Positions 1 through 64,000 of a stretch of DNA of 64,000 nucleotides are shown here, in pieces. Made by a program: the position numbers and the translations under genes. Position 1 is the stretch's first letter. Each line of letters begins with the position of its first letter. The notes under the pieces were generated by a model. The model was not told the origin of the DNA, did no database searches, and saw only the letters and a program-made list of their open reading frames with translations. Source of the stretch: an uncultured Sphingomonadaceae bacterium (lineage in GTDB: Bacteria > Pseudomonadota > Alphaproteobacteria > Sphingomonadales > Sphingomonadaceae); NCBI GenBank assembly GCA_903871605.1, contig CAIQHF010000038.1:62001-126000 (forward strand), in the 5' to 3' direction.

Positions 1-1357
1 GGTCTTCGATCTCCTTGGGCGCGATATTCTCGCCGTTGCGGATGATGATGTCCTTGGCGCGGCCGGTGACGACGAGATAATCGTCGTCGACGCGCCGCGC
101 GAGATCGCCCATCCGGAAGAAGCCGTCGATGTCGAACGCGCCCTGCTCATGCTCCTCGGCCAGGTAGCCGACCAGCATCTGCGGCCCCCGCGCGTGGACC
201 TCGCCCTCGTCGCCGATCCGGCCGTGCGCGTCGACCAGCCTGACCTCGGCGATCCCGATCCGGCCGTCGGTGCCGGCGGCATGGTCGAGATCGCCGGGCG
301 CCATCGATCCCACCGTGACGACGGGGACCTCGGTCGATCCATAGACACGGCTGACCACGGCATTTTCGAAATAGCCATTGGCCTCTTGGATCAGCGTCGG
401 GGGCACCGAGGCGCCGCCGCAGATGAACAGCTTGAGCGTGGGCAGTCGCGTTCCAGCCTCGCGCGCGGCGCCGAGCAGGCCGTCGAGGAACGGCGTCGCG
501 CCCGCCATGTGCGTGCAGCGCTCGCGCTGGATGGCCGCGACCGCCGCGCGCGCATCCCAATGGTCCTGAAGCACCGCGCGCGTGCCGAACAGCCACGGCA
601 TCTCGAAGGCGTAGATCGATCCGCCGATGTGGCTGATCGGCGACGGCACGAAGAAGGCGTCGCCGACGTCGGCATGCCAATGCTCGTGGAGCTGCGTCAC
701 CAGCGCATGGAGCGAGTTATGGCTGTGCAGCACCCCTTTGGGGCGCCCTGTCGTGCCCGACGTGTACATCAGCATCTTGACGCTGTCGGGGTCGGTCCCG
801 GCAAGCGGCGCCACGCCAGGGTCGGCGAGCAGCGTCGCATAGGCGGTGAAGCCAGCGGCATCGCCGCGCAGCACGACGACCTCGGGGGGCGCCTCGAGCC
901 CGGCGTTCACGCGTCGCAGCATCGCCGGATAGTCATGGGCCCGGAACTGCGCGGGAACGAAGATGATCCGGCTCCGGCTGTCGCGCAGCTGGAAGCCGAG
1001 CTCATGGTCGCGGAGCGCCGGCACGATCGGATGCGCGACCAGCCTGGCGATCGTCGCGGCGAGATAGATCACCGCCGCCTCGTGCCAGTTCGGCAACATG
1101 AAGGAGAGCGTGTCGCCCGGCTTCAGGCCGCGCGCGATCAGTGCCTGCGCGACCGCGCTCGCCTCGGCGTGGAGCGTCGCCGCATCGATCCGTCGTTCGC
1201 CGTCGACCAGCAGGATCGTGTCGGGTTCGGTTCGTGCGCGTCGTGCGGCGACCTCGGCGACCGTTTCGGCGCTCCATAACCCGCGCGCCCAGGCGTCGGC
1301 CGCACGCGCCGCATCCCAGCGGATCGACCAGCCGTCGAGGATACGCCGCTCGGTCAT
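1..1357 (-). CDS. AMP-dependent acyl-CoA synthetase (3' end cut off by window edge)
   Basis: Adenylate-forming ligase that would activate a carboxylic acid with ATP and CoA, the entry step to beta-oxidation-like degradation. About 452 codons are visible. The P-loop motif YTSGTTGRPKG lies near residues 198-208, and the late core motif GRAKDIIIRNGENIAP stands close to the window edge, so only the C-terminal lid domain is missing. It starts at an ATG 3 bases after the stop of the upstream short-chain dehydrogenase, so it is the distal gene of that operon. The substrate cannot be read from the sequence; the neighbours suggest an alicyclic or branched acid. Family assignment is certain, specificity is not. 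Confidence 0.93.
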   Translation of the reverse strand, partial: MTERRILDGWSIRWDAARAADAWARGLWSAETVAEVAARRARTEPDTILLVDGERRIDAATLHAEASAVAQALIARGLKPGDTLSFMLPNWHEAAVIYLAATIARLVAHPIVPALRDHELGFQLRDSRSRIIFVPAQFRAHDYPAMLRRVNAGLEAPPEVVVLRGDAAGFTAYATLLADPGVAPLAGTDPDSVKMLMYTSGTTGRPKGVLHSHNSLHALVTQLHEHWHADVGDAFFVPSPISHIGGSIYAFEMPWLFGTRAVLQDHWDARAAVAAIQRERCTHMAGATPFLDGLLGAAREAGTRLPTLKLFICGGASVPPTLIQEANGYFENAVVSRVYGSTEVPVVTVGSMAPGDLDHAAGTDGRIGIAEVRLVDAHGRIGDEGEVHARGPQMLVGYLAEEHEQGAFDIDGFFRMGDLARRVDDDYLVVTGRAKDIIIRNGENIAPKEIED

Positions 1358-1360
1358 CGG

Positions 1361-2146
1361 CTATTGGCTGTCCACCGGCACCGCGGTGACCGCATGCGGC
1401 GCCAGATATTTGGTCGACGACCAGCCGCCGTCGACGACGAGCACCTGACCGGTGATGAAGCGCGCCTCGTCGGAGAGGAGGAAGGCGATCGCCTGTGCCG
1501 CATCCTCGGCGGTGCCGGTGCGGTTGAGCGGGGTCATGTCGAAGTTCATCCGGCGGAACACCGCATTGTCCCATGCATAGGCGGTCATCGGCGTCTCGAG
1601 CACGCCCGGGGCCACGACGTTGGTGCGGATGCCGCGCGGGCCATATTGCGCGGCCATGTGCTTGGAGAGGCCGATCAGCCCGGTCTTGGCGGCCGAATAG
1701 GCGCCGCCGCGCAGCCCGCCGATCACCGCGAAGGTGGAGGCGACGTTCACGATCGCGCCGCCGTCACCCATCGCCGACAGCGCCTCGCGGCAGAAGCGGA
1801 AGGGCGCGCGCAGATGCACGCCGAGGAAGTAGTCGAGCACCTCGTCGCTGGTCTCGTCGACGGGAAAAGGTTTGCCCACGCCGGCGTTGTTGACGAGGTA
1901 ATCGAGCCGCCCGAAATTATCGATCGCCGCCTTCACCGCCTGCGCAGGCGCGTCGTCGGCGGAAATATCGGCGGTGACGATCGCGACCTCGGCAATGCCG
2001 GCAAGTTCGGCCTTGAGCGCTTCGAGCGGTTCGCGCGACCGGCCAACGCCGATGATGTCGATGCCGCGACCCGCGAGCACATGCGCCAGCGCGTGGCCGA
2101 TGCCCGATCCAGCTCCGGTGATGATGGCGGTTCTGCGTTGCTCCAT
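1361..2146 (-). CDS. Short-chain dehydrogenase/reductase (SDR)
   Basis: Classical NAD(P)-dependent SDR of 261 residues. The nucleotide-binding TGAGSGIG is at residues 10-17, NNAG at 86-89, and the catalytic Ser137, Tyr150 and Lys154 are all present (AYSAAK). The C-terminal FITGQVLVVDGG is typical of the family. I start at MEQRRTA rather than at the longer upstream reading because the Rossmann strand follows directly. It probably oxidises or reduces a hydroxyl/ketone intermediate of the pathway, for example a 3-hydroxyacyl-CoA. It is followed after 3 bases by the acyl-CoA ligase gene, indicating co-transcription. Confidence 0.92.
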   Translation of the reverse strand: MEQRRTAIITGAGSGIGHALAHVLAGRGIDIIGVGRSREPLEALKAELAGIAEVAIVTADISADDAPAQAVKAAIDNFGRLDYLVNNAGVGKPFPVDETSDEVLDYFLGVHLRAPFRFCREALSAMGDGGAIVNVASTFAVIGGLRGGAYSAAKTGLIGLSKHMAAQYGPRGIRTNVVAPGVLETPMTAYAWDNAVFRRMNFDMTPLNRTGTAEDAAQAIAFLLSDEARFITGQVLVVDGGWSSTKYLAPHAVTAVPVDSQ

Positions 2147-2248
2147 GGACAATCGATCCCGCTGGTTATCGCATCCTGATAGGGGAGGACGAAGCACGAC
2201 GGATAGGCGCGGGCGCGTGCCGGCCGCCCGTCATCGCGCTCGCGATGT

Positions 2249-3052
2249 CTAGCCGCGCGCGTTGGGGTCGGGGTTCCAGACTGGCGCGCGCTTCTCGGCG
2301 AAGGCGGCGGGTCCCTCGCGGAAATCGGGATGCGCCCAGTGCGATTTGAGCAGTTCCCAGGCATAGGCGAGCGCCTGCGGGTCGGGCATCTCGGTCGATG
2401 CCCAGATCGCGCGCTTGGTCAGCGCCATCGCCTGGGGGGAATTGAGTGCCATCGCTCGCGCGAGCTCCAATGCACGCGCCATCGCGGCCTCGCGCGTCGG
2501 CTCGAGCAGGTCGATCGCCCCGAGTTGATAGGCACGCGCCGCGGGCATGCGATACGCCTTGCCGGCAAGCGCGAGCAGCAGCGCGGCACCGGGGCCGGCG
2601 CGGCGCGCGAGGCCCTGCGATTCGAGCGCCGAGACCTGGCCGACGTCGACATGCGAATCCATCAGCGCGGCCTGCTCGCAGGCGACGACGATGTCGCTGT
2701 CGGCGATAAAGTGCAGCCCGCCGCCATTGGCGAGCCCGTTGAGCACGCAGATCACCGGCTTCGTCACCGCGCACTGCCGCGGCGAGAAGCGGTTGGCCGC
2801 GGCGAAGGGGATATTCTGCAGGCCGCCCTTGCCGATCTCGAGCGCGCCCACCGCTGCGCCCGTGCAGAAATGGCGTTCGCCCGCGCCGGTCAGCACCGCG
2901 ACGCGGATCGTGTCGTCGCCATCGATGCGCGCCCAGGCCTGTTCGAGCGCGACGAGCAAATCGGGGGACAATGAATTGCCCTCGTGCGGGCGATTGAGCG
3001 TGAGCAGCGCCACGCCGCCATCGACCGTGAACAGCAGCGGTGCTTCGGTCAT
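2249..3052 (-). CDS. Enoyl-CoA hydratase/isomerase family protein (crotonase)
   Basis: Crotonase-fold protein of 267 residues. The two oxyanion-hole segments are visible as HFCTGAAVGAL and LNGLANGGGLHF, and the C-terminal DFREGPAAFAEKRAPVW is characteristic. Around the usual catalytic position it carries MDSHVDVGQVSALE, as in a subgroup of actinobacterial-type EchA proteins, so hydratase, isomerase or hydrolase activity cannot be separated. Its ATG overlaps the stop of the upstream acyl-CoA dehydrogenase gene by 4 bases (ATGA), which argues for translational coupling of dehydrogenation and hydration in one CoA-ester pathway. Confidence 0.92.
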   Translation of the reverse strand: MTEAPLLFTVDGGVALLTLNRPHEGNSLSPDLLVALEQAWARIDGDDTIRVAVLTGAGERHFCTGAAVGALEIGKGGLQNIPFAAANRFSPRQCAVTKPVICVLNGLANGGGLHFIADSDIVVACEQAALMDSHVDVGQVSALESQGLARRAGPGAALLLALAGKAYRMPAARAYQLGAIDLLEPTREAAMARALELARAMALNSPQAMALTKRAIWASTEMPDPQALAYAWELLKSHWAHPDFREGPAAFAEKRAPVWNPDPNARG

Positions 3053-4026
3053 CGATTCTTCCCCGGCCTGATCATCGGCGCCTCGGCCCTGGCGACCCGC
3101 TCGGCGGCGGTGTCCGCACCGCCGCATGCCTCGACCAGCAGATGCGCGCGCTTGACCACGAGATGCGGGTCGGCCTCGTCGCTGAAGCCGATGCCGCCGT
3201 GGACCTGGACGTTGCGCCGGCTGTTGGCGAGTGCGGCATCGATCGCGAGCAACAGCGCGGACTCGATCTGGAAGGCGGCGTCCGGGCGCGCCTGCTCGAG
3301 CGCGATCGCGGCGAAGGTCGTCGCGTCGCGTGCCGCCATCGCCGCCATCGCCATGTTGGCGCAGTGATGCTTGACCGCCTGGAATGCGCCGATCGGATGC
3401 CCGAACTGCTCGCGCAGGCCGGCATAGCCAACCGCCATGTCGCTCGCGCAGGCAGCGACGCCGCATAGCGCGGCGGCCTCGATCAGCCGTACCCGCCGCG
3501 TCGCCGCCTCGCTCGCCCACGGCAGGTCGGTCGGCGCGGCGGCGATCGTCAGCGCCGCGGTCCAGTGACCGTCGTCGAGCTCGGTCGGATCGGTGAGACG
3601 CGTTGCCGGGATCAGCGCCGCCGCTCCCTCGTGGCGGACCAGCAGCCAGTCAGCGTGGGCGCCGTCGATGACGGACAGGGCGCTGCCCGACAGTAAGGCG
3701 GGGGCGACCTGCGCGTCGCCCGCGACGATCCGCGCGCGCAGATCGTCGTCGGCGCAGTGCGCCGCCATCAGCGTCGCGAGCACCCGCGCGCCGGCCAGGC
3801 GGCGGCCGAGCTCGATCGCGAGCAACGCTTCCTCGGTGGCGGTAAGGCCCGCGCCGCCGATCGCGGGATCGGCGGCAATGCCGAAGATGCCGAGTTCGGC
3901 GAGCGCCGCCCACGGCTCCTTGGCGTCGGCGCGGTGCAGCCGGGCGATGGGCAACAGCGCGTCGAGCGGGCGGGAGAAGGCGTCCGCGATAAGTGCGCGA
4001 CGATCGGCGTCGGGATGGAAATCCAT
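3049..4026 (-). CDS. Acyl-CoA dehydrogenase family protein, short form
   Basis: FAD-dependent acyl-CoA dehydrogenase-like protein of 325 residues, about 55-60 residues shorter than the usual 380-390. The N-terminal helical domain (ELGIFGIAADPAIGGAGLTATEE) and the C-terminal HGGIGFSDEADPHLVVKRAHL are recognisable, while the middle is compressed. Short paralogues of this kind often act as one partner of heteromeric dehydrogenases in steroid and terpenoid degradation; that role here is inference. It heads the minus-strand operon and overlaps the crotonase gene by 4 bases. Start chosen at MDFHPDADRR, the usual family N-terminus; a slightly longer reading begins at 4059. Confidence 0.88.
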   Translation of the reverse strand: MDFHPDADRRALIADAFSRPLDALLPIARLHRADAKEPWAALAELGIFGIAADPAIGGAGLTATEEALLAIELGRRLAGARVLATLMAAHCADDDLRARIVAGDAQVAPALLSGSALSVIDGAHADWLLVRHEGAAALIPATRLTDPTELDDGHWTAALTIAAAPTDLPWASEAATRRVRLIEAAALCGVAACASDMAVGYAGLREQFGHPIGAFQAVKHHCANMAMAAMAARDATTFAAIALEQARPDAAFQIESALLLAIDAALANSRRNVQVHGGIGFSDEADPHLVVKRAHLLVEACGGADTAAERVARAEAPMIRPGKNR

Positions 4027-4159
4027 GGCTTTCCTTATCATCCGCCGTTGTGCTGTCACCGCTCAACCGCGACGCCGCAGCGATATCGCGAGCCTGGCCT
4101 AGACACGTCCGCACGCCGCTGGTCCGCTGGGCGCCATGGACAGGACAGGAGAGCGAATC

Positions 4160-4525
4160 GTGCAGGCGCCGCCCCACAAGCTCGTCATCTTCATGAAAAG
4201 GCGCGAGGGGCTAAGCCGCGAGGCGTTCCGCGACGATTATGAGCGGCGGCATGTTCCGCTGTGCCTGCGCTACATGCAGGGCGTGACGCGCTATATCCGC
4301 CGCTACGTCCAGCCGCTGCCCGATCCGGCTACGGGCGCGCCGGCGGAGATGGATTATGACGTGATCACCGAGGTGTGGTTCGACGATCGTGCGATTTTCG
4401 AGGCGGTGCTGGCGGCAGCCGAGGCGGATGCGATGCCCGAGGAGGTCAGGCGCGACGAGGAGCGGCTGTTCGATCGTGAGCGGACGCGCTTCACCACGGT
4501 CAACGAATATGAGACCGCCTGCTAG
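4160..4525 (+). CDS. EthD family protein
   Basis: Small ferredoxin-like alpha/beta-barrel protein (about 121 residues) of the EthD type. It has the N-terminal LVIFMKRREGLSREAFRDDY...HVPL pattern and a hydrophobic C-terminal FTTVNEYE. Such proteins accompany P450s, dehydratases or decarboxylases of polyketide and ether degradation, and their chemistry is mostly undefined. The start is taken at GTG 4160, because AGGAGAG stands 6 bases upstream; an in-frame ATG at 4136 lacks such a site. It is the only plus-strand gene among minus-strand neighbours, and its end overlaps the convergent CoA-transferase gene by 4 bases. Confidence 0.82.
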   Translation: MQAPPHKLVIFMKRREGLSREAFRDDYERRHVPLCLRYMQGVTRYIRRYVQPLPDPATGAPAEMDYDVITEVWFDDRAIFEAVLAAAEADAMPEEVRRDEERLFDRERTRFTTVNEYETAC

Positions 4526-5682
4526 GCGCGCGCGCTCGCCGGGCAGTGGAGATCCAGCTCGGCCAATATCGCGGCCGTATCCGCGCCGAGCATGGGCGCC
4601 GGGCCCGCGACCGCGCCCGGCGATCGCGAGAACCAGGTCGGGATGCCGGGGAAACGCACCTTGCCATGCGGCGAATCGACCGTCTCGAAGTATCCGAAGG
4701 CGTTGAGGTGGGGATCGACCAGCAGCTCGTCGGTGGTGCGCAGCGGCGAGGCAGGGATGTGCAGATCGCGCAGCAGGTCGAGCCATTCGGCGGTGGTGCG
4801 TGTCGCGAAGATCTCGGCGAGGCGGCCATAGACCTCGTCGATCCGCGCCGCGCGTTGTGCCAGCGTCCTGAGGTCGTCGCCCGCCCAGGGCGGCTGCACC
4901 GCGCCGACGAACGCCGCCCAATGCTTGTCGTTGTAGATCAGCGCGGCGACATAGCCGTCCCTGGTCTTGTAGGGGCGGCGGTTGGGGGCGACCGCGCGCG
5001 GATAATGCGCGGCACCGAGCGGGGGCGAGAACATCGCGCCATTGGCATGCTCGACCAGCATGAACGAGGCCATCGTCTCGAACATCGCGACCTCGACCTC
5101 CTGACCCTCGCCGGTGCGTTCACGGTGGAACAGCGCCATCGTCGTCGCATAGAGCGCGGTCAGCCCGGCGATCTTGTCGGCCATGATCGTGCCGACGAAA
5201 TCGGCGCGTCCGGTCAGCAATTGCTGGACATAGGGGATGCCGCATTCGGCCTGGATCGTGTCGTCATAGGCGGGCAGGTCGCGATTGGGCCCACGCCGGC
5301 TGTAGCCGTAGCAATTGGTGTAGATGATCGCCGGATTGATCGCGGCGACCGCGGTATAATCGAAACCGAGCTTGGCGATCGCCTTGCCGCGCATCGCGTG
5401 GATGAAGACGTCGGCGGTGGCGACCAGCGCGCGCAATGCCGCCTTGCCGTCCTCGGTGCGCAGGTCGAGCACGATGCTGCGCTTGCCGCGGTTCACATTG
5501 TAGAAGACGCCGCCCATGCGCGGCGCAGGACCGACCGATATGTCGCGCACGCCGTCGCCCTCGGGCGTCTCGACCTTGATCACGTCGGCACCCATGTCGG
5601 CCATGATCTGCGTGGCGTAGGGGCCCATCACCATCGCGGTCAGATCCACCACGCGTATCCCGGCGAGCGGTCCCTTGCCCAT
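4522..5682 (-). CDS. CaiB/BaiF family III CoA-transferase
   Basis: Family III CoA-transferase of 386 residues, which moves CoA between acids without ATP. The N-terminal LAGIRVVDLTAMVMGPYATQIMADMGADVIKVE pattern, GKRSIVLDL near 66-73 and the YDDTIQAECG segment with the presumed nucleophile Asp140 fit the family at normal length. It is divergent from the acyl-CoA dehydrogenase gene at 5839, and the 156-base gap between them must hold both promoters. It would supply the CoA thioester of the substrate or of an intermediate, alongside the ligase at 1-1357. Confidence 0.93.
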   Translation of the reverse strand: MGKGPLAGIRVVDLTAMVMGPYATQIMADMGADVIKVETPEGDGVRDISVGPAPRMGGVFYNVNRGKRSIVLDLRTEDGKAALRALVATADVFIHAMRGKAIAKLGFDYTAVAAINPAIIYTNCYGYSRRGPNRDLPAYDDTIQAECGIPYVQQLLTGRADFVGTIMADKIAGLTALYATTMALFHRERTGEGQEVEVAMFETMASFMLVEHANGAMFSPPLGAAHYPRAVAPNRRPYKTRDGYVAALIYNDKHWAAFVGAVQPPWAGDDLRTLAQRAARIDEVYGRLAEIFATRTTAEWLDLLRDLHIPASPLRTTDELLVDPHLNAFGYFETVDSPHGKVRFPGIPTWFSRSPGAVAGPAPMLGADTAAILAELDLHCPASARA

Positions 5683-5838
5683 TTGTCTCTCCCTTGCGTA
5701 ACATTGCGGCTAACCCGTCGGCCGCCGACGATCCATTCGCATTATGGATCGCTGGCCCGATATCGGTCCGGCGTTGAATTGTGACGCGCGGACCCGGCTG
5801 CTACGGCGGCGGCTCGGATTGGAGCAAGAAGGCAGCCC

Positions 5839-7005
5839 GTGGATTTTTCGCCGACCTCGGATCAGGTCCATATTCGCGATGCGATCTTCAGGCATTGCGC
5901 GCAGTTTTCCGACGATTACTGGCTCGATCGCGATCGCAGCGGCGAATTTCCGGGCGACTTCTATACGTCGATGGCGGAGGCGGGATGGCTGGGCGTGGCG
6001 ATGCCCGAGGCGGTTGGCGGGGCGGGGCTGGGGATCACCGAGGCGGCGATCATGATGCAGGCGGTCGCCGAGGCGGGCGGGGGGATGACGGCCGCCTCGA
6101 CGATCCACGGCCCCGTGTTCAGCCTCGAGCCGATCGAGCTGTTCGGCAGCGACGAACAGAAGGCGCGGATGATCCCGCCGGTGCTCAGCGGCGCGGAGAA
6201 GATGTGCTTCGCGGTGACCGAGCCCAACACCGGGCTCGACACGACCAAGCTCAAGACCGCAGCGAAGAAGGTCGATGGCGGCTATCTGGTCAATGGCGAC
6301 AAGATCTGGATCACCAACGCGCATGTCGCCGACCGGATGATGCTGCTCGCGCGCACCACGCCGCTGGAGGCGGTCACCCGCAAGACCGACGGCCTCTCGC
6401 TGTTCTTCACCAGGCTCGACCGCGACCATGTCGAGCACCGGCTGATCCCCAAGATGGGACGCCATGCGGTCGGCTCGAACATGGTGTTCATCAACGATCT
6501 CTTCATCCCCGACGACGATCGCATCGGCGGCGAGGGCGATGGCTTCCGGATCATCCTCAAGGGGCTCAATCCCGAGCGCATCCTGCTCGGCGCCGAGGCG
6601 ATCGGGATCGGCCGCAACGCGATCCAGCGCGCGGCGCGCTACGCACGCGAGCGGATCGTGTTCGATCGGCCGATCGGGATGAACCAGGGCATCCAGCATC
6701 CGCTGGCGAAATGCTGGATGCAGCTCGAGGCGGCGAATCTGATGGTGATGAAGGCCGCCACTTTGTTCGACAGGGGCGAGGATTGTGGGGTCGAGGCCAA
6801 TGCCGGCAAATATCTAGCCGCCGAAAGCGCGTTCGAGGCCTGCCACACCGCGATGCTGACGCTGGGCGGAATGGGCTATGCGCAGGAATATCATGTCGAG
6901 CGGCTGCTGCGCGAGGTGCTGATCCCGCGGACCGCGCCGGTCAGCCCGCACATGATCCTCAACTTCATCGCCGAGCGTGTGCTCGAGCTGCCGAAAAGCT
7001 ATTGA
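5839..7005 (+). CDS. Acyl-CoA dehydrogenase
   Basis: Full-length FAD acyl-CoA dehydrogenase (388 residues). The FAD/substrate-binding segment CFAVTEPNTGLDTTK and WITNAHVADRM are in the middle domain, ILLGAEAIGIGRNAIQRAARYARERIVFDRPI in the C-terminal helical domain, and LGGMGYAQEYHVERLLREV near the end. It introduces the alpha,beta double bond into a CoA thioester and passes electrons to ETF. The start is GTG at 5839, the first plausible start in frame. It leads a plus-strand operon with a CitE-type lyase, a CoA-transferase and a crotonase. Confidence 0.94.
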   Translation: MDFSPTSDQVHIRDAIFRHCAQFSDDYWLDRDRSGEFPGDFYTSMAEAGWLGVAMPEAVGGAGLGITEAAIMMQAVAEAGGGMTAASTIHGPVFSLEPIELFGSDEQKARMIPPVLSGAEKMCFAVTEPNTGLDTTKLKTAAKKVDGGYLVNGDKIWITNAHVADRMMLLARTTPLEAVTRKTDGLSLFFTRLDRDHVEHRLIPKMGRHAVGSNMVFINDLFIPDDDRIGGEGDGFRIILKGLNPERILLGAEAIGIGRNAIQRAARYARERIVFDRPIGMNQGIQHPLAKCWMQLEAANLMVMKAATLFDRGEDCGVEANAGKYLAAESAFEACHTAMLTLGGMGYAQEYHVERLLREVLIPRTAPVSPHMILNFIAERVLELPKSY

Positions 7006-7019
7006 AATGGGAGCCGATC

Positions 7020-7088
7020 TCCCGCGAAGGCGGGAGCAGGGCCGCGAGCGCGGCGCTGCTTGGCTCTGGATCCCCGCCTTTGCGGGGG
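7020..7088. repeat. REP-like palindromic repeat pair
   Basis: Two short hairpins, CCCGC-gaag-GCGGG at 7021-7034 and CCCCGC-cttt-GCGGGG at 7072-7087, which are also near reverse complements of each other. They fill the gap between the acyl-CoA dehydrogenase and lyase genes. I know this form as a dispersed palindrome of sphingomonads. It could stabilise or attenuate the intergenic mRNA. Confidence 0.65.
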
Positions 7089-7103
7089 CACGAAGGAGGG
7101 ATG

Positions 7104-7985
7104 ATGCCCGAACCGATTTCCGCGCGCTCGTGGCTTTTCGCGCCGGGCGACAGCGTGAAGAAGATGACCAAGGCGATGGAGGGTACCGCCGACATCGTGC
7201 TGATCGATCTCGAGGATGCCGTCGCGTCCGAAAGCAAGGCGGCGGCGCGCCCGGTGGTCCGCGACTTCATCGCGGCGAACCCCGCGCAGCGGCACCGCCT
7301 GTGGGTGCGCGTCAATCCGCTCGACGGGCCGCACACGTTGCACGATCTTGCCGCGGTGATGCCCGCGCGGCCGGGCGGGATCATGCTGCCCAAGGTCTAT
7401 GGTCGCGCGGATGTCGAGAAGCTCGATCATTGCCTCTCCGCGCTCGAGGTGGCGAACGGCATCGACGAGGGATCGACGCGGGTGATCGTGCTGGTCACCG
7501 AGACCGCCGAGGCGATGTTCCACACCGGCGACTATAAGGGTGCGCCGCGCGTCGTCGCGCTGACCTGGGGGGCCGAGGATCTCGCCGACGCGGTCGGCGC
7601 CAGTTCGAACCGCACGTCCGACGGCGGCTACGGCTTCACCTACGAGCTGGCGCGCACCCTGTGCCTGCTCGGCGCCGCGACCGCGGGTGTCGCCGCGATC
7701 GAGACGATCCAGGGCGATTTTCGCGATCTCGACGCGCTCAAGGCGCGCGCCGAGGCGGTGCGGCGCAACGGCTATCGCGGCATGCTGGCGATCCACCCCG
7801 CGCAGGTCGACGTGATCAATGACGCCTTCAGCCCGACCGAGGCCGAAATCGCCGAGGCGCAGGCAATCGTCGACCTGTTCGCCGCCAATCCGGGCGTCGG
7901 CGCGATCGGCTACAAGGGCGGAATGCTCGATCGCCCCTATCTGTCGCGTGCGCAGACGCTGCTCAAACAGGCGGCGCGCGCGTGA
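7104..7985 (+). CDS. HpcH/HpaI aldolase / CitE-type CoA-ester lyase
   Basis: Mg-dependent beta-subunit-of-citrate-lyase family protein (about 293 residues) that cleaves 3-hydroxyacyl-type CoA esters such as malyl-, methylmalyl- or citramalyl-CoA. Visible are RSWLFAPGDS at the N-terminus, VLIDLEDAVAS with metal-binding acidic residues, WVRVNPLD, ALTWGAEDLADAVGA and the C-terminal GMLAIHPAQVDVINDAF. Two ATGs lie in tandem at 7101 and 7104, and AGGAGG at 7094 gives better spacing to the second. It probably releases acetyl- or propionyl-CoA late in the pathway. Confidence 0.92.
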   Translation: MPEPISARSWLFAPGDSVKKMTKAMEGTADIVLIDLEDAVASESKAAARPVVRDFIAANPAQRHRLWVRVNPLDGPHTLHDLAAVMPARPGGIMLPKVYGRADVEKLDHCLSALEVANGIDEGSTRVIVLVTETAEAMFHTGDYKGAPRVVALTWGAEDLADAVGASSNRTSDGGYGFTYELARTLCLLGAATAGVAAIETIQGDFRDLDALKARAEAVRRNGYRGMLAIHPAQVDVINDAFSPTEAEIAEAQAIVDLFAANPGVGAIGYKGGMLDRPYLSRAQTLLKQAARA

Positions 7986-8003
7986 CCGACGCCTCGCCGA
8001 CAC

Positions 8004-8085
8004 GGTTCGTCCTGAGCGAAGTCGAAGGACGTGTTTCAGACGCGGCGTTTATGTCAGATGCCTCGACTTCCCTCAGCACGAACGG
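8004..8085. repeat. Inverted repeat in the leader of the CoA-transferase gene
   Basis: Arms of about 25 bases (8004-8028, containing GTCCTGAGCGAAGTCGAAGG, and 8061-8085 as its imperfect complement) flank a 32-base spacer. This is the very common dispersed repeat of sphingomonads and related genera. It ends 9 bases before the start codon of the next gene, so the folded RNA could affect its translation. Confidence 0.75.
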
Positions 8086-8094
8086 GGGCTGGTC

Positions 8095-9366
8095 GTGGCC
8101 GAGCTGACCGACGCCGCGCGTCTCGATCTCGCGCGCTGGCTGAAACCCGGCGACCGCATCGTCATCGGCCAGGCGTGCGGCGAACCGACCACCCTGGTCG
8201 AGGCGCTGATCGCGCAAGGAGCCGCGATCGGCGACCTGTCCGCGTTCATCGCGACGAGTTTTTCGGGGCTGTTCGTGCCGGCGACCGCCGACAGTTTCGC
8301 GCTGTCGAGCATGGGGGCGATCGGCCTGCTGCGCGCGATGACCAAGGCGGGCAAGCTGTCGGTCATCCCCTGCCACGTCAGCCAGGTCGGGCCGATGATC
8401 GAGGCGGGCATCATCGGTTGCGATGTCGCCTTCGTGCAGGTCAGCCCCGCGGACGCCGACGGCAGACACAGCTTCGGGCTGAGTTCCGATCATGTCCAGG
8501 CGGCAGTGGCGAAGGCGCGCGTCGTCGTGGCCGAGATCAACGACCGCGTGCCTTTCACCTACGGCGAGCTGCTCCCCGCTGCACGGATCGACTGCGCGGT
8601 CCACGTCTCGCGCCCGCCGGTCGAGGTCGCGGCGGCCGCGATCGGCGAGACCGACATGGCGATCGCGCGCCACGCCGCCGCCTATATCGGCGACGGCGCG
8701 GTGCTCCAGACCGGTGTCGGCGCGGTACCCGACGCGATCCTGCGCCTGCTCCGCGATCGCCGCGATCTCGGCGCGCATTCGGGGATGCTGGGCGAGGGGC
8801 TGGTCGATCTGGTCGAGGCGGGCGTACTCACCAACGCGCGCAAGGCGATCGACACCGGCGTCTCGATCAACGGCGCGCTCATCGGTACGCGGCGGCTGTA
8901 CGACTGGGCGCATCGCAACCCGCTGATCCGGATGTGCACCACCGGCTACACGCACGACGCCGCGGTGCTTGCGCGGCTGGAGCGGCTGGTGACGATCAAT
9001 TCGGCGATGGAGGTCGACCTCACCGGCCAGGTGAATGCCGAGCAGAGCGGGAGCGCCTATCTCGGGGGCACCGGCGGGCAGGTCGATTTCGTCCGCGCCG
9101 GCGCACGCTCGCCCGGCGGCCGCTCGATCATCGCGCTGTCCGCGACCGCCCGGGCCGGCGCGATTAGCAAGATCGTCGCGACGCTGTCGGGCCCGGTCAC
9201 CACCGCGCGCGCCGATGTCGACGTGATCGTTACCGAATATGGCGCGGCCGAGCTCAAGGGGCAGACGCTCGCCGAGCGGACGCGGCGCATGGTGGCGATC
9301 GCGCATCCCGACTATCGCGAGCAACTGGATCGTGACGCATTCGCGATCCGGCAGAGGGGGTATTGA
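8095..9366 (+). CDS. Acetyl-CoA hydrolase/transferase family CoA-transferase
   Basis: Family I-type CoA-transferase or CoA hydrolase, about 423 residues, related to 4-hydroxybutyrate CoA-transferase. Seen are WLKPGDRIVIGQACGEP at the N-terminus, EINDRVPFTYGE, LQTGVGAVPDAIL, NSAMEVDLTGQVNAE and a C-terminal VTEYGAAELKGQTLAER. The start is GTG at 8095, preceded by GGGGG; the dispersed repeat directly upstream excludes a longer protein. It would exchange CoA between acetyl- or succinyl-CoA and an acid intermediate. Its TGA shares one base with the ATG of the crotonase gene. Confidence 0.9.
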   Translation: MAELTDAARLDLARWLKPGDRIVIGQACGEPTTLVEALIAQGAAIGDLSAFIATSFSGLFVPATADSFALSSMGAIGLLRAMTKAGKLSVIPCHVSQVGPMIEAGIIGCDVAFVQVSPADADGRHSFGLSSDHVQAAVAKARVVVAEINDRVPFTYGELLPAARIDCAVHVSRPPVEVAAAAIGETDMAIARHAAAYIGDGAVLQTGVGAVPDAILRLLRDRRDLGAHSGMLGEGLVDLVEAGVLTNARKAIDTGVSINGALIGTRRLYDWAHRNPLIRMCTTGYTHDAAVLARLERLVTINSAMEVDLTGQVNAEQSGSAYLGGTGGQVDFVRAGARSPGGRSIIALSATARAGAISKIVATLSGPVTTARADVDVIVTEYGAAELKGQTLAERTRRMVAIAHPDYREQLDRDAFAIRQRGY

Positions 9367-10133
9367 TGGCCGACGCTGTTTTATTCGAGGCCCGCGCTGA
9401 CGGGATCGCGATCATCACGCTCAACCGTCCCGAGGTGCGCAATGCGCTCGGGCGCGAGATCCGCGAGGGGCTTGCCGCCGCCTGGGCGCGCTTCGAGCAG
9501 GACTCGGCGCTGCGCGTCGCGATTTTGACCGGTGCAGGCGACAAGGCGTTCTGCGCGGGCGGCGATCTCAAGGAGATGGTCGAGACGGGAATGGCTGTGC
9601 CGCCCCGCGATTTCTATGCGCTGCCCTACGACACGATCGAACTCAGCAAGCCGACGATCGCGGCGGTCAACGGCGTCGCCTTCGCGGGTGGCTGGATGAT
9701 CGCGCAGGCCTGCGACCTCTGCGTCGCCAGCACGACCGCGCGCTTCGCGATCACCGAGGTCAAGGTCGGGCGCGGCTCGCCCTGGGCGTCGCCGCTGATC
9801 CACATGATCCCGCAGCGGATCATGATGGAGATCATCCTCACCGGCAAGCCGATCACCGCGCAGCGCGCCTATGAGATCGGCCTGGTCAATCGCCTCGCTG
9901 AGCCCGCCGCGCTGCTCGAGGCGGCACTCGCGCTTGCCGCCGAGATCATCGATGGCGCGCCGCTGTCGGTCAAGGCGGGGCGCGAGACAGTGATGCTCGC
10001 CACCGAAATGGGTCGCGCCGCGGCGCTGCAAGCCGCCCGCGCGGCTGCCGAGACGCTCTATCGCAGCGACGATGCGCAGGAGGGGCCACGCGCGTTCGCC
10101 GAGAAACGCCCCCCCGCCTGGACGGGGCGCTGA
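9366..10133 (+). CDS. Enoyl-CoA hydratase/isomerase family protein (crotonase)
   Basis: Crotonase of 255 residues: IAIITLNRPEVRNALG at the N-terminus, oxyanion-hole segments KAFCAGGDLKEM and NGVAFAGGWMIAQACDL, a glutamate at the active-site position (FAITEVKVGRGSPWASPL), and the C-terminal EGPRAFAEKRPPAW. It hydrates or isomerises an enoyl-CoA made by the dehydrogenase of the same operon. The start at ATG 9366 overlaps the previous stop by one base (TGATG), so translation is probably coupled. Confidence 0.93.
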   Translation: MADAVLFEARADGIAIITLNRPEVRNALGREIREGLAAAWARFEQDSALRVAILTGAGDKAFCAGGDLKEMVETGMAVPPRDFYALPYDTIELSKPTIAAVNGVAFAGGWMIAQACDLCVASTTARFAITEVKVGRGSPWASPLIHMIPQRIMMEIILTGKPITAQRAYEIGLVNRLAEPAALLEAALALAAEIIDGAPLSVKAGRETVMLATEMGRAAALQAARAAAETLYRSDDAQEGPRAFAEKRPPAWTGR

Positions 10134-10210
10134 CCGGGGTCCCGGCCTAGACACAGCGTCGACGCGGCGAAAAGATGAGAGCATAATATTTCATCACAGG
10201 AGAGATCGGG

Positions 10211-11812
10211 ATGGCGCAGCCAAGCGGACGTTACCCCATCGCGACGCACCCCCGGCTGGCTCAAGGCTGGCAACTCGAGCGACTGACCCCGGTCAGCCAT
10301 TTGTTCGGCGCCGCGGGGATGCGCGTCGGCCCGGACGGACGTATCCACATCGCGCAGGTGTCCGGAAGCCAGATCAGCGCGCTCGACGTCGACACGGGGC
10401 TGGTCGAGGCGATCAGCCCGCTCGGCGGCGATATCGTCGCACCCGACGATTTGGCGTTCGACACAGCCGGCAATCTCTATGCGACGGAGGTGATGGACGC
10501 ACGGGTCAGCGTGCGCAGCCCCGACGGGCGGACGCGCGTGCTGCGCGACGATCTCCCGTCGGCGAACGGCATCACGATCCACCAGGGCCGCCTGTTCATC
10601 GACGAATGCCGGATGGGCGGACGGCTGCTCGAGCTGCCGCTCGACGGTGGCGCGCCGCGGGTGTTGCTGGCGGACATACCCATGCCCAACGCGCTCGAAA
10701 TGGGGCCAGACGGGATGCTCTATTTCCCGGTGATGGGCGCCAACGAGATCTGGCGGATCGATCCCGAGGGCGGTCCGGCCGAGAAGGTCGCGGGCGACCT
10801 CGGCGTGCCCGATTCGGTCAAGTTCGACTCGAAGGGATTTATCGTCTCGACGCAGGTGGCGAGCGGCGAGGTGCTGCGCATCGATCCACGTACAGGCGCG
10901 CGCGAACGACTGGCGGCGCTCGAGCCGGGGCTCGACAATTGCGTGTTCGTCGGCGAGCGGCTGTTCGTCTCGGAATTCGCCGGGCGGATCACCGAACTGC
11001 TCGGCGATGGCCAGACGCGGACGCTGCTCGCCGGGGGTTTCAACGGGCCGTTCGGCCTGGCCGTCGGCAATGACGGCAACCTCTATATCGCCGACGGCCC
11101 CAAGCTGCTCGTGCTGTCGCCGGGCGGCGCACCGAGCGTCGCGGGCATGCTCTTCACGCCGGGCTGCCCCGGCTATGTCCGCGGTATCGCGACGGCGGAC
11201 GGCAACGGCTTCGTCGTCACGACCTCGGGGGGCGCGGTCGCGCTGTATCGGCCGGCGGATATGGCGAGCGATATCCTCGCCGACGGCTTCGACCAACTCT
11301 ATGGCGTCGCCATCGCGGCTGACGGTGCGGTGATCGCGGCGGATCTCGGGGCAGGCCGCGTCGTCTCGATCAGGGCGGGCGAGACCGAGGCGCTGGCCTC
11401 CGGGCTGTCGCAGCCGATCGATGTGGCGATCACCGCGAGCGGCGATCGTCTCGTTTCCGAGAGCGGGGCGGGCCGGGTGGTGACGCTCGTCCGCGGTGGG
11501 ATCGAGACGGTGATCGACGGGCTGCAGCGCCCGCATGGCATCACCGTGCGCGGGCAGCACCTCTACATCGTCGACGTCGGCGCCAAGGCGGTGATCGAAT
11601 TCGACATGGCCGCGCGGGTCCGCCGCACGATTGCCGCCGACCTGCCGATCGGGGCGCCACCCGGCGTGACGCCCAAGCCGCTGCGCGGCATTCCGGGTCT
11701 GTCGGGGCCGATGGGGCCGTTCGCCGGGATCGCCCTCGGCGCGGACGGCACGCTGTATATCTCGGCGGACGGCGAGGGGAGCATCATCGCGCTGCGGCCA
11801 GGCGAGGCGTGA
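10211..11812 (+). CDS. SMP-30/gluconolactonase-like beta-propeller protein
   Basis: Protein of 533 residues built from repeated blades of the type DGRIHIAQV, AGNLYATEV, DGMLYFPVM, DGNLYIADG and DGTLYISAD, as in SMP-30/gluconolactonase and NHL-repeat proteins. At nearly twice the length of a single six-bladed lactonase it may hold a large or double propeller. No signal peptide is visible. The start is an ATG preceded by AGGAGAGA. Next to a Rieske oxygenase and a Baeyer-Villiger monooxygenase, a lactone-hydrolysing role is plausible but inferred; the calcium ligands cannot be assigned with confidence. Confidence 0.8.
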   Translation: MAQPSGRYPIATHPRLAQGWQLERLTPVSHLFGAAGMRVGPDGRIHIAQVSGSQISALDVDTGLVEAISPLGGDIVAPDDLAFDTAGNLYATEVMDARVSVRSPDGRTRVLRDDLPSANGITIHQGRLFIDECRMGGRLLELPLDGGAPRVLLADIPMPNALEMGPDGMLYFPVMGANEIWRIDPEGGPAEKVAGDLGVPDSVKFDSKGFIVSTQVASGEVLRIDPRTGARERLAALEPGLDNCVFVGERLFVSEFAGRITELLGDGQTRTLLAGGFNGPFGLAVGNDGNLYIADGPKLLVLSPGGAPSVAGMLFTPGCPGYVRGIATADGNGFVVTTSGGAVALYRPADMASDILADGFDQLYGVAIAADGAVIAADLGAGRVVSIRAGETEALASGLSQPIDVAITASGDRLVSESGAGRVVTLVRGGIETVIDGLQRPHGITVRGQHLYIVDVGAKAVIEFDMAARVRRTIAADLPIGAPPGVTPKPLRGIPGLSGPMGPFAGIALGADGTLYISADGEGSIIALRPGEA

Positions 11813-11920
11813 CGCGGCCGGGCATCGCGACGGCGATAGCGCGCGGCCGCCGGCTTACGTGGCGCGACGACGCGGCGTAGACTGTCCGCAGATCGATCGA
11901 GACGTCGCGGGTGGAACGAG

Positions 11921-13297
11921 ATGGGCGAGCAGAGCGGCATGTTGAGGGGCGAGGCGATCGTCGCCGCGGAAGAGCTCGAGGCGCCGGTCACGATCGGCGC
12001 GCAGGCCTATATCTCGCCCGAATATGCCCGTGCCGAGCGCGACCGGCTGTGGCGCAAAACCTGGCTCCAGGCGGGTCGGCTCGAGGATATTGCCGAGGTC
12101 GGCGACTATATCACCTACGACATACTCGACGACTCGATCGTGATCGTCCGCTCGGGCGCGGATAGGGTGCAGGCGCATTACAATGTCTGCCCGCACCGCG
12201 GCCGTCGCCTGATCGACACGCCGCCCGGCGCGCGCAACGCGCGTGGCAAGAAGATGCGCTTCGTCTGCGGCTTCCATAGCTGGAGCTTCGATCTGCAGGG
12301 CCGGTGCGTGCATGTGCCCGAGCGCGATCATTGGCAGGGCGTGCTTACCGACGACAGCACGCGGCTGGGCGCGGTCAGGTGCGAGACGTGGGGCGGCTGG
12401 GTGTGGATCAACATGGATCCCGACGCGGAGCCGCTGCGCACCTATCTCGAACCCGCCGCGACGCTACTCGCGCCTTTCCAGCTCGAGAATATGCGCTGCC
12501 GCTGGCGCAAGTGGATCATCTTCGACTGTAACTGGAAGGTCGCGCTCGAGGCGTTCGACGAGACCTATCATGTACCCGGCACGCATCCTGAATTCATGGC
12601 GTTCGGCGATTTTCCGGGCTGGGCACGCAACCAGGGGCTGCACAGCAATATCGGCTATGATGCGCCCAAGGCGATGGACGAGAACCAGCAGGCCAAGCTG
12701 CGTATCGGCACCGGTGACGCGCGCATCTCGACCGCCGAGATGCAGGTCTTCACGTGGGAGGCGGCGAACACCAACACCACGCGCACGCTGGTCGATGCCG
12801 CGCTCCGGCTCAAGGATGAGCTTCCCGAGGGGACGCCGTCGGGCGAGGTGCTCCAGCATTGGCTCAAGTCGGCGCGCGCGGTCGACGAGGCGCGTGGCGT
12901 GTTCTGGCCCGTGGTCGAGCCGTCGCACAACGCCAAGGCCGGCACCGCATGGCAGATCTTTCCCAATTTCCAGATCGGCCACGCGGTCAACAACATGCTC
13001 TGCTACCAGGCGCGCCCATATCGGTACGACCCCGACAAGTGCATCTTCGAGGCGTCGGTCTACGAACTCTATCCGGAGGGCGAGGCGCCCGAGACCGAGT
13101 GGGAATATACCCCGCCAGAGGCATGGCCACCCGTGCTCCAGCAGGATTTCGCCAACATGGCGGCGGTTCAGCAAGGCATGAAGAATGGCGGCTTCCGCGG
13201 CACGCAACCCAATCCCTATCGCGAGCGCGCGATCCCCAGCCTTCACTATAACCTCGCCAAATATATGGGGACCGGCGCGCCGCAGAAGCTCGGCTGA
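11921..13297 (+). CDS. Rieske non-haem iron oxygenase, alpha subunit
   Basis: Aromatic-ring-hydroxylating-type oxygenase of 458 residues. The Rieske cluster ligands are C90/H92 (CPHRGR) and C116/H119 (CGFHSW). The mononuclear iron site shows FDETYHVPGTH with His217 and His222. It would hydroxylate the substrate using electrons from a reductase/ferredoxin pair; no reductase is in the window, although the 2Fe-2S ferredoxin at 23413 could serve. No beta subunit gene follows, which fits alpha-only oxygenases acting on steroids, terpenoids or phenylpropionoid-like compounds. It precedes the Baeyer-Villiger enzyme on the same strand. Confidence 0.93.
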   Translation: MGEQSGMLRGEAIVAAEELEAPVTIGAQAYISPEYARAERDRLWRKTWLQAGRLEDIAEVGDYITYDILDDSIVIVRSGADRVQAHYNVCPHRGRRLIDTPPGARNARGKKMRFVCGFHSWSFDLQGRCVHVPERDHWQGVLTDDSTRLGAVRCETWGGWVWINMDPDAEPLRTYLEPAATLLAPFQLENMRCRWRKWIIFDCNWKVALEAFDETYHVPGTHPEFMAFGDFPGWARNQGLHSNIGYDAPKAMDENQQAKLRIGTGDARISTAEMQVFTWEAANTNTTRTLVDAALRLKDELPEGTPSGEVLQHWLKSARAVDEARGVFWPVVEPSHNAKAGTAWQIFPNFQIGHAVNNMLCYQARPYRYDPDKCIFEASVYELYPEGEAPETEWEYTPPEAWPPVLQQDFANMAAVQQGMKNGGFRGTQPNPYRERAIPSLHYNLAKYMGTGAPQKLG

Positions 13298-13368
13298 GCC
13301 GGCGCGTCCGGCGCTCCCTCTGCTCCCGTCTGCCGCACCCGCGCGGCCGCCATCACATAGGACCGCTT

Positions 13369-15198
13369 ATGACGTGCGCCCCCACGCAAACGCCCGACGC
13401 CATCGACATCCCGGCGCTGCGCGAGAAATACCGGCAGGAGCGCGACCGGCGGCTGCGCCATGACGGGCAGGGGCAATTCGTCGCAGCCGAAGGCGACTAT
13501 GCCGAATATTATGAGGCCGATCCTTATAAGCCCGTGATCCCGCGCGAGCCGATCCGCGACGAGATCGACGTCGCGGTGTTGGGCGGTGGCTTTTCGGGAT
13601 TGCTCGCCGCTGCGCGCTGCCGCCAGGCGGGCGTCGAGGCGCTGCGCATCATCGAGCTCGGCGGCGATTTCGGTGGGGTCTGGTACTGGAACCGCTATCC
13701 CGGCATCCAGTGCGACAACGACGCCTATTGCTATATGCCGCTGCTCGAAGAGACCGGCTATATGCCGACCAAGCGCTTCGCCGACGGTGCCGAGATATAT
13801 GCGCATTGCCAGCGGATCGGCCGGCATTTCGACCTCTACGATCATGCGATCTTCCATACGCTGGTCGAGGGCATGCGCTGGGACGAGGATCTCAAACGCT
13901 GGCGGATTGCGACCAACCGCGGCGACGATATCAAGGCGCGATTCGTGATCCTGTGCGGCGGACCCACCAACCGCCCCAAGCTTCCCGGCATCCCGGGCAT
14001 CCATGACTTCAAGGGCCATAAATTCCATTCGGCGCGATGGGACTATGACTATACCGGCGGCGATCCGACGGGTGCGAGCGGCCGGCTCGACAATCTCCAC
14101 GACAAGCGCGTCGCGATCATCGGCACGGGCGCGACCGGCATCCAGCTCGTGCCCTGGCTGGGCAAGCAGGTGAAGCACCTCACCGTCTTCCAGCGCACGC
14201 CCTCGAGCGTCAACCACCGCGGCAACACGCCGACCGACCCCGAATGGGTCAAGACGCTCCAGCCGGGCTGGCAGAAGGAGCGGCAGGTCAACTTCCACGC
14301 CGGCGCGATCGGCGGCTTCGCGCCCGGCCAATCCGATTTGGTCTGCGACCTGTGGACCGAGATCAACCGCAATCTGCAGGCCAAGATGCAAGCCGCGGGC
14401 TGGCCGCAGCTTTCGCCCGCGGAATATGGCGCGATGTACGAACGCGAGGATTATCTCGTGATGGAGCGGCTGCGCGGCCGAGTCGACACCATCGTCGAGG
14501 ATCCTGCCACCGCCGCGGCGCTCAAGCCCTGGTATCGCTTCATGTGCAAGCGACCGACCTCGAACGACGAATATCTCCAGACCTTCAACCGGCCCAACGT
14601 CACGCTGGTCGATGTTTCGGCGACCCAGGGCGTCGAGCGGATGACCGCCGATGCGCTGATCGCGAACGGGACCGCCTATGAGGCCGACTGCGTGATCTTC
14701 GCCAGCGGCTTCGAGGTGACCAGCGACTATGAGAAACGCTGGGGGATCAAGCGCGTCGAAGGGCGAGGCGGCGTATCGCTATTCGATATGTGGCGCCGCA
14801 GGCTGCAGACCTTCCACGGCTTTTCGGTCCACGGCTTTCCCAATCTTTTCGTCACGGGCTACACGCAGGTGGGCCTGTCCGCCAACGTCACCGCGATGCT
14901 CGACCAGCATGTCAGCCACATCGCCTGGATCATCGGCGAGACGCGCGCGCGCGGCGCGGTGACGGTCGAGCCGAGCCGCGCGGCGATGGACGCGTGGGTG
15001 CGGATCATCGACGAGACCAAGGTCGACATGACGCAGTATCAGCGCGAATGCACGCCGGGCTATTATAACAACGAAGGCGAGGCCGAACTGCGCTCCAACG
15101 TCGGCGAGCCTTACGGGCCCGGATTCGACGCGTTCGACGGCGTGCTGGCCGGCTGGCGCGATCAGGGCGAGATGGCGGGCATGATGCTTGGTCGCTGA
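13369..15198 (+). CDS. Type I Baeyer-Villiger flavin monooxygenase
   Basis: NADPH- and FAD-dependent monooxygenase of 609 residues that inserts oxygen next to a ketone to give an ester or lactone. Two Rossmann motifs are present (GGGFSG at 72-77 and GTGATG near 252-257), and between them lies the diagnostic fingerprint FxGxxxHxxxW as FKGHKFHSARW (214-224). The roughly 65-residue N-terminal extension before the first Rossmann fold resembles the longer cyclopentadecanone/steroid monooxygenase type rather than cyclohexanone monooxygenase. With the propeller protein upstream, it suggests ring opening of a cyclic ketone through a lactone. Regiochemistry and substrate are unknown. Confidence 0.94.
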   Translation: MTCAPTQTPDAIDIPALREKYRQERDRRLRHDGQGQFVAAEGDYAEYYEADPYKPVIPREPIRDEIDVAVLGGGFSGLLAAARCRQAGVEALRIIELGGDFGGVWYWNRYPGIQCDNDAYCYMPLLEETGYMPTKRFADGAEIYAHCQRIGRHFDLYDHAIFHTLVEGMRWDEDLKRWRIATNRGDDIKARFVILCGGPTNRPKLPGIPGIHDFKGHKFHSARWDYDYTGGDPTGASGRLDNLHDKRVAIIGTGATGIQLVPWLGKQVKHLTVFQRTPSSVNHRGNTPTDPEWVKTLQPGWQKERQVNFHAGAIGGFAPGQSDLVCDLWTEINRNLQAKMQAAGWPQLSPAEYGAMYEREDYLVMERLRGRVDTIVEDPATAAALKPWYRFMCKRPTSNDEYLQTFNRPNVTLVDVSATQGVERMTADALIANGTAYEADCVIFASGFEVTSDYEKRWGIKRVEGRGGVSLFDMWRRRLQTFHGFSVHGFPNLFVTGYTQVGLSANVTAMLDQHVSHIAWIIGETRARGAVTVEPSRAAMDAWVRIIDETKVDMTQYQRECTPGYYNNEGEAELRSNVGEPYGPGFDAFDGVLAGWRDQGEMAGMMLGR

Positions 15199-15240
15199 TC
15201 GCAAGCCGTGCCGCGCAAGCCTGCGATGCAGGCGCGCGCG

Positions 15241-16038
15241 TCAGTCGCGCGGTTGGCGATAGCCGAGGCTGCGCGAGATCGCCGCCGCTTCCTCGCGGAC
15301 GAGCCGGGCCAGCTCGTCGAGCCTGTCCTGGAGCCGTGAGCTCGGCGCCGCGACGAGCAGCGCGCCGATCGCGCCCCCGGTCGCATCGCGGATCACCGCG
15401 GCTGTGCCCGTCACCCCATCGGCGGTCTGGTCGACGGTCTGCGCGACGCCAGTGTCGCGCGCCGCCATGATGATCTCGGCAAGCCGGCGCTTGGCGATTT
15501 CAGTATGCGGGGTCAGTCGCTGCGGCTTCAGCCGCCGAAGATAACCGCGCCACGCATCCTCGGGCCCCGCCGCGAGCAGCGCGCGGCCGCTTGCGGTGCT
15601 GAACAGCGGCCGCCGGTCGCCGATCGAGACCGTGAAGCGCACCGTCTTGCGGCTCTCGATCGCGTCGACATAGGTGATCGTCCCGCCGTCCCCGTCGCGC
15701 ACCGCGAACAGCACGGTCTCGCCCGAGCGATCGGCGAGACGCCGCATTCCCTGGCGCACCAGATCGGAGGATTGCAGCCGCTTGCGCGCCTCCTGGAGCG
15801 CGCTGCCCAGCCCGAAGGCGCCCGGTCCGAGCCGATAGGCACCGTCAGCCGCCACGACGAAATCGATCTCGGCGAGCCCGCGCAGCAGGGCAGCAAGGCT
15901 GGTCTTGGGGGTCGCGAGCGTCCGGCTGAGATCGGCGAGCGTGATCGGTGCCGCACTTGCGCAGAGCGCTTCCAATATCTGGACGACGCGGGTGACCGAC
16001 TGCGGCGATTGGATCCGGCTATCTTGCGCGTTCGGCAT
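15241..16038 (-). CDS. IclR family transcriptional regulator
   Basis: One-component regulator of 265 residues. The winged helix-turn-helix is at the N-terminus (SVTRVVQILEALCAS...LADLSRTLATPKTSLAALLRGL), followed by the IclR effector-binding domain (GDRRPLFSTASGRALLA, DGVTGTAAVIRDATGGAIGALLVAAP). It probably controls the surrounding catabolic operons in response to a pathway acid. It lies 8 bases downstream of the luciferase-like oxidoreductase gene, so the two are likely co-transcribed from the 17061-17232 intergenic region. Confidence 0.92.
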   Translation of the reverse strand: MPNAQDSRIQSPQSVTRVVQILEALCASAAPITLADLSRTLATPKTSLAALLRGLAEIDFVVAADGAYRLGPGAFGLGSALQEARKRLQSSDLVRQGMRRLADRSGETVLFAVRDGDGGTITYVDAIESRKTVRFTVSIGDRRPLFSTASGRALLAAGPEDAWRGYLRRLKPQRLTPHTEIAKRRLAEIIMAARDTGVAQTVDQTADGVTGTAAVIRDATGGAIGALLVAAPSSRLQDRLDELARLVREEAAAISRSLGYRQPRD

Positions 16039-16046
16039 CGACCCGC

Positions 16047-17060
16047 TCAGGCAAAGGCCGGGATGACCTCCCGGGCGAAGCATTCGGCATAAGCGACGAA
16101 CCGCTCCGGCGGAAGCCCGGGCGGCATCATCATCATGACATGCTCGACCGGCATCCGTGCCCGCATCGCCTTGAAATGCGCGATCGCTTGGGCGGGCGTC
16201 AGGATCTGGAGGATCCTGCTGGTCTTGAAGCGCTCGAGCGTCATCGGCTTGAGCGCGGGATTGTCGACGCCGAGCGCGCCCGTGTCCTCGCTCAGCCACG
16301 CGCCATAGGCGTTGTTGGCATGGTGGTAGAAGGGGGCGAGTTCCTCCATCGCGGCGTCGGGATCGTCGGCGACCGCAGTGAACAGGGCCTGGATGCGAAT
16401 GCCGACCGCGGCGGGGTCCTTGCCCTGCGCGCGGACCTTCGCGAGATATTGGTCGCACACCTCCTCATTGCCGAAATAGCCGTCGGCATAGGTGGCGACA
16501 CGCTCGAGCGCCTTGTCCGCGAAGCCACCGATGTAGAGCGGGATGCGACCGCGTGGCGGCGGCGGCATGATCCGCGCGCGCTTCACGCTGAAATGCCGGC
16601 CCTCGAAATCGATCGTCTCGCCGGCCCACAGGCCGCGGACGATTGCGAGAAACTCGTCGAACCGCGCGCCGCGCGTGGTGAAGTCGACGCCATATGCCTC
16701 GGTCTCGCGCCGCCGGTAGCCGATCGCGAGCGCCATTTCGGCGCGTCCGCCCGAGAGGATGTCGAGGATCGCGCACTCCTCGGCGAAGCGCACCGGATGA
16801 TAGAGCGGCGCCAGCGCGATCGCCGATCCCAGCCGGATGGTCCTGGTGCGGGCCGCGATCGCGGCGAGGATCAGGTTGGGGGCGGGGATATAGCCGTCGT
16901 CCGCGCCGTGATGCTCGGGCACCCACGCGCCTTCGAAGCCCACCGTCTCGCTCCACGCGATGACGTCGAGCGTTTCGGCATAGAGATCGGCCCAGCGCTT
17001 GTGCCACTGCGGCGGATTTCGGAAATCATAGAGATAGCCGAACGTCAACTTGCCGGACAC
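16047..17060 (-). CDS. LLM class flavin-dependent oxidoreductase
   Basis: Luciferase-like TIM-barrel flavoprotein of 337 residues using FMNH2 or F420. Seen are FEGAWVPEHHG, TIRLGSAIALAPLYHPVRFAEECAILDILSGGR and IPLYIGGFADKALERVATYADGYF. Such enzymes include reduced-flavin-dependent ketone monooxygenases and desulfonases, so a second oxygenation step is possible. The start is GTG 17060, since AGGAGAG stands 6 bases upstream; a longer frame to 17111 would add a low-complexity arginine stretch. It is divergent from the SDR gene at 17233. Confidence 0.9.
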   Translation of the reverse strand: MSGKLTFGYLYDFRNPPQWHKRWADLYAETLDVIAWSETVGFEGAWVPEHHGADDGYIPAPNLILAAIAARTRTIRLGSAIALAPLYHPVRFAEECAILDILSGGRAEMALAIGYRRRETEAYGVDFTTRGARFDEFLAIVRGLWAGETIDFEGRHFSVKRARIMPPPPRGRIPLYIGGFADKALERVATYADGYFGNEEVCDQYLAKVRAQGKDPAAVGIRIQALFTAVADDPDAAMEELAPFYHHANNAYGAWLSEDTGALGVDNPALKPMTLERFKTSRILQILTPAQAIAHFKAMRARMPVEHVMMMMPPGLPPERFVAYAECFAREVIPAFA

Positions 17061-17232
17061 GCGCCTCTCCTGACCTCTTCTCCGACGACGATCATAGCGC
17101 AGACCTCGCACAAGCGATCGGCGGACGAGCGCATGATCGCCCGAGCGTTGTCGGCGGCGCCGGCATACGATTTGGCAGGAAAGCCGATCTCGCCGCGCTT
17201 ATGCTGCGGGCCGGACGACGAGGAGAGGCGGT

Positions 17233-18093
17233 TTGGGTTCGCTCGCAGGCAAGGTCGCCGTGGTCACGGGGGCCAGTCGCGGCATCGGCCGGGGCATCGC
17301 GCTCGTGCTCGCCGAACAGGGCGCGACGGTCTATGTGACCGGACGGACGGTGACCCCCAATATCTATCCGCTTCCCGGGACGGTCGGCGAGACCGCCGAC
17401 GAATGCGACGCGCGCGGCGGGCGCGGCATCGCCGTGCAGGTCGATCATGCCGACGACGCCCAGGTCGCCGCGCTGTTCGCGCAGGTCGAGCGCGAGCAGG
17501 GCCGGCTCGATATCCTCGTCAACAACGCCTTTTCGCTGCCCGAGGACCTGACCGAGCCCGGCGGCTTTTGGGAGAAGCCGCTGTCCAACCTCGACATGTT
17601 CGATGTCGGCGTGCGTTCCAATTTCGTCGCGGCGTGGCATGCCGCAAAGATGATGGTGCCGCAGAAATCGGGGCTGATCGTCGAGATATCGGGCTATACC
17701 GGCGTCACCTATACCTACGGCGTTGTCTTCGGCACCGCCAAGTCCGCGGTTGACCGGATGGCGCGCGACATGGCGGTCGAGCTCAAGCCGCACAACGTCG
17801 CTTCGGTCTCGCTCTGGCAGGGGCTGACGCTGACCGAGCGCGCCGAACGCAACCTCGCCAACATCCCCGGGCTCGACGGTGCGGCCGCGACGACGCGCGC
17901 CAACGGCTCGAGCGTCGAGCATCCCGGGCGGGTGATCGCCGCGCTCGCCGCCGATCGCGATGTCATGCGGCATAGCGGCGGCACCTTCATCACCGCCGAG
18001 CTGGCCGACAGCTACGGCATCACCGACATCGACGGGCGGACGATCCCGTCGCTGCGCGCGACGCGCGGCGCGCCGATCTGGCAGCCGGTGTGA
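17233..18093 (+). CDS. SDR family oxidoreductase with Tyr-to-Phe at the catalytic position
   Basis: SDR of 286 residues resembling the DHRS1 group. TGASRGIG (12-19), LVNNAF and the downstream SVSLWQG segment fit. In the active site, Ser153 and Lys170 are in place but the catalytic Tyr is Phe166 (VVFGTAK; codon TTC at 17728-17730). Tyr160 and Tyr162 stand a few residues before. The start is a TTG at 17233 with AGGAGAGG 4 bases before it. It is the first gene of a four-gene plus-strand operon with another SDR and two SnoaL-like proteins. Activity as a normal dehydrogenase is doubtful. Confidence 0.88.
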   Translation: MGSLAGKVAVVTGASRGIGRGIALVLAEQGATVYVTGRTVTPNIYPLPGTVGETADECDARGGRGIAVQVDHADDAQVAALFAQVEREQGRLDILVNNAFSLPEDLTEPGGFWEKPLSNLDMFDVGVRSNFVAAWHAAKMMVPQKSGLIVEISGYTGVTYTYGVVFGTAKSAVDRMARDMAVELKPHNVASVSLWQGLTLTERAERNLANIPGLDGAAATTRANGSSVEHPGRVIAALAADRDVMRHSGGTFITAELADSYGITDIDGRTIPSLRATRGAPIWQPV

Positions 18094-18124
18094 CCCCGTT
18101 CCTTCTGGTCAAAGAGATGCTGCA

Positions 18125-19033
18125 ATGTCCGAACTGAGATTCGATGGCCGCGTGGCGGTGATCACGGGGGCGGGACGGGGGCTCGGCCGCGCCTATGCGC
18201 TGCTGCTCGCCGGCAAGGGCGCGAAGGTGATCGTCAACGATCCGGGTGCCGCGATCAAGGGCGAGGGCGGCGATGCCGGGCCCGCGGAGGACGTCGTCGC
18301 CGAGATCCGCGCGGCGGGTGGCGAGGCGACCGCCAATCTCGACAGCGTCGCGACCCCCGAAGGCGGCGCCGCGATCGTCCACGCCGCGATCGAGGCCTAT
18401 GGCCGGATCGACATTCTGATCCACAATGCCGGCAACGTTCGCTACGGCGGGCTCGACGAATTGAGCCAGGCGGATTTCGACGCAGTTCTCGATGTCCATC
18501 TGCGCGGCGGCTACCATGTCGTCCGCGCGGCCTTTCCGCTCATGCGCGACGCGGGCTATGGGCGCATCGTGCTGACCTCGTCGATCGGCGGGATCTACGG
18601 CAATCAGCGGTGCGTCAACTATGGCGTCTCCAAGGCGGGGCTGATCGGGCTCGGCAACATCGCCGCGCTCGAGGGCGAGGGGCACGGCGTGACGTGCAAT
18701 GTGATCGTGCCCAGCGCGGTGACGCGGATGGCCGAGGGCATCGACATATCCGCCTATCCGCCGATGCAGCCCGAACTCGTCGCCCCCGTCGTCGGATGGC
18801 TGTGCCACGAAAGCTGCTCGATCACGGGCGAGATGCTAGCCGCGATCGCCGGGCGCGTCGCGAGGGTCTATGTCGCCGAGACGAGGGGCGTCTATCAGCC
18901 CTCGTGGACGATCGACCAGGTCGGCGAGCGGATCGATGAAATCCGCGATGCACGCGAGCCGCTGGCATTCGGATTGCACGGCCATGTCGACCATATCGTC
19001 TATAGTTTCGCGATGGCGACGAAGGGAGGCTGA
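18125..19033 (+). CDS. SDR family oxidoreductase, multifunctional beta-oxidation (HSD17B4-like) type
   Basis: SDR of 302 residues with FDGRVAVITGAGRGLGRAYALLLAGKGAKVIVND at the N-terminus, IHNAGN, and an intact active site (SSIGG..., Tyr and Lys in NYGVSK). The GRGLGRAYAL and VND pattern matches the 3-hydroxyacyl-CoA dehydrogenase domain of peroxisomal multifunctional enzyme type 2, so oxidation of a branched or cyclic 3-hydroxyacyl-CoA is likely. The C-terminal 60 residues after the Rossmann fold resemble the extension of that group. It lies 31 bases after the atypical SDR gene. Confidence 0.9.
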   Translation: MSELRFDGRVAVITGAGRGLGRAYALLLAGKGAKVIVNDPGAAIKGEGGDAGPAEDVVAEIRAAGGEATANLDSVATPEGGAAIVHAAIEAYGRIDILIHNAGNVRYGGLDELSQADFDAVLDVHLRGGYHVVRAAFPLMRDAGYGRIVLTSSIGGIYGNQRCVNYGVSKAGLIGLGNIAALEGEGHGVTCNVIVPSAVTRMAEGIDISAYPPMQPELVAPVVGWLCHESCSITGEMLAAIAGRVARVYVAETRGVYQPSWTIDQVGERIDEIRDAREPLAFGLHGHVDHIVYSFAMATKGG

Positions 19034-19034
19034 A

Positions 19035-19604
19035 ATGGCGTCCGACACGCAGGCGCGGCTCGAGCGGCTGCTCGACCGGCAGGATATCCTCGACTGCCTG
19101 ACGCGGTTCAGCCGCGCGATGGACCGGTTCGACCGCGACCTGTTCCTCTCAGCCTTCCACAGCGACGCAGTGATCGCCGCGGGGCCGTTCGTCGGACCAC
19201 CCGAGGCGCTGTGCGACTGGTCGTTCGAGCTGCATGCGCAGGGCCAGGTGGCGACCCACCATAATCTGCTCAACCACAGCTGCGACATCGACGGCGACGT
19301 CGCGCATGCCGAGACCTATTATCTCTTCGTCGGCCGCAACCGCGACGCGAGCAACTGGATCGCCGGCGGCCGCTATATCGACCGGCTCGAGCGACGCGGG
19401 GGCATCTGGAAGATCGCGCTCAGGACCAATGCGATCGAATGGTCGGGGCTGGTGCCGACGACGCCGATTCCGTTCGCCGACGTGCCAGGAATCGAGCGCA
19501 ACGGCGTGCCCTCGCGCGACCGCGACGATCCCTCCTACCACCGGCCGCTGGTCAATCGGCGGCAGGCGGCGATCCCGATGGCATCCGATGGGGCGCCGGG
19601 CTGA
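19035..19604 (+). CDS. SnoaL-like / NTF2-like family protein
   Basis: Cone-shaped alpha+beta barrel protein of 189 residues. The pattern LLDRQDILDCLTRFSRAMDRFDRDLFLSAFHSDAV, then HHNLLNH and YLFVGRN..., ending in GGIWKIALRT, is typical of the SnoaL_4 group, which contains isomerases, dehydratases and hydrolases of polyketide and aromatic metabolism. It starts one base after the previous stop and is followed at once by a second member. The reaction is unknown; both probably act on the same pathway, perhaps as two subunits. Confidence 0.85.
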   Translation: MASDTQARLERLLDRQDILDCLTRFSRAMDRFDRDLFLSAFHSDAVIAAGPFVGPPEALCDWSFELHAQGQVATHHNLLNHSCDIDGDVAHAETYYLFVGRNRDASNWIAGGRYIDRLERRGGIWKIALRTNAIEWSGLVPTTPIPFADVPGIERNGVPSRDRDDPSYHRPLVNRRQAAIPMASDGAPG

Positions 19605-19605
19605 G

Positions 19606-20133
19606 ATGACGCCTTCGCTTGCTTCGCTCGCCGATCTGTCCGATCGCGAAATGATCCGCGATACGCTGGCGCGGATCGCCCGCGGCGAGGATCGGCGCGA
19701 CGCGGCGCTGCTGCAAGGCTGCTATTGGCCCGACGCCGCGGTCGATTTCGGCGTCTTCGTCGGCGACTTCGACGCCTATCTGGCGTGGGTCGTCCCCGGC
19801 TCGTCGGCGATCCCCGTGACGTTGCACACGCTCGGCCAGAGCCTGATCCGGTTGGCGGGCGATGGCGCAGCGGTCGAGACGCATGTCACCGCCTATCACC
19901 GCATCGAAATGGGCGCCGAGGCGCGCGACATCGTGCTCGGCGGCCGCTATCTCGATCGCTTCGCGCGAAGGGACGGCGAATGGCGCGTCGCGCACCGCAC
20001 GATGCTCTATGACTGGCAGCGCGATCTGGGGCGATCGGCGGACTGGTCGCAGGGGCTGATGGGGATGCCGTTGCTCACCGACCATGCGATCGGCGCCGCG
20101 ATCGGCGACCATAGCGAGACGTTCTTCGAATAG
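19606..20133 (+). CDS. SnoaL-like / NTF2-like family protein
   Basis: Second NTF2-fold protein (175 residues) in tandem, with LSDREMIRDTLARIARGEDRRDAALLQGCYWPDAAVDFG, HTLGQSLIRL and a C-terminal GEWRVAHRTMLYDW. It is only distantly similar to its neighbour, so this is not a recent duplication. The ATG lies one base after the TGA of the previous gene. It is the last gene of the operon and is followed by a strong palindrome at 20186-20275. The function cannot be stated beyond family. Confidence 0.85.
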   Translation: MTPSLASLADLSDREMIRDTLARIARGEDRRDAALLQGCYWPDAAVDFGVFVGDFDAYLAWVVPGSSAIPVTLHTLGQSLIRLAGDGAAVETHVTAYHRIEMGAEARDIVLGGRYLDRFARRDGEWRVAHRTMLYDWQRDLGRSADWSQGLMGMPLLTDHAIGAAIGDHSETFFE

Positions 20134-20185
20134 GTTTCGCAGTCGGTCCTGCTGCTGAGGCGTTCTATCTCGGTGGATGATTATC

Positions 20186-20275
20186 CATCGTCATGCCGGA
20201 CTTGATCCGGGATCCAGGGCTTCGAGCGCCGCCGTCTGTGGCCCTGGATGCCGGATCGGGTCCGGCATGACGATG
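20186..20275. repeat. Long inverted repeat between convergent genes
   Basis: Near-perfect arms of 35 bases (20186-20220 and 20241-20275) around a 20-base spacer, with the core TCATGCCGGACTTGATCC. This is a dispersed palindrome common in sphingomonads. It lies between two converging operons and could act as a bidirectional terminator or mRNA 3' end. Confidence 0.85.
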
Positions 20276-20304
20276 ATAGAGCGTCCGAGTGCCTGACCCG
20301 ACCA

Positions 20305-21471
20305 TCACCGCGTCGGCAGCTGGATCTCCGCCTTGGCCGTCGCCATCGTGACGCCGAGCTGGTTCTTCATCCTGAAGTCGACCTGGACGAGATGGCGGCC
20401 CTCGTCGTCGACCAGCTTGTCGATCACCTCGGCGGTCATCACGGTGATGTCGCCGACCAGCGCCGGCCCGCGATAATTGGCGACCGAATGCACCACCATG
20501 CCGTGCTCGCCCGCCCAGCCGGCCATGTAATCGACGATCCACGCGCCCATCGAGGCGCCATAGCCATATTCGCGCGGCATGCCGATGAACTGCGCCCAAC
20601 GCTTGAACATATGCCCGCGCGACGGCCCGATATACGCGCCGTCGGTGAGCTCCGGGTTGATCCGCTCCATCGTCGGATCCTGCTCGAGCCCCGCCATCTC
20701 CTCGACGAAGCCCATCGCCGCCATGTCGAGATCGGTGCGGCGCGTGATCGTGCCCCAGCCGGTAAATAGATAAGACCGCCACTCGGTCGCGAAGCTGACG
20801 ATCGAATGCGGCCCGATCACGCGCTCGGGCAGCGCGTCGCCGACGGTGACGTCGTCCCAATAGCGTTTGTCGTGGCCGAGATCGTGCAGCATCTGGATCC
20901 AGCCGAACTTGCGGTCCTCGATCGCCTTGAGCTCGGCGTCGGTCCAGGCCGGCTCCTCGGTATTCTCCATCGGCGTTGCCTCGCGCCCGGCATCGGCCTT
21001 GTAGCGGATCGCGGTCGAGCGTTGCTTGGCGATCAGCTCGCCATGCTGGTTGCGGTAGAAATTGTCGCCGCGCTGGAAGCACGTCGGGCCCGCGAACTTG
21101 GTCTCCTTGACGGCATAATCGAACGGGATGCGCTCGTTGCTGACGACGTCCCCGCCGAAGATGCGCGGGCCGTAGAACCACCATTCGTCGCCGCCGAACA
21201 GCAGATGCGAGCCCGGGATGCTGCCGACGCAGGCGGGCGAGGAGCCGTGGCCGTCGTCCATCGCGACCGCGAAGGATTGCGGCGCGACGAGCTTCGCGTA
21301 GGTGCCCTCGGCGGCATAATCCTTGTCGTAGTGGAGCCGGTTGGGATAGTGCATCGCCTGCACCCAGCGGCGGATGTCGGTGTTGCTGAACGGATCGTTC
21401 ATCGGCGCAGGGCATACCGGTTTGCCGAGATACTGGTCGATGTCGGAACAGTCGAGCGTCGTGGCGGTCAT
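20305..21471 (-). CDS. MaoC-like double hot-dog dehydratase
   Basis: Protein of 388 residues with an N-terminal FAS1-like dehydratase half and a C-terminal MaoC-like half (DDVTVGDALPERVIGPHSIVSFATEWRSY). It is expected to hydrate a 2-enoyl-CoA with R stereochemistry or to dehydrate the reverse substrate. The family is frequent in steroid and terpenoid degradation clusters. The start is at MTATTLDCSD, with AGGAGAG upstream on this strand. It lies 20 bases downstream of the dihydrodipicolinate reductase-like gene and is likely co-transcribed with it. Confidence 0.87.
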   Translation of the reverse strand: MTATTLDCSDIDQYLGKPVCPAPMNDPFSNTDIRRWVQAMHYPNRLHYDKDYAAEGTYAKLVAPQSFAVAMDDGHGSSPACVGSIPGSHLLFGGDEWWFYGPRIFGGDVVSNERIPFDYAVKETKFAGPTCFQRGDNFYRNQHGELIAKQRSTAIRYKADAGREATPMENTEEPAWTDAELKAIEDRKFGWIQMLHDLGHDKRYWDDVTVGDALPERVIGPHSIVSFATEWRSYLFTGWGTITRRTDLDMAAMGFVEEMAGLEQDPTMERINPELTDGAYIGPSRGHMFKRWAQFIGMPREYGYGASMGAWIVDYMAGWAGEHGMVVHSVANYRGPALVGDITVMTAEVIDKLVDDEGRHLVQVDFRMKNQLGVTMATAKAEIQLPTR

Positions 21472-21491
21472 TCAAATCTCTCCTGTGTCGC

Positions 21492-22562
21492 TCAGCCGAG
21501 CTGGGCGATGATCTGTGGAAGATCGGCGGTGGTGCGGATGCCCGGCGGCGCTTCGCAAACGTAGCGGACGACGTTGACCGGGCGATGCGCGGTCAGGCCC
21601 GGGGTCATCTCGGCATAATCTTCGGGTGCGACCGGGAAGCTGATGGCGACATCGAGCGGGCAGTCGCCATCGATCACGATATGCCAGCCCGATCCCCGGA
21701 AATCCCAGGCCTCGCCATCGCTGGTGTCGACGTCGGTCGAGACATACCAGGTTGCGGTGAAGCTGATGACCGCTTTGCCGTCCCGCATCCCGGAGATCCG
21801 CGTGCGCTGCGCCGCGACCGTACCGGCGGGAACGAGGCCGGCGGCGATCATCGTGTCGGCGCGAGCGACGCCGACGCCGCCGGACGCCGCGAACGCGTCG
21901 ATTCTGAGACCCAGCGCATCGGCGAGATGGTGCAGCGACGGGCCGAAGGCGTCGCGCAGATAGTCGTAACGCGCCTGATCCGCCTCGGGCGATCCGCCGG
22001 GCTTCTGGCCGAAGCCCATGATCTCGAAGATCATCGCGGGGGAGTCGCGCGACGCGCAGTCGGCGAATTCGTTGATGCTGATCGCGTCGATGCGGCGCTG
22101 GATCGAGGCGAGCACGATCGGCACCGCCTCGGTGATGAAACCGGGGCTGCTGCCCGTGCTGTGGATCGATGCGCCGCCGCGCGCGCAGGCCTGTTCGATC
22201 CGTTCCCTGACCGCGGGGTCCATGCTCTCCGCACGGTGGAAGTCGCCGCGCGTGGTGACGATGTTGGCGCCGGATTCGAGCAGCCGGACGATTTCGTCGA
22301 TGTTGGTCTGGTGCGGCATGTAGAGCACGCAGTCGGGCTTGAGCGCGATGACGTCGTCTATGCTGTTGGTGGCGAGGATGCCGGTCGGCGCGGTGCCGGC
22401 GAGTTCACCGGCATCGCGGCCCGCCTTGTCCGCGCTGTGCACATAGACGCCGACGAGATCGAGCGCAGGATGCTCGATCGCGCGGCGCAGCGCACGCGCG
22501 CCGACATTGCCCGTCGCCCACTGCACGACACGGTAGCGTGCCTCCTTTGCCTGACTGGTCAT
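21492..22562 (-). CDS. Dihydrodipicolinate reductase-like NAD(P)-binding protein
   Basis: Oxidoreductase of 356 residues with an N-terminal Rossmann fold (YRVVQWATGNVGARALRRAIEHPALDLVGVYVHS) and the STGSSPGFITE segment seen in DapB-like amine/diaminopentanoate dehydrogenase relatives. These proteins are common in mycobacterial and sphingomonad catabolic clusters, usually with unknown substrate. Its place upstream of the MaoC dehydratase gene and within the island suggests it acts on a pathway intermediate. It is not a lysine biosynthesis DapB, which is shorter and has a different catalytic motif. Confidence 0.82.
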   Translation of the reverse strand: MTSQAKEARYRVVQWATGNVGARALRRAIEHPALDLVGVYVHSADKAGRDAGELAGTAPTGILATNSIDDVIALKPDCVLYMPHQTNIDEIVRLLESGANIVTTRGDFHRAESMDPAVRERIEQACARGGASIHSTGSSPGFITEAVPIVLASIQRRIDAISINEFADCASRDSPAMIFEIMGFGQKPGGSPEADQARYDYLRDAFGPSLHHLADALGLRIDAFAASGGVGVARADTMIAAGLVPAGTVAAQRTRISGMRDGKAVISFTATWYVSTDVDTSDGEAWDFRGSGWHIVIDGDCPLDVAISFPVAPEDYAEMTPGLTAHRPVNVVRYVCEAPPGIRTTADLPQIIAQLG

Positions 22563-22722
22563 CTGCCCCTCTTGCCGTCGCGTGTCGTCGCCGTAACCGG
22601 CCGCCGCACGCTCAGCTTGGATTCAGGGTCATCGCCCGGCAATGGCCTTGACGAGGGCGACGGCGATACCGCCAGTGCGATAAGTCCGTCTGCGCGCTAC
22701 GGGGCGGCGCACACCTTGGCGC

Positions 22723-23352
22723 TCAGAAGGGCTGGATCGACGACAACAGGCGATCGAGCGTCTGCGCGACCTGCGCGATCGGCACCGCCGCCTGCGCCGG
22801 TGCCAGCCACCAGGCCAGCGATTCGAAGATCAGGCTGACCGAGCAATTGACCGCAAGATCGACAGCGATCCAGCTGTCCGATGGCGCGCGTTCCTCGGCG
22901 ATCGTGCGCGATATGCGACGCAGTTCCTCGCGCATCGCGCCTGCGGCGCCGCCGGTGAGCAGCACGGTCCATAGCCGCCGGTGTTCGTCGACATAGCGGC
23001 AGAGCGCGAGCACCGCGGCCGGGCGATCGACGCTGTCGAGCACCGGCATCGTCAATTCGACGAGGCGCGCGATCTGATCGGCAGCGACGCTGTCGAGCAG
23101 CGCCTCCTTGGTTGCGTGGTGGCGGAAGAAGGTGGCGTAATGGACGTTCGCCTCCGCCGCGATCTCGCGCACCGTGATCTGATCGAGCGGCTTGCGTTCG
23201 ATCAGTGCCAGCAGCGCGGTGCGCAGCGCGGCGCTCGATTTGACCGCGCGCGCATCGCGCACGCTTGACGGCGACGGGCGATCGAAGTTATGCGATACAG
23301 TGTCGCTTAGATGATCTGCGACTTCGGCCTGCTCCGTCGTTCTGATCGCCAT
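22723..23352 (-). CDS. TetR family transcriptional regulator
   Basis: Regulator of 209 residues. After a poorly conserved 35-residue lead it has the TetR helix-turn-helix (RTALLALIERKPLDQITVREIAAEANVHYATFFRHHATKEALLDSV), then a helical ligand domain. It is divergent from the ferredoxin-P450-SDR operon, with only 60 bases between the start codons, so it very likely represses that operon and itself. The ligand is unknown. Confidence 0.9.
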   Translation of the reverse strand: MAIRTTEQAEVADHLSDTVSHNFDRPSPSSVRDARAVKSSAALRTALLALIERKPLDQITVREIAAEANVHYATFFRHHATKEALLDSVAADQIARLVELTMPVLDSVDRPAAVLALCRYVDEHRRLWTVLLTGGAAGAMREELRRISRTIAEERAPSDSWIAVDLAVNCSVSLIFESLAWWLAPAQAAVPIAQVAQTLDRLLSSIQPF

Positions 23353-23412
23353 CGTCGATTATGATCCCGTTCAAACGTCCATGCGGGCCCGTTTATAGGG
23401 TGAGTTTGCGCA

Positions 23413-23730
23413 ATGCCCGAACTGATTGTGACAACGCGCGAAGGCGATAGCCGGCCGATCGAGGCGGCGTCGGGCGTCAGCGTCATGGAGGCGATCCGCG
23501 ATGCGGGTTTCGACGAACTGCTGGCGCTGTGCGGCGGCGTCTGTTCGTGCGCGACCTGCCACGTCCATGTCGATCCGAGCTGCGCCGCGCTGCTTCCCGC
23601 GATGAGCGCGGACGAGGACGACCTGCTCGCGTCGTCCCGGCATCGCGATGCGACATCGCGTCTCTCGTGCCAGATCCGGCTCGATCAAAGCCTGTCGGGA
23701 CTGCGCGTGACGATCGCCGAAGAAGACTGA
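23413..23730 (+). CDS. 2Fe-2S ferredoxin (adrenodoxin/putidaredoxin type)
   Basis: Ferredoxin of 105 residues with the cluster ligands in [10 protein letters not shown] (C-x5-C-x2-C pattern; Cys40, Cys46 and Cys49) and a fourth Cys in RLSCQIRL. The [20 protein letters not shown] lead-in is typical of P450-partner ferredoxins. It lies 49 bases upstream of the P450 gene and should deliver electrons to it. No ferredoxin reductase gene is in the window, so a reductase encoded elsewhere is needed. Confidence 0.94.
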
Positions 23731-23779
23731 GCTTTCGCAAACCATCCACCATCATCCCGTTATCGATCGGAGACAGGCC

Positions 23780-25381
23780 ATGACGACGCTCGCAGAACGC
23801 GATTATTTCAGCGACCATTCGATCCTGCGCGACCCCTACGCCTATTTCGAGGCGGTGCGCGAACAGGGGCCGATCTACCGCAACCCAGACAGCGGCATCA
23901 TCTTCGTGACGGGTTTCGACGAGGTGTTGTCGGTGCTCAAGAATACCGAGGATTTCTCGTCGGCGATCGCGCCGTCGGGACCCGCGGCGCCGCTGCCGTT
24001 CACGCCCGAAGGATCGGACATCACGCCGCAGATCGAGGCGCACCGCACCGAATTCATCGGCGGCGATCTGCTCGTCTCGCTCGACGACAAGCCGCATACC
24101 TTTTCGCGCGCGCTGCTCGGGCGGCTGTTCATCCCCTCGCGCCTCAAGGCGAGCGAGCAGTTCATCGCCGATTATTCGGACGCGCTGGTCAAGGAGGCGG
24201 TGGCGAACGGCGGCTGCGAGTTGGTCAAGGGCATCGCCACGCCGTTTGTCACGATGGTCATCGCCGATCTGCTCGGCGTCCCCGACGGCGACCGCCAGTA
24301 TTTCATGGAGGCGATCGAGGCGGGGCCGCCCCCGGGCAGCCTCAACAGCGACGACCTGATCGCGCAGAATCAGCCGCTGGTGATCATGGGCACCTATTTC
24401 GTGCAATATGTCGCCGATCGGCGCGAGACTCCGCGCGACGACATACTGTCCGAACTGTCCAATGCCAAATATCCCGACGGATCGACGCCGGATGCGCTCG
24501 AGATCGTCCGGCTCACCACCTTCCTGTTCGGTGCGGGTCAGGATACCAGCGCCAAGCTGCTCGGCAACGCGATGCGCTTCATCGTCGACCAGCCGGGGCT
24601 GCAGGACCAGCTGCGCGCCGATCCTTCGCTGATCCCGGCGTTCCTCGAGGAGGTGCTGCGGCTCGAGGGTTCGACCAAGATGACCGCGCGCATCGCGCGC
24701 CGGGACACGCATCTCGGCGACATGGCGATCCCCGCCGGGACGACCGTGATGGTCGCGCTCGCCGCCGCCAATCGCGATCCGCGCCGCTGGACCGATCCGG
24801 AGGCCTTCCTGCTCGATCGCCCCAAGGCCAAGGAGCATCTTGCCTTCGGTCGCGGCGCGCATGTCTGCGTCGGGGCACCTCTGGCGCGCGCGGAGGTGCG
24901 CGTCATTCTCGAGAAATTCTTCGAGCATACCGCGCATATCGATCTCGACGAGACCAAGCACGGGCGCCCCGGCGAGCGCACGCTCGAATATGAGCCGAGC
25001 TTCATCATCCGCGGGCTGGGCGAAATGCATCTCAAGCTCACGCCGGCGGAAGGCTTTGTCGCGCCCGCAAAGCCCGTCGCGGCCGAAGCGCCCAGGAAGG
25101 GCGGGCTTAAGAGCCTGTTCGGCTTCGGCAAGAAAGCCGCGACGGCCGACGACGTGCCACAGCCCTATTCGACCGCGACCACCAAGATCGGTGCGCTGAT
25201 CGCCGATCCCGCGGCGACCGCGATACTCGACAGGCATTTCCCCGGCGTCAGCACCGATCCGCGGATTGGGATGGGCAAGGGCATGACGCTGCGCACCGTG
25301 CAGAAATTCGCGCCCGAGCTGTTCACGACCGAGGCGCTCGACGCGGTCGACGCCGAGCTGGCGCAGCTGCCTGCACGCTGA
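23780..25381 (+). CDS. Cytochrome P450 with a C-terminal extension domain
   Basis: Soluble bacterial P450, 533 residues. The I-helix AGQDT is at 252-256, the K-helix ExxR is in EEVLRLEG, and the haem loop FGRGAHVCVG carries the thiolate Cys363. The P450 fold ends near residue 425. A basic linker (APRKGGLKSLFGFGKK) and about 70 further residues (462-533) follow, including TTKIGALIADPAATAILDRH and GMTLRTVQKFAP, which no ordinary P450 has. The enzyme probably hydroxylates a pathway substrate with the adjacent ferredoxin. The role of the extension is unknown. Confidence 0.94.
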   Translation: MTTLAERDYFSDHSILRDPYAYFEAVREQGPIYRNPDSGIIFVTGFDEVLSVLKNTEDFSSAIAPSGPAAPLPFTPEGSDITPQIEAHRTEFIGGDLLVSLDDKPHTFSRALLGRLFIPSRLKASEQFIADYSDALVKEAVANGGCELVKGIATPFVTMVIADLLGVPDGDRQYFMEAIEAGPPPGSLNSDDLIAQNQPLVIMGTYFVQYVADRRETPRDDILSELSNAKYPDGSTPDALEIVRLTTFLFGAGQDTSAKLLGNAMRFIVDQPGLQDQLRADPSLIPAFLEEVLRLEGSTKMTARIARRDTHLGDMAIPAGTTVMVALAAANRDPRRWTDPEAFLLDRPKAKEHLAFGRGAHVCVGAPLARAEVRVILEKFFEHTAHIDLDETKHGRPGERTLEYEPSFIIRGLGEMHLKLTPAEGFVAPAKPVAAEAPRKGGLKSLFGFGKKAATADDVPQPYSTATTKIGALIADPAATAILDRHFPGVSTDPRIGMGKGMTLRTVQKFAPELFTTEALDAVDAELAQLPAR

Positions 25382-25424
25382 CACGCGAACCAACGCAACG
25401 ACAAGACAGGTACAGGAGAGCGAT

Positions 25425-26174
25425 ATGCATGAGCAGCGCGTAGTCGTCGTCACCGGCGGCGCGTCGGGGATCGGGCTCGGGATCAGCCGGCTGTTCGCCG
25501 CCAGCGGTCATCCCGTCGCAATCCTCGACATGCAGCGCGAGGCGCTCGCGCGCGAAAGCGGGCGGCTGCGCGATGACGGCGCCAATATCCTGCCGCTCGA
25601 GGTCGACGTCTCGGACCGGGCGCAGATCGATGCCGCCTATGCCACGGTGCGCGACACGTTCGGGCCGATCAGCATCGTGATCGCCAACGCCGGGATCTCG
25701 ATCCCGGTGCCGTTCGAGACGATGACGACCGAGCAATGGCAGCGCACGATCGACATCAACCTCAATGGCGTCTTCCATACGATCCAGGCGGCGCTGCCCG
25801 ACATGCTCGAGGCCAAATGGGGGCGGATCGTCACGATCTCGTCGCAGGCGGCGCAGTCGGGATCGCAGGACCGCGCGCATTATGCCGCCTCGAAGGGCGG
25901 CGTGATCGGGCTGACGCGCTCGCTGGCGCGCGAATTCGGCGGCAGGGGGGTCACCGTCAATACGATCCCGCCCTCGCTGGTCGACACGCCGATGGCGCGC
26001 GCGGGCGAGGCCGCGGGCCAGGTGCCGCCGCTCGAGGTGATCGCGCAGCACATCCCCGTGCCGCGGCCCGGCACGCCCGACGACATCGCCTATGCCTGCG
26101 CGTTCCTCTGCTCCGAGAAGGCGAGCTACATCACCGGGCAGGAGATCAACGTCAACGGCGGCAGCTGGATGTGA
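25425..26174 (+). CDS. Short-chain dehydrogenase/reductase (SDR)
   Basis: Classical SDR of 249 residues with VTGGASGIGLGISRLF, IANAGISIPVP, and a complete active site (SSQAA..., Tyr and Lys in HYAASKGG), ending in SYITGQEINVNGGSWM. It is the third gene of the ferredoxin-P450 operon (44 bases after the P450 gene, with ACAGGAGAG before the ATG), so it most likely oxidises the alcohol made by the P450 to a ketone. That ketone could feed the Baeyer-Villiger enzyme; this link is inference. Confidence 0.93.
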   Translation: MHEQRVVVVTGGASGIGLGISRLFAASGHPVAILDMQREALARESGRLRDDGANILPLEVDVSDRAQIDAAYATVRDTFGPISIVIANAGISIPVPFETMTTEQWQRTIDINLNGVFHTIQAALPDMLEAKWGRIVTISSQAAQSGSQDRAHYAASKGGVIGLTRSLAREFGGRGVTVNTIPPSLVDTPMARAGEAAGQVPPLEVIAQHIPVPRPGTPDDIAYACAFLCSEKASYITGQEINVNGGSWM

Positions 26175-26181
26175 CGCCCCG

Positions 26182-29100
26182 CTAGGCGATCGTCATCAGG
26201 CTGGCATTGCCCCCCGCCGCGGTCGTGTTGATCGACGTCGACACCTCCTCGAGCAGCCAGTCGAGGCAGTAGGGCACGCGGTCCTCGCCGCGCTCGGCCG
26301 CGGCCTGGGCGAGCAGGATCGGGCCGTCGAGACCGGCGATCAGCTGCTGCGCGAGCAGGATGCGGTCACGCTCTCCCTCGATCAGCGCGCCGGCGCACGG
26401 ATCGGCGGTCTTGATGTCGTCGATCCATTCGATCCGCGCGAGGACCGGCGCGGGGGCGCCGGCGAGCGTCTCGCGCAGCGGGCGCTCGGCGAGGATCACC
26501 GCGTCGTTGCCCGTCGCGAGCACCGCGGCGAGCTGGTCGCGCAGCCCCCGTTCGGTGCGCGGCAGCAGCAGGATGCGCCCGCGCGGATGAAGCGCGTAGA
26601 GGTTGGTCTCGCCGACCGGCCCGGGCAGGATCGATTGCCGCCCGAGCCCCGAGCGGCGCCCGGCATCGCGCGCGGCCTCGGCATCGGCGTCGCATCCCAT
26701 GCCGTCGAGCCACAGCGCATAGTCGAGCAGCGCGGGATCGCCCGCACCCGCAGCCTCGTGCGGCAGTCGCGCGGGATCGGCGACGAGCCGACCGAGATAG
26801 AGCGGCCCGCCCGCCTTTGGCCCGGTGCCCGACAACCCACGCCCGCCAAACGGCTGGACGCCGACGACCGCGCCGATGATGTTGCGATTGATATAGAGAT
26901 TGCCCGCGCGGATCCGCCCGGTCACCTGCGCGATGGTCTCGTCGAGCCGGGTGTGAAGCCCGAAGGTCAGCCCGTAGCCCGTGGCGTTGATGTCGTCGAT
27001 GAGCTGGTCGAGCCCGGCGCGCGGATAGCGGATGACGTGGAGCACCGGCCCGAACACCTCGCGCTCGAGGTCGCGCAAGGTGTCGAGCTCGATGATCGTC
27101 GGCGGGACGAAGGTGCCCGCGTCGATCTCGCCGATCCGCGCGATCTGCGCGACCTTATGCCCCTTTGCGCGCATCGCCGCGATATGACCGTCGATCTGGG
27201 CCTTCGCCTCGGCGGTGATGACGGGGCCGACATCGACCGACAGCCGGTCGGTCGCGCCGATCGACAGCTCGTCCAGCGCGCCGTTCAGCATTGCGAGGAT
27301 GCGATCGGCGACGTCCTCCTGCAGGCACAGCAGCCGCAACGCCGAGCAACGCTGGCCCGCGCTGTCGAACGCCGAGGCAATGACATCGGCGACGACCTGC
27401 TCGGCGAGCGCGGAGGAGTCGACGATCATCGCATTCTGCCCGCCGGTCTCGGCGATCAGCGGGATCGGGCGGCCGGCGGGTGAAAGACGCTCGGCGAGCT
27501 GCCTCTGGATCAGCCGCGCGACGTCGGTCGAGCCGGTGAACATGACGGCAGCGATCTCGGGGGCCGCGACCAGCGCGGCGCCGATACGGCCATCGCCGGG
27601 AAGCAGTTGCAGAGCGTCGGCAGGGATCCCCGCCTCGTGCAGGATGCGGACACCCTCGGCCGCGATCAGCGGCGTCTCCTCGGCGGGTTTGGCGAGCACG
27701 CTGTTGCCTGCCGCGAGCGCCGCGGCGATCTGTCCGGTGAAGATGGCGAGCGGGAAGTTCCACGGGCTGATGCAGGCGACCGGCCCGAGCGGGGCGTTGC
27801 CGGCCAGGAGCGTGCGGCGCGCTTCGGCGGCATAATAGCGCAGGAAATCGATCGCCTCGCGCACCTCGCCGATCGCGTTGGGCATCGTCTTGCCCGCCTC
27901 GCGCATGATCAGCCCGAGCAGCGTCGGCATCCGATCCTGGAGAAGGTCGGCGGCGCGTTCCAGCGTCGCGGCGCGATCGTCGGCTGCGCGTGCGGACCAG
28001 GACCCGAGCGCTGCGGCCGCGCGCGCGCAGGCGTCGCGCACCACGTCGGGCGTCGCGTCGGTCACATGACCGACGATCTCACGGTGATCGGCCGGGTTGC
28101 GCACGGATGCCGCGTCGGCGCCGGCGCCGAAGGTCGGCGCCGCGCGCCATTCCTGCCCGGCGCTCGTCGCCAGCGCGGTCGTCAAGCGGGCGAGCGTCGC
28201 CTCGTCGGACAGGTCGAAGCCGGCGCTGTTGCGGCGCGCGCCGTAGAGGCCGGTGGGCAGCGCGATCTGGTCGTGCGGCGCGCCGGGGACGGCCATCGCG
28301 CGCACCGTGTCGACCGGATCGACGATCAACTCGGCGACGGGCACTGCGGGATCGGAGATGCGATTGACGAACGACGAATTGGCGCCGTTCTCGAGCAGCC
28401 GGCGGACCAGATAGGCGAGCAGCGTCTCGTGCGTGCCGACCGGTGCGTAGATGCGGCACGGCCGATCGAGCCGGTCCTTGCCGACCACCTCGTCGTAGAG
28501 CGGCTCGCCCATGCCGTGGAGGCACTGGAATTCATAGCGGCCGATGGCGAAATCGGGGCCGGCCATCCGGTAGATCGTCGCCAGCGTCTGCGCATTGTGC
28601 GTGGCGAATTGCGGGAAGATGCGGTCGGTCGCGCCGAGCAGCTTCTTGGCGCAGGCGATATAGGCGAGATCGGTGTGGACCTTGCGCGTATAGACCGGAA
28701 AATCCGCCAGCCCGTCGACCTGCGCGCGCTTGATCTCGGCGTCCCAATAGGCGCCCTTGACCAGCCGCACCATGATCCGCCGGCCGGCGCGCCGCGCGAG
28801 ATCGATGAGATAATCGAGCACGAACGGGCAGCGCTTGCCATAGGCCTGGACGACGAAGCCCAGCCCCGCCCAGTCGGCGAGATCGGGGTCGAGCGCGAGC
28901 GTCTCGAGCAGGTCGAGCGACAGCTCGAGCCGGTCGGCCTCCTCGGCATCGATGTTGAAGCCGATGTCGTAGGATCTGGCGAGCACCGCCAGTGCCTTCA
29001 CGCGCGGCAGCAGTTCGTCCATCACGCGGCCGGCCTGCGCGCGCGCATAGCGCGGATGCAGCGCGGACAATTTGATCGAGATTCCCGGGCCGACATAGAC

Positions 29101-29838
29101 GCCGCGCCCCGCCGACGCGGCGCCGATCGCATGGATCGCCTGCTCGTAATCGGCAAGGTAGCGCGCGGCGTCGGCGGCGGTGGCGGCGGCCTCGCCGAGC
29201 ATGTCGTAGCTGAACGCGAAGCCGCGCGCCTCGAGCGGACGCGCGCGCTTGAGCGCTTCGGCGATCGTCTCGCCGGTGACGAACTGTTCGCCCATCATCC
29301 GCATCGCCATGTCGACGCCGCGGCGGATCACGGGCTCGCCCGCGCGCGCGATCAGCCGCGTCAGCGCGGCGGCGAGCCCGCGATCGTTGACGCTGGTGGC
29401 AAGCTTGCCTGTGACCACCAGGCCCCAGGTCGCCGCGTTGACGAACAGCGAGCGGCCGCCGCCGAGATGCGCGCGCCAATTGCCGTCGGCGATCTTGTCG
29501 CGGATCAGCGCGTCGCGCGTCGCGGTGTCGGGGATACGCAGCAGCGCCTCGGCAAGGCACATCAGCGCGACGCCCTCCTGGCTCGACAGCGCATATTCCT
29601 GCACCAGCCCCTCGACGCCGCTGCCCTTGTGCTTGCGGCGCAGCGCGGCAATCAGATCGGTCGCGGTCTCGGCGGCGGCCGCCCTCACCGCATCGGGCAG
29701 CGTCGCCTGCTCGAGCAGCGGCGCGACGCAGTCCGGTTCGGCGCGGCGATAGGCCGCGGTGATCGCCTGCCGCAGCGGGGACGATTCTCGGATCGCGCGC
29801 GCGAAATCGGCAAAGCGGCGCGGCGCAGGGGTAGACAT
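26182..29838 (-). CDS. putA: Bifunctional proline dehydrogenase / P5C dehydrogenase PutA
   Basis: PutA of 1218 residues, oxidising proline to glutamate at the inner membrane. The FAD proline dehydrogenase barrel covers about residues 190-500 (VGPGISIKLSALHPRYARAQ, RLVKGAYWDAEIKRAQ). The aldehyde dehydrogenase domain covers about 560-1000, with the Glu in LIAETGGQNAM and Cys in SAGQRCSALR (near 831). It ends with the PutA C-terminal motif TTAAGGNASLMTI. There is no N-terminal ribbon-helix-helix, so it does not regulate its own gene like enteric PutA; the divergent Lrp-type gene takes that role. Confidence 0.97.
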   Translation of the reverse strand: MSTPAPRRFADFARAIRESSPLRQAITAAYRRAEPDCVAPLLEQATLPDAVRAAAAETATDLIAALRRKHKGSGVEGLVQEYALSSQEGVALMCLAEALLRIPDTATRDALIRDKIADGNWRAHLGGGRSLFVNAATWGLVVTGKLATSVNDRGLAAALTRLIARAGEPVIRRGVDMAMRMMGEQFVTGETIAEALKRARPLEARGFAFSYDMLGEAAATAADAARYLADYEQAIHAIGAASAGRGVYVGPGISIKLSALHPRYARAQAGRVMDELLPRVKALAVLARSYDIGFNIDAEEADRLELSLDLLETLALDPDLADWAGLGFVVQAYGKRCPFVLDYLIDLARRAGRRIMVRLVKGAYWDAEIKRAQVDGLADFPVYTRKVHTDLAYIACAKKLLGATDRIFPQFATHNAQTLATIYRMAGPDFAIGRYEFQCLHGMGEPLYDEVVGKDRLDRPCRIYAPVGTHETLLAYLVRRLLENGANSSFVNRISDPAVPVAELIVDPVDTVRAMAVPGAPHDQIALPTGLYGARRNSAGFDLSDEATLARLTTALATSAGQEWRAAPTFGAGADAASVRNPADHREIVGHVTDATPDVVRDACARAAAALGSWSARAADDRAATLERAADLLQDRMPTLLGLIMREAGKTMPNAIGEVREAIDFLRYYAAEARRTLLAGNAPLGPVACISPWNFPLAIFTGQIAAALAAGNSVLAKPAEETPLIAAEGVRILHEAGIPADALQLLPGDGRIGAALVAAPEIAAVMFTGSTDVARLIQRQLAERLSPAGRPIPLIAETGGQNAMIVDSSALAEQVVADVIASAFDSAGQRCSALRLLCLQEDVADRILAMLNGALDELSIGATDRLSVDVGPVITAEAKAQIDGHIAAMRAKGHKVAQIARIGEIDAGTFVPPTIIELDTLRDLEREVFGPVLHVIRYPRAGLDQLIDDINATGYGLTFGLHTRLDETIAQVTGRIRAGNLYINRNIIGAVVGVQPFGGRGLSGTGPKAGGPLYLGRLVADPARLPHEAAGAGDPALLDYALWLDGMGCDADAEAARDAGRRSGLGRQSILPGPVGETNLYALHPRGRILLLPRTERGLRDQLAAVLATGNDAVILAERPLRETLAGAPAPVLARIEWIDDIKTADPCAGALIEGERDRILLAQQLIAGLDGPILLAQAAAERGEDRVPYCLDWLLEEVSTSINTTAAGGNASLMTIA

Positions 29839-29963
29839 GGAGCGATCCTCGATCGGCGGGCTGTATCGTCGCGCGACGATATCAGATGCGGTTTCGTCGT
29901 TTCGACTTTTCGGCTATATTAGGCGGTAGCTATTGCCCGAAGACGGCGGGGTTCGGAGGCGAT

Positions 29964-30437
29964 ATGGACAGGAAATTGTCGCTCGAGAGCCAGATCGACC
30001 AGTTCGATCTGCGGATCATCGAAGCGCTGATGGAGGATGGCCGGCTGCCGGTGACCGAATTGGCGGTGCGCGTCGGTCTCTCCAAGACGCCCTGCCAGGT
30101 GCGGCTCAAGCGGCTGGTCGCCGACGGCTATATCCTCGGCTTTCGTGCGATCGTCGATCCGGCGAAGCTGGGGATGGACCATATCGCCTTCACCGAGGTC
30201 AAGCTCGCCGACACGCGCGAGAAAGCGCTCGACGAGTTCAACCGCGGCGTGCGCAAGATCAAGGAGGTTGAGGAATGCCATATGATCGCAAGCAGCTTCG
30301 ACTATCTGCTCAAGGTCCGCACCGCCGACATCCGCCGCTACCGCATCGTGCTCGGCGAGAAGATATCGAGCCTCCCGCATGTCGCCAGCACATCGACCTT
30401 CGTCGCGATGGAGGCGATCCGCGACAAGGCGTTCTAG
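29964..30437 (+). CDS. putR: Lrp/AsnC family regulator (PutR type)
   Basis: Lrp-family protein of 157 residues with an N-terminal helix-turn-helix (DLRIIEALMEDGRLPVTELAVRVGLSKTPCQVRLKRLVADGYILG) and a C-terminal RAM ligand-binding domain. It is divergent from putA across a 125-base gap, the usual position of PutR, the proline-responsive activator of putA in alphaproteobacteria. The start is at MDRKLSLE, preceded by GGAGG; an upstream in-frame ATG at 29886 would add 26 unlikely residues. Confidence 0.92.
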   Translation: MDRKLSLESQIDQFDLRIIEALMEDGRLPVTELAVRVGLSKTPCQVRLKRLVADGYILGFRAIVDPAKLGMDHIAFTEVKLADTREKALDEFNRGVRKIKEVEECHMIASSFDYLLKVRTADIRRYRIVLGEKISSLPHVASTSTFVAMEAIRDKAF

Positions 30438-30455
30438 TCTGGCGGTAGCAGCCGC

Positions 30456-31790
30456 TCAGGGGCTTGCAGCGCTCACCCTCCACACCGTGTCGCCGAGATC
30501 GTCGGCGATCAGCAACGCGCCCGTGCGATCGATCGCGAGGCCGACCGGGCGGCCGCGCGCATGTCCGCTCTTGTCGAGGAAGCTGGTCACGAAATCCTGT
30601 GGCGGGCCCGCGGGTCGCCCGGCCGCGAACGGGACATAAACGACCTTGTAGCCGTTGAGTGGATCGCGATCCCAGCTGCCGTGTTCGCCGACGAACGCGC
30701 CGCCCTGATAGGCGGCGGGAAAATGCGTGCCGACCGAGAAGGCGAGCCCGAGCGGCGCGACGTGCGAGCTCAGCGCATAATCGGGCGGGATCGCGCGCGC
30801 GACCAGATCGGGGCGCTGCGGTCTCACGCGCGGATCGATATGCTGGCCGTAATAGCTGTATGGCCAGCCGTAGAAGCCGCCGTCCTTCACCGAGGTCAGA
30901 TAGTCGGGCACCAGATTGGGGCCGAGTTCGTCGCGCTCGTTGGCGACCGCCCAGAGCGCGCCGCCCTGCGGCTCCCAGGCGAGGCCGGTCGGATTGCGGA
31001 TACCGGTGGCGAACAGCCGCGACGCGCCGCTCGCGCGGTCGACCTCCCAGATCGCGGCGCGGTTGAGCTCCGCGCCGATGCCGTTCTCGGTGATGTTGCT
31101 GTTCGATCCGACGCCGACATAGAGTTTGGCGCCGTCGCGGCTGGCGACCAGACTCTTGGTCCAGTGATGGTCGATCGGGCCGCCGGGCAACTCGGTGACC
31201 GTCGTTGCGGGCACGCTGATGCGGGTCTGCCCCGTCACATACGGAAAGCGCAGCAGCGCGTCGGTGTCCGCGACATAGAGGTCGCCTCCGACCAGTGCGA
31301 CGCCGAACGGCGAATGGAGATTGTCGAGAAACACGGTGCGGAGCTCGGGTTTGCCGTCGCCATTGGTGTCGCGCAACAGCGTGATTCGATTGGCCGCCTT
31401 CTGCTTGGCGCCCGCAAAGGACTGCACCCAGCCCATGATCAGATCCTTGGGGCGATAGACGGGCGGCTTGGGGCCGCTCGATTCGACCACGAGCACGTCG
31501 CCATTGGGCAGCACATAGAGCGAGCGGGGATGCGACAACCCTGTCGCCAGGGCCATGACCTTGAATCCCGGCGGCGCTGTCGGCGTCGCGCTGGCCCAGG
31601 GCGCGGTCGGCGCGACATGCATCGGCGGCAAAAGATATTGCCTGGGCGCGGGAAGCTGCGGGTTCGCGCCATATTGCGTGCCGGGATCCGCGGGCTTGCT
31701 GCCGCACCCCGCGAGCGTGGCAGTCAGAGCCGTTAGGGCCAGCATCGGCCGGGTAATGCGATGCAGCGACGCAGAGATGGGGCGCATCAT
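30456..31790 (-). CDS. PQQ-dependent sugar/L-sorbosone dehydrogenase-like lipoprotein
   Basis: Secreted six-bladed propeller of 444 residues related to soluble glucose dehydrogenase and L-sorbosone dehydrogenase. The N-terminus has a lipoprotein signal (LTALTATLAGCGS, lipobox LAGC). Typical blades are GLSHPRSLYVLPNGDVLVVES, LHSPFGVALVGGDLYVADTD, GIRNPTGLAWEP and the C-terminal GRPVGLAIDRTGALLIADD. It probably oxidises a sugar or aldose in the periplasm. The ATG overlaps the stop of the DUF2231 gene (ATGA), so the two are translationally coupled; the partner may anchor it or carry electrons. Confidence 0.9.
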   Translation of the reverse strand: MMRPISASLHRITRPMLALTALTATLAGCGSKPADPGTQYGANPQLPAPRQYLLPPMHVAPTAPWASATPTAPPGFKVMALATGLSHPRSLYVLPNGDVLVVESSGPKPPVYRPKDLIMGWVQSFAGAKQKAANRITLLRDTNGDGKPELRTVFLDNLHSPFGVALVGGDLYVADTDALLRFPYVTGQTRISVPATTVTELPGGPIDHHWTKSLVASRDGAKLYVGVGSNSNITENGIGAELNRAAIWEVDRASGASRLFATGIRNPTGLAWEPQGGALWAVANERDELGPNLVPDYLTSVKDGGFYGWPYSYYGQHIDPRVRPQRPDLVARAIPPDYALSSHVAPLGLAFSVGTHFPAAYQGGAFVGEHGSWDRDPLNGYKVVYVPFAAGRPAGPPQDFVTSFLDKSGHARGRPVGLAIDRTGALLIADDLGDTVWRVSAASP

Positions 31791-32236
31791 GACAGTTCCT
31801 CCGGGCGGGCCCGATAGGCGAGCGATGTGCCCAGCCAGCTGGTGACGAGGACGAGCAGCGCGACGACGCCCGAGAGGATCAGGCCGGTCGGCACCACCGA
31901 GGTATAGGCGTCGCGGCTGTGGACGAAGGCGTTGACCAGCGACAGCGCGAGCACCAGCGCATTGCCGATCGTGTGGGGCGACGCCGACCGGCGGGCGCGT
32001 TCGCGACGACGGACGAGATAGTCCGCGATCCCGGCGAGCGCGGCGAGGACGCCCATCGCCACCCCGACGGTGATCAGCCAGATCGAGAAATCGGCCCACA
32101 TCATCTCGTAGGTTTCGGCATAAACGATGTCGGTGAGGAAAGCGCCGGTGAAGCAGGCGATCGGGTAGGCGGCGAGGATCACATGGATCGGGTGCGCCGG
32201 GCTGGGTGGGGCGGAGCGGGCGCGAACATCGGACAT
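31787..32236 (-). CDS. DUF2231 family membrane protein
   Basis: Inner-membrane protein of 149 residues with about four hydrophobic helices (HVILAAYPIACFTGAFLTDIVY, FSIWLITVGVAMGVLAALAGI, ALVLALSLVNAFV, LILSGVVALLVLVTSWLG). The HPIHVILAAYPIACFTGAF start is typical of DUF2231, which often accompanies quinoprotein dehydrogenases and haem proteins. It precedes and overlaps the sorbosone dehydrogenase-like gene. The start is at MSDVRAR, since upstream sequence in frame is arginine-rich and unconserved. Confidence 0.85.
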   Translation of the reverse strand: MSDVRARSAPPSPAHPIHVILAAYPIACFTGAFLTDIVYAETYEMMWADFSIWLITVGVAMGVLAALAGIADYLVRRRERARRSASPHTIGNALVLALSLVNAFVHSRDAYTSVVPTGLILSGVVALLVLVTSWLGTSLAYRARPEELS

Positions 32237-32433
32237 GGCCTTGGATTCCGGTGATGAGACGCCCTGGCGGCGTTCGAACACTACGATCGCCGCGGCGTGC
32301 TGTTCCCGGCGGCACGCGCCTGCACGAAAGGGGCTTGATGCCGCGCGCCTTCGCCGCGATATGGAGCCGTCCTCGTTTCCGGCGCTCATGCGCACCGGTC
32401 ATGCGGGTCGTCCCGGGCAAGCCGCCCGGGTGT

Positions 32434-32507
32434 GCGGGTATAGCTCAATGGTAGAGCACTAGCCTTCCAAGCTTGTGACGAGGGTTCGATTCCCTCTACC
32501 CGCTCCA
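32434..32507 (+). tRNA. tRNA-Gly (anticodon TCC), CCA encoded
   Basis: A 74-base cloverleaf. The acceptor stem GCGGGTA pairs with TACCCGC, the D arm holds AGCTCAATGGTAGAGC, the anticodon loop CTTCCAA gives TCC (reads GGA/GGG), and the T arm holds GGGTTCGATTCCC. The discriminator T is followed by an encoded CCA. It converges on the mechanosensitive channel gene. Confidence 0.97.
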
Positions 32508-32601
32508 GCAAGTCCGGGCTCTTGACTGTCCGGCGTTCCATCATTCCAACGGTCTTCCAGTCGGAATTCCAACGGGGTCGGCCATCGCCGCGGCCGGTGC
32601 G

Positions 32602-35004
32602 CTAGGTTTTGGCGCCGTCGTCGACGATCCCCTGCGCGCCGGTCGGCGTCGCGCCGATCCACTGGACCTGTTGCGGCGTCGTGCCGAGCTCGATCCCCGC
32701 CTCGGGCATCCTCCGGAGCAGTTTGAACAGGATCTCGCTGCGCGTCGGATAGACGCTGCGCGGGCTGCTGACATAGGCGAACATGTTGAGGTTGACGCGC
32801 CCGTCGGCGATCGAGTCGATGAAGATCACCGGCGCGGGATCGCCGAGCACCGCGGGGGCCTCCTCGAACATCTGGTCGAGCATGTCGCGGACCTGGCCGA
32901 CGTCGGTGCCGAGCGGCACCGAGAATTGCAGCTGGATGCGGCCCAGCGGATCGGCCATCGTCTTGTTGACGATCGACTTGGTGATCAGCTCCGAATTGGG
33001 CACGATCAGCGTCGAGCGATCGGCGATCAGGATCTCGGTCGCGCGCACCGAGATGCGCTTCACGTCGCCCTCCTGGTCGCCGATCTTGACCCAGTCGCCG
33101 ATCTTGACCGGGCGCTCGGCGAGCAGGATCAGCCCCGAGACGAAGTTCTGCGTGATCGCCTGAAGGCCGAAGCCGATGCCGACCGACAGCGCCGAGAGCA
33201 GCAGCGCGATCCGCTCGATGCCGATGCCGAGCGATGCCATCGCCCACAGCACCGCGAGGATGAGCCCGGCATAGCGCGCCACCATCGCGATCGAGTTGCG
33301 CGCGCCCGCATCGAGCTCGGTCGCGGGCAGATAGCGATTGGTCAGCCAGCGCTGGACGCCGCGCACGACGAACAGCCCGACCGCGAGCACCGCGCAGGCG
33401 CGCAGGATCGCGCCGGGCGCGATCGTGATCTGCCCGATCGTGACGCCCTGCGAAACGCGGCTGATCTGATCGAACAGCGATCCGATGTTCGAACCGAAGG
33501 GGGCGAAGATCAGGCTCAGCGCGAACACGATCATGACCAGCCGGAGCGCCGCCGAGAGGGCGACGCCGAACTGGTCGATGAGGCTGCGCCGTACGCCGAA
33601 TCCGTTATGGAAAGCGTTGGCGATCGTGCCGTCGCGCGCGAACAGGCTGCTGCAGATGTCGTCCGCGGCGACCAGCGCGAGATACAGGCCGGCGGCGACG
33701 ATCGCGATCCAGATGATGAAGCGCGACAGGAAATAGGCGAGGCTGAGATAGCCCATGGCGAGCGCGACCAGCGCGGTTCCGAGCATCGCCCAGGCGGCGA
33801 GCGAGGCGAAGGCGGCGCCGGTGCGATCGGCCTGCGAATCCTCCGCGAGGCTGCGGTTGGCGCTGGCGCGCAGCCGTGCGCCGACGATCAATATGGCGAA
33901 GACGAGCGCGATGTTGAGCAGCGTGACGACGCCGTCGGTAAATTCCGAGGCGGGGCCGCTCGCGCCGGCCGAATCGACGAAGGCGGTGAGCAGCGTGCCC
34001 AGCAGCGCCAGGCCGGCCGCCGCGAACGTCCATGGCCGCAACGCGTTCGCGGTGTCGTCGAGGATCGCGATCAGTCGCCAGGAGGGCTGCCTGCGCTGGA
34101 GCAGGGCGCCGCCGAGCGCGGCGATGAACGCCGCGATGAACGCCGCCCTCTGGAACGCGGCCGCAAGGTCCGCCCAGGCGGGCGCGATCATCCCGCCGGT
34201 GCGCAGGCCGGCGAGCAGCGCGGTGGCGGCGAGCCACGGCACGAGCGTGCCGATCGCGACCAGCCAGATGGCGAGCCCCGAGCGACGGATGCGGTTGCCG
34301 GGCACCCGCTCGATGACGTAGCGCAATCCCAGCCGGCGCAACGCGAGCCGCGCGGGCCAGATCAGCACCAGCGCGGCGAGCGTGCCGATCAGCGCGGCAA
34401 GCAAGCCGCCGCGCGTCGCGCCGTGGCGCAGCGCGCCGAGCTCCGCGCCGACGAATGCGCCCGTGCGCCGCATGTCGCGCGGCAGCGACTGGATCACCGG
34501 CGACCAGAAGGCGGGCGTGAGCGGCGAGGCGACCCGCTCGGACATGCGCTCGCTGAACGCATTGGCCTGGCTGGCGGCGATTTCGGCGGCGAGCTGGTCC
34601 GCCTCGACGCCGAGCAGCTTGCCGCGCTTGATCGCCGAATCGACCGTCGAGCGCTGCTGCGCGAGCAGCTTGCGTTGCGCGCGGATGTCGGGTGCCTCGG
34701 CGACGCCGGGGGTGACCGGGCCAAGCTGGACGACGCGCGCATCGATCAGCGAAAGCTGCGCGGTGAGCACGGTCACCTGCGCGACCGTCACGGTCTTCAC
34801 GGCGGCGGCGCGATCGCGCAGCGTCTCCCGTGCGGTCCGGTCGGTTCGCGCGTCGAAGGCGGTATCGACCGCCTTGAATTCGGCGGCCGCCTTGTCGAGC
34901 GCCTGCGTCGCCGTGACGATCGGGTCGACGTCCTGCGCGCGGGCGGGAATCGCGGGGACCGCAAGCAGCAGCGACAGCAGGATGAGGAGGCGGCGAAAGC
35001 TCAT
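32602..35004 (-). CDS. MscS family mechanosensitive ion channel, large DUF3772-type
   Basis: Large mechanosensitive channel of 800 residues. There is a signal peptide (LLILLSLLLAVPAIPARA), a periplasmic alpha-helical DUF3772-type domain to about residue 190, and some ten membrane helices. The MscS pore and beta domains follow (IGFGLQAITQNFVSGLILLAERPVKIGDWVKIGDQEGDVKRISVRATEI), with ending VNKTMADPLGRIQLQFSVPL. It opens on membrane tension to release solutes after hypo-osmotic shock. It is divergent from the oxoprolinase-like gene and appears to be a single gene. Confidence 0.93.
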   Translation of the reverse strand: MSFRRLLILLSLLLAVPAIPARAQDVDPIVTATQALDKAAAEFKAVDTAFDARTDRTARETLRDRAAAVKTVTVAQVTVLTAQLSLIDARVVQLGPVTPGVAEAPDIRAQRKLLAQQRSTVDSAIKRGKLLGVEADQLAAEIAASQANAFSERMSERVASPLTPAFWSPVIQSLPRDMRRTGAFVGAELGALRHGATRGGLLAALIGTLAALVLIWPARLALRRLGLRYVIERVPGNRIRRSGLAIWLVAIGTLVPWLAATALLAGLRTGGMIAPAWADLAAAFQRAAFIAAFIAALGGALLQRRQPSWRLIAILDDTANALRPWTFAAAGLALLGTLLTAFVDSAGASGPASEFTDGVVTLLNIALVFAILIVGARLRASANRSLAEDSQADRTGAAFASLAAWAMLGTALVALAMGYLSLAYFLSRFIIWIAIVAAGLYLALVAADDICSSLFARDGTIANAFHNGFGVRRSLIDQFGVALSAALRLVMIVFALSLIFAPFGSNIGSLFDQISRVSQGVTIGQITIAPGAILRACAVLAVGLFVVRGVQRWLTNRYLPATELDAGARNSIAMVARYAGLILAVLWAMASLGIGIERIALLLSALSVGIGFGLQAITQNFVSGLILLAERPVKIGDWVKIGDQEGDVKRISVRATEILIADRSTLIVPNSELITKSIVNKTMADPLGRIQLQFSVPLGTDVGQVRDMLDQMFEEAPAVLGDPAPVIFIDSIADGRVNLNMFAYVSSPRSVYPTRSEILFKLLRRMPEAGIELGTTPQQVQWIGATPTGAQGIVDDGAKT

Positions 35005-35117
35005 CCGCTCCCCTTATCGCCTGCGAAACCGATCGCCCACCCCATCTGTCGACCGCGGCGCGCGGCACATCGTGCGATGCTGGCATCCTGCCCGGCTTGA
35101 TGGCATGCGCGTCGGCA

Positions 35118-38100
35118 ATGACCGGCTGGCAGTTCTGGATCGATCGCGGGGGGACCTTCACCGACGTCGTCGCGCGGCGGCCCGATGGCGGGCTCGTCAC
35201 CGCCAAGCTGCTGTCCGAAGATCCGGCGCGCACCGAGGACGCGGCGGTGGCGGCGATCCGTCAGCTGTCCGGGTGCGGCGAGGCCACGCTGGCGCCTGCC
35301 GAGGTGCGCATCGGAACGACGATCGCCACCAACGCGCTGCTCGAGCGCAAGGGCGAGCCGGTGCTGCTCGCGATCACACGCGGCTTCGGCGACGCGCTGG
35401 CGATCGGCACGCAGGAGCGCCCCGATATCTTCGCGCGGCATATCCTGCGCCCGCCGCCGCTCTACGATGCGGTGATCGAGATCGACGAGCGCGTCACAGC
35501 CGATGGCACCGTCCTGCGCGGGCTCGATCGCGATGTGGCGCGCGTGGCGTTTGCCGCCGCCTATGCACGCGGCCTGCGTGCCGTCGCGATCGTGCTGATG
35601 CACGGCTATCGCTTCCCCGGGCACGAACGCATCCTCGCCGACCTCGCCCGCGCGTGCGGCTTCACGCAGGTCTCGGTCAGCCATGAGGTCGGTGCGCTGA
35701 TCAAGCTGGTCGGGCGCGGCGACACCAGCGTCGTCGACGCCTATCTCTCCCCGGTGCTGCGGCGCTATGTCGAGCAACTGAGCGCCGCGCTGGGCGGGAC
35801 GCCGCTGTTCATGCAGTCCAATGGCGGGCTTGTCGACGGGCGAGCCTTCCGCGGGCGCGACGCGATCCTGTCGGGGCCGGCCGGCGGCATCGTCGGCATG
35901 GCGGCGACCGCGCGCGAAGCCGGCTTCGATCGTGTCATCGGCTTCGACATGGGGGGCACCTCGACCGACGTATCGCTCCATGCCGGGCGTTACGAGCGCG
36001 ACGGCGAGACCCAGGTCGCGGGCGCGCGGATCGCCGTGCCGATGCTGCGCATCCATACCGTCGCGGCGGGGGGCGGGTCGGTGTGTCGGTTCGACGGTGC
36101 ACGGCTGCTGGTCGGCCCCGAAAGCGCGGGCGCGGTGCCGGGCCCTGCCTGCTACGGTCGTGGCGGCCCGCTGACGATCACCGACTGCAACCTGCTGCTG
36201 GGCAAGATCCAGCCCGACCATTTTCCCAGGCTGTTCGGCCCTGCCGGCGACGCCCCGCTCGATCGCGCCGCGACCGAGGCGCGCTTCGCCACGCTGTGCG
36301 AGGGGATCGCGGCGGCGACCGGCCGCCGGATGAGCGCGCAGGCGGCCGCGGAGGGCCTCGTCGCGATCGCGGTCGCCGACATGGCCAAGGCGATCCGCAC
36401 CATCTCGGTCGGTCGCGGCCACGATGCGACGCGCTTCACGCTGGCCAGCTTCGGCGGCGCGGGCGGCCAGCATGCCTGCCTCGTCGCCGACGCGCTGGGC
36501 ATCGGCACGGTGATGATCCATCCGCTCGCCGGCGTTCTGTCCGCCTACGGCATGGGGCTGGCCGATCGCCGCGCGCTGCGCGAACGCACGCTGGCAAAGC
36601 CGCTCGGCGACCGCGCCGCGCTCGACTAGGCGGCCGCCGCGCTCGCTTCGGACGCGCGCGAGGCGCTCGCGGGGGAGGGGCTGGATCCCTCGCTGATCCG
36701 CGTCGAACTCGTCGCGCATCTCCGCGTCGCCGGCAGCGAGCATACGATCGAGGTGCCGCTCGGCGACGCGGCGGCGATGCGTTCCGCGTTCGAGGCCGCC
36801 TATCGCGCGCGGTTCGGCTTCGCCGGCGTCGGCGATCTCGTCGTCGAGCGGATCGGCGCCGAGGCGATCGCTGCGACGCCGCCGCTCCCCGCGCCGCCCT
36901 CCGTCGCACGCACGCTGCCGCCGATCGCCGAGGCCCAGATCGTCATGGCGGGCGCGCCGCGCCGGACGCCGATCCACGACCGGTCGGGGATCGCGGCAGG
37001 CGACCGCATCGCCGGCCCCGCTGTGATCGTCGACGCCAATGCGACAACGGTGATCGAGCCCGGCTGGTCCGCCGCCGCCGATCGCCTGGGCAACCTGATC
37101 CTCACGCGCCATGCGCCCCCCGCCGCCGCAACCGGGGGCGACGACGCGGTCGATCCGGTGCGCCTCGAGATCTTTTCGGGGCTGTTCATGGGGCTCGCCG
37201 AGGAGATGGGCGCCGCGCTCCAGCATTCGGCCGCCTCGGTCAACATCCGCGAGCGGCTCGATTTCTCCTGCGCGCTGTTCGACGCCGACGGCCATCTGAT
37301 CGCCAATGCGCCGCACATCCCGGTGCATCTCGGCTCGATGGGTGAGAGCATCCGCACGATCCTCGCGCGGCGCGGGGGAGGCGCCGACGGCCGCGGGATC
37401 CGCCCGGGCGACGTCTATGCGCTCAACGCGCCCTATGACGGCGGCACGCATCTGCCCGACATCACCGTGATCATGCCGGTATTCGCCGGCGGCGGGACGC
37501 CCGCCTTCTTCGTCGCGGCGCGCGGCCACCATGCCGATATCGGCGGGATCAGCCCGGGATCGATGCCGCCCGACAGCCGCTGCATCGAGGAGGAGGGCGT
37601 CGTGATCGACAATCTGCTGCTCGTCGATTCGGGCGGCTTCCGCGAGGCGGCGGTGCGCGCGCTGCTCGCCTCGGGCCGCTATCCGTCGCGCGCGATCGAG
37701 ATGAACGTCGCCGATCTCAAGGCGCAGGTCGCCGCCTGCGCGCGTGGCGCCGAGGGCTTGCTGCGGCTGTGCGCGGATCGTGGAACCGGGGTCGTGTCGG
37801 CCTATATGCGTCATGTCCAGGATCATGCCGCCGCGGCGGTGCGCGCGCTGATCGGGCGGCTGCGCGGCGGCGCCTTCGCCTATGAACTGGATTCGGGCGC
37901 CGTGGTCCGCGTCGCGGTCGCGATCGATGCCGAGGCGGGCAGCGCGGTCGTCGATTTCGCCGGCACCAGCGCGCAGCAGCCGAGCAATTTCAACGCGCCG
38001 CGATCGGTGGTCCGCGCCGCGGTGCTCTACGTGATGCGCTGCCTGCTCGACGAGCCCGTGCCGCTCAATGACGGCTGCCTCGCGCCCGTCACGATCCTGA

Positions 38101-38717
38101 TCCCCGAGGGCTCGATGCTGGATCCGCGCTATCCCGCAGCGGTCGTCGCGGGCAATGTCGAGGTCAGCCAGGTGATCACCGACGCGCTGTTCGGCGCGTT
38201 CGGTGCGATCGCGGGCGCGCAGGGGACGATGAACAATTTCACCTTTGGCGACGCGCGGCATCAATATTATGAGACGATCGCGGGCGGATCGGGCGCCGGC
38301 CCCGACTTTGACGGCACCGCGGTCGTCCAGACGCACATGACCAACAGCCGGATGACCGACCCCGAAGTGCTCGAGACGCGCTTCCCCGTGCTGGTCGAGG
38401 CGTTCGCGATCCGGTGCGGATCGGGCGGGGCGGGCGCGCATCGGGGCGGCGACGGCGCGACGCGGCGGATCCGCTTCCTTGCGCCGATGGACGCCGCGAT
38501 CCTCGCCAATCGCCGCCGCGTTCCGCCGTTCGGGCTGGCGGGCGGCGCGCCGGGCGGGCGCGGCGCGACGCGCGTCGAACGCGCGGACGGCACGGTCGAC
38601 ACGCTCGGGGGTACTGCCTCGGTCGCGATGCAGGCGGGGGACGTGTTCGTGATCGAGACGCCCGGCGGCGGCGGGCATGGTGCCGCGCCGGGCGCCGACG
38701 AAGGCGGGTGCGGCTGA
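35118..38717 (+). pseudogene. 5-oxoprolinase / hydantoinase HyuAB-like fusion, interrupted by an in-frame TAG
   Basis: One frame of 1200 codons encodes a HyuA-HyuB type ATP-dependent 5-oxoprolinase (pyroglutamate to glutamate). The N-terminal WQFWIDRGGTFTDVVARRPDGG, GFDMGGTSTDVSLHAGRYE and GGGSVCRFDG belong to the HyuA half. PVRLEIFSGLFMGLAEEMGAALQHSAASVNIRERLDFSCALFDADG begins the HyuB half. Codon 504 is TAG (36627-36629). The same frame then continues with family-typical sequence (DPSLIRVELVAHLRVAGSEHTIEV), so the stop falls inside HyuA. Two separate products would be a truncated HyuA and an ORF starting near 36753. It is a pseudogene, a suppressed stop or a sequence error. It is followed at once by DUF969. 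Confidence 0.85.
36627..36629 (+). other. In-frame amber codon in the oxoprolinase-like gene
   Basis: TAG follows GCGCTCGAC and precedes GCGGCCGCCGCG. Both flanks are in the same frame with conserved family sequence. A single change from CAG (C to T) or GAG (G to T) would restore a Gln or Glu codon. Confidence 0.9.
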
Positions 38718-39395
38718 TGCTCGTGCTGGCCGGCATCGCGGTGATCGTCGCGGGATTCCTGTTGCGCTTCAATCCGCTGCTGGTGGTGGTCGTCTCGGCG
38801 GCGGTGACCGGGCTTGCCGCGGGGCTGCCGCCGCTCGCGATCCTCGCCGCGTTCGGCCGCGCGTTCAACACCAACCGCTATGTCACCGTCATCTATCTCG
38901 TGCTCCCGGTGATCGGGCTGCTCGAACGCTATGGATTGCAGCAGCGCGCGCGCGGTGATCGCCGCGATGCGCGGCGCGCGTGTCGGGCGGCTGCTGATCG
39001 TCTATCTGCTGTTTCGCCAGATCACCGCCGCGCTCGGGTTGACCTCGATCGCGGGCCCCGCGCAGACGGTGCGACCGCTGCTCGCGCCGATGGCGATCGC
39101 GGCCGCCGAGGCGCAGGCGGGGCCGGCCGCAGGGGACGACGAGCGCATCCCCGCGCTGGCGGCGGCGACCGACAATGTCGGCAATTTCTTCGGCGAGGAC
39201 ATCTTCATCGCGGTCGGTTCGATCCTGCTGATGAAGGGCGTGCTCGCGGGATACGGGATCGAGCTGATGCCCTTCGAACTCTCGGTGTGGGCGATCCCGA
39301 GCGCGGTCGCCGCCTTCCTGATCCATGCCGCCCGGCTGCTGTGGCTGGATCGGCGGCTCGGGCGTGGTCCGGGCCGCAAGGGTGCGCGCCGATGA
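38717..39395 (+). pseudogene. DUF969 family membrane protein, frameshifted
   Basis: Conserved inner-membrane family with several hydrophobic helices. The first part (MLVLAGIAVIVAGFLLRFNPLLVVVV to VLPVIGLLERYGLQQRAR) is in one frame. From about 38941 the conserved continuation (AVIAAMRGARVGRLLIVYLLFRQITAALGL to the C-terminus) is in another. The break coincides with the run GCGCGCGCGCGG near 38944-38955, where loss of a CG pair or gain of one base explains it. The start ATG overlaps the stop of the oxoprolinase-like gene, and the end overlaps the ATG of DUF979. It is probably one half of a membrane transporter pair. Confidence 0.8.
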
Positions 39396-40303
39396 TCGGG
39401 CTCGGCACGGTCTATGTCGTCGCGGGGCTGATGTTCGTCGCCTTCGCCGCGCTCAGCCTCCGTGCGCGGCGCCTCGGCCATGCCGTCTTCCATGCGCTGC
39501 TCGCGCTCAGCTTCCTCGCCGGCGATCGGCTGGGCGACCTCGGCAACGGCGTGCTCGTGCTCGGACTGGTCGCGATCGCGGGGACGGGATTGCTCGCGCG
39601 CAAGCCGGCGCCCGCCGCCGCGGCGCCCGCGCCGCGCGGCAACGGCCTGTTCGCTGCCGCGCTCGTCATCCCCGCGACCGCGCTGGCGGGCACGCTCGTC
39701 TTCGGCGCCTTCCCCGCGCTGGTCGATCCCAGGCAGGCGACATTGGTGGCGCTGGCGATCGGCGCGCTCTTGGCGCTTGGCGCGGGCTATGCGTGGCTGC
39801 GGCCGCGGCCGGCGGCGCCGTTCGTCGAGGGGCTGCGGCTGATCGACGCGATCGGCTGGGCGGCGCTGCTGCCGCAGATGCTGGCGAGCCTTGGTGCGGT
39901 GTTCGCGCTCGCCGGCGTCGGCGACGTGGTCGGCGGGCTGGCGGGTGGCGCGATCCCGCAGGGCAGCCTGATCGGCGCGGTGCTCGCCTATGCGATCGGG
40001 ATGGCGCTCTTCACGATGGTGATGGGCAATGCGTTCGCCGCCTTCCCGGTGATGATCGCGGCGATCGGCGTGCCGCTGCTGATCCGCGTGCATCACGGCC
40101 ATCCCGCGATCGTCGCCGCGCTCGGTATGCTCGCGGGCTTCTGCGGCACGCTGCTGACGCCGATGGCGGCCAATTTCAACCTCGTCCCTGCAGCGCTGCT
40201 CGGGCTCGAGGATCGCTATGCGGTGATCCGCCAGCAGGTCGCGACCGCGCTGCCGCTGCTCGCCGTCAACATCGCGTTGCTCTATGGATTGGGTTTTTCA
40301 TGA
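39392..40303 (+). CDS. DUF979 family membrane protein
   Basis: Membrane protein of 303 residues with eight or so hydrophobic segments (GTVYVVAGLMFVAFAALSLRAR, FHALLALSFLAGDRLGDLGNGVLVLGLVAIAG, MALFTMVMGNAFAAFPVMIAAIGVPLLIRVH, LTPMAANFNLVPAALLGLEDRYAVIRQQ). The DUF969-DUF979-DUF2891 order is known next to pyrrolidone-carboxylate peptidase or oxoprolinase genes in other bacteria, so a pyroglutamate permease is a fair inference. It overlaps both neighbours by 3-4 bases. The frame is intact. Confidence 0.88.
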   Translation: MIGLGTVYVVAGLMFVAFAALSLRARRLGHAVFHALLALSFLAGDRLGDLGNGVLVLGLVAIAGTGLLARKPAPAAAAPAPRGNGLFAAALVIPATALAGTLVFGAFPALVDPRQATLVALAIGALLALGAGYAWLRPRPAAPFVEGLRLIDAIGWAALLPQMLASLGAVFALAGVGDVVGGLAGGAIPQGSLIGAVLAYAIGMALFTMVMGNAFAAFPVMIAAIGVPLLIRVHHGHPAIVAALGMLAGFCGTLLTPMAANFNLVPAALLGLEDRYAVIRQQVATALPLLAVNIALLYGLGFS

Positions 40304-41289
40304 CGAGTCTCGATCAGGCCACCGCCCGCCGCCTCGCCGCGATGACGCTCGGCCATATCGGCCGTGAATATCCGCACGTCGAAGTCCGCATGCTCGCCGG
40401 TCCCGACGATCTGGCGACGCCCGCGGCGCTGCACCCGATCTTCTACGGCAGCTTCGACTGGCACAGCTGCGTCCATGGCTGGTGGCAGCTGCTCAGGCTC
40501 GCGCGGCTGTTCCCCGACATGCCCGAGGCGGCCGCGATCCGCGCGCGCGCCGATGCGATGCTGGTGCCCGACAAGGTGGCAGGCGAGCGCGCCTTCCTCG
40601 ATCGACCGGACAGCGCGGGGTTCGAGCGTCCCTATGGCTGGGCCTGGCTGCTCGCGCTGCACGGCGAAGCGGCGCGGCACGATGCCGGATGGGCCGACGC
40701 GCTGGCGCCGCTCGCCGCAGCCTTCGCCGCGCGCTTCCACGCGCATCTCCCCAAGCTGACCTATCCGATCCGGGTGGGGACGCATTTCAACACCGCCTTC
40801 GCATCGATCCTTGCCCGCGACTGGGCCGCCGCGCGCGATCCGGCGCTGGCCTCGCTGATCGACCAGCGGTCGCGTGCCTGGTTCGGGCAGGACCGCGGCT
40901 GCCAGGCGTGGGAGCCCGGCGGCGACGAATTCCTCTCGCCCGCGCTGTGCGAGGCGCTGCTGATGACTCGCGTGCTGCCCGCCGCCGACTTCGCCGGCTG
41001 GTTCGAGAGCTTCCTTCCCGAACTCGCGCAGGGCGAACCGGCGACGCTGTTCACGCCCGCCACCGTCTCGGATCGCGCCGACGGCAAGATCGCGCATCTC
41101 GACGGGCTCAATCTCAGCCGCGCCTGGTGCTGGCGCGCGCTCGCCGCCGCATATCCCCCGATCGCGCGCCTCGCCGAGCCTGCCGCGGCCGCGCATCTCG
41201 CCGCCTCGCTGCCGCATCTCGGCGACGACTATATGGGCGAGCATTGGCTGGCGAGCTTCGCGCTGCTCGCGCTCGCGCCGGCCTTTTGA
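40300..41289 (+). CDS. DUF2891 family protein
   Basis: Cytosolic protein of 329 residues, all-helical in character, with the family-typical HPIFYGSFDWHSCVHGWWQLLRLARLFPD near residues 45-75, RPYGWAWLLALHGE, YPIRVGTHFNTAFA, GCQAWEPGGDEFLSPALCEALLM and GDDYMGEHWLASFALLAL. Conserved His, Trp and Asp residues suggest an alpha/alpha-barrel enzyme, but no reaction is known to me. It overlaps the DUF979 gene by 4 bases (ATGA) and closes the probable pyroglutamate operon. Confidence 0.88.
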   Translation: MTSLDQATARRLAAMTLGHIGREYPHVEVRMLAGPDDLATPAALHPIFYGSFDWHSCVHGWWQLLRLARLFPDMPEAAAIRARADAMLVPDKVAGERAFLDRPDSAGFERPYGWAWLLALHGEAARHDAGWADALAPLAAAFAARFHAHLPKLTYPIRVGTHFNTAFASILARDWAAARDPALASLIDQRSRAWFGQDRGCQAWEPGGDEFLSPALCEALLMTRVLPAADFAGWFESFLPELAQGEPATLFTPATVSDRADGKIAHLDGLNLSRAWCWRALAAAYPPIARLAEPAAAAHLAASLPHLGDDYMGEHWLASFALLALAPAF

Positions 41290-41397
41290 ACGCGCGCCGC
41301 ACCACCGCATCTTATGCCTGCCATCAGCACCGCGCGGCTTCACACCGGCGCGCGCACGCGGCAGAGATCGATGCCGGCTCGCCCAGGGAACCTATCG

Positions 41398-42927
41398 ATG
41401 GCCAAATCCGACCAGCCCAATATCCTGATCCTGATGGCGGACCAGATGGCCCCGCGCGCGCTGCCGATCCACGGTCACCCGCTCGTCAGGGCGCCCAACA
41501 TCGCGCGGCTGGCGGCGGAAGGCGTGGTGTTCGACAGCGCCTATTGCAACAGCCCGCTGTGCGCGCCGTCGCGCTTCTCCTTCCTGTCCGGCCGGCTGCC
41601 GTCGCGGATCGGCGCCTATGACAATGCCTGCGAATTCCCCGCCGACCAGCCGACGATCGCGCACGATCTGCGCTATCGTGGCTATCGCACCATCCTCGCC
41701 GGCAAGATGCATTTCGTCGGCCCCGACCAGCTCCACGGATTCGAGGAGCGGCTGACCACCGACATCTACCCCGCCGATTTCGGCTGGACGCCCGACTGGA
41801 CCGACTTCGCGCATCGCCCGCACTGGTATCATTCGATGGATTCGGTGCTGACCGCGGGCCCCTGCATCCGCACCAACCAGCTCGACTATGACGAGGAGGT
41901 GGCGTTCGTCACGCGCCGCAAGCTGTTCGAGATCGCGCGTGACACCGACGAGCGACCGTTCTTCCTCGTGATGTCGCTGACCCACCCGCACGACCCCTTC
42001 GCGATCCCGCGGCGCTACTGGGAACTGTACGACGACGCCGACATCGCGCCGCCCAAGGTCCGCATCGCGACGGACGCGCAGGATCCGCATTCGCTCAGGC
42101 TGCGCCATGTCATCGGCATGGACCTCGACGCGGTCTCCGACGAGCAGGTCCGCGCCGCGCGCCGCGCCTATTATGGCGCGATCAGCTTCGTCGACGATCA
42201 GATCGGTTCGGTGCTGGAGGCGCTGGGCGACAGCGGCATGGCGGACGACACGATCGTCCTGCTGATCGGCGACCATGGCGAGATGCTCGGCGAGCGCGAC
42301 CTCTGGTACAAGATGAATTTCTTCGAGGGCGGCGCGCGCATTCCGATGATCGTCCACGCGCCCGGCCGCTTCACGCCGCACCGGGTCGCGGCGAGCGTGT
42401 CACTGGTCGATCTGCTGCCGACGCTCGCCGAGTTGGCGGGGGGCGCGGTGCCGGACGAGCTGGCGCCGGTCGTCGACGGCGTCAGTCTGCTGCCGCATCT
42501 GCGCGGCGAGGCGGGGCGTGACGAGGTGCTCGGCGAATATCTGGGCGAGGCGGCGATCGCGCCGATCGTGATGATCCGGCGCGGTGCGCACAAGTTCATC
42601 CACTCGCCGGTCGATCCGGACCAGCTTTTCGATCTCGTCGCCGACCCCGACGAACGGACCAATCTGGCGGCCGATCCCGCGCAGGCCGGTCTGGTCGAGG
42701 CCTTCCGCCGCGAGGTCGGCGAGCGCTGGGATCTGGCGCGGATCGAGGCCGAGGTGCTGGCGAGCCAGCGCCGCCGCCGCCTGGTCGCGGCGGCATCTGC
42801 CAAGGGGACGCGCAAGGCGTGGGACTATCAGCCGTTCCGCGACGCCGCGCAGGATTATGTCCGCGGGCATATGGATTTGGAGGAACTCGAGGCGTCGGCG
42901 CGTTTTCCGCGCGTGCGGGCGGAATAG
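41398..42927 (+). CDS. betC: Choline-sulfatase
   Basis: Sulfatase of 509 residues hydrolysing choline-O-sulfate to choline and sulfate. The N-terminal NILILMADQMAPRALPIHGHP and the sulfatase signature CAPSRFSFLSGRLPSR, with the formylglycine precursor Cys55 and Arg59, match BetC. So do DHGEMLGERDLWYKMNFFEGGARIPMI and the choline-sulfatase-specific C-terminal tail (RKAWDYQPFRDAAQDYVR). The start is MAKSDQPN at 41398; the upstream in-frame reading is arginine-rich. Choline so produced would enter the BetA/BetB pathway encoded at 47797-51497. No TTGAAC-type dyad is visible upstream. Confidence 0.93.
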   Translation: MAKSDQPNILILMADQMAPRALPIHGHPLVRAPNIARLAAEGVVFDSAYCNSPLCAPSRFSFLSGRLPSRIGAYDNACEFPADQPTIAHDLRYRGYRTILAGKMHFVGPDQLHGFEERLTTDIYPADFGWTPDWTDFAHRPHWYHSMDSVLTAGPCIRTNQLDYDEEVAFVTRRKLFEIARDTDERPFFLVMSLTHPHDPFAIPRRYWELYDDADIAPPKVRIATDAQDPHSLRLRHVIGMDLDAVSDEQVRAARRAYYGAISFVDDQIGSVLEALGDSGMADDTIVLLIGDHGEMLGERDLWYKMNFFEGGARIPMIVHAPGRFTPHRVAASVSLVDLLPTLAELAGGAVPDELAPVVDGVSLLPHLRGEAGRDEVLGEYLGEAAIAPIVMIRRGAHKFIHSPVDPDQLFDLVADPDERTNLAADPAQAGLVEAFRREVGERWDLARIEAEVLASQRRRRLVAAASAKGTRKAWDYQPFRDAAQDYVRGHMDLEELEASARFPRVRAE

Positions 42928-42963
42928 CAGCGGCGTTCGGCCAGAGGCGGACATGTTGCCGTG

Positions 42964-43039
42964 GTCACCCCAGCCTCGAGCCGGGGTGACGCTCTTCGGC
43001 TGGAAGAAGCGGGATCCCGGATCAAGTCCGGGATGACGA
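42964..43039. repeat. Compound palindromic repeat between convergent genes
   Basis: A hairpin GTCACCCC-n11-GGGGTGAC at 42964-42990 is followed by CCCGG-n7-CCGGG near 43016-43032. The second part matches one arm of the repeat at 20186-20275 (CCGGATCAAGTCCGG). It separates the betC end from the convergent GNAT gene and may terminate both transcripts. Confidence 0.75.
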
Positions 43040-43106
43040 AAGAATGTGACCGCTGTCGCCCATTGATCGTCGTCGGACAGCGATGGCGCGAGTCCCGAAA
43101 GCTGAC

Positions 43107-43748
43107 TTATGGTGCACTGGTCATCGAGGCGGTGGAATAGGGCGAGATCGTCTCCCAGCCCAGTGTCGAATAGAGCGCCCGACCATCTTCAGTCGCGACG
43201 AGCAACTCTGGGGTGCCGGGCTGTTGCCGGGTGTCATGCAGCGCACGCATCAAGACGTGCCCGAGCCCTTTTCGGCGATGCTCAGGTTCTGTTACGATCC
43301 GATCATAGATAAAGACTTCTGAAGTCTCGGCCGCATAACCGCTCGCGGCGAGAGCGCCCGTTTCGAAAGTGATCCGCGCCTTGATCACCGCACCAACGCG
43401 CTTGATCTCGATCGCATACCTATCGGGTAGAAGCCGCGCGGGAGGCTCTTTTTTAGCCCGCATGAAGTAGCTCGGAGCGTAAATTTTCCACGCCTTCGGT
43501 AGCGCCCCCTGCAATTCGTCAGCCGTACCACATAATTTCAGAAAATAACGGGGCTCGGTGATTGTGCGGGCAAGTTCTTCGATGCCCGGTGCAACCTTGG
43601 GGAAGACCCAACGGGCGATCTCAGCATCTGAGTTGGTATCGACACGAAAGCCTCCATGTTCATGGACCGGCATCGGAAGCCCCCGCGCAACCGACCGAGC
43701 CGAGAGCCAGGCATTCAGGATCGTCGGGTCAACGCTAGGGTTGCTCAT
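43107..43748 (-). CDS. GNAT family N-acetyltransferase
   Basis: Protein of 213 residues. The C-terminal half has the GNAT acetyl-CoA signature FIYDRIVTEPEHRRKGLGHVLMRALHD (R/Q-x-x-G-x-G/A form in RRKGLGH) and ends with ALYSTLGWETI, a common GNAT C-terminal strand. The N-terminal 90 residues are not recognisable to me. Base composition is clearly lower in GC than the neighbours, and it stands alone between betC and the importer genes, suggesting acquisition by transfer. The acetyl acceptor is unknown. Confidence 0.82.
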   Translation of the reverse strand: MSNPSVDPTILNAWLSARSVARGLPMPVHEHGGFRVDTNSDAEIARWVFPKVAPGIEELARTITEPRYFLKLCGTADELQGALPKAWKIYAPSYFMRAKKEPPARLLPDRYAIEIKRVGAVIKARITFETGALAASGYAAETSEVFIYDRIVTEPEHRRKGLGHVLMRALHDTRQQPGTPELLVATEDGRALYSTLGWETISPYSTASMTSAP

Positions 43749-44018
43749 TATCTCTCACGAACGGAACGGGCGCTATTATAGGATAAAGCCGCACAGCGGT
43801 CTGGCAAGGATCCGTTCCCGCTTCGGAAAGCGGACCCCAGCTGACGCTCGCGCTAAATCGCGCCGCGACGACGCAGACCTGAAACGATCCGCAATATGCT
43901 TGACACGTTGCAAATGTACCACAGGTCAGCCGGCATTTGGTTCGGTTCTGAAGGATACTCTTATGCTGATGTCAGCACTTTGGTCGCTACGTCCTCAATC
44001 GCGACGGGACGCAGCCGC

Positions 44019-44324
44019 ATGAAGATGCACCCGCCGATACGCGCCCAGGAATCCAACCCTCCGCTCATCGACAATGTGTTTTGTCCCGAGATTATCGCAG
44101 GAGGCATATCCGGCCTATCGATCTTCAACGGGATCGTATCGGTAACGCTGGAAAATGCTCGTTGCGACCATAGCAAGACCCCGCCACCGCTTGAGCGTGT
44201 GGTAGTCGGCCGCATCTCCATGTCGGTTCCGGCGGCTCAGGCCTTGCTCTCTGTTCTCTACCAGTTTCTCAACGACCATAATCTCAATCCGCTTGCCGCG
44301 AATGCAGAGGTGACGACACAATGA
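44019..44324 (+). CDS. Conserved hypothetical protein, low GC
   Basis: Small protein of about 101 residues (142 if started at ATG 43896). The part PEIIAGGISGLSIFNGIVSVTLENARCDH...ERVVVGRISMSVPAAQALLSVLYQFL looks like a compact beta-rich fold with a C-terminal helix, and I have a sense of similar hypothetical proteins in alphaproteobacteria, but no function. The inner start is preferred because residues upstream of it look unstructured; neither start has a clear ribosome site. It shares the lower GC of the adjacent GNAT gene and probably the same foreign origin. Confidence 0.5.
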   Translation: MKMHPPIRAQESNPPLIDNVFCPEIIAGGISGLSIFNGIVSVTLENARCDHSKTPPPLERVVVGRISMSVPAAQALLSVLYQFLNDHNLNPLAANAEVTTQ

Positions 44325-44652
44325 GGTATTTTCCGCTTTCAAACCTGTTGAGCACTAGTCCAACTGGGAACGTTCAGATCATCATGCCACACCAACCCAA
44401 TCGTGTACGGTTGGGCGGAACGTATAGTCGTAATCAAATAAAAAAATGACGGCAGCGATCGTTTGTGTGCTTCCGATGTGAGACGGCTCGGTCACGGCGC
44501 GGAGGACAGCGGTGAGTCGACATCGCCTGACGGGCACAACGGCAGTTAATCGCGCAACTGACGCCAGAAGCGACCGGGCCGTTCACCACCACATCAAGCC
44601 ATTCCGCACGCCCGTAATCACGCGCCGCCCACGCCCGAACCGGAAATGCGCC
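44325..44652. other. Non-coding stretch, low GC at its left half
   Basis: About 330 bases between the small hypothetical gene and the end of the importer ATPase gene. The left part (to about 44460) is AT-richer, with a run of seven A at 44440-44446; the right part returns to local composition. I see no gene, tRNA, convincing terminator, transposase remnant or direct repeat in it. Confidence 0.5.
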
Positions 44653-45852
44653 TCACCCCACGTGGCTTGAGCTGAGCGCCCTCAGCACATCCTGCCCGCC
44701 GCAAACGCCCACCAGCCGGTCGCCGTCGGTCAGCAGCACCGGGTGGCCCGATACCGACAGGATGCGGATCAGCGTCCTGACCGGGACGCTGGCGGGGCAG
44801 GCGACGATGCCCTCAGGGACGCTCGCGAGGGCTTCGGGATCGGCGAGCGCGGTCACCGCATAGGGTTGGTCGTCGAGCCGCACGTCTTCGCGGCCGGCGC
44901 CGACGCCGACGCAGTAGCGGGCGGCCTCGTCGAGAAGATGCCTGCCGTCGCGCACGGCCAGCAGGCGCATCGGGCGCATCACCGTCTCGCCGGTCATCAC
45001 GTTGAGCGGGTTCATGTGGCGCACGAACTCGGCGACATAGGGGGTGGCGGGGCGCAGCACGATGTCCTCGCCGGTGCCGCTCTGGATGATCCGCCCGCCC
45101 TCGAGGATCGTCACCCGGTCGCCGAGCTTCAGCGCCTCGTCGAGATCGTGGCTGACGAAGACGATCGTCTTCTGCACCTTGGCCTGCAGGTCGAGCAGCT
45201 CGTCCTGCAGCTTCGCCCGGATCAGCGGATCGAGCGCCGAAAAGGGCTCGTCCATCAGCAATATGTCGGCGTCGGTGGCGAAAGCGCGCGCGAGGCCGAC
45301 GCGCTGTTGCATGCCTCCCGATAGCTCGCCCGCATAGCGATCGGCCCAGGCGTCGAGCCCGACCAGCGCCAGCCGCTCGTCGACGATCCGCGTGATCTCG
45401 GGCCGCGGCGTGCCGCGCAGCTCGAGCCCGAAGGCGACATTCTCGCGCACCGTGCGCCACGGCAGCAGCCCGAATTGCTGGAACACCATCGCGATGCGGT
45501 GGCGGCGGATGTGGCGCAGCACGCTCTCGGGGCAGTTGGCGACGTCCTTCGATCCGACCCCGTCGCGCACCAGCACATGGCCGCGCGTCACCCGGTTGAG
45601 CCCGTTTGCGGCGCGCAGCAGCGTCGACTTGCCCGATCCGGACAGCCCCATCAGCACCGAGATCGTGCCCTGCTCGACAGCTAGGCTGGCGCCGGTGACG
45701 CCGAGCACGACGCCGGTCCTGCTGGCGATCGTCGCGCGGTCGGCGCCGCCGTCGAGCAGCGCCTGCGCGGCGGCGAGATCGGCCGCGCGGCGCCTGCCGC
45801 TGCTGTTGCAGAACAGGATGTCGACATCGCGGAATTCGAGCGCGACGGTCAT
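44653..45852 (-). CDS. choV: Choline/glycine betaine ABC importer, ATPase subunit
   Basis: ABC ATPase of the OpuA/ProV/ChoV type, 399 residues. Walker A is GLSGSGKST (near 69-77), the signature is LSGGMQQRVGLARA, and Walker B is DILLMDEPFSALDP. The N-terminal 60 residues before Walker A and the C-terminal CBS-like part (PEGIVACPASVPVRTLIRILSVSGHPVLLTDGDRLVGV) fit the osmolyte-importer subfamily. Its ATG overlaps the stop of the permease gene (ATGA at 45849-45852). The same frame stays open far upstream on this strand, but only the part from 45852 is coding. Probably induced by choline through the BetI-like operators at 47681/47771. Confidence 0.93.
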   Translation of the reverse strand: MTVALEFRDVDILFCNSSGRRRAADLAAAQALLDGGADRATIASRTGVVLGVTGASLAVEQGTISVLMGLSGSGKSTLLRAANGLNRVTRGHVLVRDGVGSKDVANCPESVLRHIRRHRIAMVFQQFGLLPWRTVRENVAFGLELRGTPRPEITRIVDERLALVGLDAWADRYAGELSGGMQQRVGLARAFATDADILLMDEPFSALDPLIRAKLQDELLDLQAKVQKTIVFVSHDLDEALKLGDRVTILEGGRIIQSGTGEDIVLRPATPYVAEFVRHMNPLNVMTGETVMRPMRLLAVRDGRHLLDEAARYCVGVGAGREDVRLDDQPYAVTALADPEALASVPEGIVACPASVPVRTLIRILSVSGHPVLLTDGDRLVGVCGGQDVLRALSSSHVG

Positions 45853-47651
45853 GGCCTGGCCTTCTGCGTGGTGCGCGTCATGCGGTCGAGGATGATCGCG
45901 ACGAGCACGATCGCGAAGCCCGCCTCGAAGCCCATGCCGACCTGCACCGTGTTGAGCGCGCGCACCACCGGCACGCCGAGCCCGCCCGCGCCGACCAGCG
46001 CCGCGATCACCACCATCGACAGGCTGAGCATGATGCATTGCGTCACCCCCGCGATGATCGACGGCGCGGCGGCGGGCAGCTCGACCTTGGTGAGCAATTG
46101 CCACGGCGTCGCGCCGAACGATTCGCCTGCCTCGATCAGCGGCCTGGGGACGGACAATATGCCCAATTGGGTGAGCCGGATCGGCGCCGGCAGCGCGAAG
46201 ATGATCGTCGAGATCAGCCCCGGCACCACGCCCAGCCCGAACAGCACCAGCGTCGGGATCAGATAGACGAACGTCGGCAGCGTCTGCATCAGATCGAGCG
46301 CGGGCTGGATGAACTGGAAGGCGCGCGGCCGGTGCCCCGCCCAGATGCCGACGGGCACGCCGATCAGCGTCGAGACGAACGCGGCGAACAGGACGAGCGA
46401 CAGCGTCTCCATCGTCGCTGCCCAATAGCCCTGGTTGATGATGAACAGCTGCGCGAGCAGCACGAAAATGACGAGCGGGACCGAACGCCGCAGATACCAG
46501 GCGAGCCCGCCGACCAGCGCGACGAACAGCAAGGGCGGGACGGCCGACAGCAGCGCGGTCAGCCCGTTGATCGACGAGCCGAGCACGAGCGTGACGAAAT
46601 CGAACAGGCCGTGATGCGCCTTGATGTCGTCGACCAGGCTGCTCATCCACTGGCCAACGGGGATCTTGTTCTCGGTAAGGAAGCCGCTGCCCGCGGCGGG
46701 CCTGAGCGAGGCGAGCACCGCGGGTTCGCCCGGCTTGCCGTCGACCGTCTGCACGCCGGCGAGCCAGGCGCGGAGCCTGTCGGGATGCGCGCGCAGCCAT
46801 TTGGTCGCCGCGACGCCGGGATCGCCAGTGTCGGTCACGGCCTGCATCAGCGCATTCTCGTCGCCGACCGCGAAGGCGAGATTGTGCAGCAGGCGGCCGA
46901 CATTGGGGCATTGCTTCACATAGCCCGCGCGCACGTCGGTCGAGACGGTGGCGCTGCCATAGTTTGGGCCGAACACGCTGTCGCCGCCCATCAGATAGCG
47001 CATCTTGAAACGGTCGTTCATCGGATGCGGCTGCCAGCCGAGGAAGACGATCGGCGCCTTGGTCCTCACCGATCTCTCGACCTCGGCGAGCATGCCCTGC
47101 TCGCTGCTCTCGATCAGCTGGAAATTGCCGAGGCCGAAATTGTTGGTGCGGATCATGCCGAGCACCAGCCGGTTGCCGTCGTTGCCCGGCTCGATCCCAT
47201 AGATTTTGTGGCCGAGCGGCCCCGCGAACTTCTGGATCGACGCGAAGTCCTTGAGGCCCTGGTCGTAGAGATAGGCGGGCACCGCGAGCGTGTAGCGCGC
47301 GTCTGCCAGGTTGACGCGGACGACCTCGACCGAATGGTCGGCGACGAACGGCTTGATGTCGGCGGTCTGCATCGGCATCCAATTGCCGAGGAAGACGTCG
47401 ACATCCTTGTTGCGCAGCCCGTTGAAGGTGACGGGCACCGACAGCACGGTGATCTTGGGCTGGTAGCCCAGTCCGGCGAGCAGCCGGGCGGTCAGCCCCG
47501 TCGTCGCGGTCACGTCCGCCCAGCCGACGTCGGACAGGCGCACCGCGGCGCAGGACGGCGGATCCGCGGCGGCGGCGGGCGCACCCGCGGCAAGCGCGAG
47601 CAGCAGCAGCGCCAACCGGGCCATCCATCCGATCGTCGTGCGATCCCTCAT
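45849..47651 (-). CDS. choW: Choline/glycine betaine ABC importer: binding protein fused to permease
   Basis: Single protein of 600 residues. After a signal peptide (ARLALLLLALAAGAPAAAA) comes a choline/betaine-binding domain (AAVRLSDVGWADVTATTGLTARLLAGLGYQ, DVFLGNWMPMQ, APIVFLGWQPHPMN) to about residue 310. A linker and six or so membrane helices with the ABC permease coupling loop (EAGESFGATPWQLLTKVELPAAAPSI) complete it. Normally ChoX and ChoW are separate; here the receptor is tethered to the outer face of the pore, N-terminally, unlike the C-terminal fusion of lactococcal OpuABC. Divergent from the betI-betB gene. Confidence 0.92.
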   Translation of the reverse strand: MRDRTTIGWMARLALLLLALAAGAPAAAADPPSCAAVRLSDVGWADVTATTGLTARLLAGLGYQPKITVLSVPVTFNGLRNKDVDVFLGNWMPMQTADIKPFVADHSVEVVRVNLADARYTLAVPAYLYDQGLKDFASIQKFAGPLGHKIYGIEPGNDGNRLVLGMIRTNNFGLGNFQLIESSEQGMLAEVERSVRTKAPIVFLGWQPHPMNDRFKMRYLMGGDSVFGPNYGSATVSTDVRAGYVKQCPNVGRLLHNLAFAVGDENALMQAVTDTGDPGVAATKWLRAHPDRLRAWLAGVQTVDGKPGEPAVLASLRPAAGSGFLTENKIPVGQWMSSLVDDIKAHHGLFDFVTLVLGSSINGLTALLSAVPPLLFVALVGGLAWYLRRSVPLVIFVLLAQLFIINQGYWAATMETLSLVLFAAFVSTLIGVPVGIWAGHRPRAFQFIQPALDLMQTLPTFVYLIPTLVLFGLGVVPGLISTIIFALPAPIRLTQLGILSVPRPLIEAGESFGATPWQLLTKVELPAAAPSIIAGVTQCIMLSLSMVVIAALVGAGGLGVPVVRALNTVQVGMGFEAGFAIVLVAIILDRMTRTTQKARP

Positions 47652-47680
47652 TTGGCGATTCCCCCAGCCCCAACGTCGAA

Positions 47681-47696
47681 TTGACTAAAAGTTCAA
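47681..47696. promoter_or_regulatory. Candidate BetI-type operator before the choline importer
   Basis: TTGACTAAAAGTTCAA, a 16-bp dyad (TTGA-N8-TCAA) 29 bases upstream of the importer start codon on the minus strand. It matches in length and outer bases the sites at 47771, 54660 and 54762. Repression by the BetI-like domain encoded next door is inferred. Confidence 0.6.
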
Positions 47697-47770
47697 CAAA
47701 ACTGCAAGGACGAAGTGCAGCGGGCTCGCGATTGCGCTTTTCAGGCCCGCCGCATCTCGGTATCACAGCA

Positions 47771-47786
47771 TTGAACGTCCGTTCAG
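47771..47786. promoter_or_regulatory. Candidate BetI-type operator at the betI-betB start
   Basis: TTGAACGTCCGTTCAG, arms TTGAACG/CGTTCA(G) around TC, ending 10 bases before the GTG start and running into the ribosome-binding AGGAGAAGG. The similarity to known BetI sites (TTGAACGTCC-like) supports autoregulation. Its position over the leader would block transcription or early elongation. Confidence 0.68.
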
Positions 47787-47796
47787 GAGAAGGTGC

Positions 47797-49827
47797 GTGC
47801 GGCAGACGGCGGCGATCCCCGCGGGCGATGACAAGCGCTCGCGCCAGCTGATCGAAGTGACCATAGACAGCCTCGCCGAGGTCGGCTTCGTCGGCACCAC
47901 GCTGGCGCAGGTCGCCGGGCGCGCGGGCGTCTCGCCGGGGCTGGTCGCGCATTATTTCGGCGACAAGGACGGGCTGCTCGAGGCGGCGTTCCGCTCGCTC
48001 GCCGCCCGGCTCGGCGACAATATGCTCGTCCGCCTCGCGCAGGCGGGCGATGCGCGGGCGCGGCTGCAGGCGGTGATCGACGCCAATCTCGGCCCGCAGG
48101 AGGTCGAGGATCGCACCAGCAAGGTGTGGCTCGCCTTCTGGGGCCAGGTGCTCCACATGCCGCGTCTGCTGCGCATCCAGCGCGTGTATCAACGGCGCAT
48201 GCTGTCCAACCTGCGCCATGCGCTGCGGCAGCTGCTGCCCGCCGACGAGGTGCCGCGCGTTGCGGCGATGATCGCGGCGATGATCGATGGGGTGTGGCTG
48301 CGCGGTGCGCTCTCGGGCTGGACCGAGACCGACAGCGAGACCGCGCGCGCGATGCTCGGCTCGTTCGTCGACAACCATATCGGCAGCCTGCCGCCACGCC
48401 CGGGCGCGCAGCGCGCACGGCCGGCCACGCTGTCGCCGGTCAACCCCGCGACCGGCGAGACGCTCGCGTCGATCGCGGTCACGACGCCCGAGACACTCGA
48501 CGCGAAGGTGGCGCGCGCCAAGGCGGCGCAGGTCGAATGGGCCGCGCTCATGCCCGTCGAGCGCGGACGTGTGCTGCGCAGGGCCGCCGACATATTGCGC
48601 GCGCGCAATGGCGAGCTCGCCCGGCTCGAGACGCAGAATACGGGCAAGCCGATCCAGGAGACCGAGGCGGTCGACGTGCTGTCGGGCGCGGACTGCCTCG
48701 AATATTTTGCCGGGGTCGCAGCCACGATCGCGGGACAGCATCTCGATCTGGGCGCGGGCGCGTTCGGCTTTACGCGCCGCGAGCCGCTGGGCGTCGTCGC
48801 GGGCGTCGGCGCGTGGAACTACCCGCTGCAGATCGCCTGCTGGAAGGCGGCGCCCGCGCTCGCCTGCGGCAATGCGATGATCTTCAAGCCCGCCGAGCAG
48901 ACCCCGCTCACCGCCGCGGCTCTCGAAGACGTGTTCCGCGAGGCGGGTCTGCCCGACGGCGTGTTCCAGGTCGTGCAGGGCTATGGCGATCTCGGCCGTG
49001 CGATGGTCGAGCATCGGGACATCGCCAAGGTGTCGCTCACCGGATCGGTGCCGACCGGGCGTGCGGTGATGGCGGCCGCGGCGAAGGGCCTGAAGGCGGT
49101 GACGCTCGAGCTAGGCGGCAAGTCGCCGCTGATCGTGTTCGCCGATGCCGACGTCGACAATGCGGTGTCAGGCGCGATGCTCGCCAATTTCTATTCGAGC
49201 GGGCAGGTCTGCTCGAACGGCACGCGCGTTTTCGTCCAGCGCCCGATCCTCGCGCGCTTCCTCGAGGCGCTGACCGCGCGCACCGCCAGGCTCCGCATCG
49301 GCGACCCGCTCGATCCCGCGACCCAGATCGGCCCGCTCGTCTCCGAGGCGCAGATGGATCTGGTGCTCGGCCATATCGGTCGCGCGCGGCGCGAGGGCGT
49401 GCGGCTGGTGGCGGGCGGGCGCCGGCTGACCGAGGGCGCGCTCGGCCGCGGCTATTTCGTCGAGCCGACGATCTTCGAAGCGAGCGACGACGGCGCCGCG
49501 ATCGTCCGCGACGAGGTGTTCGGCCCGGTGATGACCGTGCTCGGTTTCGACGACGAGGCCGAGGTGGTCGCCCGCGCCAACGACACCGAATTCGGTCTCG
49601 CCGCGGGTGTCTTCACGCAGGATCTGACACGCGCCCACCGCGTGATCGCGAAGCTCGACGCGGGGACGTGCTGGGTCAACCAGTATAACATCACCCCCGT
49701 CGAGATGCCGTTCGGCGGCGTCAAGGCGTCGGGAATCGGGCGCGAGAACGGGCTGGCAGCGATCGAACATTATACGCGGATCAAGAGCGTCTATGTCGCG
49801 ATGACCGGCATCGACTGCCCCTATTGA
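47797..49827 (+). CDS. betB: BetI repressor - betaine aldehyde dehydrogenase BetB fusion
   Basis: One frame of 676 residues. Residues 1-200 are a complete TetR-type BetI ([50 protein letters not shown], then [34 protein letters not shown]). From about 207 ([14 protein letters not shown]) to the end lies BetB, with Asn341 (GAWNYPLQ), Glu438 ([10 protein letters not shown]) and Cys472 ([13 protein letters not shown]). BetB lacks only its first 20 or so residues; no stop and no separate start lies between. The GTG start follows CAGGAGAAGG. BetI normally senses choline, and BetB makes glycine betaine from betaine aldehyde. Followed by betA. Confidence 0.93.
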
Positions 49828-49838
49828 GCGACGCGCGG

Positions 49839-51497
49839 ATGACCGAGACCTTCGACTATATCATCGTCGGCGCGGGGTCCGCCGGCTGCGTGCTCGCCGA
49901 TCGGCTGAGCGCCGGCGGCCAGGCGACCGTGCTGCTGCTCGAATATGGCGGATCGGACCGCTCGGTGGTGATCCAGATGCCGAGCGCGCTGTCGATCCCG
50001 ATGAACCGCGATCGCTACAATTGGCGCTACGAGACCGAGCCCGAGCCGCATCTCGGCGGGCGACGGATGCACACGCCGCGCGGCAAGGTGATCGGCGGCT
50101 CGTCGTCGATCAACGGGATGGTCTATGTGCGTGGCAACCCGATGGATTTCGAGCGCTGGCGAAGCGAGGGCGCGGCGGGCTGGGGCTATGCCGACGTGCT
50201 GCCCTATTTCCGGCGCGCCGAAATGCGCGAGGAGGGCGGCGACGGCTATCGCGGGGGCGAGGGCAGGCTCCACACGCGCTACGGCGCGATGCGCAATCCG
50301 CTCTATCGGGCGTTCCTGAACGCCGCCGAGCAGGCGGGCTATCCACTCACCGACGATATCAATGGCGGGCAGCAGGAGGGCTTCGGCCGGATGGACATGA
50401 CGGTCCACAAGGGCCGTCGCTGGAGCGCCGCCAACGCCTATCTGAGGCCCGCCCTGGCGCGGCCCAACCTCAGGCTGGTCACCCACGCGCTCGCCGACCG
50501 CATCCTGTTCGAGGGGCGCCGCGCGGTCGGAATCGCCTATCGGCGCGGCGCCAGCGAGCACCACGCGATGGCGCGGCGCGAGCTGATCGTCTCAGGCGGG
50601 CCGATCAATTCGCCGCAGCTTCTCAAGCTCTCGGGCGTCGGCCCCGCCGACGAGCTGCGCGCGCTCGGCATCCCCGTCGTCCACGACCTGCCGGGGGTGG
50701 GGGAGAATCTGCAGGACCATCTCGAATTCTATTTCCAGATGGAATGCACGCAGCCGGTGTCGCTCTTCTCGGCGATGAACCCATGGTCGAAGGCGGCGAT
50801 CGGCGCGCGCTGGCTGCTCCGCAAGGACGGGCTGGGGGCGACCAACCATTTCGAGAGCTGCGGCTTCATCCGCAGTCGCGCCGGCATCCGTTACCCCGAC
50901 ATCCAGTTCCACTTCCTTCCGCTCGCGGTCGCCTATGACGGCAGCACGATGGCCGAGGGGCATGGCTATCAGGCGCATGTCGGGCCGATGCGGTCGAAGA
51001 GCCGCGGCCATGTCCGGCTACGCAGCACGGACGCCGCCGAGAAGCCGCTGATCCGCTTCAACTATATGAGCCACCCCGACGACTGGACCGAGATGCGCGC
51101 CTGCGTCCGCCTGACGCGCGAGATCTTCGCACAACGGGCGCTCGCGCCGTTCACCGGCCGCGAGCTCCAGCCCGGCGCCGATGTCGTCACCGACGAGGCG
51201 ATCGACGCCTTCGTGCGCGACAAGGTGGAGAGCGCCTATCATCCCTCGTGCACCTGCAAGATTGGCGGCGACGACGATCCCATGGCGGTGGTCGACGCCG
51301 AGTTGCGCGTGCGCGGGGTCGAGGGGCTGCGCGTGGTCGATTCGTCGGTGATGCCGTCGGTGACGACGGGCAATCTCAACGCGCCGACGATCATGATCGG
51401 CGAGAAGGGGGCGGACCACATCCTCGGCCGCGGGCTGCTCGCGCCGTCCAACGCGCACTATCATCGCGCCGAGCGCTGGGAGAGCGCGCAGCGCTGA
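49839..51497 (+). CDS. betA: Choline dehydrogenase
   Basis: GMC oxidoreductase of 552 residues oxidising choline to betaine aldehyde at the membrane. FAD-binding [20 protein letters not shown] is at the N-terminus, [14 protein letters not shown] and [17 protein letters not shown] are the two GMC signatures, and [11 protein letters not shown] holds the catalytic His468. The C-terminal [27 protein letters not shown] is BetA-typical. It starts 11 bases after the fusion gene; a TTG overlapping that stop (49824) would add five residues. Its product is the substrate of the BetB half of the preceding protein. Confidence 0.95.
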
Positions 51498-51501
51498 GGC
51501 G

Positions 51502-52542
51502 TCAGCGCGCGAGCATCTCTTGCGGTGCGACGACCCAGCCGCGATCGGCGCCGAGCGGCGGCGTCAGTTTCGCCGCGGCCTCGCTCGCCGCGCGTCGCGT
51601 CCGTTCGCCGCGCAGCGCAGGCGTCGCGCTGCCGTGGCGATCCACCCAGATACGTACGCCGCCCGCGTAGAACAGCATCGGCCAGTCGCTCGGGCTGTCG
51701 CCGGCGGCGAGGACCGGGCGGCGGACCGGATCGATATAGGCCTGGATGCCGCCGACCTTGCCCTCGTACCAGGTGAGCGGCGTCCACAGCGTCGGCGTCA
51801 TCACCATCCGCGCGTGGCGGGCGGGCGTGTAGGCGGCATCGAGGAAATGCCCCGCGGCGATCTGCTGCCGCGCGGTCGTGACGCTGCCGTCAGCGGGATC
51901 GCGCAGCAGCAGCGTGACGCCGATCACGTCCTGCGGCGCGATGTCGAGCCCGTAGCGCGGATCGGCGGCAACCATCCGTGCCAGCTCCTCCGAGGCGGCA
52001 GTGACCAGATAGACACGCACACCATGCGTGCGCAGATAGGCGAAGAGCTGGCGCTGCGCGGCCATCACGCGCGGCGGCATCACCGTGTCGGACACCGTCC
52101 TCCCGTCCACCCGGTAGCGCACCGGGATCGGTTTCGCGCCGGCGATCATCCGGTCGACCTCGCGCTTGAGCGTGCCGAGCGGAATCCCCGAGAAGATCTG
52201 CGCCACCCAGGGGTAGCAGAGCTTGTCGTCGACGTCGCAGAGGCGCCGGTAATAGCCGTAGAGGCTCTCGCCCGGGCGCAGCGGGATCGGCGCGAGCGCC
52301 GGGTCGAGCTTCGCGGCGGACAGCATCCCCTCATTTTCGAGATAGGGGAGCAGCGCCTCCTCGATATCGTATTTCCAGCTGGTATTGTCGCCGTCGAAGG
52401 TGGCGTAGGAGCCCGCCGGGGCATGGTCGACCGCGGCCTCGATCGACGCGCGCGCGGCCTGCGGCCACAGGTCGAGCGGCGTCGCGACGGCGGCGGCCGG
52501 CAACAGCGCGCCGACCATCCAAGCCAGCAGCGCGCGCCTCAC
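51502..52542 (-). CDS. pchP: Phosphorylcholine phosphatase (HAD superfamily)
   Basis: Exported HAD phosphatase of 346 residues with a signal peptide (LLAWMVGALLPAAAVA). Motif I with following residues, FDGDNTSWKYDIEEALLPYLEN (nucleophile Asp50 and Asp52), is nearly that of Pseudomonas PchP, and the late LAAGDSPSDWPML supplies motif IV acids. It removes phosphate from phosphocholine in the periplasm, giving choline for the importer. The ATG overlaps the stop of the phospholipase C gene by 4 bases, and its end is convergent with betA across 4 bases. Confidence 0.92.
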   Translation of the reverse strand: MRRALLAWMVGALLPAAAVATPLDLWPQAARASIEAAVDHAPAGSYATFDGDNTSWKYDIEEALLPYLENEGMLSAAKLDPALAPIPLRPGESLYGYYRRLCDVDDKLCYPWVAQIFSGIPLGTLKREVDRMIAGAKPIPVRYRVDGRTVSDTVMPPRVMAAQRQLFAYLRTHGVRVYLVTAASEELARMVAADPRYGLDIAPQDVIGVTLLLRDPADGSVTTARQQIAAGHFLDAAYTPARHARMVMTPTLWTPLTWYEGKVGGIQAYIDPVRRPVLAAGDSPSDWPMLFYAGGVRIWVDRHGSATPALRGERTRRAASEAAAKLTPPLGADRGWVVAPQEMLAR

Positions 52543-54605
52543 GCCATCGTCGCCTGCCCGATCGCGGGATCCGATCGGCTCGGCCGTCCCGTCTCGACAT
52601 GGCCGGCGAAGCGGCGGCTCCAGCCCGTGCCCGGCTGCTCGACGGCGAAATCATACCAATGGTCGCTCGCCGCGACCGGATAGCGCAGCGTCCGGCTCGC
52701 GCCGGGCGCCAGCGTCACGGTCCGGTGCATGCCGCCATAGGCGATCGGCCGCAACGCAAGCGTCGTCGGCGCCGCACCATGGTTGGCGAGATGGACGAGG
52801 ATCGTGTCGCCGTCCGCCGACGGGTCGATAGACGCGAGCGCCGATCGCTCGCCGTGGCCGTCGCCGGCAAAGCCGCGCAGGAAGCCATTGGGCCCGTGCA
52901 CCGCGACCGCATAGGGCCGGCGGGTGGAGAGACCGGGCAGCGTGTCGGCGAGCGCGGTGCCGGCGGCGAGGCTGTAGCTCCACGGGCCGACATGCTGGTC
53001 GGGCGCATAGGCGGTGAACACCGCGCCCGCAGCGCCGTCGTTGACGAAGGCGAGCGTCAATCCGCCATCGGCCCCCGCAGGGCGCTCGTGGACATGCAGC
53101 CGATAGGGCAGCGCGCGCGCCGGCCGCTGACCCGGTTCCTGGAGCGGCAGCGTGCCATGCGCCGGGATGGCGGGCGGCGGCAGCTTGGCCTCGGCCATCA
53201 CGCGCTGCATCGCGTCGGCCGTGCGGGGCAGCACGCCCAGCGCCGAGCCGTCGGCATCGGCGAAATCGAACATCGTGGTGAGGTCGCCCGTCACCATCCG
53301 GCGCCAGGGGCTGATATTGGGCTCCATCACGCCGAAGCGCCGCTCGAGGAAGCGGATCACCGAGGTGTGGTCGAACAGCTGCGAATTGACCCAGCCGCCA
53401 CGCGACCAGGGCGAGACGACGATCAGCGGCACGCGTGGGCCGAGCCCGACCGCCTGGCCGCGATAATCCTCGCCTTGCGGATCGACGCTGCTCTTGCCCT
53501 GCGCCGCGGTGAGCGCGGGGACGGGCGGGGGGACATGATCGAAAAATCCGTCATTCTCGTCGTAATTGAGGATCAGCGCGGTCTTCGCCCAAACCTCGGG
53601 ATTGGCGACGAGCGCCGCGATCAGCCTGGCGGTGAGCGACTCGCCGAGCGCGGGCGGCGCCTCGGGATGCTCGGAATATTTGGTGGGCGCCACGATCCAC
53701 GAGACCTGCGGTAGCGTCCCGCCGGCGACGTCAGCGGCAAAGGCGGCTACGAGATGCTCGGCCTGGCTCTGCTCGGCGTTGGCGGCGGTTGAGCCGGCGA
53801 CGATCGAGCGGCCGCGTTGATAGAGAATATGGTCGGCCGGCAGGCCGCGGAAGCGCTTGAAGAAGGCGAGCGAGTTGTCGCCGAAATTGTCATATTCCTG
53901 GTAGAGCTTCCACGAGACGCCCGAGGCCTGGAGGCGTTCGGCGTAGGTCGTCCAGCCCGCGGCTTCGAAGCCGGGCTTGTCCTTTGCGGCGTCGCCGGTC
54001 CAGTTGGCGTCGTCGGCGTTGGAGACCGCCTGCGCACCCGCATCGCCGACCGACAGCCCGCTGGTGCCGGTGAACAGGAACATGCGGTTGGGGTTGGTCG
54101 GGCCGTGGATCGAGGCATGATAGCCGTCGGCGATCGTGAAGGCGTCGGCGAGCGCGTGATAATAGGGGATGTCCGCGCGGCGGAAATGCGCCATCGTCAG
54201 CGGCGTCTTGTGCTTGACCCAGACGTCGTAGTTCGCCCACTCGGCGGCGTCGCCCTTCCAGCTATGATCGAGGCTCTTGATCAGCTGTCCGCTGGTCGTC
54301 GCGCTGTCCATGTGGAAGGGCAGCAGTTCGCCTAGACCATCGGCGCCGGGCTGGTGGAACACGCTCCTGCCGCCGCGCAGCGTCACCGGACGCGGATCGC
54401 CATAGCCGCGCACGCCGGCGAGCGTGCCGAAATAATGATCGAACGAGCGGTTCTCCTGCATCAGGATCACGACATGCTCGACGTCGCGGATCGATCCGGT
54501 GCGGCGGTTGGCGGGCAGCGTCAGCGCCTGTGCGACGCCGGCGGGCAGCGTGCCCGCGGCCACCATCGCGGCGACGGCCTTGAGAAGGTCACGACGGTCC
54601 GTCAT
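52539..54605 (-). CDS. Phosphocholine-specific phospholipase C, Tat-exported
   Basis: Phospholipase C of the PlcH/PlcN acid-phosphatase-like family, 688 residues. A Tat signal (TDRRDLLKAVAAMVAAGTLPAG) is followed by the active-site region VEHVVILMQENRSFDHYFGTLAGVRGYGDPR, then LNYDENDGFFDHVPPPVPA and PLIVVSPWSRGGWV. C-terminal Ig-like segments end in HVETGRPSRSDPAIG. It cleaves phosphatidylcholine or sphingomyelin to phosphocholine, which PchP then dephosphorylates. Two TTGA-N8-TCAA dyads lie upstream, linking it to choline control. Confidence 0.94.
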   Translation of the reverse strand: MTDRRDLLKAVAAMVAAGTLPAGVAQALTLPANRRTGSIRDVEHVVILMQENRSFDHYFGTLAGVRGYGDPRPVTLRGGRSVFHQPGADGLGELLPFHMDSATTSGQLIKSLDHSWKGDAAEWANYDVWVKHKTPLTMAHFRRADIPYYHALADAFTIADGYHASIHGPTNPNRMFLFTGTSGLSVGDAGAQAVSNADDANWTGDAAKDKPGFEAAGWTTYAERLQASGVSWKLYQEYDNFGDNSLAFFKRFRGLPADHILYQRGRSIVAGSTAANAEQSQAEHLVAAFAADVAGGTLPQVSWIVAPTKYSEHPEAPPALGESLTARLIAALVANPEVWAKTALILNYDENDGFFDHVPPPVPALTAAQGKSSVDPQGEDYRGQAVGLGPRVPLIVVSPWSRGGWVNSQLFDHTSVIRFLERRFGVMEPNISPWRRMVTGDLTTMFDFADADGSALGVLPRTADAMQRVMAEAKLPPPAIPAHGTLPLQEPGQRPARALPYRLHVHERPAGADGGLTLAFVNDGAAGAVFTAYAPDQHVGPWSYSLAAGTALADTLPGLSTRRPYAVAVHGPNGFLRGFAGDGHGERSALASIDPSADGDTILVHLANHGAAPTTLALRPIAYGGMHRTVTLAPGASRTLRYPVAASDHWYDFAVEQPGTGWSRRFAGHVETGRPSRSDPAIGQATMA

Positions 54606-54659
54606 CGGGGAACGCCTCCATGCGCGTGGATCGCAGCGAAGCCTGCGTCCTAACCCGGA

Positions 54660-54675
54660 TTGAATATGCGCTCAA
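54660..54675. promoter_or_regulatory. Candidate BetI-type operator upstream of phospholipase C (proximal)
   Basis: TTGAATATGCGCTCAA, 54 bases before the phospholipase start codon. On the minus strand its TTGAGC, followed after 17 bases by TAGGAC, could serve as a weak promoter, so a bound repressor would cover the -35 element. Confidence 0.5.
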
Positions 54676-54761
54676 GCGGCGGTGCGGCGGACGGCCGCGC
54701 GTGGCTGCCACCGATCCTGCGCGCTGCCGATGCCGTCAACGCGGCAAAGCCCGCGCCGCGA

Positions 54762-54777
54762 TTGAACATCTGTTCAA
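54762..54777. promoter_or_regulatory. Candidate BetI-type operator upstream of phospholipase C (distal)
   Basis: TTGAACATCTGTTCAA, seven-base perfect arms around TC, the same centre as the site at 47771. It lies 156 bases before the phospholipase start and 63 bases beyond the end of the TonB receptor gene, so it can only serve the phospholipase operon. Confidence 0.62.
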
Positions 54778-54839
54778 GCGTGACGCGGTCCCGCCCACCG
54801 CGAGCGCGTGTCCTTACGCGCCCCCGTCTCGGCCGGTTG

Positions 54840-57479
54840 TCAGAAGCTGTAGCCGACCTTGACGCCGTAGGTCATCGGCCGGATCACGACCTCGGATTTG
54901 ATGAACTGCGCCGAGGAGGTGAAGGTGCTGGCGTGGCTGTTGGTCAGGTTCTCGCCGAACAGCGACACGGTCCATGCGTCGCGCTGCATCCCGATCTGGG
55001 CATCGAGCAGCGTGTAGGCCGACATGCGGTAGCGCAGCAGCGTGGTGCCCGGGATGACCACGCCGTCGCCCGACGGGTAGGTCGAGGGCTGATTGTAGGT
55101 CGCGCCCGTGTAGGACACGCCACCGGCGACGAAATAGCCGAGCCCCGCGCCCCCCAGCCACTCGTAGCGCGCGCGCAGGTCGGCCTGGACGTGCGGCGCA
55201 TAGGGCAGGCTCGAGCCTTCGGAACCGAACGGCGTCTGCAGCGGGATCTCGACGCCGCTCTTATAGTAGGAGGTGATGCACTTGCCGAAGCTCGTCGACC
55301 CGGCGACGTTGGAGATGAAGCAGGGCGACGAGACCTGCTTGCTGTCGTTGTAGGTGGCGCCGATCTGGACGCTGAGCCCCGAGATCGGCCGCGCGACGAT
55401 CTGCGCCTCGATCCCCTTGACGTGGAAATTGGCGCCGTTGGTGACGAAGCTGGTGTTGCCGAAGCCGCCGGCCGGGTTGAAGAACCCGATCTGCACATTG
55501 TTCCAGTCCATATAATAGGCGGAGAGATTGAGCTGGACCTTGTGGTCGAACAGGTCGGTCTTGAGGCCGATCTCGTAGTTGGTGAGCGTATCGGGCTTGT
55601 AGCCATTGGGGCGCAGCAGCTGCGCGGTGCCGTTGATGTCGGGCAGGATCAGCTTGGTCGCGCGGTTGAAGCCGCCTGGGCGGAAGCCCTGGCTGAACGT
55701 CGCATAGACCAGCGTGTGATCCGCGGGCTTCCACGACAGCGACGCGCGGCTCTTGAAGCCGTGATAGACGACATGATCGTTATTGGCGTCGATATTGACG
55801 TTGCCCGATCCGGCGACCGCGCAGACCATCGTTTGATAGCAGTTGCTGGCATAGGTCTCGAACTGCGAGCCGACCTCGAATTCCTTATAGTGATAATAGC
55901 GCGTGCCGCCGGTCAGCGTCAGGTTGGGCAGGATGTCGACATCGACTGAGCCGAAGAAGGCATATTGGTCGTAGCCGCGCTGCACGTCCTCGCCGAACGC
56001 GGTGTTGCTGGGCTCGAGCCCGGGCTGGTTGGCGGTCGAACCCGGGACGGTCTGGACGACGCCCGAGCAGGCGGCGTCCGCCGCGATTAGCGCGGTGGTG
56101 CAGGTCGGGATCGTCTTATAGTCGAAATTCATCACGTCCTTGATGCGGAAGCGCTCCTGATAGGCGCCGACGATCAGGCGGATCCGCTTGTCATCCGGGG
56201 TCGAGATGCGGAGCTCGTTGCTCAGATGCGTGTTGCGCACCGTGTCGTGCCAATAGGCGACCGGCGAGTAGCAATAGGGCGTGCCCGATCCCCAGCCGGT
56301 GCTGCCGCCGGTGCACTGATAATACATGCCGCCGCCGGTGCGCGAATAATTGCTGTAATCCTGCTGCGTCTCGATATGCCGGTTCATATAGGCGCCGGTA
56401 TAGACGACCTTGAGGAAGTCGCCGATCTTGCCGTTGAGCGTCCACGCCGTGTTCGAATAGCTGTCCTTGTTGTAGCTGGGCGTGAATACCGTGGTCTGCA
56501 GTGCGCCGAGCGGCTGGAAGTCCGAGCCGGTCGGGTAGGTGGCGAAGGTGCCCTGCGCGTCCATCCGCTGATAGCTTTCGGAGACGAGCAAATCCCAATC
56601 GGGCGCGATCGCGAGCTTCGCCGAGATGCGGCCACCGGTATAGTCGACCGGATTGAAGTTCTTTTTGGCCAGCGCATAATTATTATACTGGCCGTCATTG
56701 GCCTGTTGGCTCGCCGGCAGCGTCTTGCCGCCATTGTTGAGATAGTAATTGCCCGAGTCCGAATCCGAGCGCGTGAAGCTGCTCGGCACGTTGTCGATAT
56801 AGCCGCCGCGATGATCGTCGTAGAACACTGCGCGGACCGCGAGGCGATCCTGGATGATCGGGATGTTGATCGTCGCGTTGAACGAGCCGTTGGGCGCGCC
56901 GCCGACGGTCCCGCCCGCGCTACCCTCGATATGCCCGCCGAAATCGTGGAGGTTGGGCTTGTTGGTGATGTAGCGCACCGCGCCGGCTTCCGCGCCGCCG
57001 CCGAACAGCGTGCCCTGCGGCCCCTCGAGCACCTCGACGCGCTCCATGTCGGCCATGTAGACGTCGGCGTTGCGCGCCGGGAACTGCATCGACTGGTCGT
57101 CGAGATACAGCGCGACGTTGGGGAAATAGGCGATCGTCGCGGACGACTGGTTGCCCGCGAAGCCCGTCGACAGGCCGCGCATGAAGATCGCGCCAGAGCC
57201 CGGGCCGTTGCTGCCGAAGGTGACGTTGGGGGTATATTTGAGCAGGTCGTTGAACGTGGTGACGTTGAGCTTGGACAGCGTGTCGCCGCTCAGCGCCTGG
57301 ACGGTCAGCGGCACCTTTTGGATGCTTTCGTTGCGACGCTGCGCGGTGACGATGATGTCGCCGTTCGACGCCTGCGGCGCCGACGTGTCGACCGGCGCGG
57401 CGGCGGTATCGGCCGCGGTCGCGGCGGTGCCGCCCAGCAGCGCGACGAGCGCGCAGGAGATCAGATAGTCGGCCTTCAT
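54840..57479 (-). CDS. TonB-dependent outer-membrane receptor
   Basis: Receptor of 879 residues. There is a signal peptide (LISCALVALLGGTAATA), a TonB-box-like DIIVTAQRRNES near 43, and a plug domain with LLKYTPNVTFGSNGPGSGAIFMRGLS and ERVEVLEGPQGTLFGGGAEAGAVRYITNKP. The long 22-strand barrel ends in YGVKVGYSF with the terminal Phe needed for outer-membrane insertion. It lies between the phospholipase operon and the LysR gene, so a phospholipid- or phosphonate-derived ligand is possible; the many sphingomonad paralogues prevent a firm call. There is no regulatory N-terminal STN domain. Confidence 0.94.
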   Translation of the reverse strand: MKADYLISCALVALLGGTAATAADTAAAPVDTSAPQASNGDIIVTAQRRNESIQKVPLTVQALSGDTLSKLNVTTFNDLLKYTPNVTFGSNGPGSGAIFMRGLSTGFAGNQSSATIAYFPNVALYLDDQSMQFPARNADVYMADMERVEVLEGPQGTLFGGGAEAGAVRYITNKPNLHDFGGHIEGSAGGTVGGAPNGSFNATINIPIIQDRLAVRAVFYDDHRGGYIDNVPSSFTRSDSDSGNYYLNNGGKTLPASQQANDGQYNNYALAKKNFNPVDYTGGRISAKLAIAPDWDLLVSESYQRMDAQGTFATYPTGSDFQPLGALQTTVFTPSYNKDSYSNTAWTLNGKIGDFLKVVYTGAYMNRHIETQQDYSNYSRTGGGMYYQCTGGSTGWGSGTPYCYSPVAYWHDTVRNTHLSNELRISTPDDKRIRLIVGAYQERFRIKDVMNFDYKTIPTCTTALIAADAACSGVVQTVPGSTANQPGLEPSNTAFGEDVQRGYDQYAFFGSVDVDILPNLTLTGGTRYYHYKEFEVGSQFETYASNCYQTMVCAVAGSGNVNIDANNDHVVYHGFKSRASLSWKPADHTLVYATFSQGFRPGGFNRATKLILPDINGTAQLLRPNGYKPDTLTNYEIGLKTDLFDHKVQLNLSAYYMDWNNVQIGFFNPAGGFGNTSFVTNGANFHVKGIEAQIVARPISGLSVQIGATYNDSKQVSSPCFISNVAGSTSFGKCITSYYKSGVEIPLQTPFGSEGSSLPYAPHVQADLRARYEWLGGAGLGYFVAGGVSYTGATYNQPSTYPSGDGVVIPGTTLLRYRMSAYTLLDAQIGMQRDAWTVSLFGENLTNSHASTFTSSAQFIKSEVVIRPMTYGVKVGYSF

Positions 57480-57657
57480 GATATGCCCCCAAGTCGTATG
57501 ATTACGAACCGTTGCGGGCGCTCTCGTCTGAATCGCCGATGCGGCGCCAAGTCTTTGGCTGAATGACCTGTATAGGCGAGAACTATGGCCGAGATCGTTA
57601 CGGTGTCATCCACGCGTCACAGCCCGGCGCTAGCCTGGAAACTGCTGCGAGTCGCGT

Positions 57658-58581
57658 TCACGCGAGGACGATCACCGTCGCCGGCTCGCTGGGTTCGGTC
57701 GCCTGTTCGCGGATCTGCGACACCACCGCCTTGAGCGCACGCATCAGGCTGCTGCGGCGCCGCTCGCTCTGGCAGAGCAGGAAGCTGCGCAGCTCGTAGG
57801 AGCGGCCCCCCGTATCGAGAGGTCGATAGTCGATCCGCCGGTCCGGCGGGCATTCGGAGGCGAAGAAGATGCTGACGCCGAGCCCGAGCGCGATCGCCTC
57901 GCGGATCGCCTCGCGCCCCTGGAACTCGAGCGTCGCTGCGGGAACGATGCCCGCGTCCGTCAGTGCGCGCTCGGTGAAGGCGCGCGTCTTCGACATCGCC
58001 TCGCGCGAGAGCAGCACCGCGTCGGCGAGCGCCTCGATCGGGATCGCCTCGAAGCGGGCGAGCGGGTGGCCGACGGGAACCGCGCAGCTCAGCCGGTCGG
58101 TATAGAGCGGATCATAGCTGAACATCGCGTCGGCGGGCGGGTCGCTCGCCAGCGCGGCGTCGATCTGCGCCTCGCTCAACCATTGCATCACCTCCTGCGC
58201 ATTGCCGATCCGCACCTGGATGCCGGTCTGCGGGTGGCTCTGCCGGAACCGCGCCACCACGCGGGCCGCATAGGGCGGCGAATCGGAGCCGAGCCGCAGC
58301 ATCCCGCCGGTCAGCGCCGAGGTCTCGCCGAGCATGTCGTCGATGTCGGCGGCGGTGGCGAAGAGGCGCTGGGTGAGTGTGAACAGGTCGCGCCCCGCCG
58401 CGGTCAACTTGAGCGGCGACTTGCGATTCTCGAACAGCGCGACCGCGTGCCGCGCCTCGAGCGCCTTCAGTTGCTGCGATAGCGTCGGCTGCGAGACATT
58501 GAGGCGCCGCGCCGCGCGCGACACGCCACGCTCGACGGCGATGGCATGAAAGGCCCGCAAATGCTGGTAGCTCGCCGTCAT
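57658..58581 (-). CDS. LysR family regulator of the aminophosphonate operon
   Basis: LysR-type activator of 307 residues with the N-terminal helix-turn-helix (YQHLRAFHAIAVERGVSRAARRLNVSQPTLSQQLKALEARHAVALFEN) and a periplasmic-binding-like effector domain. It is divergent from the FAD oxidoreductase-phnX operon across 161 bases, the usual arrangement of LysR regulators of 2-aminoethylphosphonate utilisation. The inducer is likely the aminophosphonate or phosphonoacetaldehyde; this is inference from position. Confidence 0.9.
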   Translation of the reverse strand: MTASYQHLRAFHAIAVERGVSRAARRLNVSQPTLSQQLKALEARHAVALFENRKSPLKLTAAGRDLFTLTQRLFATAADIDDMLGETSALTGGMLRLGSDSPPYAARVVARFRQSHPQTGIQVRIGNAQEVMQWLSEAQIDAALASDPPADAMFSYDPLYTDRLSCAVPVGHPLARFEAIPIEALADAVLLSREAMSKTRAFTERALTDAGIVPAATLEFQGREAIREAIALGLGVSIFFASECPPDRRIDYRPLDTGGRSYELRSFLLCQSERRRSSLMRALKAVVSQIREQATEPSEPATVIVLA

Positions 58582-58742
58582 GATCGAGCGACGCTAGCGA
58601 CATGCCGTGACGGATACGTGACGATTGTTGCGCCGCGACATAGGCGTGGCCTATGCGTTGCATTCATCCAATGTCTTGGCGCATCGCACGCGATCGGACG
58701 ACATGGGGCGTACCGCGTTAAGCTCGGCGGCGGAGGAAGCCT

Positions 58743-59894
58743 TTGTCCGGAATGTCGTCCGAAATGTCGTTCGATGTCGCGATCGTCGGCGCAGGGATCG
58801 TCGGCCTCGCGCATGCGCTGGCGGCGAGCCGGCAGGGGTTGCGCGTCGTCATGCTCGATCGCGACGCGCAGGCCAATGGCGCGTCGGTGCGCAATTTCGG
58901 CTTCGTCACCGTCACCGGCCAGGAGCAGGGCGACGTCTGGCGGCGCGCGCGCCGGTCGCGCGAGATCTGGGCGGAGGTCGCGCGACCGGCGGGGATCGCG
59001 ATCGCGCAGCGCGGCATGCTGATGGTCGCCCAGCGCGCCGAAGCCGAAGACGTGATCGCCGCGTTCCTGCGCACCGATATGGCGGAGGACTGCACGTGGC
59101 TGGACGCCAAGGCCGCCGCCGAGCGGCTCGCGCCGATGGCGCCGGGGCGGCTGCGGGGCGCGCTGGCGAGCCCGACCGAGTTGCGCGTCGAATCGCGCGA
59201 GGCCGTCCCCGCCCTGGCGCGCTGGCTGGAGGCCGGCGGGCTGGTGACGATCCGCCGCGGCGTCGCGGTCCACGGCGTCGCGACCGGCCGCGTCGAGACC
59301 AGCGCGGGCACGGTCCGCGCCGACGCGATCGTCGTCTGCCCGGGCGATGATCTGGCGACGCTCTTCCCCGAGACGCTCGCCCGCGCGCATGTGACGCGCT
59401 GCAAGCTGCAGATGATGCGGCTCGCCGCGCCGGGCTATCGGCTGCCCGCGACGATCATGTCCGATCTCGGGCTGGTCCGCTATCTGGGCTATGCCGCGCT
59501 GCCCGAGGCGGCGGCGCTGCGCGCGCGGCTCGCGGCCGATCAGCCCGATCAGCTCGCCAACGGTGTCCACCTGATCGTCGCGCAGGGCGCCGACGGCAGC
59601 CTGATCGTCGGCGATAGCCATCATTATGCGCCGACCCCGGATCCCTTTTCGTCCGAGGCGGTCGATCGCCTCATCCTCGACGAATTCGCCGCCGTGTTCG
59701 GCACGGTGCCGCCCGTGCTCGAACGCTGGACGGGCACCTATGCCTCGGCCGCGGGGCACAGCCTCGTCGAAACGCCGGCGGATGGCGTGCGGCTGGTCGT
59801 GGTGACCAGCGGCACCGGCGCCTCGACCGGCTTCGGGCTTGCCGAGGACGTGATCGGCGACCTCATCAACCAGACCATCGGAGCTGCCGCATGA
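58743..59894 (+). CDS. FAD-dependent amine oxidoreductase, TIGR03364 (phosphonate-associated) type
   Basis: DAO-family flavoprotein of 383 residues with FDVAIVGAGIVGLAHALAASRQGLRVVMLDRD, ASVRNFGFVTVTGQE and the C-terminal TGASTGFGLAEDVIGDLI. I recognise the family found beside phosphonoacetaldehyde hydrolase genes; members oxidise N-methylated 2-aminoethylphosphonate (and less well the parent amine) to phosphonoacetaldehyde. The TTG at 58743 is taken as start because GGAGGAA lies 4-6 bases before it; the next ATG is too far. It overlaps phnX by 4 bases. No transaminase phnW is present, so this enzyme probably makes the PhnX substrate. Confidence 0.88.
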   Translation: MSGMSSEMSFDVAIVGAGIVGLAHALAASRQGLRVVMLDRDAQANGASVRNFGFVTVTGQEQGDVWRRARRSREIWAEVARPAGIAIAQRGMLMVAQRAEAEDVIAAFLRTDMAEDCTWLDAKAAAERLAPMAPGRLRGALASPTELRVESREAVPALARWLEAGGLVTIRRGVAVHGVATGRVETSAGTVRADAIVVCPGDDLATLFPETLARAHVTRCKLQMMRLAAPGYRLPATIMSDLGLVRYLGYAALPEAAALRARLAADQPDQLANGVHLIVAQGADGSLIVGDSHHYAPTPDPFSSEAVDRLILDEFAAVFGTVPPVLERWTGTYASAAGHSLVETPADGVRLVVVTSGTGASTGFGLAEDVIGDLINQTIGAAA

Positions 59895-60703
59895 CGACCG
59901 CGATCAAGGCCGTGATACTCGATTGGGCGGGGACCATGATCGATCATGGCAGCCGCGCCCCGGTGGTGGCACTGATCCGGCTGTTCAAGCAGGCGGGCGT
60001 GCCGATCGACGAGGCCGAGGCGCGCGCCGACATGGGCCGCGCCAAGCGCGATCATATCCGCGCGATCCTGGCGATGCCGCGGGTCCGAGAGGCGTGGCGC
60101 GCCGCACATGGCACCGATCCGCAAGAGGCCGACGTCACGCATCTCCACGATGCCGTCGGCCCGATCATGCGCGAGGCGGCGCGCGATTGCGCGACCTTGA
60201 TCCCGGGTGCGCTCGATCTGGTCGAGCGGCTAGCTGCAGCCGGCGTGCCGATCGGCTCGTGCACCGGTTACACGCGCGAGATGATGGCGGACATCCTGCC
60301 GCTCGCCGCCGAGCAGGGTTATGCGCCCGCGGTCGTGGTCTGCTCGGGCGAGACGCCTGTCGGGCGGCCGTCGCCGCTGATGCTGTGGAAGGCGCTGGTC
60401 GAGCTCGGCGTCTGGCCGGCCTGGGCGTGCGTCAAGGTCGACGACGCCACGGTCGGGATCGGCGAGGGCAAGGCGGCGGGCAGCTGGACGGTCGGCGTCG
60501 CGGCGTCGGGCAACGGCGTCGGGCTCACCTATGACGAGCTGCTGGCGCTGCCCGAGACCGAGCACCGCCAGCGCGTCGATGCCGCGTCGGCGGCGTTGAA
60601 GGCGGCGGGCGCGGACTATGTGATCGACAGCGTCGCCGGTCTGTGGCCGGTGATCGAGGCAATCGACGCGCGGATCGCCGCCGGCGAGCGGCCACCCGCA
60701 TGA
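59891..60703 (+). CDS. phnX: Phosphonoacetaldehyde hydrolase (phosphonatase)
   Basis: HAD-superfamily C-P hydrolase of 270 residues that splits phosphonoacetaldehyde into acetaldehyde and phosphate. The nucleophile is Asp11 in DWAGTMIDHGSRAPV, and the Schiff-base lysine is Lys52 in MGRAKRDHIRAIL. SCTGYTREMM and GRPSPLMLWKALVELGVWP..CVKVDDATVGIGEGKAAG complete the PhnX pattern. It is coupled by ATGA overlaps to both neighbours. It gives the cell phosphate and a C2 unit from aminophosphonates. Confidence 0.96.
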   Translation: MTTAIKAVILDWAGTMIDHGSRAPVVALIRLFKQAGVPIDEAEARADMGRAKRDHIRAILAMPRVREAWRAAHGTDPQEADVTHLHDAVGPIMREAARDCATLIPGALDLVERLAAAGVPIGSCTGYTREMMADILPLAAEQGYAPAVVVCSGETPVGRPSPLMLWKALVELGVWPAWACVKVDDATVGIGEGKAAGSWTVGVAASGNGVGLTYDELLALPETEHRQRVDAASAALKAAGADYVIDSVAGLWPVIEAIDARIAAGERPPA

Positions 60704-62046
60704 CCCTGGCGGATCCCGCGCTCGCGCCTCCGCTTCGCCGCCGCGAAGGCGCGGTCACCCGCTGGCTTCGCACCGCGCCGCCCACCGTCTTCGCGCTCTA
60801 TGGCGGCCTCGCGGCATTCTTCACCTATTTCGCGATGTACGCCTATCGCAAGCCCTTCTCGGCCGCGAGCTACGCACATGTCGCGGGCTGGCCGTTCGCG
60901 GTCGATTTCAAGATCATGCTCGTGATCGCGCAGGTCGCGGGCTATGCGCTGTCCAAGATCATCGGCGTCAAGATCGTGTCGGAAATGCTGCCCTCGCGCA
61001 GGGCCGGCGCGATCCTGCTGCTGATCGGCATCGCCGAGATTGCGCTCGCCGCCTTCGCGGTGGTGCCGCCGCTGGCCGGGATCGCGATGCTGTTCCTCAA
61101 CGGCCTTGCGCTCGGCATGATCTGGGGGCTGGTGGTCGGCTTCATCGAGGGGCGCAGGCTGTCAGAAGTGCTCGGCGCGATGCTGTGCGCGAGCTTCATC
61201 CTGTCGTCGGGGGTGGTCAAGTCGGCGGGCGAGGCGGTGCTCGTCGCGCATTGGGCGAGCGAACGCTGGATGCCGGCGGTGACCGGGCTGCTGTTCGCGC
61301 CGATGCTGCTGCTCTCGGTCTGGGCGCTGGCGCAGCTGCCGCCGCCGAGCGCGCGCGACGAGGCCGAGCGCACCCGGCGCGTACCGATGGATGGCGGGCA
61401 GCGGCGCCGCTTCTTCCGCGCGCATGCCGCCGGGCTGGTCGCGCTGATCGGCGTCTATGTGATGATCACCGCGTTTCGCGATTTTCGCGACAATTTCGCC
61501 GCCGAAATCTGGGCCGAGCTCGGCTATGCGGGCAATGCCGGAATCTTCACCTGGTCCGAGGTGCCCGTCGCGGCGGTCTCGCTGGTCGCGCTGGCGATGC
61601 TGATCCGGGTGCGGGACAATCGCCGCGGGGTGATCTGGAACCTGATCCTCGTCGCGATCGGGCTGCTGCTGATGGGGCTCTCGACGCTGTTCTACCAGCT
61701 CGGGCTGCTCAATCCGGCGGCGTGGATGATCGCGGTCGGCGCGGGGCTCTATCTTGCCTATACGCCGTTCAACGCGCTGCTCTTCGATCGCATGATCGCC
61801 GCGACCGGATCGCCGGGCAATGCCGGCTTCCTGATCTACGTGGCGGACGCGTGCGGCTATGTCGGCAGCGTCGCCCTGCTGCTGCTGCGCAATTTCGCGC
61901 ATGTCTCGCTGCGCTGGGCGCCGTTCCTTTGCGACGTCGCCTATGTCACCTGCGTCGTCGGGCTGGTCGCGACCGCCTATGGCCTCAACAGGCTGATGCG
62001 CACGCTGCCACGGGCGGCGCCGGTGCCGTGCGTATCGCCGGCGTAG
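60700..62046 (+). CDS. DUF5690 family MFS-like transporter
   Basis: Integral membrane protein of 448 residues with about twelve helices. FALYGGLAAFFTYFAMYAYRKPFSAASY at the start and GYALSKIIGVKIVSEMLPSRRAG resemble the glycerol-phosphate/hexose-phosphate branch of the major facilitator superfamily. I place it in DUF5690, whose substrate I do not know. The 4-base overlap with phnX and the position after the FAD oxidoreductase gene suggest uptake of the aminophosphonate. The resemblance to organophosphate antiporters makes this chemically reasonable. Confidence 0.83.
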   Translation: MTLADPALAPPLRRREGAVTRWLRTAPPTVFALYGGLAAFFTYFAMYAYRKPFSAASYAHVAGWPFAVDFKIMLVIAQVAGYALSKIIGVKIVSEMLPSRRAGAILLLIGIAEIALAAFAVVPPLAGIAMLFLNGLALGMIWGLVVGFIEGRRLSEVLGAMLCASFILSSGVVKSAGEAVLVAHWASERWMPAVTGLLFAPMLLLSVWALAQLPPPSARDEAERTRRVPMDGGQRRRFFRAHAAGLVALIGVYVMITAFRDFRDNFAAEIWAELGYAGNAGIFTWSEVPVAAVSLVALAMLIRVRDNRRGVIWNLILVAIGLLLMGLSTLFYQLGLLNPAAWMIAVGAGLYLAYTPFNALLFDRMIAATGSPGNAGFLIYVADACGYVGSVALLLLRNFAHVSLRWAPFLCDVAYVTCVVGLVATAYGLNRLMRTLPRAAPVPCVSPA

Positions 62047-62134
62047 CGCTAGAAGAAGGTGGAACTCGTCGCGGCTTCGTGACACGCTTGTGCAGCGCGG
62101 CATGACGGGGCGCGCGCGACGAGCGGGGTGATCG

Positions 62135-63496
62135 ATGACAGCGAACGCGGCACCGACGCTCGCGAAGACGCTCGGCGCGCTCCAGCTGTGGGGGATCGCG
62201 GTCGGGCTTGTCATCTCGGGCGAATATTTCGGCTGGAGCTTCGGTTGGGTGCAGGCGGGGACGCTCGGCTTCCTCGTCACGACGATCCTCGTCGCGCTGA
62301 TGTACGTCGCCTTCATCTTCAGCTTCACCGAACTGACCACCGCGATCCCGCATGCCGGCGGTCCGTTCGCCTATGCGCACCGCGCCTTCGGACCCGTCGG
62401 CGGCGCGGTCGCGGGGTTTGCGACGCTGATCGAATTCCTGTTCGCGCCGCCCGCGATCGCGCTGGCGATCGGTGCCTATCTGGCGGTGCAGTTTCCCGGG
62501 CTCGATTCCCGCGCGGCGGCGCTCGGCGCCTATCTGCTGTTCGTCACGCTCAATGTGATCGGCGTGCGGATCGCGGCGACGTTCGAGCTGGTCGTGACGC
62601 TGCTCGCGGTCGGCGAACTGCTGGTGTTCATGGCGGTCGTCGCGCCGGGATTCCACTGGGCGGCGTTCGCGGCGGGCGGCTGGTCGGGCTCGGCGCATTT
62701 CAGCGTCGCGTCGATCGGCGGGATGTTCGCCGCGATCCCGTTCGCGATCTGGTTCTTCCTCGCGATCGAGGGGGTGGCGATGGCCGCCGAAGAGGCGCGC
62801 GAGCCGCGGCGCACCATCCCTATCGCCTATATCGGCGGGATCGTGACGCTCACCGCGCTCGCCTTCGGGGTGATGATCTTCGCCGGTGGCGCGGGCGACT
62901 GGAAGACGCTCGCCACGCTCAACGATCCGCTGCCGCAGGCGATGACGCGCGTCGTCGGCCGGTCGAGCGGCTGGCTGCACATGCTGGTGTGGCTCGGCTT
63001 GTTCGGGCTGGTCGCCTCGTTCCACGGCATCATCATGGGCTATGCGCGGCAGATATTCGCGCTGTCGCGCGCGGGTTTCTTGCCCGCCATGCTGGGCCGG
63101 CTGCACGCGCGCTTCCGCACCCCGCACATCGCGACGATCGCGGGCGGCGTCGTCGGCGTCGCGGCGATCTACAGCGACACGCTGGTCAGCATCGCCGGCC
63201 AGTCGCTGACCGCGAGCATCGTCGTCCTGTCGGCGTTCGGCGCGCTGATGCTATACATCATGAGCATGGCGAGCCTGTTCCGCCTGCGCCGCACCGAGCC
63301 GCGGCTCGATCGTCCCTACCGGGCGCCGCTCTATCCTGCCGCGCCGGCGGTGGCGCTGACCCTGGCGCTCGTCGCGCTGGCGGCGATGATCTACTACAAT
63401 CCGCAGATATTCCTGCTGTTCGCCGCGATCATGGCGATGGCGGTGGTCGCGACCGTGGTGCGCGAGCGCCGCGGCACCGCACCGGCGCTGGCCTAG
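62135..63496 (+). CDS. eat: Ethanolamine permease
   Basis: APC-superfamily permease of 453 residues with twelve helices. The segments LQLWGIAVGLVISGEYFGWSFGWVQAGTLGFLV, TELTTAIPHAGGPFAYAHRAFGPVGG and FFLAIEGVAMAAEEAREPRRTIPIAYIGG fit the proton-coupled ethanolamine permease family found before eutB in Proteobacteria without microcompartments. It lies 6 bases upstream of eutB and 88 bases after the DUF5690 gene, so read-through from the phosphonate operon is possible. Confidence 0.92.
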   Translation: MTANAAPTLAKTLGALQLWGIAVGLVISGEYFGWSFGWVQAGTLGFLVTTILVALMYVAFIFSFTELTTAIPHAGGPFAYAHRAFGPVGGAVAGFATLIEFLFAPPAIALAIGAYLAVQFPGLDSRAAALGAYLLFVTLNVIGVRIAATFELVVTLLAVGELLVFMAVVAPGFHWAAFAAGGWSGSAHFSVASIGGMFAAIPFAIWFFLAIEGVAMAAEEAREPRRTIPIAYIGGIVTLTALAFGVMIFAGGAGDWKTLATLNDPLPQAMTRVVGRSSGWLHMLVWLGLFGLVASFHGIIMGYARQIFALSRAGFLPAMLGRLHARFRTPHIATIAGGVVGVAAIYSDTLVSIAGQSLTASIVVLSAFGALMLYIMSMASLFRLRRTEPRLDRPYRAPLYPAAPAVALTLALVALAAMIYYNPQIFLLFAAIMAMAVVATVVRERRGTAPALA

Positions 63497-63502
63497 GCGG
63501 CG

Positions 63503-64000
63503 GTGCGCTACCGCTTCGATCTCGGCGGCACGCGCCACGGCTTCGACGATCTGCGCCACCTGCTTGCCGTCGCCAGCCCGCCGCGGTCGGGCGATGCGCT
63601 TGCCGGGCTGGCGGCCGAGAGCGCCGAGCAGCGCGTCGCCGCGCGCTACGTCCTCGCCGACCTGTCGCTGTCGACCTTCCTCGACGAGCTGGTGATCCCC
63701 TATGAGGCGGACGAGGTGTCGCGGCTGATCGTCGACGGCCACGATGCCGAGGCGTTCGCCGCGATCGCGCATTTGACCGTCGGTGGCCTGCGCGACTGGC
63801 TGCTCTCCAACGAGGCGGACGGCGCCGCGATCGCGGCGGTGGCGCGCGGGCTGACCCCCGAGATGGTCGCCGCGGTCTCCAAGCTGATGCGCAACCAGGA
63901 TCTGATCGCGGTCGCGCGCAAGATCCGCATCGTCACCGCGTTTCGCGACACGATCGGGCTGGCCGGGCGGCTGTCGGTGCGGCTCCAGCCCAACCATCCG
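63503..64000 (+). CDS. eutB: Ethanolamine ammonia-lyase large subunit (5' part; cut off by window edge)
   Basis: The first 166 residues of the adenosylcobalamin-dependent lyase converting ethanolamine to acetaldehyde and ammonia. YRFDLGGTRHGFDDLRHLLAVASPPRSGDALAGLAA, DLSLSTFLDELVIPYEADEVSRLI and SNEADGAAIAAVARGLTPEMVAAVSKLMRNQDLI are EutB-typical. The start is GTG at 63503; no ATG is available between the permease stop and this motif. The small subunit gene is expected beyond the window. Acetaldehyde from here and from PhnX converge. Confidence 0.93.
   Translation, partial: MRYRFDLGGTRHGFDDLRHLLAVASPPRSGDALAGLAAESAEQRVAARYVLADLSLSTFLDELVIPYEADEVSRLIVDGHDAEAFAAIAHLTVGGLRDWLLSNEADGAAIAAVARGLTPEMVAAVSKLMRNQDLIAVARKIRIVTAFRDTIGLAGRLSVRLQPNHP

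Follow-up and report, generated by a model that had tools for sequence, protein, structure and literature searches.

Can a choline-responsive repressor and an enzyme of choline oxidation be made as a single working protein, and what would be gained by making them so? The question is raised by an open reading frame of an uncultured Sphingomonadaceae bacterium, located at 47797..49827 (+) in the window, i.e. the whole stretch of 64,000 nucleotides analysed here. The frame encodes 676 amino acids and runs from a BetI-type regulator into a betaine aldehyde dehydrogenase (BetB). A study on Ruegeria pomeroyi describes the BetI proteins of E. coli, Sinorhizobium and Acinetobacter as choline-responsive repressors (PMC12442346).

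Results

The gene starts with a GTG codon preceded by AGGAG 7 nt upstream and has no internal stop according to the ORF listing. Its BetI part (47797..48381, +) contains the Pfam domains TetR_N (residues 18–64) and the BetI-type TetR_C_6 (residues 86–195), found with 42.3 bits (PF00440, cut-off 24) and 93.3 bits (PF13977, cut-off 27), respectively, and the window protein passed the BetI model TIGR03384 with 205.4 bits against a cut-off of 201.3 (G000:C38:109830-110378). A linker of 15 codons (48382..48426, +; residues 196–210), none of them ATG, GTG or TTG, leads to the BetB part (48427..49824, +; residues 211–676), in which the Aldedh domain covers residues 211–665 and the native N-terminal strand is absent. 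The BetB model NF009725 matched residues 209–676 with 747.8 bits (cut-off 593), and, as this match begins at profile position 21 (positions 21–488 of 488), the first 20 or so BetB residues are missing. The second betaine-aldehyde dehydrogenase model, TIGR01804, was matched over positions 13–467 of 467 with 642 bits, which is below its cut-off of 668.6. The initial annotation had read the frame as one polypeptide passing without a stop from BetI into a near-complete BetB, which lacks about 20 N-terminal residues and retains Asn341, Glu438 and Cys472; the 676-aa frame and the domain matches bear this out.

Of 156 fetched loci whose BetB was at least 48% identical, 97 carry the same fusion, in both alpha- and gammaproteobacteria; this set was enriched for fusions by the design of the search and includes some genomes twice, from two collections. 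The 97 fused loci contain 92 distinct BetB sequences, and the catalytic Asn341, Glu438 and Cys472 are identical in all of them. The fusion recurs elsewhere at 55–84% identity, including the single-contig genomes G141, G186, G323 and G173, and is also present on the complete plasmid NZ_CP023037.1. Recurrence in sphingomonads, which had been suggested for checking, was confirmed, and it extends far beyond them: carriers were found in Ancylobacter, Azorhizobium, Aureimonas, Methylobrevis, Faunimonas, Rhodomicrobium, Acidocella, Acidisoma, Gluconacetobacter and Komagataeibacter as well as in Caulobacterales, Sphingomonadales and Steroidobacteraceae. The RefSeq protein WP_254058047.1 of Komagataeibacter saccharivorans is the same fusion of 676 aa, followed by betA; it is named betB, for the enzyme only, and its annotation begins 30 nt downstream of the point where the match to the window protein begins. 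Many genomes and projects contributed to the 97 loci with this architecture; a frameshift, a missing stop or an assembly error behind the window's fusion was therefore ruled out, and we give such an error practically no weight.

The frequency of the fusion was estimated from several draws of genomes. Within the window's family, 19 of the 397 genomes searched had a match at 1e-150 or better and 16 of these 19 carried the fusion; the other three (G003, G049 and G034) have a BetB without an adjoining BetI. Fused genes were present in 3 of the 49 genomes with a match at 1e-140 in a class-wide draw (385 searched) and in 5 of the 111 matching genomes in a phylum-wide draw (398 searched). A scan of named genomes gave 77 fusions among the best 80 loci, a set biased to full-length matches.

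All 92 fused rows of the BetB tree (149 rows) fell within one clade of 98 rows (SH-aLRT 98), and one branch of the BetI tree (113 rows; support 96) separated 91 fused rows from 22 split ones. Both trees are quick, unrooted searches (the root was not inferred) supported by SH-aLRT only, with long branches flagged. The fewest changes needed were seven on the BetB tree and one on the BetI tree, so that many independent fusions are unneeded. Both trees fit a single old origin of the fusion, which would have been followed by losses of the BetI part. According to the initial annotation, the fusion had lost the BetI stop and the first BetB residues; rather than to a local event of this kind, the sequences point to an old fusion of single origin, and the N-terminal strand is missing in only part of the fused genes.

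In the six remaining members of the fused clade (L009, L011, L012, L111, L140 and L145), BetB has no neighbouring BetI, the exact placement of L011, L140 and L145 inside the clade being weakly supported. The BetB N-terminal strand is absent in L009, L011 and L012, like in the fused sphingomonad genes, and is kept in L140. A search for BetI in the genomes G003, G049, G034, G770 and G561, three of which are only 74–83% complete, gave no match above 80 bits. Loss of the BetI half is the simpler reading because L009, L011 and L012 are without the strand and no BetI was found in these five genomes. G003, whose BetB is 90% identical and whose genome is 80% complete, was the closest relative found; it shows no BetI, rather than betI and betB as separate genes. 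The record of L111, which is entitled Actinobacteria bacterium 21-64-8, contains a BetB 85% identical to that of the window and stands beside G141 on the tree; it is probably a misbinned sphingomonad contig.

Both halves of the fusion are under purifying selection. In 19 pairs of fused genes, dN/dS was 0.008–0.145 for the BetI part and 0.021–0.180 for BetB, the value for BetI being the higher one in 10 of the 19 pairs.

Aquibaculum (L126) and Indioceanicola (L134) are the nearest relatives with split genes; betB follows close behind betI in both, and in L126 it does so in the same frame. This arrangement is what would be expected if the two genes had merged simply because stop and start lay close together, each half then working as it would in an ordinary bet operon and their joining being of no regulatory significance. 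The linkers, which are free to vary in length and letters, and the lack of helical phasing of the paired sites described below agree with such a merger of convenience. Nevertheless, the fusion has persisted through deep divergence in alpha- and gammaproteobacteria, it is accompanied by paired operators and the N-terminal strand of BetB is gone in many descendants, and we therefore consider this explanation rather doubtful.

The stretch between the aligned parts comprises 10–53 codons among the fused loci, and alanine and proline are often abundant in it. A BetB-like N-terminal strand is retained within it in most Hyphomicrobiales and Caulobacterales rows and in the acetic-acid group, and is absent in the sphingomonads and the gamma group. 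No in-frame ATG, GTG or TTG was present around the junction in 21 of the 97 fused loci, and a start codon with a Shine-Dalgarno-like stretch was found near it in 8 of the 97. In the window, the nearest start codon, an ATG, lies 25 codons ahead of the BetB part and has no Shine-Dalgarno-like stretch. An internal start from which BetB would be translated separately is thus unsupported as a general rule. Several Ancylobacter retain an ATG near the old betB start and, together with the eight loci with Shine-Dalgarno-like stretches, this suggests that free BetB may also arise in some carriers.

An AlphaFold2 model of the fusion, built from 38 fused sequences (mean pLDDT 82, pTM 0.65), consists of an all-helical first part and a second part of mixed helices and strands, with pLDDT below 50 at residues 201–206 between them and also in the dehydrogenase stretches 319–326, 626–631, 635–642 and 645–662. 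In a Foldseek search against the PDB, the best matches of the second part were betaine-aldehyde dehydrogenases; all of the best 50 rows were aldehyde dehydrogenases and do not inform on the BetI half. The model leaves the relative placement of the two parts undefined. A proposed alternative is a PutA-like switch, in which DNA binding by the BetI half would change when NAD or betaine aldehyde occupies the dehydrogenase. Enzyme and repressor being in one chain under selection, and the analogy with PutA, are consistent with this proposal. However, the linker of variable length with its low model confidence suits a loose tether, and no fixed arrangement of the domains was predicted at a pTM of 0.65; a switch of this kind thus seems unlikely.

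A BetI-type palindrome, TTGAACGTCCGTTCAG, lies at 47771..47786, 10 nt before the start codon of the fusion and exactly where the initial annotation had placed a binding site. A second, weaker palindrome, TTGACTAAAAGTTCAA, was found at 47681..47696, between choXW and the fused gene, the two being 90 bp apart. With the half-site taken from the window's site, and with copies of one genome retained, we detected a palindrome like TTGAAY-N4-RTTCAA (score of at least 11 of 14, half-site spacing 2) within 300 nt upstream in 89 of 95 fused loci. Such sites occurred at 4.67/kb upstream of the fused genes, 0.10/kb within them and 0.055/kb in the remaining parts of these loci; at other half-site spacings, the upstream density was at most 0.35/kb. 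According to single-base shuffles of 118 upstream regions, scores this high at any spacing would be expected in about 7 of them. Split betI-betB operons have a related palindrome, often with a TTGATTG-type half-site. No such palindrome occurs in the sequence fetched for the BetI-less loci L011, L012, L111, L140 and L145, and L009/L110 shows a single weak match, which is located within the transporter gene, 817 nt upstream. The DNA-binding half of the fusion is thus still accompanied by BetI-type operators. A scan of 47600–47850 for sigma-70 promoters and terminators found nothing.

The operators might also be read by another TetR protein, the BetI half being an appendage that does not bind DNA. 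Stand-alone BetI-like proteins scoring 108–119 bits against TIGR03384 (cut-off 201.3) do occur in 12 of 19 fused genomes, and the fused BetI itself is under this cut-off in 15 of the 19. On the other hand, the next-best BetI-like protein in the window's genome reached 82.8 bits, the BetI-less loci have no site near betB, and H52, Y53 and F54 at the end of the helix-turn-helix (HTH) are at least 97% identical across the 97 fused loci. We therefore regard an inert BetI half as very improbable.

Pairing of the operators was counted with a motif covering both the fused and the split site types. At least two sites within 300 nt upstream were found in 55 of 90 fused loci versus 2 of 22 split ones; from −500 to +150, the counts were 76 of 89 versus 2 of 22. 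Where a divergent choline transporter was present, at least two sites occurred in 45 of 52 fused and 1 of 12 split loci; among the loci without such a transporter, two sites were found in 17 of the 34 that are fused and in 1 of the 8 that are split. A single site was left in 13 of 89 fused loci, seven of them with a divergent transporter. The Fisher values for the link between fusion and pairing (1.8e-11 and 4.5e-7) ignore kinship and overstate independence because the whole fused set shares one ancestry; on these trees, the link amounts to one evolutionary contrast.

In 14 sphingomonad loci (L010, L041–L043, L045–L048, L050, L113, L123–L125 and L127), which in turn share one ancestry, the second site falls within the HTH-coding sequence, 110–111 bp from the first and at about +64 relative to the codon for residue 11. 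Their relatives L044, L049, L051 and L108 have no palindrome in the HTH-coding sequence. Control blocks further into the fused genes contained a site in 2 of 1164 cases. The distances between paired sites, which were located here with the half-site of the window, showed no helical phasing (best p about 0.08), and rigid looping is thus not favoured.

The genes around the fusion in the window are also concerned with choline. The next gene downstream is betA, encoding choline dehydrogenase (49839..51497, +; TIGR01810 with 820.8 bits, cut-off 732.1), and in 92 of the 95 loci whose flank is long enough, betA is found within 300 nt behind the fusion. A choline ABC transporter is encoded divergently. 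Its substrate-binding protein ChoX and permease ChoW form one chain (45849..47651, −), and the ATPase is encoded by choV (44653..45849, −, the upper boundary being approximate; TIGR03415 with 498.6 bits, cut-off 483.75). In the 55 loci that extend at least 4 kb to either side, the flanks contain matches to choX in 37, to choW in 39 and to choV in 41 cases, the choV query possibly catching other ABC ATPases as well. The ChoX-ChoW chain of 600 aa passes the NCBIfam cut-off in each of its parts, and an open frame in L009 looks alike.

A gene for phosphocholine-specific phospholipase C is located at 52539..54605 (−; TIGR03396 with 803.5 bits, cut-off 580.25). It overlaps with a gene for a HAD-family protein (51502..52542, −; PF12710 with 27.5 bits, cut-off 27; no NCBIfam match), which is perhaps a phosphocholine phosphatase. 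Upstream of the phospholipase C gene, within 54606–54839, there are two BetI-type palindromes, TTGAATATGCGCTCAA at 54660..54675 and the exact palindrome TTGAACATCTGTTCAA at 54762..54777, 102 bp apart, and the position of these sites makes the gene a possible further target of the fusion. A TonB-dependent receptor gene (54840–57479, −) lies directly upstream of the phospholipase operon, and receptors about 40–45% identical to it were seen near 11 fused loci.

The window contains four palindromes with at most one mismatch, two at choXW-betIB and two at phospholipase C, versus 0.04 expected. The whole genome of 4.28 Mb has eight distinct sites, including the four at the window's two choline loci, and one match to the reversed control pattern; TTGAACATCTGTTCAA is the only exact site found in it. 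The other four sites (two on C6, one on C26 and one on C51) have no choline gene beside them, as judged by eye on six-frame ORFs. A split-type site, TTGATTGGCCGTTCAA, was noted at G000:C26:28073, with no choline gene recognised by eye alongside. Six further genomes gave 4–17 sites with the pattern and 0–9 with the control, and single sites elsewhere therefore prove nothing. One site in G323 lies just upstream of a phospholipase C gene. In G003, which is without BetI, no site was found at the phospholipase C promoter, the upstream sequence there being unlike that of the window. This promoter was rejected as an independent test, since rearrangement explains the missing sites equally well.

Discussion

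The fused gene of the window belongs to an architecture shared by many proteobacteria, and in our opinion there is a good probability that its single chain is both a working repressor and an enzyme of choline use. The fusion would combine the choline-responsive repressor BetI with the second enzyme of choline oxidation, BetB, and would be autoregulatory, repressing its own operon betIB-betA. Judging by the positions of the sites, the divergent choline importer and the phospholipase C operon would also be repressed, and choline would relieve the repression, as is known for BetI. Induction would produce repressor and enzyme in a 1:1 ratio, and because of this ratio the system would shut itself off rapidly once choline is gone.

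BetB-type dehydrogenases are dimers of dimers and TetR proteins are dimers. A fused tetramer may thus carry two BetI dimers and grip two operators, mostly 90–190 bp apart, which would result in looped repression; a BetB tetramer with two DNA-binding dimers fits the paired sites. We tentatively suggest, as an idea that may well prove wrong, that the dimeric TetR repressor became a bivalent, DNA-bridging one by borrowing the tetramer of the enzyme and that the operators became paired in most of the lineage, the second one lying inside the repressor's own HTH-coding sequence in some sphingomonads. The assembly state of the enzyme would then set the strength of repression.

The operons betIBA with separate BetI and BetB proteins, such as those of Paracoccus and Pantoea, share with the fusion the same domains, the order betI-betB-betA, a divergent choline transporter and a BetI-type palindrome, and the window protein passes the cut-offs of both TIGR03384 and NF009725. 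In contrast to these operons, the fusion is a single polypeptide, its BetB lacks about 20 N-terminal residues in the window and there are usually two operators instead of one. The two-BetI system of Ruegeria pomeroyi, as far as it is described in the available part of the report, has the choline-responsive control by BetI in common with the fusion; its betI box, ATTGACG*CGTCAAT, looks similar to the palindrome of the fused loci and one divergon has two overlapping palindromes (PMC12442346). It differs in having two separate BetI proteins, with betB outside the cluster and no fused protein, according to the same part of the source, where the word fusion denotes a PCR method (PMC12442346).

The fusion had also been compared with enteric PutA. 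PutA is a catabolic dehydrogenase and a repressor of its own genes in one chain, and consists of ribbon-helix-helix and proline dehydrogenase domains. The comparison is fair as far as the manner of working is concerned, i.e. an enzyme and a repressor in one chain, a likeness suggested by two halves that are intact in sequence. It does not extend to the domains: the fusion joins a TetR fold to BetB, and only TetR_N, TetR_C_6 and Aldedh were found by Pfam in the window protein, without any of the PutA domains. Repressors that are joined to an enzyme under their own control are, to our knowledge, rare.

In agreement with the initial annotation, which knew of no described BetI-BetB fusion, no description was found among the matches listed in a search of the open-access literature. 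The fusion may have escaped description because annotation can name it plain betB. A table of phototrophic bacteria in a genome survey gives Acidiphilium strains as having proXWVbetBA without betI (PMC7824335). These clusters may be unnoticed BetI::BetB fusions, and surveys reporting bet clusters without betI may have overlooked the fusion. The fusion is widespread and old, and is undescribed among the matches listed in the open-access literature. It allows a direct test of what is gained by fusing a sensor with an enzyme, which may be fixed stoichiometry, sensing of the enzyme's state or bivalent DNA binding.
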